Of a DNA stretch of 48,559 nt, positions 1 through 48,559 are shown piece after piece. The stretch is taken from the NCBI GenBank assembly GCA_015061525.1, contig SUWK01000013.1, positions 1 to 48,559 of the forward strand, written 5' to 3'. The notes below the pieces were generated by a model. It saw only the letters and a program-made list of their open reading frames with translations. It was not told where the DNA came from and did no database searches. The DNA is from Lentisphaerota bacterium (GTDB lineage: Bacteria; Verrucomicrobiota; Lentisphaeria; Victivallales; Victivallaceae). Positions within the stretch are counted from its first letter, which is position 1; every line of letters begins with the position of its first letter. Position numbers and translations under genes: made by a program.

Positions 1-249
1 CGTGTGAAGCGCAGCGTTGCTGCATGAAGCGTTTGCCTGCGGCAAACATGAAGCACTTGCTTTGCAAGTATGATGCGGCGTATTTTTGTGAGCGGCACTC
101 TCCGTATGTTTCCGTACACATCCGTACTGATCCGTACAAATAAAGCGTTTGAAAAAATCACGGCAGAGTTGCGAGGTGACCACCAACAGTTCTATTAATG
201 TGAAAAATCTGTTCTCTCTTTTTTCCGGATCAAACTGGATACTTCTCAT
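1..249 (-). CDS. Pseudopilin (prepilin-type N-terminal methylation domain), 3' part beyond the window
   Basis: An ATG at 249 with GGAG nine bases upstream opens a frame of 83 codons that runs without a stop to the window edge. Residues 16-24 read FFTLIELLV, the prepilin peptidase/N-methylation motif of type IV pilin-like and type II secretion pseudopilins. Directly after LLVV the protein does not continue with the usual hydrophobic helix but with [12 protein letters not shown], encoded by a repeat also present in the pseudopilin gene at 38236-39345. It follows a DUF4434 gene by 43 bases and is probably cotranscribed with it. By analogy with the complete copy, a second leader and the true pilin body should lie to the left of the window. 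Function is inferred; only the leader and insert are visible. Confidence 0.75.
   Translation of the reverse strand, partial: MRSIQFDPEKRENRFFTLIELLVVTSQLCRDFFKRFICTDQYGCVRKHTESAAHKNTPHHTCKASASCLPQANASCSNAALHT
4..76. repeat. Cluster of three mini-hairpins with heptamer spacers (inside copy 1)
   Basis: Three perfect stem-loops with 3-base loops follow one another: GCAGC-gtt-GCTGC (11-23), GTTTGCC-tgc-GGCAAAC (31-47) and ACTTGC-ttt-GCAAGT (55-69). They are separated and flanked by a conserved heptamer, GTGAAGC or ATGAAGC or ATGATGC, at 4-10, 24-30, 48-54 and 70-76. The same cluster occurs at 39088-39160. Confidence 0.85.
101..140. repeat. Four tandem 10-bp units (TCCGTANNNN)
   Basis: Units start at 101, 111, 121 and 131, each TCCGTA followed by four variable bases. 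The period of 10 is not a multiple of three although the stretch is inside an open reading frame, so the periodicity is at the DNA or RNA level rather than the protein level. Repeated at 39185-39224 in the second copy. Confidence 0.85.
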
Positions 250-292
250 AATTTCATTTCTCCTTTTCATTCAATATTTTCATACAGAATAA

Positions 293-1243
293 TCAAACCG
301 TTTCCGGAAACTTTATTCCGGCATATTCACAGTAACAGCGCAGCAGATTACCGGCTGCCGCCGATGCCCGCGGACTGAGCATATGCGCAAAATCGAAGGT
401 GATACCGTTGGTTATACCGGCATTTTCAGCCGCCTTGAGTTTGATATAAAGCTTTCTCCAATCGATCGGCGGCATGCTTCCGGGAATATCCCGATCGAAA
501 GTTTCTGCATTGGTCCATAACTCTATGTGATGTTTCGCCGCCAACTCAGCATTGATCTGAAGAAACGTTTCCAAATCTTCATAATCGACGTGACCATCCT
601 GAAATGCCGCGATATCCACGATGCCGGAAATTTCACTGAAGATCCAATCCCACTCCTCCCGATGCCGTTCCGGAGTGATCGGATTACTCCTCCGGGGCCG
701 CATCACACCGACTTTCGGCCCGGTTATTCCGGGAGAGATCATCACCGGTTTACCATTGGATATCGCCTTGCAGTGACTGCCGACCATCTTATAGCATTTA
801 ACCACATTGAACGACCGTTTATCGCTGATCTCCTGCGACAAATACCAGCCGCCGAATGCCGGAGAGTGTTTCAGATACTTTTCATACGCTTCATCGCATA
901 CCGCGCACATCAGATCACTTTCATACACCGGATCATAAGGAGCCAAAAGCCAATCACGTGCAGAGTAATAAGTACCGAAGAAAAATTTGATGTCATGCTT
1001 TTCACAGAGTTTCAAAAATAACTCCAGCATATCGACCGGCGGTATGAAAGCATGTTCTTTTTCCTGCAGCACCTTGCTGGGAAATGTTGTAAAATTACGG
1101 TGTCCGCAACGGATCATTACCGCTTTGTCTATACCGATACTTTTCATACAGGCAAACTCTCTGTCCCATTGGGATTCCGAGTAATTCAACGCCGGTATAT
1201 CGTGGGTGATTTCATCCAGAAATGTTCCTGTTATCCTGATCAT
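293..1243 (-). CDS. DUF4434-like TIM-barrel protein (putative glycoside hydrolase-like)
   Basis: 316 residues, ATG at 1243. The N-terminus (ITGTFLDEITHD, residues 4-15) and the segments MIRCGH (43-48), GGWYLSQEIS (131-140), IAAFQDGH (211-218) and WTNAETF (243-249) look like the DUF4434 family, TIM-barrel proteins found near carbohydrate-active enzymes. The acidic residues in YLSQE and NAE are candidates for catalysis, by inference only. No signal peptide is visible, so a cytoplasmic location is likely unless the start is wrong. It has its own candidate promoter upstream and is followed 43 bases later by a pseudopilin gene, an arrangement echoed at 38.2-41.0 kb. The substrate is unknown. Confidence 0.7.
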   Translation of the reverse strand: MIRITGTFLDEITHDIPALNYSESQWDREFACMKSIGIDKAVMIRCGHRNFTTFPSKVLQEKEHAFIPPVDMLELFLKLCEKHDIKFFFGTYYSARDWLLAPYDPVYESDLMCAVCDEAYEKYLKHSPAFGGWYLSQEISDKRSFNVVKCYKMVGSHCKAISNGKPVMISPGITGPKVGVMRPRRSNPITPERHREEWDWIFSEISGIVDIAAFQDGHVDYEDLETFLQINAELAAKHHIELWTNAETFDRDIPGSMPPIDWRKLYIKLKAAENAGITNGITFDFAHMLSPRASAAAGNLLRCYCEYAGIKFPETV

Positions 1244-1275
1244 AAGTATTGCCCTTTCTGCTGTTTTGCGTGTCT

Positions 1276-1340
1276 AATGTAATACACTGCAAACAGTTTT
1301 TCAACGTTGGCAACATACTTATTTATGCAATATTATGCAA
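1276..1340 (-). promoter_or_regulatory. Candidate promoter and direct-repeat operator for the DUF4434 gene
   Basis: Read on the minus strand, TTGAAA (1299-1304), a 17-base spacer and TACATT (1276-1281) lie about 32 bases before the start codon. Upstream of the -35 box are two exact direct repeats TTATGCAA (plus-strand sequence, 1323-1330 and 1333-1340) spaced exactly 10 bp apart. That geometry suits a direct-repeat-binding activator such as an AraC-type protein. No regulator gene is adjacent. Confidence 0.4.
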
Positions 1341-1463
1341 CAGAAAACAACAAGTATTTCAATATGGATATATGTGGAAATAACCTGTTCTGTCAAAACT
1401 GAAAAGCCTGAGATGCGGAAAATATTGTAAAATGCAGCAATAATGCAGAAAGGTCAATTTTTG

Positions 1464-1754
1464 GTTAATGTCCCAAATTTTGTGAAACTCAAGCAGGAGT
1501 TTATAGACAAGCATTTCTATTAACGTATAAAAATATCACATAAGTTGTGATTTGTCAACCAAGCCGGTACGGGTTTGATCCAACCGGCTTGTCAAGGCGT
1601 AGCTTTATGCGAAGACTGATGGATGGATTGCGGAGGAAGGTCGTGTTTTGCGACGAGTACGGTGCAGGAGTGTACTATGTACTCGACTGCTCCGGCGCAG
1701 GAGCAAGGCGCGAGATTACCCGCAAGCAACCACCGCAGGTTAGATTTTTCACAA
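1464..1754 (+). repeat. MITE-like repeat, left copy
   Basis: About 290 bp that match, in inverted orientation, 16871-17138. The outer end contains CCCAAATTTTGTGAAA and the inner end TTTTTCACAA, so the element has imperfect terminal inverted repeats around AATTTTGTGAAA. The core is GC-rich and palindrome-rich (for example TGCTCC-ggcgca-GGAGCA at 1688-1705). Relative to the right copy it carries 32 extra bases at 1588-1619. Together with the promoter above it explains the 1244-1824 gene-free stretch; 1755-1824 shows nothing recognisable. Confidence 0.85.
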
Positions 1755-1824
1755 CAATTGAGACAATACCAATTTTTGATGAACTGTTCCATATTCAGAA
1801 GCAGTCCGGAAAAAAGCGGAGATA

Positions 1825-3567
1825 TCACTTGCGGCGGATCTGGTACAGCACGTATTTCTCACGCCACTCATTCAATACCTGCGGTTCCATGCCGAAACCA
1901 TATTCTGCTGCCAGCGGAGTTTCAGCATTCAACTGCCATTTCACCGCACTCAAAGCTGTATTTGCCGCATCAAGCGAACCACGCTCAACAATCAACAGCG
2001 CTCTGCCGGTAACATTATTTTTCAAATGCTCTTCAAGTGCAGGCTTATCCGGAACAACTGTACATCCCTGTTTCAGATCCATGTAAAACAACGCTTTGGG
2101 ATCAGGCTCCCTGCCATAGAAAATCACCTCGTCTGCCGGCAGATCAAGTGCCTGCTCCCGGCACGCACGCCAGAAATCCCTGCCGGTACGGAAACGGCTC
2201 AACTCCGCCGTTGATACCGCAAAAACCGCCGTCACACAGCACACTCCGGCAAGAACATAACCGCTCCATATCCCATTCATACCGCTGACTTTTTCAACCG
2301 AACTGACACTGCCGGTATCAAAAATCAGAAATCCCAAACCAATTACTCCCAACAACGGAACCAGAATCATCAGCCATACCGGAGGTGACTGCTGCAGTAC
2401 CATTTGCCACAACGGCCACGTCACTATCACCGCGACCAGCAATGAACAAACGAAACTCAAAACCCATTTCATCACCGTATTCACCACCGTGATCAGCCGG
2501 TCATCACCGAAATATCCGGATATACACCCGGCAGTCAGCATGATAACAAACGGCAGCTGCGCCAATTGATACTGCCAGCGGCGTCCCGGAAGCACTCCGC
2601 TCAATAATATCATCAACAGCGTTCCGGTCAGCAACCTGCGGTGTTCGCTGCTCAACTCATTCCATTTACGCACCAGCAGTACAACTGCCGCAGCTGACGG
2701 CAATATCCACGGCAGCAGCAACCTGCCCAGATTCATCATTCCGCGGTACCATTGCCAGTTTTCCCACCATACAGCAGGATCAATAAACACATCCAGTGAC
2801 TCAATAAAATTTGCCGACAGCATCTCCCATATCTGCACCGGACTTTCTTTCAACCCGCATCCGGAACACAATACAAGAACAGTCAATATTCCCTGGGTTA
2901 TCAGCACTGCCGAAATCACTGCAGCAAGCGAACTCATCCGGAACACCGCCCGGCGGCATTCCGCACCGTTGAGAATCACGATCCCCGGCAGCAGCAGCAT
3001 ATAATTCATTCCCCACCAGCAGCAGCCGCAAAGCACCACGGTAAAAAACACCGTGTTCCACCAGAAACTTCTGCGGACACAACCGAGCCACACTGCTGTC
3101 CATACCGCCCATGCCGCCAGAAACATGAATCCGGAAGCGTACCTGCCCCAATAGACAAATCCGTATGACCCGATAAGCATCCATGCCGCAGTACACATAG
3201 TATCGCGGTCAAAAAACTTTTCCGCCAACACCATCATTCCTGCCAGCAGCAGCAGCGCACAGATCACCGATGGCAGGCGGCAGGCAAACTCACTGCAGCC
3301 CAGGAGCATTGCCGCCCATGAACCGGGCATACTGAACCACAAATTACCATTATTTTCCAGCATCCACCAACTCTCTGCGGCAAACACCTCCTCACCGGCA
3401 AGCAGCTCACGGACAGCTTCACAGAAATCCCCCTCTCCGCCGATAAGCGCACTGCGGCCGAGAAAAATCAGCAGCACTGCCGCTGCAGAACAAAAAATAA
3501 TCCATATACTTCGGCGCAACGGGGCCGATTGCGGTGCAAAATTAATGAATTGTTGAACTTTATTCAT
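1825..3567 (-). CDS. Polytopic membrane glycosyltransferase, ArnT/GT39-GT83-like
   Basis: 580 residues with about a dozen hydrophobic segments starting at residues 21-36. After the first segment comes EGDFCEAV (45-52), equivalent to the acidic pair in the first periplasmic loop of dolichyl-phosphate-mannose- and ArnT-type transferases, then FSMPGSWAAMLLG and the CRLPS motif (96-100) typical of this family. The C-terminal ~130 residues form a soluble, probably periplasmic domain. Such enzymes move a sugar from a polyprenyl-phosphate donor to lipid A, glycan or protein; the substrate cannot be told. ATG at 3567 with GGGAG close upstream, 21 bases after mazG, last gene of the long prs operon. 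No convincing terminator was seen downstream. Confidence 0.7.
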   Translation of the reverse strand: MNKVQQFINFAPQSAPLRRSIWIIFCSAAAVLLIFLGRSALIGGEGDFCEAVRELLAGEEVFAAESWWMLENNGNLWFSMPGSWAAMLLGCSEFACRLPSVICALLLLAGMMVLAEKFFDRDTMCTAAWMLIGSYGFVYWGRYASGFMFLAAWAVWTAVWLGCVRRSFWWNTVFFTVVLCGCCWWGMNYMLLLPGIVILNGAECRRAVFRMSSLAAVISAVLITQGILTVLVLCSGCGLKESPVQIWEMLSANFIESLDVFIDPAVWWENWQWYRGMMNLGRLLLPWILPSAAAVVLLVRKWNELSSEHRRLLTGTLLMILLSGVLPGRRWQYQLAQLPFVIMLTAGCISGYFGDDRLITVVNTVMKWVLSFVCSLLVAVIVTWPLWQMVLQQSPPVWLMILVPLLGVIGLGFLIFDTGSVSSVEKVSGMNGIWSGYVLAGVCCVTAVFAVSTAELSRFRTGRDFWRACREQALDLPADEVIFYGREPDPKALFYMDLKQGCTVVPDKPALEEHLKNNVTGRALLIVERGSLDAANTALSAVKWQLNAETPLAAEYGFGMEPQVLNEWREKYVLYQIRRK

Positions 3568-3588
3568 GGGAACTCCCGTCAGAAAAAA

Positions 3589-4386
3589 TCACCCTCTGCC
3601 GTCGGCTTTGATCTGCTCCCAGTAACGGTCAAACGTTGCGGGGTCGGCTCCATCAAGTTCTTTCCCGTCGGCGGCAAATGCTTTTTCCATCGCCCGGAAA
3701 CGGTTTTCAAATTTCATATTCGCTTTGCGCAGCAGCTCCGAAGCATGACTTTTTCCCCGGAACCGGATCAAGTTGATCACGGCAAAAAGCAAATCACCCA
3801 ACTCTTCATCAATATGATCATTGTCATTTTCTGCCAATGCCTGACGAACTTCGGCAGTTTCTTCGGAAATTTTATCAACGATCTGACCGGCATTTTCCCA
3901 GTCAAATCCGGTTTCAGCGGCCTTTTTCTGCAATTTTTCCGCCCGGTCAAGAAGGTTGAGACAGGGTTTAACACTGTCCATCAAAGATGACTTTCGGGGA
4001 GCATTCTCATGCTCTTTTGCCTTGATTTTCTGCCACAACTCGGCAACTTCTGCTGCATTGGCGGCATGGGCATCTCCAAAAACATGCGCATGACGGCGGA
4101 TCATTTTATCAATTATCCCGCGCCAGACATCAGCAAGGGTGAATTCTCCGCGTTCTTCGGCGACAGTAACTTGAAACAGCAGATTCATCAGGACATCGCC
4201 CAATTCTTCACATATATTGGGAACATCATCTTTTTCAATGGCATAAATCAGTTCGGCACATTCACCATCCAGATGACGCACCAGACTCTGCCGGGTCTGC
4301 TCCCTGTCCCACGGACAACCATCCGGAGCCCGCAGACGCCGGAGGATCGCCATCAATGAATCTGCATTCGGTGGATATTCCTGCAT
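3589..4386 (-). CDS. mazG: Nucleoside triphosphate pyrophosphohydrolase MazG
   Basis: 265 residues, normal for full-length MazG. It hydrolyses NTPs and dNTPs to NMP and pyrophosphate, a house-cleaning role in the cytoplasm. Two MazG domains are visible: the first begins with PDGCPWDREQT (21-31) and has the metal-binding acidic set ECAEL (42-46) and EELGD (60-64); the second has EETAE (175-179) and EELGD (194-198). Its start codon overlaps the bamA stop by one base (TGATG), indicating translational coupling. Confidence 0.93.
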   Translation of the reverse strand: MQEYPPNADSLMAILRRLRAPDGCPWDREQTRQSLVRHLDGECAELIYAIEKDDVPNICEELGDVLMNLLFQVTVAEERGEFTLADVWRGIIDKMIRRHAHVFGDAHAANAAEVAELWQKIKAKEHENAPRKSSLMDSVKPCLNLLDRAEKLQKKAAETGFDWENAGQIVDKISEETAEVRQALAENDNDHIDEELGDLLFAVINLIRFRGKSHASELLRKANMKFENRFRAMEKAFAADGKELDGADPATFDRYWEQIKADGRG

Positions 4387-6710
4387 CAGAACGAGAATCC
4401 GACATTGAAGTGAATACGGAACTTGCGCTTGATATTATCCTGACCGCGAACAACCGGATAAGCCAGATCAAGCCGCAACGGAGCTTGGATCATCGGCAGT
4501 TTCAACCGCAACCCGTAACCGGCACCGACATTGAGTTTTCCCCAATCCATGCTGTACGCATTGCTCCATGCATCACCGGCATCCACAAACGCCGCACCGC
4601 GCAGCGGCCCCCAAATCGGGTGTGACACTTCTGCAGTCAGCACCATCATCGTCTGACCGCCGACATTGCGGTCATCGACGGTTTTACCGATGGAGCGGTA
4701 TTCAAAACCGCGCACCGAACCGCTGCCGCCGAGGAAATACCGTTCAAAAACCGGTACATCTTTCTGGTAATCAAATCCGGAAACCACACCGATTTTTCCC
4801 CCCAGAGAAACGACGATAGCTTTTTCAAAGAAGTTGAAGTGGTAACTGCCTTTTGCCTCCAACCGGTAGTAATTGGAACTTGCACCCAGCACTTCCGGAG
4901 TAATAGATCCGAAAAGGTTGATCATATACCCCTGCGTCGGGTCGATGATGCTGTCACGGGTATCCCGGTTGATCATCAGAGAAAACTCACTTACCCGGGA
5001 TGTGCCGCCCAGATGGTGTTCTTTGAAATACGGTTTCAACGTATCAGAAATGCGATGTACCCGCACCGTTTCAAACTTGTATCCCAGTGTGGCGGAAGTA
5101 AAATCATCAAAAAACTTGCGGCGGAGCGAAGTTCTCACCCCGATACGGGTCTCATCCCAGTCATCATATTCTGATGTGTTCATAAATCCGGACAATTCGT
5201 ACCGCAACGGCAAATCAAACAGCCACGGTTCCACAAAATCCACGTTGAATCCGGCATCATCTATACCGTAAATCCCCCGCAAACGCAAACGCTGGCCTCC
5301 GCCGTAAAACCAGTTCCGCGGATTGGAAATGTCAAAGTTATTGGTGGAAATTTCCGCAAATCCGAAAACATTGGTGACATCTGAAGCACCCGCACCGATG
5401 CGGAAGTTATACCGCTCCGGCTTCTCTTCGACCGTAATGCGGATATCTTTTTCGTTAACTGCATCCGAATTGACCGCTTCTGCCTCCACTTTGGTGAAAT
5501 ACCCCATCCCCATCAACCGTTGACGGCTGATATCAATGCGCTGCTTGGTCACCGGATCTCCGGGCTGGATCGCCAGCTCCCGGCGGAGAACCTTCTCTTT
5601 GGTGGCTGTATTGCCGATGATATCAATATTACGGACAAAATACTTTCTGCCCTCGGTGATCTGAAAGTCGACCTTGACCTTGCCGGCGGGATAATCCGTC
5701 GAATGCACCGGCTTGACCGTCATATCGCTGAACCCCTGAATATCATATAATGCGCTGATTGCTTTGACCGTCGCATTTTCCGCACTTTGCGAAAAAATAT
5801 CCCCGGCTTTCAGACGGAGTGCTTTAAGCACTTCCTCATTGGCGATCTTGCTGTTTCCGCTGATCTTCACCTCTTCGACCGTGTACGGTTTGCCCTCTTC
5901 CACGATCATATGGATATTTACAAATTCCGGATCTCCGGCATCCGGCGCGATTTTGATATCTTTGACTTTGAAATCCAAATACCCTTTATCAAAATACATT
6001 TCGCGCAGCCGCGCCCGGTCGGTTTCCAACTCCTGACGGTCAAGCAGACCGTGGTTGAGATAATCATTGATAAACGGTACCAAATTCCAATAACTGTAAC
6101 GGTTGAACATCGCTTCACGCAGTTTACCGGGCTTAAAAACCGTTACACCCTCAAACGTCACATCATTGACTTTGTGCCGGAGATTTTCCTCGATCCTGAC
6201 CTGCACGATAACCCCGCCGTTACCGTCGGGAATAATTGCGGGCAACTGGATTTTGGCATCGGTATAACCCTTTTCATTATAGAATTTACGCAAATTTTCC
6301 ACCGACTGACTCAAGGCTTTGCTGCTCAACCGGTCACCGTCTGCGATCAACAGACAGGACTGCAGATCTTTGGTGGAAAACTTCTTATTGCCCTCAAGTT
6401 TAAAAACTGAAATCACCGGAGAAGGTTTTATCTTATACGTAATGGCGATCTTGCCGTCTTCCAATGTCCGGAATTCAGAAACCGCATCGGAGATTTTACC
6501 GGTTTTGTAAAGATTTTTCAAATCTTCATCCATGTAGGCAGTATTGAACTCCATCCCCGGACGCAGCCGGAGCGACACCATCAGCAAATCTGTCGGTATC
6601 GGATCTTTACCATCCTGAACAAAATCCACAGAAGCAACTTCTGCACCACTTAATACCGCTGCCGCGCAAACGACCGGCATCAGTATGTATTTGGTCAACT
6701 TTCTGAACAT
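4386..6710 (-). CDS. bamA: Outer membrane protein assembly factor BamA (Omp85)
   Basis: 774 residues, close to the family norm. An N-terminal signal peptide (about residues 1-23) is followed by five POTRA-like repeats and a C-terminal beta-barrel. The barrel carries the conserved VRGFEYRSIG motif (VRGF) on the inward-folding L6 loop and ends in FNVGFSF with a terminal aromatic residue, as outer membrane proteins do. It folds and inserts beta-barrel proteins and so shows that the host has an outer membrane. GGGGAG precedes the ATG at 6710. It sits between dnaB and mazG instead of the usual skp/lpxD neighbourhood. Confidence 0.93.
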   Translation of the reverse strand: MFRKLTKYILMPVVCAAAVLSGAEVASVDFVQDGKDPIPTDLLMVSLRLRPGMEFNTAYMDEDLKNLYKTGKISDAVSEFRTLEDGKIAITYKIKPSPVISVFKLEGNKKFSTKDLQSCLLIADGDRLSSKALSQSVENLRKFYNEKGYTDAKIQLPAIIPDGNGGVIVQVRIEENLRHKVNDVTFEGVTVFKPGKLREAMFNRYSYWNLVPFINDYLNHGLLDRQELETDRARLREMYFDKGYLDFKVKDIKIAPDAGDPEFVNIHMIVEEGKPYTVEEVKISGNSKIANEEVLKALRLKAGDIFSQSAENATVKAISALYDIQGFSDMTVKPVHSTDYPAGKVKVDFQITEGRKYFVRNIDIIGNTATKEKVLRRELAIQPGDPVTKQRIDISRQRLMGMGYFTKVEAEAVNSDAVNEKDIRITVEEKPERYNFRIGAGASDVTNVFGFAEISTNNFDISNPRNWFYGGGQRLRLRGIYGIDDAGFNVDFVEPWLFDLPLRYELSGFMNTSEYDDWDETRIGVRTSLRRKFFDDFTSATLGYKFETVRVHRISDTLKPYFKEHHLGGTSRVSEFSLMINRDTRDSIIDPTQGYMINLFGSITPEVLGASSNYYRLEAKGSYHFNFFEKAIVVSLGGKIGVVSGFDYQKDVPVFERYFLGGSGSVRGFEYRSIGKTVDDRNVGGQTMMVLTAEVSHPIWGPLRGAAFVDAGDAWSNAYSMDWGKLNVGAGYGLRLKLPMIQAPLRLDLAYPVVRGQDNIKRKFRIHFNVGFSF

Positions 6711-6736
6711 TTACGTCACTCTCCCCTGAATATTCA

Positions 6737-8161
6737 TCATTCTCCGCCTCCCGGAGCGTATTCTCTGCCGACCGGAGGTGCGGCTTCGAACAACATTCTG
6801 GAAGGATAAAAATTAAGTTTGACCGTACCGATCTTACCGTTACGGTTCTTCTCCACGATCAATTCTGCTTCAGTAGATGCTCCGTCTGCAATATTTTTTG
6901 CATCATCACGGTTACGATGCAGAAACGTAACGATATCCGCATCCTGCTCAATGGCACCTGATTCACGCAAATGCGCCAATTTCGGACGGGCATTGGGACT
7001 GGCATTTTTATCAATTTCACGGTTCAGCTGTGCCAGTACCAGCACCGGCACATCCAAATCTTTGGCAAGTTTTTTTATTCCGCCGGAAATTTCCGCCACC
7101 TCCTGCTGACGGCCGTCCACCCGGGAATCCGCATGCATCAACTGCAGATAGTCGATAACTATCAACTGGATATCGTGTTCGTTTTTCAACCGGCGCGCTT
7201 TGGCACGCAATTCAGAGATCGTCAATCCACCGGTCGGATCGATAAACAACTGGGCGTTGCGGATGTTCGCAGCTGCAGCGGTCAGTTTCACCATGTCATT
7301 GTCGTTGAATGTACCATGCCAGAAGACACTTTCCGGAATACCCGCCTCGGAACACAGCAGACGACGGGCGATCTGACTGTCGGTCATTTCCAAACTGAAA
7401 AATGCCACCGGACGGCGAACCGCCCCCTTGATTGCCACATTGGCAATGATATTCAGTCCCAAACTTGTCTTACCGATGGAAGGACGCGCAGCCAGCACAA
7501 ACATTTCACCACGTTTCAATCCGCCGGTAAAATCGTCCAGCGGAGCATATCCGGTAGGGATACCGACTTCCACCTTTTTATCTTTGATATCCATCAACGC
7601 CTGGAACTCCTGAGCGACCAGAAAACGCAAATCGCGGATCGCTTCAGTTGCTCCGGATGTCCGGATATTGTAAATATCAGTTTCAATTTCCTCTACCAGT
7701 TTATCCGGGTCGGCATCAGAGTCAAAACACTTCATCAATGCCCCGGAACAGGCATCGATCATCCGCCGGAGCATTCCCAGATTTCGGAGGATTTCACACC
7801 ACGACTCGATATTCACCGTCGTGGCAATCGAGGAGTACACCTCGGCAAGATAGAGTTCGCCGCCGGCGGCTTCCAGTTTGTCTGAAGCCTTGAGCTTCTG
7901 GGCGACACTCAACAGATCCGGAACAGTTCCGGCCTTGTTCAATTCAATAATACTCAAAAAAATACTGCGGTTGGCAGCATTGTAAAACGCATTGCCGGAT
8001 GAATCAAGTTTTTCAATAACTGTATCCACACAACTTTGCGGCTCGCGGAGCATCGCAGCAAGTACCGCCTGCTCCACTTTCAAATTATGCGGCTGCGCCC
8101 GGTCGGGTAAAATACCCGCCGGGCGTGTTTTTGCAGTGTTGTTTCCTGCTGTTTCAGCCAT
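6737..8161 (-). CDS. dnaB: Replicative DNA helicase DnaB
   Basis: 474 residues from the ATG at 8161, chosen over an in-frame GTG three codons upstream because AGGTGG lies at good spacing before the ATG. The N-terminal DnaB domain (about 25-125) precedes a RecA-type motor with Walker A ARPSIGKTS (225-233), a FSLEM segment, VIDYLQLM (Walker B) and the EQDADIVTFLHR segment near the end. It unwinds DNA at the fork as a hexamer. No intein is seen. It follows rplI by 18 bases, the common rpsF-ssb-rpsR-rplI-dnaB order. Confidence 0.96.
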   Translation of the reverse strand: MAETAGNNTAKTRPAGILPDRAQPHNLKVEQAVLAAMLREPQSCVDTVIEKLDSSGNAFYNAANRSIFLSIIELNKAGTVPDLLSVAQKLKASDKLEAAGGELYLAEVYSSIATTVNIESWCEILRNLGMLRRMIDACSGALMKCFDSDADPDKLVEEIETDIYNIRTSGATEAIRDLRFLVAQEFQALMDIKDKKVEVGIPTGYAPLDDFTGGLKRGEMFVLAARPSIGKTSLGLNIIANVAIKGAVRRPVAFFSLEMTDSQIARRLLCSEAGIPESVFWHGTFNDNDMVKLTAAAANIRNAQLFIDPTGGLTISELRAKARRLKNEHDIQLIVIDYLQLMHADSRVDGRQQEVAEISGGIKKLAKDLDVPVLVLAQLNREIDKNASPNARPKLAHLRESGAIEQDADIVTFLHRNRDDAKNIADGASTEAELIVEKNRNGKIGTVKLNFYPSRMLFEAAPPVGREYAPGGGE

Positions 8162-8179
8162 AAAGTCCACCTGCGGAAA

Positions 8180-8632
8180 TTAACCGCGGACGACCCAGAC
8201 TTTGACCACAGCAGAGACTTCGCTGTGAAGTTTGACAGCTGCTTCAAAGCTGCCGAGACTCTTGATCGGCGGATCAATGAGAATACGGCTGTGTTCAATG
8301 CTGTAACCCTGGGCTTTCAGCTCATCAGCAACCATACGGGCGGTGACGGAACCGAACAGCTGATCATCTTCAGTCGCCTGCATGGCGATGGAGATCTCAA
8401 CAGATGCAAGTTTCTCTGCCAGAGCTTTGGCATTGGCAAGATCAGCTGCACGACGGGCAGCGATCGCCGCTTTGCGGGACTCAACCAGACGCAAGGTACC
8501 GGGGGTAGCCTTGGCGGCAAGTTTTTTCGGGATAAGATAGTTTCTGGCATAACCGGGGGCGACACGCACCTCATCACCGGCGAGACCGAGATTTTCAACA
8601 TCATCCAAAAGAATAAGACTGACGTAAGCCAT
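8180..8632 (-). CDS. rplI: Large-subunit ribosomal protein bL9
   Basis: 150 residues, the usual length. N-terminal rRNA-binding domain with ILLDDVENLG and the GYARNYLIPK motif (28-37), long connecting helix, and a C-terminal domain including FGSVTARMV. GGAGG precedes the ATG at 8632. It follows rpsR by 31 bases in the ribosomal/replication operon. Confidence 0.97.
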   Translation of the reverse strand: MAYVSLILLDDVENLGLAGDEVRVAPGYARNYLIPKKLAAKATPGTLRLVESRKAAIAARRAADLANAKALAEKLASVEISIAMQATEDDQLFGSVTARMVADELKAQGYSIEHSRILIDPPIKSLGSFEAAVKLHSEVSAVVKVWVVRG

Positions 8633-8663
8633 GTAAATACCTCCAAATAGTTCTCTGTGTCAA

Positions 8664-8900
8664 TCAGTAGACCAGCGAGAGCATCCGCGCCCGTTTAATG
8701 GCGATGGAAAGCATTTTCTGGTGATCAAGGCAGTTGCCGGTGATACGACGGGGCATGATTTTGCCTTTTTCGGTCTGGAACTTCATCAGCGTTTCAGCAT
8801 CTTTGAAGTCGATGTAGCGGACTTTTGCCTCACAAAAGCGGCAAACCTTGGGTTTCGCAGCCGCGCGACGACGGCCGCCTTGTCTTTTCTGACCCTGCAT
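8664..8900 (-). CDS. rpsR: Small-subunit ribosomal protein bS18
   Basis: 78 residues, family-typical. The CRFC motif (20-23), the YIDFKD segment and the basic [16 protein letters not shown] block identify it. bS18 binds next to bS6 on the 30S platform, consistent with rpsF and ssb lying immediately upstream. ATG at 8900. Confidence 0.96.
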
Positions 8901-8964
8901 GGGAATCCTCTCTTTTCTTTATATTTTGAATACTCGTTGATATTACTTTTCTGACAGTACCGGA

Positions 8965-9507
8965 TCAAAACGGAATATCATCTTCCGGAACGCCGCCGGC
9001 TTCACCGCCGTAGGACGGTTCCGGCATCGGAGGCATATCCATCGGACGACGCGGCGCGGCAGGCTGCTGATAACCGCCAGGCTGCTGATATGAATTGGCA
9101 CCCTGATAATTATTGCCGTTCTGCACCTGATAACCGCTCTGCTGATATCCGCCCTGCTGACCGGTACCATCTTCACGGCGACGGTTCATGAACTGGATAT
9201 TTTCAGCAACCACCCGCAACTTGGTGCGGCGTCCGCCGCCGTTGCGGTCTTCCCAGGAGTCAAGCTGCAAACGCCCCTCGACCATGACCTGGGAACCTTT
9301 GGAAAGATACTGACGGCAATTGCTCGCAGCTTTGCCCCAGACAACCACATCGACGAAACAGGTCTCTTCCTGCTCCTGTCCGTTGCTGATGAAACGCCGG
9401 CTGACCGCCAACCCCAGATCGCAAACGTTCTGACCATTGGCAAATCCGCGCAAATCGGGATCGCGGGTCAGATTTCCCAACAGAAAAACCTTATTCAGCG
9501 AAGCCAT
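8965..9507 (-). CDS. ssb: Single-stranded DNA-binding protein
   Basis: 180 residues. The OB-fold occupies about residues 1-110 (NKVFLLGNLTRDPDLR at the start); a Gln/Gly/Tyr-rich disordered linker follows, and the protein ends in PEDDIPF, the acidic tip that recruits partner proteins. It coats single-stranded DNA at the fork as a tetramer. Its place between rpsF and rpsR is the classic arrangement. ATG at 9507. Confidence 0.97.
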   Translation of the reverse strand: MASLNKVFLLGNLTRDPDLRGFANGQNVCDLGLAVSRRFISNGQEQEETCFVDVVVWGKAASNCRQYLSKGSQVMVEGRLQLDSWEDRNGGGRRTKLRVVAENIQFMNRRREDGTGQQGGYQQSGYQVQNGNNYQGANSYQQPGGYQQPAAPRRPMDMPPMPEPSYGGEAGGVPEDDIPF

Positions 9508-9562
9508 TGTTTATCTCTCCATTGTCCTTGATATTTTTGTACTGCCTGTTGCTCTATGAAAC

Positions 9563-9889
9563 TTACTCGAACCGGAGCGGTTCAGCATTATCCGCGCCTT
9601 CCGGACGATCATAGATGAGCGTCATATTGCGGAGTACCTGCTGGTCGAGGTAATACTTTTCGCGGATGGCGGTCAATTTCGCCGGATCCAGCGTAAAGAT
9701 GAAGTCAAAATAGAGACCCGCACGACGTTTGTCGATTTCATAAGTGAACTGTTTGCGGCCCATTTCAACGGTCTTCTCGATTTCGCCGCCGAGGGATTTG
9801 ATCAGCTCCGCGAAACCGTTGCAGAAAGCAGCACCGTTGTCATCCGTCTTGCGGATGTCCAGAATGAATACAGATTCGTATTTTTTCAA
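9563..9889 (-). CDS. rpsF: Small-subunit ribosomal protein bS6
   Basis: 108 residues. KKYESVFIL at the N-terminus, a QFTYEIDKRRAGLYF strand-turn segment and a C-terminal YDRPEG identify bS6. The start codon is TTG at 9889: no ATG is available nearby, AGAGG lies six bases upstream, and the encoded N-terminus matches the family exactly from residue 2. It forms a dimer with bS18. Only 27 bases separate it from pth, too little for a separate S6:S18 leader RNA. Confidence 0.93.
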   Translation of the reverse strand: MKKYESVFILDIRKTDDNGAAFCNGFAELIKSLGGEIEKTVEMGRKQFTYEIDKRRAGLYFDFIFTLDPAKLTAIREKYYLDQQVLRNMTLIYDRPEGADNAEPLRFE

Positions 9890-9916
9890 AATAAACCTCT
9901 TTTCTTTGATGGCTTT

Positions 9917-10531
9917 TTATTCTTTTTCCGTATCGTTCTTCACTGCGGCATTGAATTTATTCATCGCCGCGCTCATCCCGGCACCGAGAATGGTCAAAAC
10001 CGCCTCGGCTGCCCGGTCAATCGCTGCATTGAAAGTCTTTTCCTCCTCACCTTGAAAACCGCTCAAAACGTAATCAGCGGTCGTCCCGGCTTCCGGTCTG
10101 CCGATCCCGACCCGAACCCGTTTGAAATTCGCACTGCCCAACCCGGCAATGATCGACTTCAAACCATTATGTCCGCCATCGGAACCGCCCTGCCGCAACC
10201 GCAATCTGCCAGGTTCAAGATCCAAATCATCCGAGATCACCACGATCTCCGGAGCTTCGATCCCGAGCCGGCGGCTCAACGGAGCTACGGCGGAACCGCT
10301 GACATTCATATAGGTCAACGGCATTTGCAGCACCAGATTCTTCCCGCGGTACCGACCGGTGAAGACCCGGCTTTCTGCGGTATGGCTCTCGGTGAACCGC
10401 CCTTCCGGAAAACCGGCAAGCAGTCTCTCAATCACCATAAATCCGGCATTATGTCTGGAGTTGGCATATTCCGCCCCGGGATTACCCAATCCCACGATCA
10501 GTTTCACGCTGCATCCAGAATCAGCTGCCAT
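9917..10531 (-). CDS. pth: Peptidyl-tRNA hydrolase
   Basis: 204 residues, the usual length with an N-terminal extension of about eight residues before KLIVGLGNPG. The catalytic histidine is H27 in NSRHNAGF, and the SDDLDLEPG and GGHNGLKSI segments are conserved. It releases tRNA from prematurely dropped peptidyl-tRNA. ATG at 10531 preceded by AAGGA. Next to rplY, a common pairing. Confidence 0.96.
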   Translation of the reverse strand: MAADSGCSVKLIVGLGNPGAEYANSRHNAGFMVIERLLAGFPEGRFTESHTAESRVFTGRYRGKNLVLQMPLTYMNVSGSAVAPLSRRLGIEAPEIVVISDDLDLEPGRLRLRQGGSDGGHNGLKSIIAGLGSANFKRVRVGIGRPEAGTTADYVLSGFQGEEEKTFNAAIDRAAEAVLTILGAGMSAAMNKFNAAVKNDTEKE

Positions 10532-10588
10532 AAGAAAATCCTTTTATAAAACAGCATTGCACCGGAGAAGTTTCTCCGGGAACGGAAC

Positions 10589-11233
10589 TTACTTTTTCGC
10601 CTTCTCCGCAGCGCGGGCTTCGGCTTTTTTCTCATTGATGGCTTCCGGCTCGGCAGCGCCCTCTTCAGAGGCACTGTCTTCAGTCGGCAGAACCACGTGG
10701 AAGACGATCTCTGCAGCATCCAGACCACGCACTTTGACTCCGGCAGGCAGAACCAGATCAGCAACAGTCAAAGAATCACCGACTTTGAGATTGGTGACAT
10801 CAACTTTGATCTGATCAGGCAGAGCATCCGGGGTGCAGCTGACCGGCAGTTCGTGAACTTCCTGCTCCAGCACGCCGCCATGGGAAGCACCATAGCAGTC
10901 ACCGAAAGCATGCAGTTTGACATCAGCATGGATTTCCGCAGCCATGTCAACAGCCATGAAGTCAACGTGGTAGACATAGTTTTTCAGATGGTTGAACTGA
11001 ACTTCCTTGACGATGGCGGGGATCTCTTTACCTTCCAGAACGATGGTATAGAGACTGGCTTTCTTGGCGGAAGCAACCTGCCACTCTTCGGTTTTCAGCA
11101 TAACCGCTACAGATTCTTTGCCGCGGCCGTAAATAACAGCCGGGATGAATCCCGATTTCCGGAGACGGCGGGACGCGTTGTCTCCGAATTCGCTCCGCGG
11201 CTGGGCCGCGATCACATTCTCTGCTTTGCTCAT
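10589..11233 (-). CDS. rplY: Large-subunit ribosomal protein bL25, CTC/TL5 type
   Basis: 214 residues, so the long two-domain form: an N-terminal 5S rRNA-binding domain (residues about 10-95, with RRLRKSGFIPAVIYGRG) and a C-terminal TL5-type beta-domain (about 100-185). The tail is rich in Ala, Glu and Lys. Located between prs and pth, the conserved prs-rplY-pth order of many bacteria. ATG at 11233. Confidence 0.94.
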   Translation of the reverse strand: MSKAENVIAAQPRSEFGDNASRRLRKSGFIPAVIYGRGKESVAVMLKTEEWQVASAKKASLYTIVLEGKEIPAIVKEVQFNHLKNYVYHVDFMAVDMAAEIHADVKLHAFGDCYGASHGGVLEQEVHELPVSCTPDALPDQIKVDVTNLKVGDSLTVADLVLPAGVKVRGLDAAEIVFHVVLPTEDSASEEGAAEPEAINEKKAEARAAEKAKK

Positions 11234-11291
11234 GGATTTCCTTTCGCTTTATTTTTGGAGAATTGTTGTTGTCAATTTATTTTATTAAGAT

Positions 11292-12251
11292 TCAGTGACT
11301 CGTGTAAAACAACGGAGAAACTGATTTACCCTCATGGATACGCTTGATCGCTTCACCGATCAGCGGAGCGACACTGACCACACGGATCTTGCCGTTGAGC
11401 GTGTCGATATTGGGAACCGCATCAGTGGTAATGAGCTGTTCGATTTCCGGAGTATTGAGCAGTTTTTCCTTGCCGATACCGCTCAACAGGCAGTGGGAAA
11501 CTGCCGCGTAGACCCGGGAGGCCCCGTTGGCTTTAAGGATCTTGGCTGCGGCACAAAGCGTTCCGGCGGTACTGGTCATATCATCAGTAATAACACAAAC
11601 CCGGTCTTTCACGTCGCCTACCAGATGGCTGGATGCAACGGTCGTGGCATTGATGCGGCGTTTGCAGACCACCGCGAAACCGGCAGAAAGCATATCGCAG
11701 TACGCCATCGCCATTTTAGTGCTGCCGGAATCCGGAGCGACCACCACACCGTTATCGCCGATAAGTTCTTTCAGATGGGGCACCAGCACCGGACGGGCAT
11801 AGAGGTGATCCACCGGAATGTCAAAAAATCCCTGGATCTGCTGTGCATGAAGATCCATGGTCAATATCCGGTCAGCACCGGCGCAGGTCAGCAGATTTGC
11901 CACCAGTTTGGCAGTGATGGGGACCCGGGGTTTATCTTTGCGATCCTGACGGGCGTAACCGAAATAAGGCAGCACGGCGGTGATCCGGGCAGCACTGGCA
12001 CGCTTGGCTGCGTCGATCATAATGAGCAGCTCCATCAGGTTTTCATTGGAAGGAGTGCAGGTCGGCTGAATGAGAAACGCATCCGCACGACGGACGTTTT
12101 CCTCAAACTGCACAAAGATCTCGCTGTCGGGGAAGTGAGTGATATGCACCTTGCCCAGACTTGCACCGAGATAGTTTGCAATGTTCTGCGAGAGCTCCGG
12201 ATGTCCGCATCCGGAATACAGACAAATGTGTGTTGCTTCTGCCAATTTCAT
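11292..12251 (-). CDS. prs: Ribose-phosphate pyrophosphokinase (PRPP synthetase)
   Basis: 319 residues from the ATG at 12251; an in-frame TTG five codons upstream is less likely because AGGG fits the ATG. It makes PRPP from ribose 5-phosphate and ATP for nucleotide, histidine and tryptophan synthesis. Conserved elements are FPDSEIFVQ, the YARQDRKD loop, DLHAQQIQGFFDIP, VVAPDSGS and the PRPP-binding ITDDMTSTAGT segment, matching class I enzymes. First gene of the long operon, with a strong promoter and a 250-base leader. Confidence 0.96.
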   Translation of the reverse strand: MKLAEATHICLYSGCGHPELSQNIANYLGASLGKVHITHFPDSEIFVQFEENVRRADAFLIQPTCTPSNENLMELLIMIDAAKRASAARITAVLPYFGYARQDRKDKPRVPITAKLVANLLTCAGADRILTMDLHAQQIQGFFDIPVDHLYARPVLVPHLKELIGDNGVVVAPDSGSTKMAMAYCDMLSAGFAVVCKRRINATTVASSHLVGDVKDRVCVITDDMTSTAGTLCAAAKILKANGASRVYAAVSHCLLSGIGKEKLLNTPEIEQLITTDAVPNIDTLNGKIRVVSVAPLIGEAIKRIHEGKSVSPLFYTSH

Positions 12252-12501
12252 TTTTCGCCCTGTCAATTTTTATTTGCATACCGCAGAACCGACAGGTCAC
12301 AGAAACCGGCACTTTGATCTGCAGCAGGACGAACCCTGCAGCAAACCGGCATTTTCAAAGCTGCAACACATTGTTTTACAACATGTTTCTGCTCAGAAAA
12401 ATATTTTTGCCAGCTCCGGAACTTGCGGTTCGGCGGAACGGAAAACCGTAGCCGAGATCCGGATCTCCCCCGGATCAAGATTCCAAAACTATATCAACAA
12501 A
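12252..12501 (-). other. Long structured 5' leader of the prs operon, no gene
   Basis: About 250 bases separate the predicted transcription start from prs. On the RNA strand I see a 9-bp stem with two G-U pairs around an AAA loop (within about 12364-12386), and GCAGGG-UUCG-UCCUGC (12324-12339), a UUCG tetraloop hairpin. The phrase ACCGGCA(C/T)TTT occurs twice as a direct repeat. No known riboswitch or terminator was recognised; short open frames here look spurious. Confidence 0.4.
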
Positions 12502-12507
12502 CAATTT

Positions 12508-12536
12508 AATATATCACCAAAATGCTTATTTGTCAA
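12508..12536 (-). promoter_or_regulatory. Strong sigma-70-type promoter of the prs operon
   Basis: On the minus strand a perfect TTGACA (12531-12536), a 17-base spacer and TATATT (12508-12513). It is one of the best promoter matches in the window and lies only 26 bases after the end of the upstream gcvT-like gene. Confidence 0.75.
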
Positions 12537-12562
12537 GCTGTTATTGACAAAAAGGCTCTATT

Positions 12563-13633
12563 TTACCGCTGAACTTCCCCGATAACAGTTCCGGTAACGC
12601 TTTTTCCAGCGGCAATACACTCAAGCTGCGCACCAACCGGAACCGGACAATCTATATCAAGTGTACAGATCACCTGCGCCGCTCCGGCGACCGGGCAGAA
12701 CGCTCCGCTGGAAACAGTTCCGGCAACACAGCCGCCCGGCAGACTGACCGGAGATCCCGGCAGTGCCGGATGACGGTCAAGTTTCACCACTGCAAGTTTG
12801 CGGGAAATATCCGCTTTCTGCAATCCGGCTTTCCCGGTGAACTCTCTTGTAAAATCAATAAAACGCGCCAATCCGCACTCCTGCGGATACGCTTCCCCGT
12901 GAAGTTCAGATGGCACATCCGGCGTACCGCTCTCAATACGCAAACTTTCCCACGCGGTCATCCCCGCCGGTTCCGCACCGTTGATACGATACAACGCCCC
13001 GTACACTTCCAGTGCAAGTGCCGCACTGCAGCAAATATCAAAACCGCACTCACCGAACCGGTCATGCCGGATAACAATACAACGCAGTTTTTCATCTTCA
13101 TCATCAGATATGGTCTGCATCTGCCACATACCGGCTTCCGGCAATGCTGCCGCTCCGGCTTCCAGCAATATCCCGCCGCTGTTTTTTCCGGCAAGAGTCA
13201 ATACAGCCATCGCCTCGGACAACTCTCTTGTCTGCAGCTCTTTTCCGGTTTTTTCAAGCAGATAAGCGATCTCTTTTTCTGCAGTACCGCGCGGGGTGAT
13301 GAGCATGAAATCTTCCGCCTGCATCCGGCAGAGAGTGAATATCACCGCGAAAGTACCATTTTCGTGCAGCAGTACATTTTCCATCACTCCGCCTGCCGGC
13401 AATGCTGCAGTTGGCAGGGTAAAAAGTTTGTCTAAAATCACCGGAGCATTCTTTCCGGCGATCTGGAATATCCGGCAGCCGGTCATGTCAAATATGGATG
13501 CTCCGCTGCGGGTATGACGGTGTTCAGCCACACTGCCGCCCGGATAAAACAGCGGCAGCTGCCATTTGCCAGCCGGTGCCATTTTGGCATTCAGCTCCTG
13601 ATGGATCTCTGCAAAAAACGTACCCTGCGCCAT
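12563..13633 (-). CDS. GcvT-like aminomethyltransferase-family protein
   Basis: 356 residues from the ATG at 13633 (GGAG eight bases upstream), preferred over a TTG nine codons earlier that would overlap murB-ddl. The fold is that of glycine-cleavage T-protein: EHRHTRSGASIFDMTG near the N-terminus, AWESLRIESGTPDV, FIDFTREFTGKAGLQK and a C-terminal barrel. T-protein moves a methylene group to tetrahydrofolate. The stretch aligned to the catalytic Asp pair (GG-I-DDL in the family) reads NGTFAVIF here, so the key Asp seems missing; no gcvH or gcvP is in the window. It may be a folate-binding relative of other function, such as the YgfZ group, though the YgfZ KGCYTGQE motif is also absent. Confidence 0.7.
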   Translation of the reverse strand: MAQGTFFAEIHQELNAKMAPAGKWQLPLFYPGGSVAEHRHTRSGASIFDMTGCRIFQIAGKNAPVILDKLFTLPTAALPAGGVMENVLLHENGTFAVIFTLCRMQAEDFMLITPRGTAEKEIAYLLEKTGKELQTRELSEAMAVLTLAGKNSGGILLEAGAAALPEAGMWQMQTISDDEDEKLRCIVIRHDRFGECGFDICCSAALALEVYGALYRINGAEPAGMTAWESLRIESGTPDVPSELHGEAYPQECGLARFIDFTREFTGKAGLQKADISRKLAVVKLDRHPALPGSPVSLPGGCVAGTVSSGAFCPVAGAAQVICTLDIDCPVPVGAQLECIAAGKSVTGTVIGEVQR

Positions 13634-13634
13634 T

Positions 13635-15716
13635 TCAATATCTCCGCTGCCGCCGGTCAAACTGGCGGATCAATGCAAATACTGCAAGTAAAATTCCACC
13701 GGCAAACAGTACTGCGGTGGTACTTTTGTTCCACTCATGACGGATAAATCCGGTCAGCACCAGAACCACTCCGGCACAAAATGCGGTAAGGTTGCCGAAG
13801 GTATTGAAAATCATTCCGGGAACTTCCCGGGATCCGTTTTCCGGCAATACAGCTTGAGAAAGCGGAGCTTCTCCAGAACGTTTCATCGCACAGTAGACCA
13901 TCAATGCCGCCATTTTTTCCATCGACATTCCGGCATACCGTGCCGCTTTGGGCACCAGACTGTGATCGGTATTGCCCGGCAGGTTGTTTCCTTCAAGTAC
14001 CCGCGGAACACCGTCGGCATCAACGATAAAATCCACCCGCAGGATATCGCGGCATCCGGCGGCATGATAAAATTTCAACGCATACTCCTTTGCCAGTTTG
14101 ATAACTGCTTCCGGCAGAGAACGCGGCGGTGTGAAATACTGGGTTTCTCCATTATTGTAAACATATTTGGCATCCCAATCGTAAAAATCAGTCGGCGGCA
14201 CGATCTCAATGACTTCAAGAACCTCTGCGTTAAGCACCGGCACTGTGATCTCCGTACCTTTGATAAACTCCTCCACCAACAGTTCATCGGCAAATTTGAA
14301 TTCGTCATCCAAAGCATCTTCCCACTTTTCCATGGAAGATATTTTGACAATCCCCACCGTTGACCCCTCACACGGAGCCTTTACCACCACCGGAAAATGC
14401 AAATGTTCCGGGAACGCCCGGTTCTCCCGGGTGACTATCGCCCACGGCGCAGTCGGCAGGGCAATGCGGTCGAGCATCTTTTTCGTGGCGATCTTATCCA
14501 TCACCAGATTACTGGAGGCGGAACCGGAACCGACAAAACGGATATTGTTGTTTTCCAACATTTTCTGCAATGTGCCATCTTCACCGAATCCACCGTGAAG
14601 CACCGGATAAACCACGTCGCAGGCTCTCATTTCCGGAGTAACTTCGCACACTTTGATATCAGTATTGTCCACTTTGAATCCGGCATTACGCAACGCCCGG
14701 GCAACTGCTTCGCCGCTTTTCAGCGACACTTCACGCTCGCTGCTCGTTCCTCCGCAGAGCAAATTCACTCGGGGTGCCGGCGTATCTTCATGGATCATCA
14801 CATCCAATTTGGCATTGACCGGAATGATCTCTGTCCGCAGATAAAATCCGTACTTGTCACTGACCGCCCGACGGAGGATACGCACCAGCTCCAGATAATC
14901 CGATTCGGCAGCATCCCCCAGATTCATTATGTAATTGGCATGTTTTTCACTGACCACCAGATCGCCGACGCGCAAACCGCGCAAACCACACTGATCGATC
15001 AATTTTCCTGCCGGATCAAGATCGGAAACATTCCGGAACGCGCAACCGGCAGTCCTGCCCACCGGTTCACGGCGGCGGCGGCGGTCGGTTTCCAGACATA
15101 TTTCCTCTTCCTCAAGCACGACATTGCTCTCTTTAAGTTCAAATACCACCCGGGTAATGATAACATCTTCCGGAATACTGCTGCCGCGGTAGAACCAACA
15201 GATATCTTCCCCTCCGGCAAAATATTTTTTACCGTTGGCATGAAAACCGTGAACCTCTCTGACCAGCGTTCCGATCTCCACACCATTGGCTCCGGCATTC
15301 ATCCGCAACGCTCCGCCGACGGTTCCGGGAATACCGGATAAGGGAGCAAGTCCGCCGAGACCGGCTTTGGCACACAGTGCCGCCAGCAGCGGCAGACGGG
15401 CATACGCTCCGCAATGTACATTGCAGCCGTCAATACCGACTTTGGAAAAACTTTTACCACTCAAACGCAATCCGGGAACAGCAAGTTCCTCATCACTGCC
15501 AACCAGATTTGTCCCGGCACCGAAAAGGAAAAATCCGAGATTTTCCTCTTTCAGAATCTTCAGTGTTTCCTGCAGCTGCTCTTCATTTTCCGGCTCGATC
15601 AACACCGGCAGAACAGCCCTGCCCACACCGAGAGATGTCAACTCTTTGTAGGAGAGATTTCCGGATATCTTCAATTCGGGAATGCTCCCGCGCAACAGAT
15701 TGATGACCGGATTCAT
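13635..15716 (-). CDS. MurB-Ddl fusion: UDP-N-acetylenolpyruvoylglucosamine reductase + D-Ala-D-Ala ligase, membrane anchored
   Basis: 693 residues in one uninterrupted frame. Residues 1-303 are MurB: FAD site FLFGAGTN (63-70), PLSGIPGTVGGA (125-136), RTAGCAF (221-227; the proton-donor position is Cys225 where many have Ser), SEKHANYIMN (256-265) and LRTEIIPV with the catalytic Glu (296). Residues about 314-625 are Ddl: GGTSSEREVSL (322-332), LHGGFGEDG, VVVKAPCEGSTVG and EGNNLPGNTDHSL. The C-terminus adds two hydrophobic helices (about 640-660 and 667-687), unusual for either enzyme. The protein would join NADPH reduction of the UDP-GlcNAc enolpyruvate with making the D-Ala-D-Ala end of the stem peptide. 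Starts inside the hisI stop (4-base overlap). Confidence 0.9.
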   Translation of the reverse strand: MNPVINLLRGSIPELKISGNLSYKELTSLGVGRAVLPVLIEPENEEQLQETLKILKEENLGFFLFGAGTNLVGSDEELAVPGLRLSGKSFSKVGIDGCNVHCGAYARLPLLAALCAKAGLGGLAPLSGIPGTVGGALRMNAGANGVEIGTLVREVHGFHANGKKYFAGGEDICWFYRGSSIPEDVIITRVVFELKESNVVLEEEEICLETDRRRRREPVGRTAGCAFRNVSDLDPAGKLIDQCGLRGLRVGDLVVSEKHANYIMNLGDAAESDYLELVRILRRAVSDKYGFYLRTEIIPVNAKLDVMIHEDTPAPRVNLLCGGTSSEREVSLKSGEAVARALRNAGFKVDNTDIKVCEVTPEMRACDVVYPVLHGGFGEDGTLQKMLENNNIRFVGSGSASSNLVMDKIATKKMLDRIALPTAPWAIVTRENRAFPEHLHFPVVVKAPCEGSTVGIVKISSMEKWEDALDDEFKFADELLVEEFIKGTEITVPVLNAEVLEVIEIVPPTDFYDWDAKYVYNNGETQYFTPPRSLPEAVIKLAKEYALKFYHAAGCRDILRVDFIVDADGVPRVLEGNNLPGNTDHSLVPKAARYAGMSMEKMAALMVYCAMKRSGEAPLSQAVLPENGSREVPGMIFNTFGNLTAFCAGVVLVLTGFIRHEWNKSTTAVLFAGGILLAVFALIRQFDRRQRRY

Positions 15717-16096
15717 TTTTTCACCTGATAAACTTTCTCTGCATCAAAAACTGCGCTCTCAACTTCCTGCAGTTCATCTCCGGCAACCGCCCGGTAAAAA
15801 CAACTGCGGTGACCGGTATGACAAGCTCCGGGGCCTGCCTGTTCAACTTTAAATATGACCGTATCCAGATCACAATCTACCAATATGCCGCGGATCTTCT
15901 GCAGATGACCGCTGGATTCACCCTTTTTCCACAACGCTTTGCGGCTGCGTGAATAGTACGTTGCATAACCGGAACGTAAAGTTTCCTCCCATGATTCCGG
16001 GGAAATATACGCCAGCATCAATACTTCATTGCTCTGCCAATCCTGCGCGACGGCAGGTATCAGACCACCGCTCTTTTCAAAATCCAGCTGCACCAT
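15713..16096 (-). CDS. hisI: Phosphoribosyl-AMP cyclohydrolase
   Basis: 127 residues, the monofunctional length without a HisE domain. It opens the purine ring of phosphoribosyl-AMP in the third step of histidine synthesis. The metal and substrate motifs are DCDLDTVIF and GACHTGHRSCFYR. It stands apart from other his genes, between rpe and murB-ddl, overlapping the latter by four bases. ATG at 16096 with GGAG upstream. Confidence 0.95.
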   Translation of the reverse strand: MVQLDFEKSGGLIPAVAQDWQSNEVLMLAYISPESWEETLRSGYATYYSRSRKALWKKGESSGHLQKIRGILVDCDLDTVIFKVEQAGPGACHTGHRSCFYRAVAGDELQEVESAVFDAEKVYQVKK

Positions 16097-16119
16097 GGTA
16101 CATTCTCCGTCAACTGCAC

Positions 16120-16827
16120 TTACAGGGCACTGTCATATTTATCCTGCGCATCATGCAGGATTTTGACACCGGCATTCATTCCGGCCGGGTGACGGAAGAC
16201 CGACGTTCCGGCGACCAGCACATTGGCACCATTGCTGACGACCAGATCGACATTCTTTTCACCGATACCGCCGTCGACCTCGATGTGACACTTCAAACCG
16301 CGCCGGATGATCTCCTTGCGGAATGCCGCGATCTTCGGCAGCTGATCCGCCATAAAGCTCTGACCGCCGAAACCGGGTTCCACCGTCATCACCAGTACCA
16401 TTTCCAACTGGTCAAGATAGGGGAAAAGTGCCTCGGCAGGAGTTCCGGGCCGCAAAGACATTCCGGCAGTACAGCCGTGACTGTGGATGCACTCGATCGT
16501 CTGCTGCGGATCATCGGAACTTTCCACATGGAACGTAATGTGATCTGCACCGGCTTTGACAAATGCCGGCGTGTAAAAAAGCGGACGGTCGATCATCAAA
16601 TGCACGTCAAAAATCGCATTATTCTTCTTGCGCAAAGATGTTATCACCGGCACGCCGAAAGAGATATTCGGAACCATCTTGCCATCCATCACATCCAGAT
16701 GCAGCATTTCCGCACCGGCTTTGACTACCTCGTCACACTCTCTGCCCAACTCACAGAAATCCGCCGCCAGAATTGACGGTGAAACCAAAATCTGACTCTG
16801 TGAAAATTTTCTGATATCCTGCGGCAT
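16120..16827 (-). CDS. rpe: Ribulose-phosphate 3-epimerase
   Basis: 235 residues. TIM barrel with SPSILAADF (16-24), HLDVMDG, VMTVEPGFGGQSFM and EVDGGI, containing the metal-binding His and Asp pairs of the family. It interconverts ribulose 5-phosphate and xylulose 5-phosphate. AAAGGGAG precedes the ATG at 16827. The MITE-like repeat ends about 40 bases upstream, so any promoter must lie in or next to the repeat. First gene of rpe-hisI-murB/ddl-gcvT-like. Confidence 0.95.
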   Translation of the reverse strand: MPQDIRKFSQSQILVSPSILAADFCELGRECDEVVKAGAEMLHLDVMDGKMVPNISFGVPVITSLRKKNNAIFDVHLMIDRPLFYTPAFVKAGADHITFHVESSDDPQQTIECIHSHGCTAGMSLRPGTPAEALFPYLDQLEMVLVMTVEPGFGGQSFMADQLPKIAAFRKEIIRRGLKCHIEVDGGIGEKNVDLVVSNGANVLVAGTSVFRHPAGMNAGVKILHDAQDKYDSAL

Positions 16828-16870
16828 AATTACAACTCCCTTTCGCTTGCTGTTTATATTTTGTTGTTAT

Positions 16871-17138
16871 CCTGAATTTTGTGAAAAATCTAACCTGCGG
16901 TGGCACCTTGCGGGTAATCTCGCGCCTTGCTCCTGCGCCGGAGCAGTCGAGTACATAGTACACTCCTGCACCGTACTCGTCGCAAAACACGACCTTCCTC
17001 CGCAATCCATCCACCGGTTGGATCAAACCCGTACCGGCTTGGTTGACAAATCACAACTTATGTGATACGTTTTATACACTGATAGAAATGTTTGTTTATA
17101 ACCTCATGCTTCCGTTTCACAAAATTTGGGACATTACC
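16871..17138 (-). repeat. MITE-like repeat, right copy (inverted)
   Basis: About 268 bp, the reverse complement of the copy at 1464-1754 with the core nearly identical. Its ends carry CCTGAATTTTGTGAAA (inner, 16871-16886) and, on the other strand, CCCAAATTTTGTGAAA (outer), so terminal inverted repeats are clear here. It lacks the 32 bases found in the left copy. A 92-codon open frame runs through it from within rpe, but the indel shifts the frame between copies, so I treat it as non-coding. It explains the 16828-17162 gene-free stretch. Confidence 0.85.
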
Positions 17139-17162
17139 TGTATTTTTATCTGATATTTCAAT

Positions 17163-18443
17163 TCACATCAATTTCCGGCGTTTCAAATGAAACTCCCACA
17201 CCTGCTGACGGCGGACTTTGCGGACGAACAGTACCGCATTTTTCCACGTAAGTGTATCCCCCACTTTGACCTGCTTGCCAAGTTCTCTGGCAAACCATGC
17301 AGAAACCGATTCCGCCCGTCTGGGCAGATCAAGCTGCGTATCGCGTGCCAGCTGGGTCAGAGATACTCCGCCGCCAACCACCCAGAGATTGTCACCGGGG
17401 GCATAAAATGTCCGGGGCAGCGGATCAAATTCATCATCCAGATCGCCGATCAGCTCTTCAACTATATCCTCCAATGTGACCAGACCAATGGTCTTGCCGG
17501 AGTCGACATCCCGTACAATCGTCATATGGCAATGCTGGGCTGCGAACATCTCCAGCAGTTTGGATGCCGTATCATCGGAGTCAACAAACGCTATCGGACG
17601 CATAATATCCGATACTTTCATATCCCCTTTACCGTGCTGTACCGCCAGAATTATCTCCTTGATATTGACATATCCCGGAACCCGGCTGCGATCACCTTCT
17701 ATACACAATGGATAACGGGTATGAAAATCGTTTCCGGTCGCATTGATCGCGTCATCCAGCGACATATCTGCATCCAGAAAAGATACGTCTTCCAGTGCGA
17801 TCATAACTTCCGACGCTCTTTTTTCAGAAAGCGACGGTACCATACGGATTATCCGCTCCTGACGGCTGGAAATCGCCTGCGTACTGCGCGCCATCGCAGC
17901 CAGTGCCGAAATCTCCTCTGCAGGTGTCGGACGCGCCGGAGCCCGTCCTTCAAACGGACGGTTTATCAACTTGGTCAGTTTTATAAGCGGCGACATCAGA
18001 AGTGAGGCAAAATAAAGCGGCCGCACCGCCACCCGGAGGATCGATGTATTGAAACGGACACCGAGAGTTTTGGGCAGCAATTCAGTATACTGCACCATCA
18101 GCAGCGTAAATACCAGAGAGAAAACTCCCATATATCTGCCGTATCCCAACTCGGCAAAACTTGCTCCGGCAACAGCAGCACCGATTGTGTGTGCAGCCGT
18201 ATTCAAAATCAATATCACCGCCAGTGGTTTATCGATCTCGCGTTTGAGAGAAAGTGCCAAATCCCCGCTGACAGGATGCTTCTGCCGCAGCTCCGCCAAC
18301 TGACTGGGAGTCACACTCAATACTGCCGCCTCCATCAGCGAACATATATGGGAAACGAAAAACGCACAACCGAGACTGACAAATAACGCGAGCCATTCAC
18401 CGGCATTTCCGGATAACACCCCGAATAAAAAACAATCCTCCAC
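17163..18443 (-). CDS. CNNM/CorC-HlyC family transporter-like protein (DUF21-CBS-CorC_HlyC)
   Basis: 426 residues. Four hydrophobic segments in residues 10-160 form the DUF21/CNNM domain, a pair of CBS domains follows (about 205-335, including TIGLVTLEDIVEELIGDLDDEFD) and a CorC_HlyC domain closes the chain. Relatives take part in magnesium or cobalt efflux and resistance; older names call them hemolysin-like. The start is GTG at 18443 with AGGT a few bases before it and no nearby ATG. It stands alone, with the MITE-like repeat after it. Confidence 0.85.
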   Translation of the reverse strand: MEDCFLFGVLSGNAGEWLALFVSLGCAFFVSHICSLMEAAVLSVTPSQLAELRQKHPVSGDLALSLKREIDKPLAVILILNTAAHTIGAAVAGASFAELGYGRYMGVFSLVFTLLMVQYTELLPKTLGVRFNTSILRVAVRPLYFASLLMSPLIKLTKLINRPFEGRAPARPTPAEEISALAAMARSTQAISSRQERIIRMVPSLSEKRASEVMIALEDVSFLDADMSLDDAINATGNDFHTRYPLCIEGDRSRVPGYVNIKEIILAVQHGKGDMKVSDIMRPIAFVDSDDTASKLLEMFAAQHCHMTIVRDVDSGKTIGLVTLEDIVEELIGDLDDEFDPLPRTFYAPGDNLWVVGGGVSLTQLARDTQLDLPRRAESVSAWFARELGKQVKVGDTLTWKNAVLFVRKVRRQQVWEFHLKRRKLM

Positions 18444-18520
18444 CTTAATTACCTGATATAAAATCTGTACGCCAGCATCTCTGTTTTTACGCGTACACCT
18501 TAATGCTGAAAAATATTACC

Positions 18521-18557
18521 CTGTTTCCGGATGAATCAGCACCACAACCGGAAACAG
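18521..18557 (-). terminator. Candidate terminator of the SPFH-ABC operon
   Basis: A perfect 10-bp inverted repeat, CTGTTTCCGG (18521-18530) and CCGGAAACAG (18548-18557) with a 17-base loop, lies just beyond the last gene of the operon. On the minus strand it is followed after seven bases by TTTTT. The distance to the T-run makes it a weak match. Confidence 0.35.
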
Positions 18558-18580
18558 TCAAGACAAGACCACGAAACCGA

Positions 18581-20221
18581 TCACAAAATCACATCGCTTC
18601 TGTCTCCCTTGTTTTCAAAATTTTTCTGCATCAATTTTTCAGCACGTTCTGCTTCAGCCTCAGCCTCAAGTTTCCGCGCCCATTCCGGACGGTTCTCACG
18701 CAGATAGTTGAGCATACCTTGGAAAATATTGCTTTTGATCTGCTCATAAGCAGGCAGTTGATTGCGTTTGACATCCTTATTCTTGCGGACATATTCCTTG
18801 TGAATAAATTTCGCAAGACGCTCATTGGCAAGAGCAGACTGCCGATCTCCGCGCAGAAGATTTTCCAATGCCCGCATTATCAGACTGCTGACGATGGAGT
18901 TGGCACGTTCAACATCGGCATCACGAACATCCTCAGCAAAATGCGCCATAACAAACTCATCCATGCTGCGGAAATATTTTCCATCCATCTTGACAAGTCT
19001 ATCATAAAATTCCTGCGCTTTTTTCAAATCACCATTCAGATAGATCAGCGGAATAGCATCTTTCAGATAATTGATCTTGGCACTGTAAAAACTGTCGCCT
19101 GCACCGGAATCTTTATAGTCGCCCTCGGCTGATTCAAATGCCTTGTAAGCAGAATCTGTCAAATTCAAATTGGGCAGAGCCTGAATGGTTCTGGCATCAT
19201 CATCGATCATCACCAGTTTACCGCTGCGGAATGCCGCCTGCAGACCGTGAGTGACGATACGCACACAGTTGACATCCGGACGTCTGCCGTTGGCAACACT
19301 CTTATCCACACCCACTTCCGCCCAATAGATCGCCTGTGATTCAGGAACGCGCCAATCCATTTTACCGTATTTACGATCAATGGCAAGCATTTTTACCGGA
19401 TCAAGTTTAAGACGTTCACGCAGCAATTCCGCCCGCAAGTGGGCATCCAGAAGTGCCATTTCATCTTTGGTAAGATATTTACCCAACTCTTCGGGCAATG
19501 CCACTCGCACCGGCTTGCGGAATGCGGCGGTCAGCTCTTCATAATCTTTAAATCCGGCTTTGCGGATCTTATCCCAGAGTTTGCTGTTTTCCGGATAAAG
19601 TCTCATAAACTCAGCCTTCCCTGCCGGAGCAGCAGCAAGCGGTTCCAATTCCATCGCTTTTCCGAGAATATTGGTCATCTGGATCGCCATCTGATTTTTG
19701 TAGTACAAGTGAGCGTCATCCATCAGATTGCCCAGTTTATGCAGATATATCCATGACAGCTCCTTGTAAAGCATCGGATCATCCGGATTATAAAGCAGAG
19801 CTTTATCACGGATCAGCTTCAATCCCTCGTTGACCCAGTACCAGCGGTCTTCCCAATCGGAACTGGTAACAGAAATATTGTACGCCAAATTCCATGCCAA
19901 ATACGCCGTACCGCCGGAATAATTCGGCTGCAAGTCAGTTATCCAGCGGGCGAGCTGCACCATTTCAAAATAGTTCTTTTTGCTCTTCAGCATCTCTGAG
20001 CGCAGCCACAATACGTCAGCCAGCAATCCGCGGAAACTGCCCAATGCCATCGTGGTAAAAACCACTGCCGGCGGCGCATCATTGACTGTACCTGAAAAAC
20101 GCAGTTTTTCCTCATTGATCGTCCGGTCAAGTGAATACTCCAACTGCCGGATACCGAAAAGTGCGCCGCAGGTAATCAGCAGCAGCACCAATATTAAAGT
20201 CATATTGCGGAATCTGTTCAT
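18581..20221 (-). CDS. Membrane-anchored helical (TPR-like) protein, partner of the ABC exporter
   Basis: 546 residues. One transmembrane helix (about 7-25) leaves a large periplasmic part rich in helices of TPR-like spacing (for example WLRSEMLKSKKNYFEMVQLA and DDPMLYKELSWIYLHKLGNL). A recurring phrase is YFEMVQLARWITDLQPNYSG, which looks like a repeat counting working units. I do not recognise a named family. The ATG overlaps the permease stop by four bases, so the two are translationally coupled and likely act together. The C-terminus is very charged (EAEAEAERAEKLM). Confidence 0.6.
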   Translation of the reverse strand: MNRFRNMTLILVLLLITCGALFGIRQLEYSLDRTINEEKLRFSGTVNDAPPAVVFTTMALGSFRGLLADVLWLRSEMLKSKKNYFEMVQLARWITDLQPNYSGGTAYLAWNLAYNISVTSSDWEDRWYWVNEGLKLIRDKALLYNPDDPMLYKELSWIYLHKLGNLMDDAHLYYKNQMAIQMTNILGKAMELEPLAAAPAGKAEFMRLYPENSKLWDKIRKAGFKDYEELTAAFRKPVRVALPEELGKYLTKDEMALLDAHLRAELLRERLKLDPVKMLAIDRKYGKMDWRVPESQAIYWAEVGVDKSVANGRRPDVNCVRIVTHGLQAAFRSGKLVMIDDDARTIQALPNLNLTDSAYKAFESAEGDYKDSGAGDSFYSAKINYLKDAIPLIYLNGDLKKAQEFYDRLVKMDGKYFRSMDEFVMAHFAEDVRDADVERANSIVSSLIMRALENLLRGDRQSALANERLAKFIHKEYVRKNKDVKRNQLPAYEQIKSNIFQGMLNYLRENRPEWARKLEAEAEAERAEKLMQKNFENKGDRSDVIL

Positions 20222-21642
20222 TTTCTCACCGCCGATCCCATTTCACGCCGCCGGTAAAGCAGCATTCCGAAGAGGAAAAGCGGCACACCGCGCAGCAGGA
20301 AATAATTTACAAACAAATTTCCGATAAAGGAAAATTCGATCAGTTCCCCTCCGGAAAGCATATCCGTAACATCAAAATTCTGCAGCGGAATAACGACCCA
20401 CAGCAGCACGTTCGCCAATGCTCTGCCCAATTGATCCCAAATATTGGTCACGAAAAACTCTGAATCTGTAAGCACCAGGGATATCGCACCGAAAAGCAGA
20501 TAACTTGCCACCATAAAAATCGCCGTCGGCATGGTCAGAAATCCACCGAATGCACACGCTATACCGGAAAGCAGCAGCAGTTGAACGATCATTACCAGCA
20601 TTGCCCGCAGATAATTCAGCTCAAATCCGCACACCGGAACCAGCAGTTTCGGCCCGTCGGCAGTCTGAAAATAAAGTTTTCCTTTCTGGGAGTCAGCATT
20701 GACCACCCGGAGTTTCAATGTCCCGTTTTCATCAATGATATCTGTCGGTAAATTCTTTTCGTGGAACTCTCCGGTAAAATAACTCTCCGCCGGAGCATAC
20801 ATAAACGAACCTTCTTCACCGGCAGTTTTCACCGTTTTCGGGTTCAAAACCGCCCAACTCATCTGGCTCTGCCGCTGCTCTTCGCTGGAAACTTTTCCGA
20901 GATACGGACGGAACCGGAGCGTCAAACTGCTCTTGTTCAAATCTTCCGGCAGATTTTTGTATGTCCAGGTATGTGCCGAACCGTAAAGCACCTCAACCGG
21001 CAGTTTATCCAGCTGAGATTTGATTTCATCCCGCATACTGACCAGTTGTTCATCAGTGACGCTTTCACCTTTGGCCGCCATCTCTTTGACTTTGTTCCGG
21101 ACGGCTGCATTGGCGATCTCTTCCGGATCACGCAATTCCGGCATATAACTGCGTCTGCCGACCAGAACCTGAGTACGGATACGCTCTTTTTCTGCCTGCG
21201 CCATCTCACGCGCACTCTGCCGGTCGGCAGTCAGACCCTCTTCACTGACCACCTGATAACGGTACATCACCATACCGTAAACCACCAGACCGGCAATCAA
21301 CAGCAATATCACATTTATCAAATTGATACCCAACCATTTGCCCAACCAGATGGTAATGCGTGACACCGGTTTGGATACCACCATGTGGATCTGGTAGCTG
21401 TCGATATCATGAGACATCACATAACACCCAAGATACAAACTGGACAATGTGAGAATAATACTGACTGACCAAAGACTGTAAAGCAGTGACACCCGGATCA
21501 GATCTTCAGCTTTGCCAACCGACACTGAAAACGGTATCAGTGTAACACAAAGCATCAGCACCACCAACAGCAGCTGGAAAACGTGCGACCGCATTGCATT
21601 GCGGAAAGTCAGAGAGATTATTGCCAGAAATGCTTTCATCAT
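20218..21642 (-). CDS. ABC-2 type transporter permease with a large extracytoplasmic insert
   Basis: 474 residues. One transmembrane helix near the N-terminus (about 18-40) and two more (about 55-75 and 105-125) precede a ~200-residue hydrophilic insert, followed by about four helices (from about residue 330). This is the ABC-2 layout seen in exporters and gliding-type permeases with a periplasmic domain. Tandem ATG codons at 21642 and 21639 overlap the stop of the ATPase gene. It pairs with the ATPase upstream; the cargo is unknown. Confidence 0.8.
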   Translation of the reverse strand: MMKAFLAIISLTFRNAMRSHVFQLLLVVLMLCVTLIPFSVSVGKAEDLIRVSLLYSLWSVSIILTLSSLYLGCYVMSHDIDSYQIHMVVSKPVSRITIWLGKWLGINLINVILLLIAGLVVYGMVMYRYQVVSEEGLTADRQSAREMAQAEKERIRTQVLVGRRSYMPELRDPEEIANAAVRNKVKEMAAKGESVTDEQLVSMRDEIKSQLDKLPVEVLYGSAHTWTYKNLPEDLNKSSLTLRFRPYLGKVSSEEQRQSQMSWAVLNPKTVKTAGEEGSFMYAPAESYFTGEFHEKNLPTDIIDENGTLKLRVVNADSQKGKLYFQTADGPKLLVPVCGFELNYLRAMLVMIVQLLLLSGIACAFGGFLTMPTAIFMVASYLLFGAISLVLTDSEFFVTNIWDQLGRALANVLLWVVIPLQNFDVTDMLSGGELIEFSFIGNLFVNYFLLRGVPLFLFGMLLYRRREMGSAVRK

Positions 21643-22823
21643 TCACCTTTTCCGCCGAGCAGAGAATCAAGTTTATCATTGGCACGGCGGATGTTATCCG
21701 CTTTCTGTGCAGCAGCTTCAACTTCAACGACGGAAGTTTCCACCGGAGTTTTTTCCTCGCCGAGTACCGATGCGATCTTATCATCAGCATCCTGACGTTT
21801 CAATTCCTGCACAACTTCCGCTGCCGCAAGTTTTTCTGCCGGAGCTGCCGCAGGAGTATCTTGAAGCAGTGAATTGAGAACCGCACTCTTATCCGCCTCA
21901 TCACCGGCAAGGTATTCTGCAATACCGCTGCTGCCGGAAACACCGGCGGTTTCCGCCCCCTCCTGACGTGCCTGAGAGATCACGTCAAGGAAGAACTCTT
22001 CCAATGTACGGCGCGGATGGTCGATCTTGAACTCCTCACCATCCAGATTTGCCCGGAGCAATTCCAGAAGTTTGTCCATCGCCGCTTTGGGCAGCTGCGG
22101 AGTAAGGATCCTGGTCTGATCGCTGACCGTCAGCAGCTCATCCAACGCGCCCTGCGCCCGGATATGACCGCCGTACAGAATGATCACCCGGTCACAGATA
22201 TCCTCGACATCACTCAGCAAATGACTGGTAATAAGCACCGTTTTACCGCGCTTTTTAAGGGCGAGGATCAAATCTTTCACCTCGCGGCAGCCCAAAGGAT
22301 CAAGACCGCTGGTCGGTTCATCAAGAATCAGGAACGCCGGATCATTGATCATCGCCTGTGCCAACCCGATACGGCGCGCCATACCTTTGGAAAATTCTCC
22401 GACCCGCCGGTATCTGGCATGCGACAGACCGACCATGTCCAACAGCTGATCAATCCGCCGCTTGCGGTCTTCAGCGGAGAGGTTGAAAAGTGAACCGAAA
22501 AAGTTCAACGTCTCTTCTGCGGTAAGAAATTTGTAAAGATACGACTCTTCCGGCAGATAACCGATCTCGCGTTTGGTCTCCACGGCTCGGGGTGATTTGC
22601 CGAATACCGTAACTTTGCCGCCGGTGGGATAAAGCAGACCCAGCAGCATTTTTACGGTCGTGGACTTTCCCGAACCATTGGGGCCGAGCAACCCGACGAC
22701 CTCTCCCGGTTTGATCTCAAAATCAATACCATTAACCGCACGGGCTTTCGGACGCTGCCAAAAATCCCGGAACATCTTGGTCAAGCCGACTGCCTGCACC
22801 ACCGGTTCATAGTTACGTTCCAT
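21639..22823 (-). CDS. ABC transporter ATP-binding protein with C-terminal acidic extension
   Basis: 394 residues. Walker A GPNGSGKST (47-55), signature EFSKGMARR (143-151) and Walker B FLILDEPTSGLD (164-175) lie in the first 240 residues, matching the CcmA/ABC-2 export group. From about residue 290 to the end, an Ala/Glu-rich low-complexity tail (AAAPAEKLAAAEVVQEL and similar) replaces the short C-terminus of most relatives. It powers the ABC-2 permease downstream, with which it overlaps by four bases. Confidence 0.92.
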   Translation of the reverse strand: MERNYEPVVQAVGLTKMFRDFWQRPKARAVNGIDFEIKPGEVVGLLGPNGSGKSTTVKMLLGLLYPTGGKVTVFGKSPRAVETKREIGYLPEESYLYKFLTAEETLNFFGSLFNLSAEDRKRRIDQLLDMVGLSHARYRRVGEFSKGMARRIGLAQAMINDPAFLILDEPTSGLDPLGCREVKDLILALKKRGKTVLITSHLLSDVEDICDRVIILYGGHIRAQGALDELLTVSDQTRILTPQLPKAAMDKLLELLRANLDGEEFKIDHPRRTLEEFFLDVISQARQEGAETAGVSGSSGIAEYLAGDEADKSAVLNSLLQDTPAAAPAEKLAAAEVVQELKRQDADDKIASVLGEEKTPVETSVVEVEAAAQKADNIRRANDKLDSLLGGKGE

Positions 22824-22835
22824 GAAATATTCCTC

Positions 22836-24890
22836 TTACGACAATTGTTTTTCAGAATCGGTCTTTTCGTTGAGAGTCAACTCTTCACCGGTTCGCACCA
22901 GACGCGCACTGTTGAAAACGATGACCAGCGTACTGCCGGCGTGAATTACCGCCGCCCAAATGGGAGTCATCAATCCAACGATGGAAAGAATCATACCACC
23001 GAAAACGAAAAGCATACCGAAAATCAGGTTCTGATTGATGATGACCTGTGATTTTTTAGAAAGGAATATCAGCATGGCAATACGGCGCAAGTCATTGGTC
23101 ATCAATGCAACAGACGCACTGTTGATCGCAATGTCGCTGCCGATCGCTCCCATAGCGATACCCAAGTCACCGGCGGCAAGCGCAGGAGCGTCGTTCACAC
23201 CGTCACCAACCACGGCAACTGTATGATCGCGTTTGACATTTTCCACAAATTCCACTTTGGTTTCCGGCAGACAACCGCTTTTGAATTCATCAATATTAAG
23301 CTGTCCGGCGACCTCTTCGGCAACCGACTGACGGTCACCGGTGACCATCGCACAGTAACGAACTCCCAAACGGCGCAAATCGGAAAGCAGCACCTGAGAT
23401 TCCTTGCGGATCTTGTCACGGAAACCGATCCAGCCGAGAACTTTATCATCTTTGCTGACATAAACCACACTCATTCCGGCAGCTTCCTGAGGATCACTTT
23501 CCGGCACATTCAAACCTGCTTCACGCATCCAATTTGCACGACCGACACGGCAAATCGAACCATTGGCAGTTCCGGAAACACCACGGCCGTGGACTTCAGC
23601 AAAACCGGTAACTTCATCCAGCTCCAGTTCCGCTTCCTGCGCCAGTTTCATGATCGCCAGCGCAGTCGGGTGGTTACTGAAACGCTCAACCGATGCGGCA
23701 CAACCAAGCAGCTCCGCCGGAGAAACTCCTTCAGCACCCTGCAGTTTGACAACAGAAAGCAATCCGTCAGTCAGCGTACCGGTCTTGTCAAACACAAATG
23801 CTGAAATCCGGCTCGCCAGTTCCAAATGGCTGATGTTTTTGATAAAAATACCCAAACGCGCCGCTGCCGCGACCGCAGCAACCACCGCAGTCGGAGTCGC
23901 CAGCACCACTGCACAGGGACAGGCGATGACCAGAAATGCGATAACGGAGTTCATATCCCGGCTGAACCACCAGGTGATCCAGGCGATCATCAGCACCGTC
24001 GGAGTATAATATCCGGCATAGCGGTCGATGATACGCACCACCGGAGTACGGCTCGCCTCGGCCTGCATGATCATCTCTTTAACTTTACCGAGAGTGGTAT
24101 CACCGCCGACTTTGGTCACGGTCACTTCCACAGCACCGGTCAGGTTCTGCGTACCGGCAAAAACATCATCTCCGGCAACTTTTTCCACCGGCACAGACTC
24201 ACCGGTGATCGACGCCTGATTGACGGTACTTTCACCGGTAACGATCCTGCCGTCTACCGGGAAGTTTTCACCCGGACGGATACGGATACGGTCGCCGACA
24301 TGCAGCTCTTGTGCCGCCACCTCACGCTCATTGCCGTTGTCATCGATCAAATTGGCGGTATTCGGAGTCAACTTGATCAATTCTTCAATGGATCTCTGCG
24401 CTCCACTGGCAGTACGCGTTTCAATAATAATGGTTACCAGCAGGAAAAATGCGATGATCCCCGCCGTCTGAAAATCAGCTTTGACCAATGCCGCCAGAAT
24501 CGCCAATGCAACCAGTTCGTTCATATAAACTTTGCCGCGCACCAGATCTTTGACCGCTGTAATGATGATAGGCAGGGCCAGAATAAATGCACCCAGCAAT
24601 GCCGACATATTGGCGGCGAACTCCTGCTCCGGCAGAAGCGCATCGAGAATAAACGAGTTGGCAGTCAGAATACCGCCGATCAGGGCAAAGCAGACTCTGC
24701 CCATGCTGCGGTCGTGTCCGACACCGCCCTCAGCTTTGTGATCGTGACCGCAAATACAGGTGCTGTCTTCCTTACCGTGATCATGACCGCAGCAGCACTG
24801 ATCATGGTGATGATCGTGATGGTGATCGTGTTCATGATGGTCGTGACCGCAGCAGCAGCCGTCGTGATGATTGTGCATATTTTCGCTCAT
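22836..24890 (-). CDS. Heavy-metal P1B-type ATPase with His/Cys-rich N-terminus
   Basis: 684 residues. The first 60 residues hold alternating CCCGHDH and H-D-H clusters, a metal-binding tail, instead of the usual CxxC ferredoxin-like domain. Then come the actuator TGES (229-232), the metal-path CPC (324-326) in VIACPCAVVLATPTA, the phosphorylation site DKTGTLT (368-374), the FSNHPTAL segment with the HP motif and GDGVNDAPALAAGD. The CPC motif and His-rich tail suggest export of Zn, Cd or Co, or possibly Cu; ion choice is inference. Its SD GGAGGG overlaps the end of the hflK-like gene. It sits in an operon with SPFH proteins rather than with a metal regulator. Confidence 0.92.
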   Translation of the reverse strand: MSENMHNHHDGCCCGHDHHEHDHHHDHHHDQCCCGHDHGKEDSTCICGHDHKAEGGVGHDRSMGRVCFALIGGILTANSFILDALLPEQEFAANMSALLGAFILALPIIITAVKDLVRGKVYMNELVALAILAALVKADFQTAGIIAFFLLVTIIIETRTASGAQRSIEELIKLTPNTANLIDDNGNEREVAAQELHVGDRIRIRPGENFPVDGRIVTGESTVNQASITGESVPVEKVAGDDVFAGTQNLTGAVEVTVTKVGGDTTLGKVKEMIMQAEASRTPVVRIIDRYAGYYTPTVLMIAWITWWFSRDMNSVIAFLVIACPCAVVLATPTAVVAAVAAAARLGIFIKNISHLELASRISAFVFDKTGTLTDGLLSVVKLQGAEGVSPAELLGCAASVERFSNHPTALAIMKLAQEAELELDEVTGFAEVHGRGVSGTANGSICRVGRANWMREAGLNVPESDPQEAAGMSVVYVSKDDKVLGWIGFRDKIRKESQVLLSDLRRLGVRYCAMVTGDRQSVAEEVAGQLNIDEFKSGCLPETKVEFVENVKRDHTVAVVGDGVNDAPALAAGDLGIAMGAIGSDIAINSASVALMTNDLRRIAMLIFLSKKSQVIINQNLIFGMLFVFGGMILSIVGLMTPIWAAVIHAGSTLVIVFNSARLVRTGEELTLNEKTDSEKQLS

Positions 24891-24892
24891 AA

Positions 24893-26026
24893 TTATTTAC
24901 CCTCCTTCGCACCGGCGGCGTCGGCGGATGTTTTCGGTTCCGGATTAAGTTTCAGCCACAGAGATTTCCCCTGTCCCTGCGGGCCGAGCAGGAATTTATC
25001 CCCGGTCATGCCGACAGCGATTTCCCGGAGCATATCAGTATAAAGTGCCATCGTCAAAGCTCCCGGATGCTGTTTATGCTGCTCGTAGATCTTGAGGAAA
25101 TGCACTTTCTGCGCTTCCAACTGGGCAGTCACCCGTTTTTTATAGGTTTCCGCACCGGCGATGATCGCGGCACTCATGGATTCAGCTTCGCTTTCCAAAG
25201 TCTTGCGGTAAGCATCCGCCTCTTTACGCATAGCGGCACTGGCGTTGGATGCTGACGTAACTTCCTCAAAAGCCAGCTTGGTTTTGGCAGGCGGATAGAT
25301 CCGGTTGAGTCCGACACTCTCAATTACGATACCGCAATCATAAGCCTGAAGCAATTTTTTGAACTCACGGCTGACGTTTTCGCTGTAGTTGCTCTGACCG
25401 GCATAAAGAATATCGTTGACCGCCGATTTTGCAGTCACCGAAATGACCGCCTGACGGAAAACATTGCGCAGCAGCGTCACCGGTCCGCGAGTCCCGATCA
25501 TACCGTCAGCATCAGTAAACTCATCATCTGGAGTAACTTTGCCGTTTTCCAGCGGGAATTGCGGTGTCAACAGATTCAAATAATATTTCTCCGGATCATT
25601 TACCCGGTAAGCGATCGTCCATGAACTGTGGACAATATTGGCATCACCGGTGATGATATAACTGTCTCTGCCTGGTTCAAAGGAATCGCTTGCCTCGCCC
25701 TGATTTTCAGCAGCAGCGAAGTCGATCTCCAACAACTGCTGACTGGTTTGGATCTGAATGAACTGATTCACCGGAAACGGCAGGAACCAGTGTCCGCCGG
25801 TAGTAAATGTTCCGACGATCCTGCCGAATCGTGCAACGATGACCGCCTGCTGGGGTTCCACAGAAAAATATCCGGCACCACTGATAAAATAGATCAGCGT
25901 AGCGATAATGCCGATCAGCAGCAGCATAAATGCCGCCCGCAGACTTTTTGCCAATGACTTCAACCCGGCGTCGTAACGCCCGCTGCGGTCAAATTCATTG
26001 GTTATAACGCTCTTATTCTCCTCCAT
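24893..26026 (-). CDS. HflK-like SPFH/Band-7 protein
   Basis: 377 residues. One N-terminal helix (about 32-52) is followed by the SPFH domain, with FSVEPQQAVIVARFGRIVG and HWFLPFPVNQF. A coiled-coil region rich in Ala and Glu (about 255-310) leads to the C-terminus. HflK and HflC form cage-like complexes around FtsH in E. coli and modulate membrane proteolysis; no ftsH is near. It follows the hflC-like gene by nine bases, the reverse of the E. coli order, and precedes the metal ATPase by two bases. ATG at 26026. Confidence 0.8.
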   Translation of the reverse strand: MEENKSVITNEFDRSGRYDAGLKSLAKSLRAAFMLLLIGIIATLIYFISGAGYFSVEPQQAVIVARFGRIVGTFTTGGHWFLPFPVNQFIQIQTSQQLLEIDFAAAENQGEASDSFEPGRDSYIITGDANIVHSSWTIAYRVNDPEKYYLNLLTPQFPLENGKVTPDDEFTDADGMIGTRGPVTLLRNVFRQAVISVTAKSAVNDILYAGQSNYSENVSREFKKLLQAYDCGIVIESVGLNRIYPPAKTKLAFEEVTSASNASAAMRKEADAYRKTLESEAESMSAAIIAGAETYKKRVTAQLEAQKVHFLKIYEQHKQHPGALTMALYTDMLREIAVGMTGDKFLLGPQGQGKSLWLKLNPEPKTSADAAGAKEGK

Positions 26027-26035
26027 GATCGCTCC

Positions 26036-26980
26036 TTACTTGGTTGCTGCCGGTTTGGAACCGGGGACCACTGTGTCTTTGCCGAGGATATCAAACGGGG
26101 GCATATCGGTATTGATGATCAATGTAGTACGGCCTTTGATCATCACACGGAGAGCCTCGATTTTGCGGAGAAATTCAGCCAGTTCGGGATCTTTGGCGAA
26201 CTCTTTGTAATACTGCGCAGCTTCCGCATCACCCTCGGCACGCAGTTTCAATGCTTCAGCCTGGGCATCGGCGATCTTTTTGTCACGTTCAAGATTGGCT
26301 TTTACACGAATCTCTTCTGCGGCACTCTTACCTTCTGCAAGGTATCCTTCTGCATCGGTTTTGCGTTCCGCGATCATGCGTTCAAAAACCTTTTCAGAAA
26401 CCGTTTTCGGCACTCCGAGATTATTGATACCGACATCGACGATATCAATACCGAATTTACCGGTTTCATCGCTCAAAGTCTTTTTGATATTTGCTGAGAT
26501 CTGATCCAGCCCGACCTTACCGCTGGCAGCTTTGCCATCGGTGTAAGTGATGATCTGATCAAAATTGTAAAGACCGAACGCCGCGTTTTTCGCACTGCGC
26601 ATCTGGGTATTGAGGAAACTTTCCGCTTCCGGAATGCTTTTGAAGCTGCTGAAGAATTTCGCAACATCACTGATGCGGTAGTTGACATAAATACCGACGA
26701 TGATGTTGTGTTTGTCATTGGTCACGGTCTCTTCCATTTTTCCGCTGCTGCCTTCATAACAACGGATGCGGTTATCGAAAAAATAGACTTTCTGGAACGG
26801 ATACGGCCAGCGGAAATGCAATCCGGCTTCCGCAACCACAGCCGGTCTGCCAAAGGTAGTGACCACCGCGATCTCGGTTTGGTTGAGCTGGAATGAAAAT
26901 ACCGCCGTAAGCAAAATCAATGCCACGATCAGGCCGAGCAGCATCGTCGGCCAATGTTTGAAGAAGTTACCCTTTGCCAT
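26036..26980 (-). CDS. hflC: HflC-like SPFH/Band-7 protein
   Basis: 314 residues. The N-terminal helix (about 11-30) precedes the HflC-type QTEIAVVTTFGRPAVVAEAG and HFRWPYPFQKVYFFD segments, the SPFH domain and the DAQAEALKLRAEGDAEA coiled coil. Members of this family pair with HflK in a membrane ring. GGAGG lies 12 bases before the ATG at 26980. It lies between two HflK-like genes. Confidence 0.88.
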   Translation of the reverse strand: MAKGNFFKHWPTMLLGLIVALILLTAVFSFQLNQTEIAVVTTFGRPAVVAEAGLHFRWPYPFQKVYFFDNRIRCYEGSSGKMEETVTNDKHNIIVGIYVNYRISDVAKFFSSFKSIPEAESFLNTQMRSAKNAAFGLYNFDQIITYTDGKAASGKVGLDQISANIKKTLSDETGKFGIDIVDVGINNLGVPKTVSEKVFERMIAERKTDAEGYLAEGKSAAEEIRVKANLERDKKIADAQAEALKLRAEGDAEAAQYYKEFAKDPELAEFLRKIEALRVMIKGRTTLIINTDMPPFDILGKDTVVPGSKPAATK

Positions 26981-27031
26981 AATCTTTTTAAGCCTCCAAA
27001 TATGTTAATTTATTGTTGATACATTATCCTG

Positions 27032-28951
27032 TTATCTTTTGTCGGTCAGATCAGATGCATCGATATCAATCAGATCCAAACGTTCGCTCTTTTCAAAGTT
27101 GATCTGGTAAACCATATCTTTCAACTCGGCTGGAACCAGATATTTCTGAATATTGAGCCCCTCGTTTTCCCAGACATCCATACGGGCATTGAGCATGAAC
27201 ATGCCTTTCATGCTGCGGAATGCTTTAAGCTGACTGTCAAAACGTTCACTTTCCGCTTTGGCGATCTTGGCGGCATTCTCTTTGCGGCTCAAGGCATCGT
27301 TTTCAATTTTGAATGCTTCCGCATTGGCTGCGGGGATAACTGTATTCTTGTAGGCTTTGGCTTTGAGGATCTGGGTCTCTTTTTCCTCAAGAGCGGCAAC
27401 CACATTCTGATAAGCGGGAGCCACCTGCTCCACCGGCGGGTGGGCATCCATGATCGAAACCCGGACGATCTCAACACCCAACCGGTTGCTGTCGGCGAGC
27501 TTCTGAAGATTTTCTTTCAGCGTGCGTTCAGCTTTTCCTCTGCCGTTGGTGATGAAATTGTCGATCGTTTCACCGGCAAGATATTCAATGACCACCTGTT
27601 CGCCGAGCATTTTCAGGGAAACTTCCGGCGAAGCATTGCCGTAAGCGTATTTGATCACACCGTCTTTGCGGATGCGGTACCCGATGGGGATCATCATGTT
27701 GATGAAGGAGACACTGGAACTTTCATTGCTCTTGTCTCCGACCGTTTCAACTGCCATAAGGAACGGCTCTTTTGCTCCGCCGTGAGCATTCGTCCACAAT
27801 ACAACCGGAGAGGCTTTTTCTGCATTCCCGGAGTTCTTCTCTTCGTTTTCGCCGATGATCAGCGTTTTGATCTCGGTACAACTGAATTGACGCACCGTAC
27901 CGAAAGGATACGGCAGTGTCCAGTAAATGCCCGGTTCAAGTATCTCACCGGTCATTGCCTTGCCGAATTGCTCACGCACCCCCACATTGTTGGGCCCGAC
28001 TTCATGCACGGTGGTAAATCCCCACAACAAAACCGCCCAGAGGATCAGTACCGGGAAGAACGAACGTTCAATAAAACCGTATATCCACGTGCCGGAAACC
28101 TTGAAACCGAACTGGTAATCCAACGCAGAAGCGATATTGCGCAGCACACCGCCGGGTTCAGTAAAGAGGGCAAGCAGCTGACTTTCAAAGACCGGACGGC
28201 TCTCGCCGAGAGTACGGGGACGGTAAAATTCAATTACGAAATTCACCACAAATTCCGCACCGAGGATCACAAATATCCAGAAAAACACCCGACTGATAAC
28301 CGGATCAACCGCAGTGATATTATTGCCGAAAAAGACCGCCGATACCGCCGCCGCGAAAAGCGTGAGAAAACCGACCAGCAGCCATGCACCTACCGGACGC
28401 AGCCAGCGGAAACCGGGCATCCGGGACTGACCGACCATAAACGCTCCGGCAAAGACGCTTACCATCATCAGCACTGCGGAAATAAGCGCGGTATGCACCG
28501 GAGAACCGCTCATTGTCACCGGGGCCCCCTCGCGCAAGTTCCACATGCTGACGCTGCGCCACAACATCAGACCGATGATCACCACCGCGATCACGGCGAT
28601 GACAAACGGAGCAAAACGGGTGAAATTGCTGAAACTTCTGCCGGCAGTGAAACGGACATCCTCATCAACATTCAACGCACGGCTCTCCATTCGTTTGGCA
28701 AGCAGCCGCTTTTCCTCATCTTCGCGCTGGACAGCTCCGTACAAAATGCCGTAAATCAGTGCCATTACCGAGAAAAACAGCGATACTGCGTAAGGTACCG
28801 CCGCCAATCCAAGCATATCACCGCCGCGTTTGGCAGACAGTATCAATACCGCTGCCAACAGCACCAGAGAACCGATACCGCCGATCACTGACAGCTTCGT
28901 CAGCAGACGTGCGCGGTCGTCTGTTCTTTTAAAATCTTCCTTGTTTTCCAA
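27032..28951 (-). CDS. Large multi-spanning HflK-like SPFH protein
   Basis: 639 residues. The first 310 carry about seven hydrophobic helices (roughly 20-40, 48-72, 112-132, 150-172, 180-205, 222-245 and 288-308). They are followed by a full SPFH domain (VGPNNVGVREQFGKAMTG, YWTLPYPFGTVRQF) and a coiled-coil tail. Normal HflK has one helix, so a membrane domain seems to have been added. The start is TTG at 28951, with GAAAGG eight bases upstream and no in-frame ATG nearby. It is the first gene of the operon that continues to 18581. Confidence 0.75.
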   Translation of the reverse strand: MENKEDFKRTDDRARLLTKLSVIGGIGSLVLLAAVLILSAKRGGDMLGLAAVPYAVSLFFSVMALIYGILYGAVQREDEEKRLLAKRMESRALNVDEDVRFTAGRSFSNFTRFAPFVIAVIAVVIIGLMLWRSVSMWNLREGAPVTMSGSPVHTALISAVLMMVSVFAGAFMVGQSRMPGFRWLRPVGAWLLVGFLTLFAAAVSAVFFGNNITAVDPVISRVFFWIFVILGAEFVVNFVIEFYRPRTLGESRPVFESQLLALFTEPGGVLRNIASALDYQFGFKVSGTWIYGFIERSFFPVLILWAVLLWGFTTVHEVGPNNVGVREQFGKAMTGEILEPGIYWTLPYPFGTVRQFSCTEIKTLIIGENEEKNSGNAEKASPVVLWTNAHGGAKEPFLMAVETVGDKSNESSSVSFINMMIPIGYRIRKDGVIKYAYGNASPEVSLKMLGEQVVIEYLAGETIDNFITNGRGKAERTLKENLQKLADSNRLGVEIVRVSIMDAHPPVEQVAPAYQNVVAALEEKETQILKAKAYKNTVIPAANAEAFKIENDALSRKENAAKIAKAESERFDSQLKAFRSMKGMFMLNARMDVWENEGLNIQKYLVPAELKDMVYQINFEKSERLDLIDIDASDLTDKR

Positions 28952-28998
28952 CTTCCTGACCTTTCCATTAGGTGTTAGTTACTGTTTCCAATTATATA

Positions 28999-29027
28999 AC
29001 ATTACACCGCCAAAAGTGTTTTTTCAA
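28999..29027 (-). promoter_or_regulatory. Candidate promoter of the SPFH-P1B-ABC operon
   Basis: On the minus strand TTGAAA (29022-29027), a 17-base spacer and TAATGT (28999-29004); TATAAT also occurs at 28991-28996. The promoter is embraced by a 7-bp inverted repeat, CACCGCC (29005-29011) and GGCGGTG (29033-29039), which could be an operator. The upstream gene ends at 29061. Confidence 0.4.
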
Positions 29028-29060
29028 CCCCGGGCGGTGATAAAATATCATTTTTATATC

Positions 29061-30014
29061 TTATAATACCGTAATTGAAGCAACTTTTACTATCACGGCA
29101 CCATTATTTCCGAAACGACCGGTATATTTCCCGGAAACTTTGACCTTTTTGTTTTCATTGGCACTCAACAGTGCCGGATCATCGGCAAAAACAAATCCGA
29201 GATTGAATCCGTTGGGTGCTGAAAGCAGAACATAAGAAGTTTCTTTCGTCGTTCCGAACTTCCATTTGGTAAGGATACCTTCCAACGTTACATCATCATT
29301 AACCGCAGGTGCGGCTTTTTCCTCTTTGGCTGGTGCGGGTGTCTCTGCGGCGGCAGCTTTCTCTTTCACCGGAGCCGGAGTTTCTGCGGCGGCAGCTTTC
29401 TCTTTTACCGGAGCCGGAGTTTCTGCGGCGGCAGTTTTCTCTTTCACCGGAGCCGGAGTTTCTGCGGCAGCAGCTTTCTCTTTCACCGGAGCCGGAGTTT
29501 CTGCGGCGGCAGCTTTCTCCGTTTTCTCTGCTCCAGGCACGATGACATTGCCGTTTTCATCAAATTTTGACGGATCATATTTCACCAGAAACGCCGCCGC
29601 GTACACTCTGACACCGGCAGATTCCGGAACTGCGATACGCACCCAGCCGTTGCGCCGCTCATCCATCTTTCTCACCACCGTCCCTTTGGGCAGAGTTCCC
29701 AGACAGGGAGCCTTGACACTCATCGCAGTCCGCATATTCAGCTCACCGGAAAGCACTCCGTCTTTACCGATACGTGCTTCAGAAACGTAAACGGAGAGAT
29801 TTTCCGGCGCACCGATCTCCACCCAGTTATTGACCACCCGGTAGATCTTCACTTCCGTCTTGTCAGCGATCTTCCCGACTACCGGATTCTGAAGTCCCGG
29901 CCCCAAACGCAAGTTGAGCAAATCAGCATTGACCGTACCGGAAACGGCAGCAGTTTCCGCAGCTCCGGCAGCGACTGAAGCTGCCGCCAAAAGAGCAAAA
30001 AACAATTTATTCAT
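29061..30014 (-). CDS. Secreted SH3-domain protein with 13-residue tandem repeats
   Basis: 317 residues from the ATG at 30014, which has GGAG ten bases upstream; a longer frame adds 11 residues but no better site. A signal peptide (about 1-20, ending GAAETA) precedes two SH3b-like domains. The first has LLNLRLGPGLQNPVVGKI; the second has LNMRTAMSVKAPCLGTLPKG. A linker of five 13-residue repeats, KEKAAAAETPAPV, leads to a small OB-like domain (VTLEGILTKWKFGTTKETSY). Such bacterial SH3 domains often bind peptidoglycan. Its role here is unknown. It diverges from xerC/D. Confidence 0.75.
   Translation of the reverse strand: MNKLFFALLAAASVAAGAAETAAVSGTVNADLLNLRLGPGLQNPVVGKIADKTEVKIYRVVNNWVEIGAPENLSVYVSEARIGKDGVLSGELNMRTAMSVKAPCLGTLPKGTVVRKMDERRNGWVRIAVPESAGVRVYAAAFLVKYDPSKFDENGNVIVPGAEKTEKAAAAETPAPVKEKAAAAETPAPVKEKTAAAETPAPVKEKAAAAETPAPVKEKAAAAETPAPAKEEKAAPAVNDDVTLEGILTKWKFGTTKETSYVLLSAPNGFNLGFVFADDPALLSANENKKVKVSGKYTGRFGNNGAVIVKVASITVL
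29332..29526 (-). repeat. Five tandem 39-bp repeats inside the SH3 protein gene
   Basis: The core TCTGCGG recurs at 29344, 29383, 29422, 29461 and 29500, an exact 39-bp period with few substitutions. The units encode the Ala/Lys/Pro linker. Such arrays change copy number by slippage, so linker length may vary between strains. Confidence 0.9.
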
Positions 30015-30048
30015 GGTAAATATTCTCCTTTCAATTGATTTTTTCACA

Positions 30049-30077
30049 ATTATACAGTATCTTAATATACGTTACAA
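30049..30077 (-). promoter_or_regulatory. Promoter of the SH3-domain protein gene
   Basis: On the minus strand TTGTAA (30072-30077), 17 bases, then TATAAT (30049-30054), about 35 bases before the start codon. A strong sigma-70-type match. Confidence 0.6.
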
Positions 30078-30092
30078 AAGTGTGTGGTGCAA

Positions 30093-31079
30093 ATGGAAAA
30101 CGAAAAAAAATCATCTAAAACCGGTAAATCGCTTGCCGGTTTCATCCGTCATCTGGAAAATGAAAAAAATGCCTCCCCGCATACTGTGGCGGCATATTTT
30201 TCCGGAATCGTGGAGTTCGCGGTAAAAGTCCGCAGCTCCGATGCCTCATTCGATTCGTGGCCGACAGTCGACCGGGAGCAGGCACGTACCTTTGTAATGG
30301 AACTGCACTCTGGCGGCAATGCCAAACGTTCAATCCAGCGCAAACTCTCGGCGATGCGCTCATTTTTCCGCTATCTGATGATCAACGGCACTGTATCACA
30401 TAATCCTTTCAACGACATCCCGCAGCTCAAATCAGATAAATTTCTACCTAAAGTCATGACCATCAATCAGGTCGATGCACTGATCGCCGCCGTGGACACC
30501 TGGTGGCTCAATGCGGAAGCTGCCGGAACAGTCCGGACCGCAGGCGGCGCACTCTTTTCCCGATCCAGAGATAAAGCTCTTATTGAAGCCATCTACTCCG
30601 GCGGTTTGCGTATCAGCGAAGCTCTCAATCTGAATTACGGTGATGCCGACATTTCCAGCGGTATTGTCAAAGTCCGCGGCAAAGGCAAAAAAGAGCGTCT
30701 GGCTGTTCTCGGCACCCCGGCAAAAAAAGCGATGCGTGAATATCTGCGTTACCGCAATGCTGCCGGCGGCAGCCGTGACAGTATCAGTGCCCTGTTCCTC
30801 AATCAGCAGGGCACAAGAATAACTCCGCGCTCATTTCAGCGGAACTTGAAAAACTATCTTCTGACCGCCGGACTGCCGCCGGATCTCACTCCGCATAAGC
30901 TGCGCCACTCTTTTGCAACTCATCTGCTCGATGCCGGAGCCGATCTGCGCAGTGTTCAGGAAATGCTCGGACATGAAAATCTTTCCACCACTCAGATCTA
31001 CACTCACGTCAGTGCTGAACGCCTGAAAAAAGTCTACAGCACCGCCCATCCGCTGGCAACCGGGAAAAAGTCCAAATGA
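30093..31079 (+). CDS. Tyrosine recombinase XerC/XerD
   Basis: 328 residues from the ATG at 30093; tandem GTG codons at 30084 are possible alternative starts, with no clear SD for any. It has an N-terminal SAM-like core-binding domain (about 10-105) and a catalytic domain with the Arg in GLRISEAL (R173), the Lys in KVRGKGKKER (K197), HKLRHSF (H268, R271), LGHENLS (H294) and the nucleophile Tyr303 in QIYTHVS. Length and motifs match XerC/XerD, which resolve chromosome dimers at dif with FtsK. Which of the two it is cannot be told. It overlaps hrpB by four bases. Confidence 0.9.
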   Translation: MENEKKSSKTGKSLAGFIRHLENEKNASPHTVAAYFSGIVEFAVKVRSSDASFDSWPTVDREQARTFVMELHSGGNAKRSIQRKLSAMRSFFRYLMINGTVSHNPFNDIPQLKSDKFLPKVMTINQVDALIAAVDTWWLNAEAAGTVRTAGGALFSRSRDKALIEAIYSGGLRISEALNLNYGDADISSGIVKVRGKGKKERLAVLGTPAKKAMREYLRYRNAAGGSRDSISALFLNQQGTRITPRSFQRNLKNYLLTAGLPPDLTPHKLRHSFATHLLDAGADLRSVQEMLGHENLSTTQIYTHVSAERLKKVYSTAHPLATGKKSK

Positions 31080-33493
31080 AAGAGTTCCCGCAGCTGCCGC
31101 TTTTTTCCTGTCTTGAACCGATCGCCGATGCCCTGAAATCAACCGGCAAAGCGGTCATTGCCGCCGAACCCGGGGCAGGAAAAACCATGCTCGTACCGGT
31201 GTTGGTCAATGAACTTGCCCCCAACGGTATGACCATCGTCGTTGAACCGCGCCGTATCGCCGCCAGATCAGCAGCTTACGGCATGGCAAAACTCCACGGA
31301 TTTGCCGCCGGAGAAAAGACCGGATTTGCCGTCCGCGGCGAAAGCTGCCGCTGCGGTAAAAACGGCATCCTCTGCGTCACTCCCGGTATCTTACTGCAAA
31401 TGCTGCAGCATGATCCATCTCTGGAAAATGTCAGTGCCATCATCTTTGATGAATTTCACGAACGCTCCTGCGAAGCGGATCTGGCGCTGACCTTCACCCT
31501 TGATATCTGCGATTCTCTGCGCGACGATCTTATGCTGGTCATAATGTCTGCCACGTTGGACAGTCAGAAGAGTGCCGCCTTTATTCAGGCACCGGTAATC
31601 ACAGTTCCCGGCAGGACTTTTCCGGTGGATATCTCGTGGCGCGACATCGGCAATGATCTGCGGGAAATGCCCCGGCTCATTGCCAGAACTGTATTGGAAA
31701 ATCTGACTGCCGACACCCGGAATATGCTGGTGTTTCTGCCTGGAATGCAGGAAATAGAACAATGCAAAGCTATTCTGAACAACTCGTTGGATAAAAATTT
31801 CCGGACATTTGCCCTGCACGGTTCACTCTCTCTTGCCGATCAGCGTGCCGTACTGGCACCGGCACCGCCGGGGATACGCAAAATCATCCTTGCCACCAAC
31901 GTTGCCGAAAGCAGCCTGACCATCGACGATGTGAACTGCGTGATCGACTCCGGCTGGGAAAAGTGCGCCCAGTGGCATCCCGGAGCGCAAATGACCTTTC
32001 TGGAAACCCGCAGGATCACTCAAGCCTCTGCCTGCCAACGCTCCGGCAGGGCAGGCAGAACAATGCCCGGCAGAGCTGTAAGATGTTACAATCAAATCCT
32101 TTTTAATCAATTTCCCGCCGTCCGGACTCCGGAAATACTTCTTTCGGAACTCTCCGGATTGCTCTTGAGTGTCCTCTGCTGGGGAGCCCAACCGGAGAAC
32201 TTGCGCTGGATGGATGAACCGCCGCAACCGGCAATTTCTGCGGCAGAAGAAGTGCTGATCCGGCTCAACTTTATCGATAATGATAAACGGCCCACTGCCG
32301 CCGGGAAGCGGGCCGCCGGGCTGCCATTGCCGCCCCGGCTGGCGGCGATGATGATTTTCGCCCCTGCCGAACTGCGGCGGACAGCGGCACAATTCGCCGC
32401 CATTCTGGAAGAAAAAGATGACTTTCTGCGTTTTGATTCAGCAGACCTGCACGAACGGGTATCCCGTATGCTCCGCCATCCCGGCAGTTACCATATCCAG
32501 CAGACGATCATCAACCGGCTGTTGAAAGAGTTCCCCCCTGCTCCGGAATCAGCCCAAAGCGATCCGGGCGTTCTGATCGCCATCGCTTTTCCGGAGTGGA
32601 TCGCCCGCAACCGCACTGACAACGGTACAAACTTCCAGCTTGCCAACGGCAGTGCCGCCGTTTTACAGGAACATGATTTTCTCCGCCGGGAAGAATTCCT
32701 CGCCGTTGCCCGTCTGAGCGGCAGTGCCGGAGCAAATTCCAATATCCGTCTGGCTCTGCCGATCGCGCAATCAACGCTGGAAAAATTTTTCTCCGGACGC
32801 ATTACCGAAAAATGCGCCACATATTTTGATCCGGCAGTGGAAAAAGTGGTTTCCTTCATGGAACGCTGCCTGGATAAATTGCCGATCTCCAGCCGCAATT
32901 GCCCGGTACCACGGGAAACGATCGTACCTGCCTTGCTCAAAGAAGCCGCACGCCGCGCCATTCCCCTGCCGCCGGCAGATGACAAACGCGGTTCCGCGCT
33001 TGCCGCCCGGCTGCGCTTTGCCGGATCATGCGGTATGGATGAAGTTCCGGATTTGACCGACATTTACGCCTTTCTCTCGGAAATCGCCGCATATTTTCCG
33101 GATAATGTAAACACGCTCAATGATTTGAAAAAAGTCAACTACTTTGATCTTTTCCGCAGTGCCATTGATTTCAATACTCTGGCGGAAGTTGACCGGCTCT
33201 GTCCGGAATTTTTCATTGCTCCATCCGGACACAAATTCCCCATCGATTACTCCGGGGATCAACCGAGTGCCGGAGTAATCATTCAGGAACTTTACCCGGT
33301 CAGGCAGCATCCGACCGTCGGCAGAAAACGTATCCCGCTGCGTCTGGAACTGCTTTCTCCGGCACGGCGTCCGGTACAGATCACCGGTGATCTGCCCGGT
33401 TTCTGGCAGGGGTCATGGAAACTTGTCCGCGCCGAAATGCGCAGCCGTTACCCCAAACACTTCTGGCCGGAATCCCCGACCGATCCCAAGTGA
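31076..33493 (+). CDS. hrpB: ATP-dependent helicase HrpB
   Basis: 805 residues, the usual length. Walker A GAGKT (33-37), DEFH (125-128), the MSATLD segment, NVAESSLTIDDV and QRSGRAGRTMPGRAVR (motif VI) define a DEAH/DExH-type RNA helicase-like enzyme. The C-terminal HrpB domain includes FWQGSWKLVRAEMRSRYPKH near the end. Its cell role is poorly known in the family. The ATG lies inside the xerC/D stop (ATGA). It ends four bases before the convergent GH95-like gene, with no room for a terminator. Confidence 0.93.
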   Translation: MKEFPQLPLFSCLEPIADALKSTGKAVIAAEPGAGKTMLVPVLVNELAPNGMTIVVEPRRIAARSAAYGMAKLHGFAAGEKTGFAVRGESCRCGKNGILCVTPGILLQMLQHDPSLENVSAIIFDEFHERSCEADLALTFTLDICDSLRDDLMLVIMSATLDSQKSAAFIQAPVITVPGRTFPVDISWRDIGNDLREMPRLIARTVLENLTADTRNMLVFLPGMQEIEQCKAILNNSLDKNFRTFALHGSLSLADQRAVLAPAPPGIRKIILATNVAESSLTIDDVNCVIDSGWEKCAQWHPGAQMTFLETRRITQASACQRSGRAGRTMPGRAVRCYNQILFNQFPAVRTPEILLSELSGLLLSVLCWGAQPENLRWMDEPPQPAISAAEEVLIRLNFIDNDKRPTAAGKRAAGLPLPPRLAAMMIFAPAELRRTAAQFAAILEEKDDFLRFDSADLHERVSRMLRHPGSYHIQQTIINRLLKEFPPAPESAQSDPGVLIAIAFPEWIARNRTDNGTNFQLANGSAAVLQEHDFLRREEFLAVARLSGSAGANSNIRLALPIAQSTLEKFFSGRITEKCATYFDPAVEKVVSFMERCLDKLPISSRNCPVPRETIVPALLKEAARRAIPLPPADDKRGSALAARLRFAGSCGMDEVPDLTDIYAFLSEIAAYFPDNVNTLNDLKKVNYFDLFRSAIDFNTLAEVDRLCPEFFIAPSGHKFPIDYSGDQPSAGVIIQELYPVRQHPTVGRKRIPLRLELLSPARRPVQITGDLPGFWQGSWKLVRAEMRSRYPKHFWPESPTDPK

Positions 33494-33497
33494 CGAT

Positions 33498-35588
33498 TCA
33501 CTTCAATGGCCATGTACCGTTGGAATAATTTTTGATCTTTCCTCCGGCGATGCGCACCGGGATCACCGCTCCTGATTTGCCGCCGGAAAGGGTGAATGAT
33601 TCCGGAGTTACAGATATTTTCCACCCGCCGCGCAAAGGTACATTGTTTACCTTGAATGTTTTGCACCACTGTTCCGGCACCGCTTTGAGCAGCTCCACGA
33701 TCTCTCCATGCTGATGAACGAATAAATCCGTGTATGCACTGATAAATCCGGCACTGCCGTCCAGCTGCATGACCTCTTTTTCCGCCCGGTTCAAAGCGAT
33801 ATTGTGGCGGGCGTGCATCGTAATGCCCCGTTCCCGCGGAGTGTAGACCGGACACAAGCCTTCATTGACAAATATTTTCCGGAACAGCTCAAGATGCATC
33901 TGTGCCGCTCCGGAAAAACCGAACCGGGCATCCAATATCACCGCCCAGAGAAACGCCCACTCGCTCCAGTCACCCATACCGGCACATATCCAGCGGTCAA
34001 TGGTGTTGTTGAGCAATACGGCAGTTTCCTCATCCGGTTCAGCCGGAAACGTTTCAAACGGCCATACACACCCCAGATGGGAGTGGTGCCGGTGGCAGTT
34101 TTCCAAATCCTGTCCCTCCCAGACGGCAATACGCTTTTCCATACGGTTGCGGAAACGGTCAAAGCCGTCGACCACGCTCCACATGGGCATTTTTTCCGGA
34201 ATATCCTGCCAGACTTTTTCCGGTACTTCACCGAGAGCGGCTGCCATTTCGATCAGTATCTCCGCCAATTTACGGATCATCGCCAACTGGTATGAGGGGT
34301 TGCGGCCTCCCTGATCCCCCCACGGATTGCTGGCACCGTATTCGGCGGAAATGGCAAAAGGTATCTGGAAATTTTCATCCAGCATCTTCACAAAACAGCG
34401 CATGACTTTCTGCACTGCCGGATAAGCTCTTTGGGCGAGGAACTCCATATCCCCGGTATAACGCCAGTAGTCATAATAAAGCAGCATCGTCCAGCCGCCA
34501 CATGCCGGATCTATACATGCTCCGGCGGAAATCCCCCCGCACTGCGCGCCAAAATCATCGACAGCATGTGTAAAGTACCAACCGTCTTCAATGCCGAAAA
34601 GATTTTTGGCATTCATCCGCAGATTTTCCTGAAACTCCGGAGACTCGATCCGGTCAAAAAGCGGCAGCATGCACTCATATTTACCGATCCGCAACAGTGC
34701 GCCGTAAATCATCTGCACATTGAGGTTGAAGTGCAGATCACCGCTCCACGGACAGGGTTGATACTCCTCCACCCACGGTCCCTGCAATCCGGCGACCCAG
34801 CCGCCGGGCAGTGTGGCAGAGAGCAATTTGTGGACATGCAGTTTATAAAAATCATCCCAGAACTTATCTCCGGAAACGATTTCGGGCAAATTTTTCCGGA
34901 ATTTTCTCCATTGATCGCGACTGATTTCCACGGCACTTTCATCCGGCAGAACCGTAATTTCTTCATAACCGGCCCAAATGAACCACTCACTGTTCCGCCG
35001 TACGATCCGGCAATAAAGTTTTTTATCCTCTCCCGGCGGTGCAATGCTCCAACCATCCGGGAAAATTTCAGGAGCCGGATAACCGCATCTTTCCAGCATC
35101 GCCCTGCTCGCCGGATACTCCCACGACGGATGACACAGAAATGAATCCACCGAACCGCTTTCATCGGCAATACGGCAAATGCCGCTTTGCCAAAGCAGAT
35201 CTATCACCAGAATGTTCCGGTTGGACAGAATCACAGTAAGAGTACCACTATCCAAGTCAAAATCCGCCCTCTGCGGGACAACCCCGGAAACGAAAGTCAA
35301 TTCAAAGTTACCCGCCGGTATCCGATGCGGCACTGAGGATGGCCAGGGGAATTTTCTGAATTTTTCGCCGAGAGCCTTGCCGCAGCCGACCTCTTCTATC
35401 CAAGTCAAAACCTGTTGATAACTGACCTCAGCCGGAATATTGCAACCGTTGCGGTGATACCAGAAATCAGAACGGTTGACGGTGAATCTCAACGATTTCT
35501 CCCCCCAGACCAGCACTCCGTTGTTGCCGTTTGCCAAAGGTATTCCGCAATGCGGACGGGAAAGCGGAAATGAAAAACAATGCGCCAT
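33498..35588 (-). CDS. Divergent GH95-like glycoside hydrolase (alpha-fucosidase/galactosidase family)
   Basis: 696 residues. The N-terminal beta-sandwich starts with LANGNNGVLVWGE, comparable to the PLGNGRLGAMVFG opening of GH95 enzymes. The (alpha/alpha)6 core has HFNLNVQM, retaining the N-x-N pair that activates water in GH95, then HRHHSHLGCVWPFE, the GDWSEWAFLWAVILDARFG segment, LDGSAGF with the conserved Asp, and HGEIVELLKAVPE. The general-acid Glu I could not place with confidence. No signal peptide, so probably cytoplasmic. Its SD overlaps the end of the gene upstream, so it is the last gene of a four-gene operon. Exact sugar is unknown. Confidence 0.7.
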   Translation of the reverse strand: MAHCFSFPLSRPHCGIPLANGNNGVLVWGEKSLRFTVNRSDFWYHRNGCNIPAEVSYQQVLTWIEEVGCGKALGEKFRKFPWPSSVPHRIPAGNFELTFVSGVVPQRADFDLDSGTLTVILSNRNILVIDLLWQSGICRIADESGSVDSFLCHPSWEYPASRAMLERCGYPAPEIFPDGWSIAPPGEDKKLYCRIVRRNSEWFIWAGYEEITVLPDESAVEISRDQWRKFRKNLPEIVSGDKFWDDFYKLHVHKLLSATLPGGWVAGLQGPWVEEYQPCPWSGDLHFNLNVQMIYGALLRIGKYECMLPLFDRIESPEFQENLRMNAKNLFGIEDGWYFTHAVDDFGAQCGGISAGACIDPACGGWTMLLYYDYWRYTGDMEFLAQRAYPAVQKVMRCFVKMLDENFQIPFAISAEYGASNPWGDQGGRNPSYQLAMIRKLAEILIEMAAALGEVPEKVWQDIPEKMPMWSVVDGFDRFRNRMEKRIAVWEGQDLENCHRHHSHLGCVWPFETFPAEPDEETAVLLNNTIDRWICAGMGDWSEWAFLWAVILDARFGFSGAAQMHLELFRKIFVNEGLCPVYTPRERGITMHARHNIALNRAEKEVMQLDGSAGFISAYTDLFVHQHGEIVELLKAVPEQWCKTFKVNNVPLRGGWKISVTPESFTLSGGKSGAVIPVRIAGGKIKNYSNGTWPLK

Positions 35589-35592
35589 TTCT

Positions 35593-38211
35593 TTACTTCT
35601 CCAACATCAGCCATACCCCTTTGCCGGGAGCTACCGGGATCGCATCACCGGCGGCATAAACCGCCTTTTCCTGAAGCCCGTCAACCGGCACTGCAGTAAA
35701 TCCGGTAAAGTGCCGCAGATTTTCCGGTAATTGTTCCGGATCAAACTCAAAGCGGACTTTTTCGACTTTACTGCTCCATGATGCCGCCGCCAACAGCACT
35801 TTGCCATCCGGATGAATGAATACAGTTGCTTTTACAGACGGAACAGAGGTTTTCACCGCCGGATCCCGATCGCAGAAAGTCACCATCCGGGCATCGGACA
35901 ATCCGAACATCTCAAACATCTTCCACAAAGGACGCGGATCAGCGAGCCAACCGTAACGCCCGGTCATGGCAAAGAGCATTCCCCGCCACGGATTGCCGCC
36001 CTTATAGAGCATCTCACTCATCAGTCCGTAAGGCAATCCGGAGATCTCCGTCAGATAAAATTCCGGCGTTCCCCATTCGTAGTCAAAGGATTCACCGATC
36101 CACAGCGATGATATGAACGGATAGATATGCATATCCCGGATCACCGGAGAAATATTGCCGTAATTCGGGCGCACCGGGTTATATGGATTCCAGGAGTGCA
36201 AATTCAATATCGGGTCACATTTGCGGATATCGCGGAAAATTTTGATCACCCGCCGGAATCCTTCGCGTGATGTAGCAGTATCATCCAGATACAATCCGTC
36301 GATCGGACACCTTTCCAGCAAATATCTCAAACCCTCGGAGTAATAGTTGTCCAGCATTCTTCCGGGGGTGGTTTCCATCGCCAAGTCCAGTTGCCCGGCG
36401 CACGGACCCTCTTTCACCGCCTCTGCCCATGCAGAAATATAACCGAACCGGCAGTTTTCCTGGATATACGGATGCGCCCCCATCGGGGCAGTTACCGGAC
36501 GTGCCTCCCTGCCGGGACCGGGATAGAGGATTTTACCACGCAAAGACGCCAATGCCCAGAATTCCGGCACATGCAGCGACAACTCTCTGGTCGTATAGTA
36601 CAGACACACTTTCAAATTTTCTTTATGCGCGACATCCACAAATTTCTGCAGATGTTCAAGAGAAATATCACAGAAAGGATAATTGATAAAAGGATTTTCT
36701 CTCAAAGCATGGTGGATATTGATCACCTCCACCCCCTCTGAACGCAGCCGGGCAAAAAACTCCGGAGTGAAAGTTTCCTCCAGCGGCTTTTCCAGATCGT
36801 GCATATAGGGCTGATAGAACCTCTGGCGCAAATGCCGTGCCGGTTCGGTCAGTTTTACCGGAGTCAACTGCAATTCAAAGCCGAAATCCAGTTTGCTCCC
36901 GGCGGCGATATTCCTGCTGCCGGAAAAGAGTGTTACCGCATTATTTTCATCTTTGCGGCGCAAACGGATACCGCCTTTGCCGGCATTGTGCCATGCTTCC
37001 GGCGGAATCAGTTTGGAAAAAAGATAATAACAGTTGGTCAATGGAGTAATGCTCTTTTTATCTCTCAGCCGCAGCCGGATACCGCCATTGAGGTCACTGA
37101 GGAAAAAGGCATCCTGCCCCCGGTTGCCATCCCAGTACCAGCAGAATTTTTCCGGCACTTTGCTGCCGTGGCGGTTCAAACCGGCAAAATATTTTCCCGG
37201 TGCGGCAAATTCCAGACGGATATCATCCGTTTCCAGCTCATCACGGAAAAACATTTCACAATCAAATGCGGCAAAACCGTCGTATTCAACAGCACCATTG
37301 ATCTTCAATTCAGCATTTATTGCCGGAAAAGTACATCCGGCCGTCCATTCGATGCGGTCCGGATATTCCGCAGTAAAACTGCAGTATGTTTTTTCAATTT
37401 TATCAAACGCCCCGTTATTTCCGGCAAAACGGAAAGGTTCGGAAATAAGATCATATGCCTTATCACCCAGATATTCATTGCTTCCGGCGAAGAAACTTTC
37501 GGCATGTTCCGGCAAGCCTGTTTCAGAGAGGGTCAAGGTTCTGCCCAGCAGGAAAATTTTTCTTTCCTCCCGGCGCAGCGGCACAAACGGCTCCGGAACC
37601 TCATGGGAAATACCGACATCGGATTCCAGCCACTTCAGCCGCGCCAGACGGAAATCATCGGATTCCCCACCGTCAGAAAGCACTGCTCCGGAAACCTGCA
37701 AATGGCAGGTAACGGTCTGCGGTTCTTCATTTTCTGCTGAAACGGTGAATTTACCGGTAAATTCCGTCTCCCTTTCCGGCAGATGCACCATGCACCAGAA
37801 CACCTGGATAGTGCCGGCAAGCAGATTTATCCGCTCATTTGCATTCTGCAGAAATATCCGTACCGGCAGCGGGAAATCAGTCGTATCTATCCGCAGATCC
37901 CCCAGCGCAGTTTCCGGAGCCCAGACCGCGATTTGAAAAACCAGATCTTCTCCGGGCTGTCCGGTCAATTCAAGGGCATCAAGTTTTCCGGCACTGCCGT
38001 TGAGCATACTTTTTGACGGCAGATCAAAGCGCACCACCGGATATTCCCGGGGAATACCGAAACAGTAAAAACTGCGGGGATCACCGGCGGTGTACTCCGC
38101 CGCCTCCACCGGAGACACAATATCGTGCATCCCCGGATCATCGCCGTAAAGTTTGTTGAACGTCAATTCACTGTGTGCCCGATCCGGCACATTTGCCATT
38201 TGCAATGCCAT
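35593..38211 (-). CDS. DUF6067/GH123-N-like putative glycoside hydrolase
   Basis: 872 residues. The first half is beta-rich, with FCWYWDGNRGQDAFFLSDLN and GGIRLRLRD. The second half is a TIM barrel with EVINIHHALRENPF, KVCLYYTTREL and IDGLYLDDTATSREGF, in which the Asp pair is a plausible catalytic site. These traits resemble the DUF6067 glycosidase-like family. No signal peptide is evident. AAGGA precedes the ATG at 38211. It lies between a pseudopilin gene and the GH95-like gene. The substrate is not known. Confidence 0.65.
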   Translation of the reverse strand: MALQMANVPDRAHSELTFNKLYGDDPGMHDIVSPVEAAEYTAGDPRSFYCFGIPREYPVVRFDLPSKSMLNGSAGKLDALELTGQPGEDLVFQIAVWAPETALGDLRIDTTDFPLPVRIFLQNANERINLLAGTIQVFWCMVHLPERETEFTGKFTVSAENEEPQTVTCHLQVSGAVLSDGGESDDFRLARLKWLESDVGISHEVPEPFVPLRREERKIFLLGRTLTLSETGLPEHAESFFAGSNEYLGDKAYDLISEPFRFAGNNGAFDKIEKTYCSFTAEYPDRIEWTAGCTFPAINAELKINGAVEYDGFAAFDCEMFFRDELETDDIRLEFAAPGKYFAGLNRHGSKVPEKFCWYWDGNRGQDAFFLSDLNGGIRLRLRDKKSITPLTNCYYLFSKLIPPEAWHNAGKGGIRLRRKDENNAVTLFSGSRNIAAGSKLDFGFELQLTPVKLTEPARHLRQRFYQPYMHDLEKPLEETFTPEFFARLRSEGVEVINIHHALRENPFINYPFCDISLEHLQKFVDVAHKENLKVCLYYTTRELSLHVPEFWALASLRGKILYPGPGREARPVTAPMGAHPYIQENCRFGYISAWAEAVKEGPCAGQLDLAMETTPGRMLDNYYSEGLRYLLERCPIDGLYLDDTATSREGFRRVIKIFRDIRKCDPILNLHSWNPYNPVRPNYGNISPVIRDMHIYPFISSLWIGESFDYEWGTPEFYLTEISGLPYGLMSEMLYKGGNPWRGMLFAMTGRYGWLADPRPLWKMFEMFGLSDARMVTFCDRDPAVKTSVPSVKATVFIHPDGKVLLAAASWSSKVEKVRFEFDPEQLPENLRHFTGFTAVPVDGLQEKAVYAAGDAIPVAPGKGVWLMLEK

Positions 38212-38235
38212 GATAAACTATCCTTAACCTTGACC

Positions 38236-39345
38236 TTAAAATTCAGCCCAATTCTCCACATTGTGACCGACACCGAAGGTGTTGTCGCCATTGATCAGCA
38301 TGATATTGCCGTGCCGGGTCTGAACCGAACCGTCACATGTGGTGACATTGATACCTGCCGATGCCGGAATATCCGCTTCACCAGCATAGGGTCCGGGATT
38401 GCCTCCGGAAGGATGACGATAACCCAAACGGTAATAACAAACATAATCGGCAAAAGCGTAATATGTATCACCGTCAACGTGTTCCGTAAACAGGATCGTG
38501 CTGCTGGCTTTGTTGATCGCCGAACCCTTGCAGCTGCCCTCTTTATACAAATTGGCATTGAATGTGGGTGCAGTTTTGGCGACCACCGTGATATTGGCGA
38601 TATAGCTCATGCCGTCTTTGCCGCCGGTATATTCGCCTTTGCCAGCCGGATTGGAAGCACTCGGACACTGGAACATCGGCACTTCTGCAGTTTTGTAAAA
38701 CAGCGATTCCCCTGTTCCCGCCTTGCCTTGCGCACTGCTGTACCCAAGATAAGGCAGCAATTTCGGTGCCCAGCCATAGTAACTGCTGTGGACATAGTAA
38801 TCGCAATCGTTCAAATACTGGGCATTTGCCAAGCCCAACTGTTTCATATTGTTGACACAGCTGGCACTGCGCCCGCGTTCACGGGCAGAGTTGAGTGCCG
38901 GAAGCAGAATTGCAGCCAGAATCGCAATAATGGCGATGACCACCAGCAATTCGATCAAGGTAAATGAGTGTGCGGGGGACAAGGAAAACTTTTTTTCACG
39001 GGAAAAAAAGTTTTCCTTTTCCCCCGCGCCCCCTTTCTCTTTCAAAAAAAGCGGGATACTTTTTGATGATAAATCATGCTCCGCCGTGTGAAACGCAGCG
39101 TTGCTGCATGAAGCGTTTGCCTGCGGCAAACATAAAGCACTTGCTTTGCAAGTATGATGCGGCGTATTTTTGTGAGCGGCACTCTCCGTATGTTTCCGTA
39201 CACATCCGTACTGATCCGTACAAATAAAGCGTTTGAAAAAATCACGGCAGAGTTGTGAGGTGACAACCAATAATTCGATCAAAGTAAATTTCCTGCTGAT
39301 AAAATTGAATAGCTGACTGCTTTTTAATGTACTGTGCCTTTTCAT
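38236..39345 (-). CDS. Pseudopilin (DUF1559-type) with a duplicated leader split by an in-frame insert
   Basis: 369 residues from the ATG at 39345 (GGAG nine bases upstream; a TTG three codons earlier is less likely). The motif FTLIELLVV occurs twice. After the first (about residues 20-28) comes an insert of about 100 residues starting TSQLCRDFF; then the second copy runs into the normal helix [15 protein letters not shown]. The rest is a typical Lentisphaeria/Planctomycetes pseudopilin: [28 protein letters not shown], and a C-terminal [11 protein letters not shown]. The -1 residue before either Phe is not Gly (Lys and Ser). Which leader is processed, or whether the product works, is unclear. 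It is in an operon with glycosidase-like genes. Confidence 0.85.
38970..39029. repeat. Large in-frame hairpin within the pseudopilin gene
   Basis: Left arm 38970-38997 and right arm 39002-39029 pair over 28 positions with one mismatch and one G-T pair around a 4-base loop; the inner 15 bp pair perfectly (GGAAAACTTTTTTTC against its complement). It encodes [10 protein letters not shown] and lies just before the second leader. Confidence 0.9.
39085..39264 (-). repeat. Leader-inserted repeat, copy 2
   Basis: Matches 1-180 with three differences. It contains the same three mini-hairpins (39095-39153) and four 10-bp units (39185-39224). Its 5' edge, in coding sense, falls directly after the LLVV codons of the first leader. 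Confidence 0.9.
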
Positions 39346-39375
39346 TCTTTTCAACTCCTTTTTTTGATCAAAAAC

Positions 39376-41013
39376 TCATTTGCCGGATTTATACAATACC
39401 GGCAGCATCTCGATTTTTTCGATAAGCAGACTCTGCTCCTTTTTCGGATGATAGAATCCGACTGTCAGCTGCATCGTCCCGGCGTTGTGCGGTGAAGAGA
39501 TCAGCTGCTCGTATTCAAAAGAGCCGTCCGCAGCAAACTTGTCGATAAAAATCATCACCTGACGATGGAACCCCAGCGGATAATTGCCGTCGGCACTCTG
39601 CCACGTGCCGCCGATACGCACGACAGGATTACTTTCTTTGCCGGCAGCGATTTTGCCGCGTATTTTGAAAATGTACTCTCTTTCCGGAGCGACTTTGACC
39701 TGCTGCACAATACAGTCACCCTGGATCATATTGCCGATCAGAAGTCCATCCTTGCGTGATTTCAAAAACGCCTTGCTGCTCGCCGGATCATCGTGATAGA
39801 ACCACCAGTGCGGAATATTTTTACCGTCATTTGCCTGTTGAAAATCTCCATTGCGGACAACGGACTTTGCCGGATTTTTCTTCCGCATTATTCTGGCAAG
39901 TTTCAACGGATCAGCGGCATTGCGGGTGATCTCATTGATGCCGGGATAAACTTTTTCAAGTTCCGGCGGATTATCCGGACGGTAATCGACCTTCCACCAT
40001 GCAACCCGTTCACTGTAGAGCCACACATATTCATCGGAATACTGCATCGCATAAGCCAAATTTCTGGCGTAGAAATTCAATGCACCCATTTTGCCCAGTT
40101 CAGGATAGAGACATTTGCCCCACCAGAAAGACTCTCCCCTTACTATCGCATCCATATAAATGGGGGCTGCCAAACGGGTCTGAAGTTTGAATTTATTGAT
40201 ATTTTCCGGAGCAAGAAAATGGGGAAACACATACTCGAAATCCAAACGCAAATGCTTGAAATCATCCTCGTTTTTCGCCAGATAGCCATCTTTTTCCTGT
40301 CCCTCATGAATGACCGCCGCAGGTGTGATCACATCGTAGATACCGTTGATAAAGGGACCGAGCAGACTTTGCGCACCTGCCGGATCGCTGCGGTAATTGC
40401 GAACCAGCGAAAGCCACCAGATGGCTATAATATTGATATCGGGATATTCTTTGAAGATCGCGTTGCCGTACTCACGTCCGCGCTGACGGACTTTCGCATT
40501 AATCTCGGCACGGCTTTTGCCGGGAACAGCAGTATTCTGCCACAATTTGGTCTTATACTCTTCAAGGTCGAGCAGAATGCCTTTGAATCCGATCTCCTTC
40601 GCCGCCCGGGCAAGCAGACCGATATTGTTGCATACTCCCGCCCAATGTTCATCATTGAACCAGTCAACATCTCCCGGCTGGATACCGGCGTAAAGAAAGT
40701 TGTCAGTCAAATTTTTGAATTTAATCTTTTTCAAATCACCGATTGCCGGTTTCAGCCACTCATACTGCCATTTGCGGGCAGAAAACAGTGTATCGTCACG
40801 AACTTTGAAACGGGGCTCGTGCAGAATAACAGAGATTCCGTCCAAAGGCGAATTATCGTAAAGATCAGGATTTTTCACCAACCGGTCGGAAGTCGGCATA
40901 CTCCAACTCAACTCAATGATCTTTTTGCGCGGCATCTGATACAATTCTGCGGCAAAAAGCGTACTGCTGACACTGCACAGCAGTAATAACTGAAAAATTT
41001 TACTCTTTTTCAT
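39376..41013 (-). CDS. Secreted TIM-barrel-like protein with C-terminal carbohydrate-binding-like domain
   Basis: 545 residues from the ATG at 41013, which has AAGGAG at ideal spacing. A signal peptide (about 1-22, ending LFAAEL) is followed by a barrel-like domain with ILLDLEEY, NIIAIWW and LRLDFEYVFPHF; the acidic residues in these strands are candidate catalytic positions, by inference. From about residue 385 a jelly-roll-like domain begins with VVRNGDFQQAND and contains EYIFKIRGKIAAG, as in CBM4/9/22-type modules. No named family recognised. First gene of the operon with the pseudopilin and the two glycosidase-like genes; divergent from AraC. Confidence 0.6.
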   Translation of the reverse strand: MKKSKIFQLLLLCSVSSTLFAAELYQMPRKKIIELSWSMPTSDRLVKNPDLYDNSPLDGISVILHEPRFKVRDDTLFSARKWQYEWLKPAIGDLKKIKFKNLTDNFLYAGIQPGDVDWFNDEHWAGVCNNIGLLARAAKEIGFKGILLDLEEYKTKLWQNTAVPGKSRAEINAKVRQRGREYGNAIFKEYPDINIIAIWWLSLVRNYRSDPAGAQSLLGPFINGIYDVITPAAVIHEGQEKDGYLAKNEDDFKHLRLDFEYVFPHFLAPENINKFKLQTRLAAPIYMDAIVRGESFWWGKCLYPELGKMGALNFYARNLAYAMQYSDEYVWLYSERVAWWKVDYRPDNPPELEKVYPGINEITRNAADPLKLARIMRKKNPAKSVVRNGDFQQANDGKNIPHWWFYHDDPASSKAFLKSRKDGLLIGNMIQGDCIVQQVKVAPEREYIFKIRGKIAAGKESNPVVRIGGTWQSADGNYPLGFHRQVMIFIDKFAADGSFEYEQLISSPHNAGTMQLTVGFYHPKKEQSLLIEKIEMLPVLYKSGK

Positions 41014-41045
41014 CCGCAATCTCCTTTGTTTGGTTAAAGTTCTAC

Positions 41046-41077
41046 TTGCAATATCAACTTGCTCTGCTTATATTATA
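41046..41077. promoter_or_regulatory. Overlapping divergent promoters between the operon and araC-like gene
   Basis: Plus strand: TTGCAA (41046-41051), 17 bases, TATATT (41069-41074), pointing at the AraC gene. Minus strand: TATAAT (complement of 41072-41077), pointing at the secreted-protein operon, without a good -35 box. The two -10 boxes overlap by three bases, so the promoters probably exclude each other, and the operon promoter may need an activator. Confidence 0.45.
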
Positions 41078-41119
41078 CTTGCTGACAAAAAAAATCATAG
41101 ATATGTAACGGCTGAAAAT

Positions 41120-41923
41120 ATGTATAATATTGCTGCGAACCACTTACCGGACCGGATTCTACCCCCACCGGATATTCTGGTGATCAAATATAATATCAAC
41201 CTCTGGGTGCCACAGTGGAATTTGGAAAACCGCCTGTCGAAATTCTTTCTTATCTACTGGAACAACACCCCGGGAGCATTTTTGCATTTCACTGATCACC
41301 AAGTAGAAATGACTCCGGACAAACTCGTTTTGATCCCGCCGTTCACTCTGATTTCAGCAGAAACCCGAAAGCCATTCACCCATAATTTCATAGAATTTTC
41401 AGCCGGTTCCCCCTTTGATAATGTCAAACGCAGTGAATTGATCTATCCCGCTGTTATTGCTGAAGATGTTTTACGTCATCACGGCAAAGACCGGCAGAAA
41501 TTCACCCTGAGCATGTACTCATTCATCTATCAATTACTGTTGAAGATCCCTCCTGAACATCTGCTGCCGTCACCGCATCAGGCGATCGATCCCAGAATAG
41601 ATAAAGCGTTGAAGCTGATCGATTCTGCCAGTCCCGGAGAGTATACTTCCGGAAAACTTGCAAAGATACTCAATATTTCGGAAAGCCGTTTTATCCATTT
41701 ATTTAAAGAACAAACCTCTGTTTCCCCCACTCATTATATGCTGCTGCGCCGACTGGATGTCGCCCAGCATCTGCTGCAGGATCCGGAACGCTCCATAGCG
41801 CAGATCGCCGAAGAGACCGGTTTCGTTGACCGTTCGCACTTTGAACGGGTCTTTACCAAAAAATTCAACATCACTCCTGCCGGTATGCGCAAACTTTTCA
41901 AGCAGACCACCCCTGAAAAGTAA
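41120..41923 (+). CDS. AraC-family transcriptional regulator
   Basis: 267 residues from the ATG at 41120; a longer frame begins with TTG at 41030 but that would lie over the divergent promoter. The N-terminal half is a cupin-like sensor (NLWVPQWNLENR, LVLIPPFTL). The C-terminal two helix-turn-helix units include SGKLAKILNISESRFIHLFK and IAQIAEETGFVDRSHFERVF, ending in the usual F-K-T-P-R-like block (FNITPAGMRKLF). It is divergent from the four-gene glycan operon and is the obvious candidate regulator of it. Confidence 0.9.
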   Translation: MYNIAANHLPDRILPPPDILVIKYNINLWVPQWNLENRLSKFFLIYWNNTPGAFLHFTDHQVEMTPDKLVLIPPFTLISAETRKPFTHNFIEFSAGSPFDNVKRSELIYPAVIAEDVLRHHGKDRQKFTLSMYSFIYQLLLKIPPEHLLPSPHQAIDPRIDKALKLIDSASPGEYTSGKLAKILNISESRFIHLFKEQTSVSPTHYMLLRRLDVAQHLLQDPERSIAQIAEETGFVDRSHFERVFTKKFNITPAGMRKLFKQTTPEK

Positions 41924-41965
41924 CAGTTACGGAAAAATAACAGTATATGTGCGGCAATCATGAAC

Positions 41966-42472
41966 TTACTGACCGGGAATCAAATTTTCCACCGGGAAGG
42001 CATGTTTGCGCAGAAAATCCATGATCTCCGCCTGATCGCTTGCCTCGAGCTGTACAGTACGGGACAAAACCCACAATAACGTGCCATCCTGTGAAGTCAC
42101 CACGCTGTACCGGTAGTCCGGAGCAAGTTTGATTATCCGGTAATCAGCATAAAACGGACGGAAAAATGAAACTTGCAATTCTCCGGTACTGCCGCTCCCG
42201 GCAAAGCGGATAAAGCCGTTGACAGACTTGGGAATACCATTTTTCAATCCCCGGTTGATCACCCGCAGTGAACCATCCGGAGACCGGAAATATTCGGCAG
42301 AAACTCCTCTCATATCCTTTTCAAACCAATTGGGCAGACGGCAGATTTCGTACCATTTACCCAGATATTTATCAACCTCAAAGCCGGAAACCGCCGGAAT
42401 TGCCGGTACAGTTGACCTGCAGCTGGCAGCCGTCAGCAGAAACGGCAGAAACAACCATTTGAAAAACCTCAT
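41966..42472 (-). CDS. Outer-membrane lipocalin lipoprotein (Blc-like)
   Basis: 168 residues. The signal ends in a lipobox LTAASC with the lipidated Cys18; Ser at +3 and Arg at +2 do not suggest inner-membrane retention, so an outer-membrane place is likely. The lipocalin signature GKWYEI (38-43) and the C-terminal SVVTSQDGTLLWVLSRT strand pair match bacterial lipocalins, which bind fatty acids or lysophospholipids. AGGAG precedes the ATG. It is convergent with AraC and has its own promoter. Confidence 0.9.
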   Translation of the reverse strand: MRFFKWLFLPFLLTAASCRSTVPAIPAVSGFEVDKYLGKWYEICRLPNWFEKDMRGVSAEYFRSPDGSLRVINRGLKNGIPKSVNGFIRFAGSGSTGELQVSFFRPFYADYRIIKLAPDYRYSVVTSQDGTLLWVLSRTVQLEASDQAEIMDFLRKHAFPVENLIPGQ

Positions 42473-42496
42473 AAAAAAATCTCCTCTCTACCGGAA

Positions 42497-42524
42497 AATA
42501 TAAGCGGACACAGCGTTTTTTCAA
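42497..42524 (-). promoter_or_regulatory. Promoter of the lipocalin gene
   Basis: On the minus strand TTGAAA (42519-42524), 16 bases, TATATT (42497-42502), about 25 bases before the start codon. Confidence 0.55.
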
Positions 42525-42534
42525 CCCGGAAAAA

Positions 42535-42563
42535 TTGCATTTCCCAGATTTCAATGCTATAGT
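42535..42563 (+). promoter_or_regulatory. Promoter of the secreted 527-residue protein gene
   Basis: TTGCAT (42535-42540), 17 bases, TATAGT (42558-42563), 25 bases before the ATG at 42589. Divergent from the lipocalin promoter. Confidence 0.6.
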
Positions 42564-42588
42564 ATTGCAGCAGCATGAGGTAAGTCAG

Positions 42589-44172
42589 ATGAGAAAAATT
42601 ATTTTACTGTTGACAATATTCGCCACGCTCCACGCAGAAGAGTTGACTATGGATATCAACTTTGACGGTCATCCGGATAAACTGCGGGAAGTCAAACGTA
42701 TTGATTGCGGCATACTGTTTGATGTTCTGCTTTTCAATCCGGCAGACGGTAAATTTCACCGGGATCCGGTATATTCCCAACTGATCGCCGGAGGCAGGCC
42801 GGAATTGAATACCGCAGAAAAGAGCATTCAATGCGTATTCACACCGGAAAACGGCAGCATTTTCCCCGGATACAAATTCCTTGTCCGCAACGGCAAACTC
42901 TGCTTTGCCGATGGGAAAGAAATACCGGAAAAAGTCAACTGGACATGGAATTTGACCAGATTGTCCCCCGAATTGCAGGAGTTTGACCGCAGAGCCGGAA
43001 AACACTCTTATGATGAAGTTCTTTTGAAATGGCAGAAACTTACTGCGGAACTGGAAAAATATCAAATCCCCTACTCGGCAGAGATCTACTGCCGCCGGTA
43101 CAATGACGGACACCGTCCGGATCCGCAAATCGCTCAAAGGTGGCAGAAAAACATCTCAAAATTATCCGATGAACTGCCCGAAGGTGCAGAGTTTGAAAAA
43201 TCAACCCGGAACGCAGTCAGACTGCGGCAAGAATTTCTGCAGAATAATGCTTCCTCTCTTGAACTGATGGAAAAATTCCTGCAAAATCCGCGCGACCTCT
43301 TCCCTGCTCCTGTCCCCGGCGAACTGCTTGCCGACCAAACCTTCAGTTTCGGCAGAAGTTTCCGGAGTGCCGCAGAAATTTATGCCGTAAAAATCGCTGC
43401 CGCTGTTGACCGGGAAGATTATACCGCCGCGATCAATGAGTTTGTCAAAAGCCGTCAACTGCTGGTAAACCCCAGCTCACAGCTGCACTATATGGTGAAC
43501 TCCGGCATCCGGGCAATACTTGATCAGGCACTATGCAATGTGCTTTATCAGGCAAAAAAGCAGGGAAAACTTACTCCGGAACTTTTACAGCGCGCCCGGA
43601 AATTGACCGCAGATGATGAAAAAACTGCTCTGCGGGAGTTTTATCATGCAGTTTTAATGGATTGTGCCTATGCTTTTGATCTTGCCGACCTGATGATAAA
43701 GGGCAAATTCACGTCGATCCTCAAGCGCGATGACGGTATCATACTTTACTTTATTGCCAGGATCATCGTTGAAGACAAGATCACGAGCGGCAAATTTTAC
43801 TGCCGCGCATTGGAAGAACTCAAAAACGATCCGTATATGACCGGCAAAGCGGAAAATCTGTTTTCTCCGGAAGCATTGAAATTCCTCGATCCGGCAATAA
43901 ATCTCCGACTGCATAAAAAGCCTTTGTTCAATATTTTATGCAGAGTCCGCGCCACCGCCGCCGCACTTGATTATCTGGAAAACGGCAAAGCTCCGCAGAT
44001 CATTGATCCGTATACCGGAAAAAATCTGCTGATATACAATGGGACATTCAAATACGGCATAAATGAAACTCCTTCTCACGGAATACGGCTCTATTCGGCA
44101 GGCAGCAACGGCAAAGATGAACAGGGAGCCGGTGAAGATGATATCGGGATAATACTTTTTGACAGAGAGTAA
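42589..44172 (+). CDS. Secreted protein of unknown function with pseudopilin-like C-terminal tail
   Basis: 527 residues from the ATG at 42589, with GAGG eight bases upstream. A short signal peptide (MRKIILLLTIFATLHAEE) is followed by a long, mainly helical region with no motif I recognise. The last ~55 residues read PQIIDPYTGKNLLIY, then RLYSAGSNGKDEQG and GEDDIGIILF. That tail resembles the calcium-loop end of type II secretion pseudopilins and some planctomycete secreted proteins (DP-TG-PL then YS-G-DG-D-G-DD). It is a single gene, between lipocalin and the CE15-like gene. Confidence 0.55.
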   Translation: MRKIILLLTIFATLHAEELTMDINFDGHPDKLREVKRIDCGILFDVLLFNPADGKFHRDPVYSQLIAGGRPELNTAEKSIQCVFTPENGSIFPGYKFLVRNGKLCFADGKEIPEKVNWTWNLTRLSPELQEFDRRAGKHSYDEVLLKWQKLTAELEKYQIPYSAEIYCRRYNDGHRPDPQIAQRWQKNISKLSDELPEGAEFEKSTRNAVRLRQEFLQNNASSLELMEKFLQNPRDLFPAPVPGELLADQTFSFGRSFRSAAEIYAVKIAAAVDREDYTAAINEFVKSRQLLVNPSSQLHYMVNSGIRAILDQALCNVLYQAKKQGKLTPELLQRARKLTADDEKTALREFYHAVLMDCAYAFDLADLMIKGKFTSILKRDDGIILYFIARIIVEDKITSGKFYCRALEELKNDPYMTGKAENLFSPEALKFLDPAINLRLHKKPLFNILCRVRATAAALDYLENGKAPQIIDPYTGKNLLIYNGTFKYGINETPSHGIRLYSAGSNGKDEQGAGEDDIGIILFDRE

Positions 44173-44197
44173 GACGTTTTCACCATCTTCAACTGCA

Positions 44198-44244
44198 GCA
44201 GAAATACCCGGGGAAACATTTTACCTAAAAGAGAGTATTTCTGC
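44198..44244. promoter_or_regulatory. Perfect 10-bp inverted repeat abutting the CE15 promoter
   Basis: GCAGAAATAC (44198-44207) and GTATTTCTGC (44235-44244) are separated by 27 bases, the second arm touching the -35 box at 44245. No T-run follows, so it fits an operator better than a terminator. Confidence 0.45.
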
Positions 44245-44273
44245 TTGAAAAAGCATACTTGCGGCACTACATT
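44245..44273 (+). promoter_or_regulatory. Candidate promoter of the CE15-like esterase gene
   Basis: TTGAAA (44245-44250), 17 bases, TACATT (44268-44273). The same -35 and -10 hexamers and spacing occur ahead of the DUF4434 gene. Confidence 0.45.
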
Positions 44274-44318
44274 TTACCATCGCGTTTCAACATGATTTCA
44301 ATACAGGGAAATTTTACT

Positions 44319-45593
44319 ATGGGCAACAACATCCCCGACATCCGGGAAAACTACTTTGAACCCAATTATGATCCGGAAAAAATCGCTCCGTACACTCTGG
44401 AAGATCCGCTGACTTTCCTTGACGGCAGAAAAGTAACCAACGCCGCCGAATGGAGTGAACGGCGCAAAGAGATCCTCGGCATTTTTGCTTCCGAAATGTT
44501 CGGTCAGGAACCGCCGAGACCGGAAACTGTAATCGTGGAAAAAGTTGAAGAAAAGGGCGACGCCCTCGCCGGATTCGCCGTCCGCTCCCAATATCAGATG
44601 TATTTCAAAGCCGACAAAAGCGGTCCCTGTATCAACTGGCTCGTCCTGCGTCCCCGCCATGCGGCTAAACCGGTTCCGCCGATCCTCTTTCTCAACTACC
44701 GCGGCAACCGGGAACTCATCCCTGATACAGAAGTATTGTCTCCGAAAATGTGGAACCGTGCCACCCACAGTTTTGAACTGCCGGAAACCCGCGGGGTAAT
44801 GTGCGACCCCAATCACGATACCGTCATGCCGATCGGAATTCTGCTCTCTGCCGGGTTCGCAGTCGTAACAGCAAGCTACTGTGAAGTGTCCCCTGACCCT
44901 GATCCCGATCCCTACACAAAGGAAGAACGTTACCGTCAGAATAATTTTGCCTATACCGGAGTTTTTGAATTGTGGGGCAAGCGCGATGAGTCACGTACCG
45001 ATAATCCTACAGCTCTGGGAGCATGGGCATGGGCACTTTCACGCGGAGTCGATCTGGTTGAAAAACTTCCGGAACTGGATGCTGAAAAAGTTATCGTTAC
45101 CGGCTGTTCACGCCTGGGAAAAGCCGCCGCCATCGCCGCCGCCCGGGATGAACGCTTTGCAATTTGTGTGCCGGTTCAGTGCGGCGGGGGAGGACTCACC
45201 CTCGCCAAACGCGACTTCGGGGAAAACATCGCAACGGAAGTAAAGATGTTCACCCACTGGTACTGCAAAGCTTACAGCAAATATCAACGTAATCCGGCAA
45301 AACTGCTCAATTTTGACCAGCATTTGCTGGCAGCGGCGATCGCTCCGCGAAAACTGCTGATCGCCGGTTTTGACAATCAGTGGTTCGATACCGAGGGAGA
45401 ATACCTTGTCTGCAAAGCCGCCTCCTGTGCATGGGAAGTGTGCGGTAAACCCGGTTTCCCGGATGTTCCCTACCCGGCAGACTTTGAAACCTCTGCCATT
45501 GGAGAATACCTGGGCTACTACCGCCGCAGCGAAGGACACGGCATTGCCGCATTTGACTGGTGGCAGCTTATACAGTTCGCTTCGAAAAAATAA
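44319..45593 (+). CDS. CE15-like glucuronoyl esterase (4-O-methyl-glucuronoyl methylesterase family)
   Basis: 424 residues from the ATG at 44319, which has AGGGA upstream; longer frames begin at 44259 or 44292. The alpha/beta-hydrolase nucleophile elbow is GCSRLGKAA (Ser264), the CE15 signature. Family segments GGGGLTLAKRDFGENI, HWYCKAYSKY, FDQHLLAAAIAPRKLL and a late His in EGHGIAAFDWW (about H407) are in place. CE15 enzymes cleave esters between glucuronic acid in xylan and lignin alcohols. No signal peptide is seen with any start, unlike many secreted CE15 members, so it may act inside the cell on imported pieces. Confidence 0.8.
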   Translation: MGNNIPDIRENYFEPNYDPEKIAPYTLEDPLTFLDGRKVTNAAEWSERRKEILGIFASEMFGQEPPRPETVIVEKVEEKGDALAGFAVRSQYQMYFKADKSGPCINWLVLRPRHAAKPVPPILFLNYRGNRELIPDTEVLSPKMWNRATHSFELPETRGVMCDPNHDTVMPIGILLSAGFAVVTASYCEVSPDPDPDPYTKEERYRQNNFAYTGVFELWGKRDESRTDNPTALGAWAWALSRGVDLVEKLPELDAEKVIVTGCSRLGKAAAIAAARDERFAICVPVQCGGGGLTLAKRDFGENIATEVKMFTHWYCKAYSKYQRNPAKLLNFDQHLLAAAIAPRKLLIAGFDNQWFDTEGEYLVCKAASCAWEVCGKPGFPDVPYPADFETSAIGEYLGYYRRSEGHGIAAFDWWQLIQFASKK

Positions 45594-45742
45594 TTTCTGC
45601 AGCGCAGGCAATTTTTTGACATCCTGAATACAACTTTTTTCCATCCGAAATATATTTTTAAGGAGTATATTTATTTTACCCCCGGAATATTTGCATCCGG
45701 AATCAAGGTATCTCTGTCTCAAATATTGAAGGAAGGAATTTT

Positions 45743-48052
45743 ATGCTTTCGTGGATCGATTATCTGGTACTTATCATACCGTTGGCATTCGTGTATTTTA
45801 TGGCGTTTTACTGCCGGAGATATATCCGCAGCGTGGTGGATTTCATTGCCGCCGGACGGCTTTGCGGCAGATATGTAATGAGCGTAGCCGGAGTAGCGAC
45901 AAGTTTATCCGTCATAGGTATCGTAGCGTATGTTGAAGTCCACTACAAAACCGGATTTGCCCTCGGTTTCTGGCAGAGTCTGGTTCTGCCGATATCAGTG
46001 GTAATGGGATTGACCGGATTTTTCAGTTACCGTTTCCGGGAAACCAAAGCGATGAGCGTAGGACAGTTTCTGGAGATGCGCTACAGCCGCAAATTCCGTA
46101 TTTTCGCAGCCGGCTTACGCAGTTTGTCAGAGATGCTCGCCAACATGATCATGCCGGCTATCGCGGCACGTTTTTTCATTTATGCACTTGATTTGCCCGG
46201 ACACTTCAAAGTCTGCGGTATTGAATTCAACACCTTCGGAACTTTGATCATCGTCAGTCTGATCATGGCAATAAGCATCATCTGGATCAGCGGAGATCTT
46301 GGAATAACCGTGACCGATACCTTGCAAGGGCTGCTCTTCTATCCGCTGCTGGTAACTTTTGTGGTATTCTGTCTGACCCAATTTGACTGGTTTCAGGAGA
46401 TTTCCCCGGTCATGGCAGACCGGGTTCCGGGGGAAAGTTTTCTTGATCCCTACGATATGAGAGAACTGCGTGATTTCAACTTCTTCTTCCTCGGGGTTAC
46501 AATATTCGGGACAATTCTGCAGCGCGGGAGCTGGGTCACCGGAGAAGGCAGCCGTGCACGTTCACCGCATGAGCAGAAAATGGCAGGTCTGCTCGGTGAC
46601 TGGCGCAGCGCGCTGAATATATTGTTTTACGTTCTGGTGGCCATCGTCATCCTGACCGTGATGAACCATGTCAACTATGCGGATAAATCCAAAGCCATCC
46701 GTGCCGATTTGAGTACCCAGGTGGCCAGACAGATATCCCCGACAGATGAGATCCGGGAAAATCTTATCTCGGCAGTCAATAATATTCCCAAACACAACCA
46801 CATCACGGGCAAAGATACTCCGCTGTCAGAGAAGAACAATCTTGACACTCCGTACCTTGATACAGCGAAAGAGGAACTGAAAAATGCCCCGGATAATCAA
46901 GGCAGTAAACTTTATCAGCAATTCCGCACGCTCTATCATCAGATGATGATGGCGGTGTCGATCCGTCACATTCTGCCGCCGGGAATGTTGGGACTCTTTC
47001 TGCTGATGATGATCATGGCAATGGTTTCCACCGACGATACCCGGATCTACAGCGCGGCAACCACTATCGCCCAGGACGTGGTTCTGCCGTTGCGTAAAAA
47101 ACCTTTCACTCCGGAAGGTCACATGATGATGATCCGCTGGGTATCAGTGGGTATCGGAATATTTTTCTTTTTCGGTTCGTTTTTCATGGCACAGTTGGAC
47201 TACATAAATTTGTTTGTCACATTGATGTGTACGATGTGGCTGGGCGGCTGCGGTCCGGTAATGATCTTCGGCTTGTACAGCCGTTTCGGCAATACTTACG
47301 GAGCGTGGAGTTCACTGCTTACCGGTATGTTCCTCGGTTTCAACAGTATTTTTCTGCAGCGCAAATGGGCGGATCTGATCTACCCGTATCTGGAAAGACA
47401 TGGACTTGTGGAAAGTGTCGGTAATTTTCTGACAGCCGTTTCCAAACCGTTCAATCCTTATATCGTCTGGGAAATGAACCCGGCAAAATGTCCGATCAAC
47501 AGTTATGAACTTTACTTCATGACTATGGTAATCACGCTGGCACTGTATTGCCTCATTTCGTACCTGACCAACATCGGCAAGGAAAAATTCAATCTTGACC
47601 GGATGCTGCACCGGGGAATTTACGCCATCAACGGTGAGAAAAAAATCAAAACCGGCTGGAGTTTCAAAGGAGTTATCAGTAAATTGGTGGGGATCACCCC
47701 GGAATACACGACCGGAGATAAATGGATAGCCTGGGGATTATTCTCCTACTCGATCGTCTATAAATTCATTCTGATATTCGTGGTGGTATTGATCATCAGA
47801 CCATTTGTTCCGCTCAGCATGAAGTTCTGGAGCAACTACTTTCTCGTAACTTATATGATCATCCCGGGGATCGTGGCGGCGTTGACGACCGTGTGGTTCG
47901 CCGTCGGCGGGATCAACGATCTGCGGCAGCTTTTCCGCGACCTCAAAGCCAGAAGCGAAGTGAATATTCTCGATGACGGCAGAGTGGAGGGCAACGTTTC
48001 TCTTGCCGATAAAAAGGCTTTTGAAGAGATCGAAGAAAGGCAGAAAAAATAA
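45743..48052 (+). CDS. Sodium/solute symporter (SSS family) with large hydrophilic insert
   Basis: 769 residues with about 13 membrane helices. Family traits are FIAAGR-like positions after helix 1 (DFIAAGRLCGRYV), AGVATSLSVIG, and MMIMAMVSTDDTRIYSAATTIAQDV, the region near the Na+ site. Between two central helices there is a ~110-residue hydrophilic stretch (about 310-420) not usual for the family, and the C-terminus ends in a charged tail. GGAAGG precedes the ATG. The substrate is unknown; the neighbour CE15 gene suggests a sugar acid or glycan fragment. No convincing promoter was seen in the 149 bases upstream. Confidence 0.88.
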   Translation: MLSWIDYLVLIIPLAFVYFMAFYCRRYIRSVVDFIAAGRLCGRYVMSVAGVATSLSVIGIVAYVEVHYKTGFALGFWQSLVLPISVVMGLTGFFSYRFRETKAMSVGQFLEMRYSRKFRIFAAGLRSLSEMLANMIMPAIAARFFIYALDLPGHFKVCGIEFNTFGTLIIVSLIMAISIIWISGDLGITVTDTLQGLLFYPLLVTFVVFCLTQFDWFQEISPVMADRVPGESFLDPYDMRELRDFNFFFLGVTIFGTILQRGSWVTGEGSRARSPHEQKMAGLLGDWRSALNILFYVLVAIVILTVMNHVNYADKSKAIRADLSTQVARQISPTDEIRENLISAVNNIPKHNHITGKDTPLSEKNNLDTPYLDTAKEELKNAPDNQGSKLYQQFRTLYHQMMMAVSIRHILPPGMLGLFLLMMIMAMVSTDDTRIYSAATTIAQDVVLPLRKKPFTPEGHMMMIRWVSVGIGIFFFFGSFFMAQLDYINLFVTLMCTMWLGGCGPVMIFGLYSRFGNTYGAWSSLLTGMFLGFNSIFLQRKWADLIYPYLERHGLVESVGNFLTAVSKPFNPYIVWEMNPAKCPINSYELYFMTMVITLALYCLISYLTNIGKEKFNLDRMLHRGIYAINGEKKIKTGWSFKGVISKLVGITPEYTTGDKWIAWGLFSYSIVYKFILIFVVVLIIRPFVPLSMKFWSNYFLVTYMIIPGIVAALTTVWFAVGGINDLRQLFRDLKARSEVNILDDGRVEGNVSLADKKAFEEIEERQKK

Positions 48053-48113
48053 CCGTCTTTCCGGAATTCTCCGGCAGGGGATTTCGGTTATCTGCGGTAA
48101 GACAAAATCAAAA

Positions 48114-48150
48114 CAGGTGCAAAGGATTTTCCTTTGTACCTGCTGTTTTT
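48114..48150 (+). terminator. Rho-independent terminator after the symporter gene
   Basis: A 13-bp stem with one G-T pair (48114-48126 with 48130-48142), loop TTT, followed by CTGTTTTT with a five-T run at 48146-48150. A good intrinsic terminator match about 60 bases after the stop codon. Confidence 0.75.
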
Positions 48151-48240
48151 GGTGGATTTTCCGAACTCAACTGCCTGAAAAAAAAATGCTCTGTTCCCGG
48201 TACAGATTGATAACATATTGCGTACATAAGTTCTGGAGGG

Positions 48241-48470
48241 TGTTACTCTATTGAGTTTTTTTGCAAAACTTTCTTTCTTGCGAAAGAAACATTCACGCGG
48301 ATGTTACTCCACTGAGTTTTTTGCAAAGCTTTTTTCAAAAGCGTCGATCAAGCCGCGACAGCGGAGCGGCGCGACAATCCGCTTTCTTTGCAAGCTTTCT
48401 TTCTCGCGAAAGAAAGCGGGCGCGACAGTTCACTTTCTTTGCCAAGCTTTCTTTCTTGCGAAAGAAAGCG
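48241..48470. repeat. Array of CTTTCTTTC palindromes and 61-bp direct repeat
   Basis: Three hairpins share the stem GCTTTCTTTC / GAAAGAAAGC with loops TTGC or TCGC: 48270-48289 (8 bp), 48394-48417 (10 bp) and 48446-48469 (10 bp). A phrase TGTTACTC...TGAGTTTTTTGCAAA occurs twice, at 48241 and 48302, 61 bp apart. Short open frames across the array look spurious. The remaining bases to 48559 are C-rich on the plus strand with no recognisable gene. Confidence 0.8.
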
Positions 48471-48559
48471 GAGAGGGGCGGGACACTTCGTTTCCCTCCC
48501 CTCAAACTCCCCTCCCTCAAGAGCCTTCCCGTGACTGTTGCGGGTCATTGGGTTCTTCC

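What the first reader, a model, noticed from the sequence alone, without database searches (positions are those of the whole stretch)
1..249. A second pseudopilin gene at the window edge carries the same insert at the same leader position
Gene-specific leader codons differ between the two genes (for example TTCACATTAATAGAACTG against TTTACTTTGATCGAATTA), while the following 180 bases are ~98% identical. Sequence identity that begins sharply after the LLVV codons in two unrelated pseudopilins is strong evidence for a recent, site-specific spread rather than gene duplication.
Basis: seen in the sequence. Interest (0 to 1): 0.8.

Follow-up and report, generated by a model that had tools for sequence, protein, structure and literature searches.

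The report
Mobile modules lodged in pilin leaders
A gut bacterium (Lentisphaeria) carries dozens of copies of short in-frame DNA modules that sit only inside the signal-peptide start of pilin-type genes; each brings its own copy of that start, so the enzyme that trims pilins could also trim the insert away and the gene would survive.

Summary
At the window edge and at 38942-39288, two different pseudopilin-type genes share a 98.3% identical stretch that starts right after the FTLIELLVV codons. The leader codons themselves are 74% identical, and the sequence upstream is unrelated. The genome holds 124 FTLIELLV leaders. About 39-46 pilin genes carry such a module and 37 are empty. Modules also stand in tandem, up to four leaders in a row. 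Every module head with enough upstream sequence (76 of 76, several genomes) follows a prepilin leader. Syntenic orthologs in a sister species show the same genes filled in one and empty in the other. Each module enters just after a GT in the two Val codons and ends with its own leader copy. All 69 distinct modules are open in the pilin frame, although their amino-acid sequence is free (dN/dS about 0.94). The mature pilins stay constrained (about 0.1). Best reading: a family of leader-targeted, palindrome-rich mobile modules that persist because the host prepilin peptidase can cleave at the last leader and discard the insert. How they move is open: no Y1 (IS200/RAYT), reverse transcriptase or IS110 enzyme tracks with them. 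Closest kind: Rickettsia palindromic elements, but these modules are site-specific and carry the leader.

The parts
1..270 (-). 5' part of a pseudopilin-type gene (runs off the contig)
   Evidence: open frame 1-270, 90 aa, FTLIELLVV at residues 23-31; TIGR02532 partial match at 23-31, below cut-off
178..204 (-). leader 1 of the edge gene (FTLIELLVV codons; gene-specific synonymous codons)
1..178 (-). A-type module, cut by the contig end
   Evidence: 98.3% identical to 39085-39262(-); 17 A heads in this genome
38236..39354 (-). complete pseudopilin gene (N_methyl plus DUF1559-type) containing a module between two leaders
   Evidence: N_methyl and TIGR02532 best match only at the second leader (residues 129-151 and 131-151)
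39262..39288 (-). leader 1 of the complete gene
38939..39262 (-). 324-bp in-frame module (A-type head, B2-type tail, ending in its own leader copy)
   Evidence: leader-to-leader spacing 324 = 3 x 108; no stop in the pilin frame
38972..39027 (-). long palindrome of the B2 tail (about 25 pairs, 4-base loop)
   Evidence: strand folding DNA, -28.5 kcal/mol, z -6.28
39089..39152 (-). series of three short hairpins of the A-type module, separated by GCTTYATG
   Evidence: hairpin stems in DNA fold; no overall excess over shuffles (z -0.54)
38938..38964 (-). leader 2, module-borne up to about position 23; start of the predicted mature pilin

Best explanation
The thing is a family of short (about 140-360 bp), palindrome-rich, protein-coding mobile modules whose only target is the prepilin leader FTLIELLVV. 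Shown: a module is inserted directly after a GT of the two Val codons of the leader. It stays in frame, carries no stop, and ends with its own copy of the leader, so the full leader is restored in front of the hydrophobic IAIIAILA helix. The new leader is again a target, which gives tandem stacks. Inferred: the modules are tolerated because the cell's single prepilin peptidase cleaves before the last FTLIELLVV and discards everything upstream, so the mature pilin is unchanged. Inferred, weaker: movement is a copy-in process that starts at a fixed nick or cut after ...CTNGT and is closed by pairing of the module's 3' leader with the target's own leader. That would give a sharp left and a graded right junction. 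The enzyme is unknown.
For: Copy number and place: 124 leaders, about 35 places with module sequence; 76 of 76 readable heads follow a leader. Empty sites: G000:C114 empty against G028:C33 filled by exactly 195 bp, synteny on both sides; about eight of 13 examined ortholog pairs differ in state. Sharp left junction after GT; graded right junction. In B-type genes the 3' tail of leader 2 follows leader 1 of the same gene (126 against 80 expected, p 0.001; relatives p 0.02). Frame: 22 of 24 distinct spacings are multiples of 3; 0 stops in 69 modules in frame 0 against 76-228 in the other frames. Module amino acids unconstrained (39 synonymous: 121 nonsynonymous, against 138:454 possible), while mature pilins of filled/empty pairs have dN/dS 0.08-0.14, as in empty/empty pairs. 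One Peptidase_A24 gene in the genome, 290 aa. Module-borne functional leaders have Ala or Ser before Phe.
Against: Cleavage at the last leader has not been observed. In this genus the residue before Phe is often not Gly, even in empty genes, so peptidase specificity there is unknown. One chain has a 181-bp spacing (frameshift) and one ends in a stop, so some filled genes may be broken. No mobility enzyme was identified, and the graded right junction could also come from later exchange between leaders. The data are short-read MAGs whose contigs often end inside modules.
Confidence: 0.7

Rival explanations
1. Ordinary homologous recombination or gene conversion between about 80 paralogous pilin leaders copies the modules from gene to gene, with no dedicated mobility enzyme.
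For: The leader is shared by donor and target; the right junction is graded within the leader; no Y1, RT or IS110 enzyme tracks with the modules.
Against: Left crossovers should also be spread along the leader, but the leader-1 codons of filled genes are as diverse as in empty genes up to position 21 and the module is constant from position 24 or 27. Downstream pilin codons show no co-conversion. Homology is only 23 bp at about 75% identity.
Confidence: 0.2
2. A transposase or site-specific recombinase working in trans (HUH/RAYT, IS110 or a large serine recombinase with a GT core, or an integron-like enzyme on folded hairpins) moves the modules as non-autonomous cassettes.
For: Sharp junction after a GT dinucleotide in both module classes, hairpin next to the site, target regenerated, tandem arrays.
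Against: Y1_Tnp: one distant hit in G000 and none in most module-rich relatives. DEDD_Tnp_IS110: none in G000 and few in the genus. RVT_1: none in G000. Leader 2 is often a hybrid, which conservative recombination would not give. Tyrosine and serine recombinases were not tested.
Confidence: 0.25
3. The modules are kept because the palindrome just before the leader codons has a useful role (mRNA structure, translation or export timing), so they are regulatory leader extensions rather than parasites.
For: Many empty genes have a gene-specific palindrome running into the leader codons, with covariation at synonymous sites (p 3e-5). Module-borne leaders also lie next to hairpins. Palindromes are rarer in filled genes (6/35 against 27/65, p 0.015).
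Against: Module state flips between sister species; module amino acids are unconstrained; module types differ widely in structure.
Confidence: 0.2
4. Gene duplication, or an assembly chimera between repeats.
For: Contigs often end in modules; the data are MAGs.
Against: Sequence upstream of the leader is unrelated between the two window genes. Junctions with gene-specific leader codons recur in several genomes assembled from different samples and studies. Two-sided synteny of a filled and an empty ortholog.
Confidence: 0.04

Closest known systems
Rickettsia palindromic elements (RPE)
   Same: Short (~150 bp) palindromic mobile repeats that sit in frame inside protein genes and are translated; several families in a genome (review PMC10969869).
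   Different: RPEs enter unrelated genes at various places. These modules enter only prepilin leaders, at fixed bases, carry a copy of the leader, stack in tandem, and can be cut off by a host peptidase.
REP/RAYT and other IS200/IS605-derived palindromes
   Same: Hairpins beside a fixed short target, many copies, no classical terminal repeats (own knowledge).
   Different: No Y1 transposase tracks with the modules; they are intragenic and coding, and the boundary is GT| in the leader.
Inteins
   Same: An insertion in a conserved coding site whose product can be removed after translation (own knowledge).
   Different: No self-splicing; removal would be by the host prepilin peptidase, at the N-terminus only.
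Integron gene cassettes
   Same: Modules stack in tandem, each bringing its own recombination-like site with hairpins (own knowledge).
   Different: No array promoter, no cassette genes; the site is a protein-coding leader and modules are scattered over dozens of genes. An integrase was not tested.
Coding palindromes in Nematomorpha mitochondrial genes
   Same: Perfect inverted repeats inside coding regions (PMC6649704), like the leader-crossing palindromes seen here.
   Different: Those palindromes are part of conserved protein sequence and are not inserted modules.

Membership tests
Rickettsia palindromic elements | in-frame insertion in ORFs, translated | tested here: met
   22/24 distinct spacings multiple of 3; 0 stops in 69 modules; translation itself is inferred from this
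Rickettsia palindromic elements | palindromic structure | tested here: met
   B2 hairpin z -6.3; A-type only short hairpins without overall excess (z -0.54)
Rickettsia palindromic elements | insertion in unrelated genes | tested here: not met
   76/76 readable heads follow a prepilin leader
Rickettsia palindromic elements | sequence related to RPE | not tested
   no RPE sequence was compared
IS200/IS605-derived (RAYT/REP) | Y1_Tnp gene in genomes with active copies | tested here: not met
   one distant hit in G000; none in most module-rich same-genus genomes
IS110-type (bridge RNA) cassettes | DEDD_Tnp_IS110 gene | tested here: not met
   none in G000, 4 of 23 other same-genus genomes searched
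retroelement (target-primed, group II or DGR) | reverse transcriptase in the genome | tested here: not met
   RVT_1 absent from G000 (about 90% complete)
classical MITE | terminal inverted repeats and fixed-length target duplication | tested here: not met
   junction alignments show no terminal inverted repeat by eye; the duplicated leader tail is of variable length
integron cassette | integron integrase | not tested
type IV pilin / pseudopilin (host gene) | N-terminal methylation motif and prepilin peptidase in the genome | tested here: met
   PF07963 and PF07596 in P0001, TIGR02532 over cut-off; one Peptidase_A24 in G000

The most novel reading that the evidence does not exclude
A class of mobile element that is healed after translation by a host signal peptidase. 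By copying the prepilin leader at its 3' end, the module turns itself into disposable leader peptide, so it can spread through dozens of functional secretion-filament genes without harming them and without any splicing activity of its own.
Probability: 0.5. Interest if true: 0.85.

Novelty: new variant of a known kind. Interest (0 to 1): 0.75.

Why it matters
It shows how selfish DNA can colonise coding sequence at a fixed, essential motif: use a place whose product is cut away by a host protease and bring a fresh copy of the cut site. It would explain the very long leader peptides of pilins in this genus (up to about 200 residues, against at most 31 in other families of the order) and why these genomes break during assembly. 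It offers a natural test of prepilin peptidase specificity and of how a mobile element tolerates every synonymous form of its target. The filled/empty state of orthologs gives a ready clock for recent movement.

Tried and rejected
Gene duplication: rejected (and ortholog pairs). IS200/RAYT, reverse transcriptase and IS110: no co-occurrence with modules. Phage or plasmid carriage: no match in the phage, plasmid and IMG/VR collections. Known RNA families: none in the window. Modules in other families of the order: none in 24 genomes at DNA level, and no tandem leaders among 103 leaders of three genomes. A free copy outside leaders: one hairpin-only relative at G000:C113:32773-32860, without head or leader. 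An RNA intron is disfavoured because the frame is kept. Literature searches found no description of such modules; the library holds open-access papers only.

Full report
What was checked. The edge copy (window 1-270, minus strand) and the complete copy (38236-39354, minus strand) were aligned on the FTLIELLVV codons. The leaders agree at 17 of 23 positions, the next 180 bases at 177 of 180, and the upstream 66 bases at 23. In the complete gene the insert is 324 bp long and ends in a second FTLIELLVV, followed by the usual [15 protein letters not shown] helix. N_methyl and TIGR02532 match best at the second leader, not the first.

How many and where. The window lies on contig 28 of a 2.83-Mb Lentisphaeria genome (G000, 122 contigs; the lineage is read from its named relatives). 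A pattern for all codings of FTLIELLV finds 124 leaders; the reversed control pattern finds none. Module sequence matches at 65 pieces in about 35 places. In the loci fetched there are 83 leader groups: 37 empty genes, 28 groups with two to four leaders in a row, and 18 groups cut by contig ends or with only one leader recognised. Some broken genes may be counted twice, hence 39-46 filled genes. Two broad classes were seen: A (head CACCTCACAACTCTGCCG..., 231 bp unit) and B (head AAGCACTGTTATCTCATCATGG..., 180 bp and longer). Relatives show more heads, such as GAGT..., GGAT... and TACT.... All 76 module heads with enough upstream sequence follow a leader; one more lies at a contig edge. Part of these loci were fetched by leader pattern, but those fetched by module similarity alone give the same picture. 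Hairpin-only relatives can be extragenic: one was found at C113:32773-32860.

Distribution. About 28 of 33 same-genus genomes have module DNA, one of two other genera of the family has weak matches, and none of 24 genomes of other families has any. Named relatives are Lentisphaeria MAGs, many from sheep, yak and roe deer gut. Three genomes of other families with 103 leaders show no two leaders close together. No match was found in phage, plasmid or viral-contig collections. A-type modules are 94-98% identical between species in the best matches, while synonymous sites of orthologous pilins in G000 and its relative G028 differ at about 50-75%. This points to recent spread, including between species, although most of the species compared by module were not compared by ortholog.

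Empty sites. G028 (RGIG5530) carries orthologs of many G000 pilins. One pair has conserved genes on both sides: G000:C114 is empty (ATGAAAAAACAT TTCACTTTGATCGAACTGCTGGT AGTTATC), and G028:C33 has the same start and end with exactly 195 bp added (TTCACTTTGATCGAATTGCTGGT | AAGC...TTTACTTTAATAGAACTGCTGGT | AGTTATT). A second two-sided pair is L280/L029. In about eight of 13 pairs examined the state differs, in both directions.

Junctions. Leader 1 in filled genes has the same synonymous diversity as in empty genes up to position 21. At position 24 the entropy is 1.91 in empty genes, 0.00 in B and 1.40 in A. At position 27 it is 1.74, 0.66 and 0.22. Modules thus begin right after GT of the first Val codon (B) or of the second (A). 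The right junction is different: leader 2 is module-like at its 5' end and gene-like from position 24, with a gradient between. In B-type genes the tail of leader 2 resembles leader 1 of the same gene more than expected (126 against 80, p 0.001; relatives 133 against 98, p 0.02). This fits a process that starts at a fixed cut and closes by pairing inside the leader. That is an inference; later exchange between leaders could blur the right side too.

Translation and selection. Of 24 distinct leader-to-leader spacings, 22 are multiples of three. In 69 distinct modules the pilin frame has no stop, while the other five frames have 76 to 228. In A-type modules, changes against the consensus are 39 synonymous and 121 nonsynonymous, with 138 and 454 possible, so amino-acid sequence is about neutral although stops are avoided (about 7 expected, none seen). 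This count is not tree-based. The mature parts of filled genes are conserved: dN/dS 0.08-0.14 in filled/empty pairs, like empty/empty pairs. So the inserts appear to be read through, the pilins still work, and the inserted peptide does not matter. That is what a discarded leader would show. The genome has one prepilin peptidase, 290 aa, with the CxxC pairs of the usual bacterial type. Functional leaders brought by modules have Ala or Ser before Phe (RSA, KSA, AHS). First-in-frame-Met to cleavage-site lengths exceed 60 residues in 27 of 60 G000 pilins with a Met, with a maximum of 204, against at most 31 in the other families.

Mobility enzyme. Y1_Tnp: one distant hit in G000, none in most module-rich relatives. 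RVT_1: none in G000. DEDD_Tnp_IS110: none in G000. The genome is about 90% complete, so single absences are weak; the pattern over the genus is stronger. Tyrosine and serine recombinases and endonucleases were not tested.

A related oddity. In this genus many pilin genes without module have a perfect palindrome centred 5 bases before the leader, whose 3' arm is the leader's own TTYAC... codons. The upstream arm matches the synonymous variant of that same gene (position 3, p 3e-5; position 7, p 7e-4; a shifted control gives p 1). Stems of 7 or more were found in 47 of 122 leaders, against almost none in shuffles, and in 2 of 30 leaders in other families. Palindromes are rarer in filled genes (6/35 against 27/65, p 0.015). 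This may be an RNA or DNA structure under selection that modules replace or exploit, and it is the main reason to keep the regulatory rival open.

Verdict. The element works like a Rickettsia palindromic element that has specialised on one coding motif and brings the protease site with it. It is not filed as an RPE, because insertion in unrelated genes was tested and not met.

Noticed in passing
pilin leaders of G000 and G028, e.g. L300, L313, L127, 45 nt before each leader: Perfect gene-specific palindromes run into the leader codons, often preceded by another palindrome sharing an arm (R p1 R' p2 R); covariation with the gene's own synonymous codons.
   Followed up: partly
window 1466-1772 and 16861-17136: An intergenic repeat of about 300 bp in inverted orientation with further copies in at least eight other G000 loci.
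   Followed up: partly
G000:C113:32773-32860 (L367): Extragenic relative of the B-type hairpin beside a row of GCTTCA-type hairpins; possible source of module interiors.
   Followed up: partly
window 29311-29519: 39-bp direct repeats (four copies in register) inside the gene 29061-30047 (SH3_3 protein).
   Followed up: no
contig ends of G000 and relatives: Many contigs begin or end inside a module, so the modules limit assembly of these genomes.
   Followed up: no
G000:C18:43071-43435 (L041): A filled gene whose second leader is followed by a stop after a few codons, probably a broken pilin.
   Followed up: no
leaders followed by modules in several relatives (L174, L175, L196): Leader 1 copies that no longer start the mature protein carry amino-acid changes (FTLIKLL, FTLIELP, FTLIESL), as expected of relaxed constraint.
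   Followed up: no

Follow-up and report, generated by a model that had tools for sequence, protein, structure and literature searches.

The start of this contig raises the question of why an array of small hairpins joined by a fixed heptamer should lie within a translated reading frame, and of how it came to be there. The window, by which we mean the whole stretch of 48,559 nucleotides that was analysed, is one complete contig (G000:C28) of a Lentisphaeria MAG of 2.83 Mb in 122 contigs. The array belongs to an insert of about 230 bp, which we call module A, in a prepilin-type gene, and the letters given for the array are those of the non-coding strand of that gene. There is a second copy in another prepilin gene of the window, and the features concerned are as follows.

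1-270, minus strand: 5' part of a prepilin-type gene, with leader, FTLIELLV and module A in one open frame, cut by the contig end inside the insert
4-10, plus strand: heptamer GTGAAGC
11-23, plus strand: hairpin H3, stem GCAGC (5 bp), loop GTT
24-30, plus strand: heptamer ATGAAGC
31-47, plus strand: hairpin H4, stem GTTTGCC (7 bp), loop TGC, which recurs in intergenic arrays
48-54, plus strand: heptamer ATGAAGC
55-69, plus strand: hairpin H5, stem ACTTGC (6 bp), loop TTT
70-76, plus strand: heptamer ATGATGC
101-140, plus strand: four TCCGTANNNN units with a 10-bp period, TCCGTA being at 101, 111, 121 and 131
148-182, minus strand: outer end of module A, with a half-site match to a serine-recombinase element (4 mismatches in 28 nt at 148-175)
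181-204, minus strand: FTLIELLV codons of the host gene, the left, B-type half-site (17 left junctions)
38236-39354, minus strand: second prepilin gene (PF07963 and PF07596), in which two FTLIELLV motifs enclose module A and part of module B, all in frame
38941-38964, minus strand: last FTLIELLV, followed by the prepilin hydrophobic helix
38974-39025, minus strand: long A/T-rich hairpin of module B, found in inverted orientation beside intergenic arrays
39088-39224, plus strand: second copy of the heptamer-hairpin array and TCCGTA units, differing at 39093 and 39134
39232-39259, minus strand: outer end of the second module A, with a recombinase half-site match (3 mismatches in 28 nt)

The window also has a palindrome-containing 52-bp unit in two copies near the contig end (48368-48471), which resembles other hairpin blocks of the genus, and a tandem repeat of 39 bp with 4.5 copies within an open frame (29344-29519).

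The hairpin array and its relatives outside pilin genes

The original prediction described three perfect hairpins of 5-7 bp with 3-base loops that alternate with RTGAWGC and are followed by four 10-bp TCCGTANNNN units, and all of these are present where they were placed. It also counted three differences between the copies, with one inside a heptamer at its variable place, and this count needs correction: between 4-140 and 39088-39224 there are two differences, at 9 and 50, both of them inside heptamers but away from the variable first and fifth bases, and the following one, at 172, is beyond the stretch. As had been said, no difference between the two window copies breaks a stem. The probability of the 18 stem pairs by chance is about 1e-11 as a naive product of base composition. 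Folding of the whole stretch is not better than that of shuffles (z -0.28 for DNA and -0.95 for RNA of the other strand). A DNA uptake sequence was considered and rejected, the heptamer alone not being enriched in the window (29 seen and 35.5 expected).

A search for the heptamer-hairpin pattern beyond pilin genes, which had been put forward as a check, did find it in many species of the genus, following genes and tRNAs, in arrays where GTGAAGC or ATGAAGC links five hairpins. The genome of the window has 43 occurrences of GCTTCAY-N9..24-GCTTCAY and none of the reversed pattern. In the retrieved loci there are 105 distinct heptamer-heptamer spacers, with 40 distinct stem sequences that share one heptamer, and 79 of the spacers have a perfect stem of at least 4 at both ends (shuffled mean 0.5, maximum 4). 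The neighbours were looked at for 16 arrays of our own choice, using plain open reading frames rather than annotation, and for most of them a converging gene has its stop codon about 130-145 nt off, and a long A/T-rich hairpin lies in the space between. ARAGORN gives a tRNA in 13 of 20 loci, in most of them close to the array; these loci were chosen mainly from Gut-1-type matches, and L110, from the genome of the window, got no ARAGORN tRNA call. A long A/T-rich perfect hairpin (GGGGGAAGGGAAAAACTTTTTTT...) lies right behind stop codons beside arrays at L143, L144, L146, L149, L152, L154, L158, L159 and L254, and the inverse of this intergenic hairpin is the core of prepilin module B. Arrays of 3-4 TCCGTANNNN units are also found apart from module A in other species (L130, L134).

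With regard to selection on structure, which the hairpins had been taken to indicate, the compensatory changes proposed as its test are there. Outside pilin genes the heptamer is fixed and the stems vary, and 11 of 34 base pairs have double changes that keep the pairing, with 3.3 expected and none of 500 shuffles reaching 11. In the intergenic copies 95.0% of stem cells pair, compared with 92.4% when shuffled and 28-39% in slid versions. The covariation was scored on a hand-written five-helix structure derived from the same copies, because the RNAalifold structure for alignment A1 mixed linkers with stems and was dropped. The copies inside pilin genes preserve their stems less strictly. Among the 39 pair cells that have changed, 16 no longer pair, 13 still do so after a change on one side and 10 are double changes. 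The 10-bp period had also been read as a structural signal, and in this case the reading does not stand, as the TCCGTA units are nearly constant in module A and no structural role was seen for them. A covariance model built from 34 intergenic copies (R1) gives 84-88 bits on the pilin copies, 52-53 bits on L148 and L160, which are pilin-type arrays of other species, and matches tRNA-linked or tRNA-like arrays (L110, L243, L273) at 37-46 bits, and has matches in 23 of the 34 genomes of the genus, with a maximum of 71 in G029. The array may well act as an RNA or DNA structure.

The closest named family is Gut-1 RNA (RF01706), which aligns with the arrays hairpin by hairpin, both being made of three or more consecutive hairpins with UGAA-containing linkers between them (PMC2864571). 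The gathering score of the Gut-1 model is 50 bits, whereas L142 reaches 32.2 and the pilin copy L012 26.1, and with a best score of 39.0 bits in the genus none of its 34 genomes is over the cut-off, so we do not claim membership. At E 0.01 there are matches in 20 of the 34 genus genomes and in 2 of 14 control genomes, and at E 0.001 in 16 of 137 genomes of the order, none of them over the cut-off. Among 387 genomes of the phylum one, G278, is over it (57.0 and 54.4 bits), and second to it comes a genome of the window's genus. The G278 loci have the heptamer GTGAWAT, with the same variable fifth base, and R1 gave no match to them. The genus arrays differ from Gut-1 in that the heptamer ends in GC and not AT, in scores of at most 39 bits, in high copy number and in having one kind inside genes. 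In Weinberg 2010 (PMC2864571) Gut-1 is listed from human gut samples only. Rfam miRNA matches on the long hairpins were taken as chance.

In-frame modules in prepilin genes

Read on the coding strand, the gene runs from the leader through FTLIELLV, module A and a second FTLIELLV to the usual helix, module A being in frame after the first motif and ending in its own. There are 19 strong copies of module A in the genome of the window, some shortened or cut by contig ends, and all copies that we read are in prepilin-type genes. The fetched loci include 82 prepilin genes with the full signal, of which 53 have a single motif. In the other 29 an uninterrupted frame runs across several FTLIELLV motifs (two in 24 genes, three in four and four in one). 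The motif pattern used for this count leaves out two more genes with an open frame, in C2 and C13, whose first motif is a variant. Modules B, C and D behave in the same way and stack on one another. Among the module-bearing genes that contig ends leave uncut two are broken, that in C66 by a frameshift and that in C18 by a larger element. The relatives of the insert (74 loci) are all in Lentisphaerae/Lentisphaeria MAG records, and wherever the record title gives a source it is herbivore gut (e.g. sheep, roe deer, yak). In several cases module A of another species has only 1 to 3 differences per 227 positions. No orthologous empty site could be read between species, the contig of the one close relative of the window prepilin (G025, 89% over 133 residues) starting in the mature part, and all-against-all comparison of the mature parts gave no informative pair.

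The junctions are exact. At 17 left junctions with different flanks the third codon positions of FTLIELLV vary from gene to gene, which indicates that the left motif is the host's own, and the constant part begins at about CACAACWCTGCCG. At 12 right junctions FTLIELLV is near-constant up to CTATTGGT and the flank differs immediately after. Random crossing-over within the shared motif would have given element-type left copies, and the element-type GAGCTATTGGT is absent from all 17 left copies listed, so the exchange was at a core and not at random within the homology. The left and right junctions together place it at the GT core next to FTLIELL.

Prepilin leaders are cut off by a prepilin peptidase, and one prepilin peptidase gene is present. 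As the module ends in FTLIELLV the peptidase site is restored, and everything before it would therefore be leader, so that the module peptide is expected to be cleaved off by the host enzyme. The insert is thus probably harmless through rebuilding the signal sequence of the gene. Most of these genes have a residue other than the usual G before F. Distinct changes among module A variants comprise 82 nonsynonymous, 40 synonymous and 2 stop, and coding constraint between variants is weak.

The leaders themselves have hairpins. Among first-motif leaders 25 of 78 have a perfect hairpin of 8-24 bp with the gene's own FTL codons as its 3' arm (shuffled mean 0.08), a count that excludes motifs following a module end. 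The stems of such leader hairpins in the genome of the window (for example at L091, L103, L071, L072 and L049) follow the synonymous codons of the gene, and some are tandemly duplicated.

A serine-recombinase element at the same point

The prepilin gene in C18 of the same genome, which already has module B, holds at the same insertion point an element of 6,024 bp (L332, G000:C18:37046-43070). It encodes a protein of 587 aa with PF00239 (38.8 bits) and PF07508 (40 bits), that is a large serine recombinase, and also a small resolvase and a homologue of a nuclease (SNase). At each end of the element is a half-site, the two forming an imperfect inverted pair around GT, and the prepilin frame is intact once the flanks are joined. 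It is known that elements of large serine recombinases may have their attachment site in a conserved gene, and the C18 element shares with them the two domains, the inverted half-sites around GT and the splitting of a conserved coding motif. The differences are that the attachment site is here multi-copy, and that module A has one half-site and rebuilds the gene. The C18 element, which has no copy of the array, is the only one found with a recombinase gene and two half-sites round a core, giving n=1 from one MAG for elements that bear a recombinase.

The right half-site of this element links it to module A. When it was used as a 28-nt query, the two best matches in the window were the outer ends of both module A copies, with 3 and 4 mismatches, the next best match having 8 and the reversed control 11. 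Modules A, A2 and D have local scores against this half-site that are above those of all 4000 random 40-mers. For modules B, B2, C and C2 the match to the half-sites is weak or absent. In module A the half-site is at the left end only and the right end is the second FTLIELLV, so module A falls short of being a complete integrative element; when right-end sites beside the helix were scanned for, C18 alone had one. We know of no serine recombinase that joins a B-P' circle of this kind to attB. The viral contigs gave no relative of the recombinase and no half-site, and in phage records identity to it is at most 24.9% among the matches listed. Recognition by a transposase or recombinase had been suggested for the hairpins, and of this the recombinase is implicated. 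The recombinase-type site, however, lies outside the hairpins, at the insert's outer end (about 148-182). We infer that the family of recombinases represented in C18 moves, or has moved, the modules.

Origin of the modules and their meaning

The explanation towards which we lean is recombinase-type insertion at a prepilin site that is present in many copies, with the insert tolerated on account of the regenerated signal and carrying a Gut-1-like array within it. Module A would have a single point of entry, between FTLIELLV and VIAII, where strands would be exchanged at the GT core in the manner of large serine recombinases, the prepilin signal acting as a multi-copy attachment site. With a recombinase half-site at its start and its own FTLIELLV at its finish, it would leave the gene with an intact in-frame prepilin signal, and the added peptide would join the leader, to be removed by the host prepilin peptidase. 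The array inside module A would be one member of a dispersed family of structured repeats with Gut-1-like architecture. A fuller form of this explanation, which we put forward only tentatively, is that a lineage of serine recombinases uses the signals of a large prepilin family as attachment sites, and that short derivatives bearing Gut-1-like arrays stack when further sites are created and are removed from the protein by the prepilin peptidase of the host, each insertion repairing the gene that it hits because the derivative carries a copy of the signal.

Several other explanations have to be set against recombinase-type insertion. It is possible, if somewhat doubtful, that the array is a noncoding RNA of Gut-1 type made from one strand and that its location in pilin genes is incidental. 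The order of hairpins and UGAA-containing linkers is that of RF01706, true Gut-1 is present in the same phylum and the stems have double changes; however scores throughout the genus are below the gathering score, up to 71 copies per genome is more like a repeat than an RNA gene, and the pilin copy is translated in one open frame. Spread of the modules by plain homologous gene conversion among the ~80 paralogous prepilin genes, with a recombinase now unneeded, we consider unlikely. The motif on which it would depend is common to all the hosts, and 53 single-motif genes are found beside the 29 with several, but the tract ends are exact at the 17 left and 12 right junctions, the left copies are never element-type, and near-identical modules (1-3 differences in 227 bp) are present in other species.

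It is less probable still that the insert is useful as a longer, repeat-built leader, with pilin regulation through mRNA hairpins near the signal codons. The hairpins in 25 of 78 other leaders would be in keeping with such a role, but coding constraint on the insert is weak, as judged by the 82, 40 and 2 changes given above, and 53 of the 82 genes do with a single motif. Finally REP elements with RAYT are clusters of short hairpins between genes, and the original prediction proposed that a RAYT be looked for in the genome. Mobilisation of REP-like elements by such a Y1 transposase recognising the hairpins would fit with short hairpins in intergenic clusters and with the one Y1_Tnp gene in the genome of the window, but is very improbable indeed: Y1_Tnp is present in 8 of 23 array-bearing genomes of the genus and in 3 of 11 without arrays, it is absent from the array-rich G017, G012, G031 and G014 and broken in G029 with its 71 matches, and here the linker is fixed and the stem sequence free, with 40 distinct stems. 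The sole Y1_Tnp-like gene of the window's genome (34.8 bits) is in L108 (G000:C110:1-5000), and its neighbourhood looks by eye to be that of a phage or plasmid.

A known case close to the modules is that of the Rickettsia palindromic elements, RPE (Ogata 2000, 2002), which a review (PMC10969869) describes as short palindromic repeats found in frame in protein genes and also outside genes. On that description the likeness is in-frame insertion into open reading frames together with copies outside genes. Unlike RPE, for which insertion into unrelated genes is characteristic, the modules are at one exact point in one gene family; they also regenerate the motif, have several hairpins joined by a fixed heptamer and have a recombinase half-site at one end. 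Work on reverse-complement triplets (PMC12985086) is, as far as the portion consulted goes, not relevant. We did not find the insert described in open-licence literature on Victivallis/Lentisphaerae pilins, repeats, Gut-1 or a serine recombinase attB in pilin.

If this explanation is true, the modules would be a second clear case, after Rickettsia, of palindromic repeats inside protein genes, and one in which the insertion point is defined, there is a candidate enzyme and the reason for tolerance can be tested. The orphan Gut-1 RNA family gains relatives from many genomes of one known group of bacteria, and the places of these are defined: behind tRNAs, behind genes and inside prepilin leaders. 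The assembly breaks at prepilin genes in these genomes are explained. In its fuller, tentative form the explanation would also mean that selfish DNA has a route by which to hide in genes, bearing with it Gut-1-like hairpin arrays.
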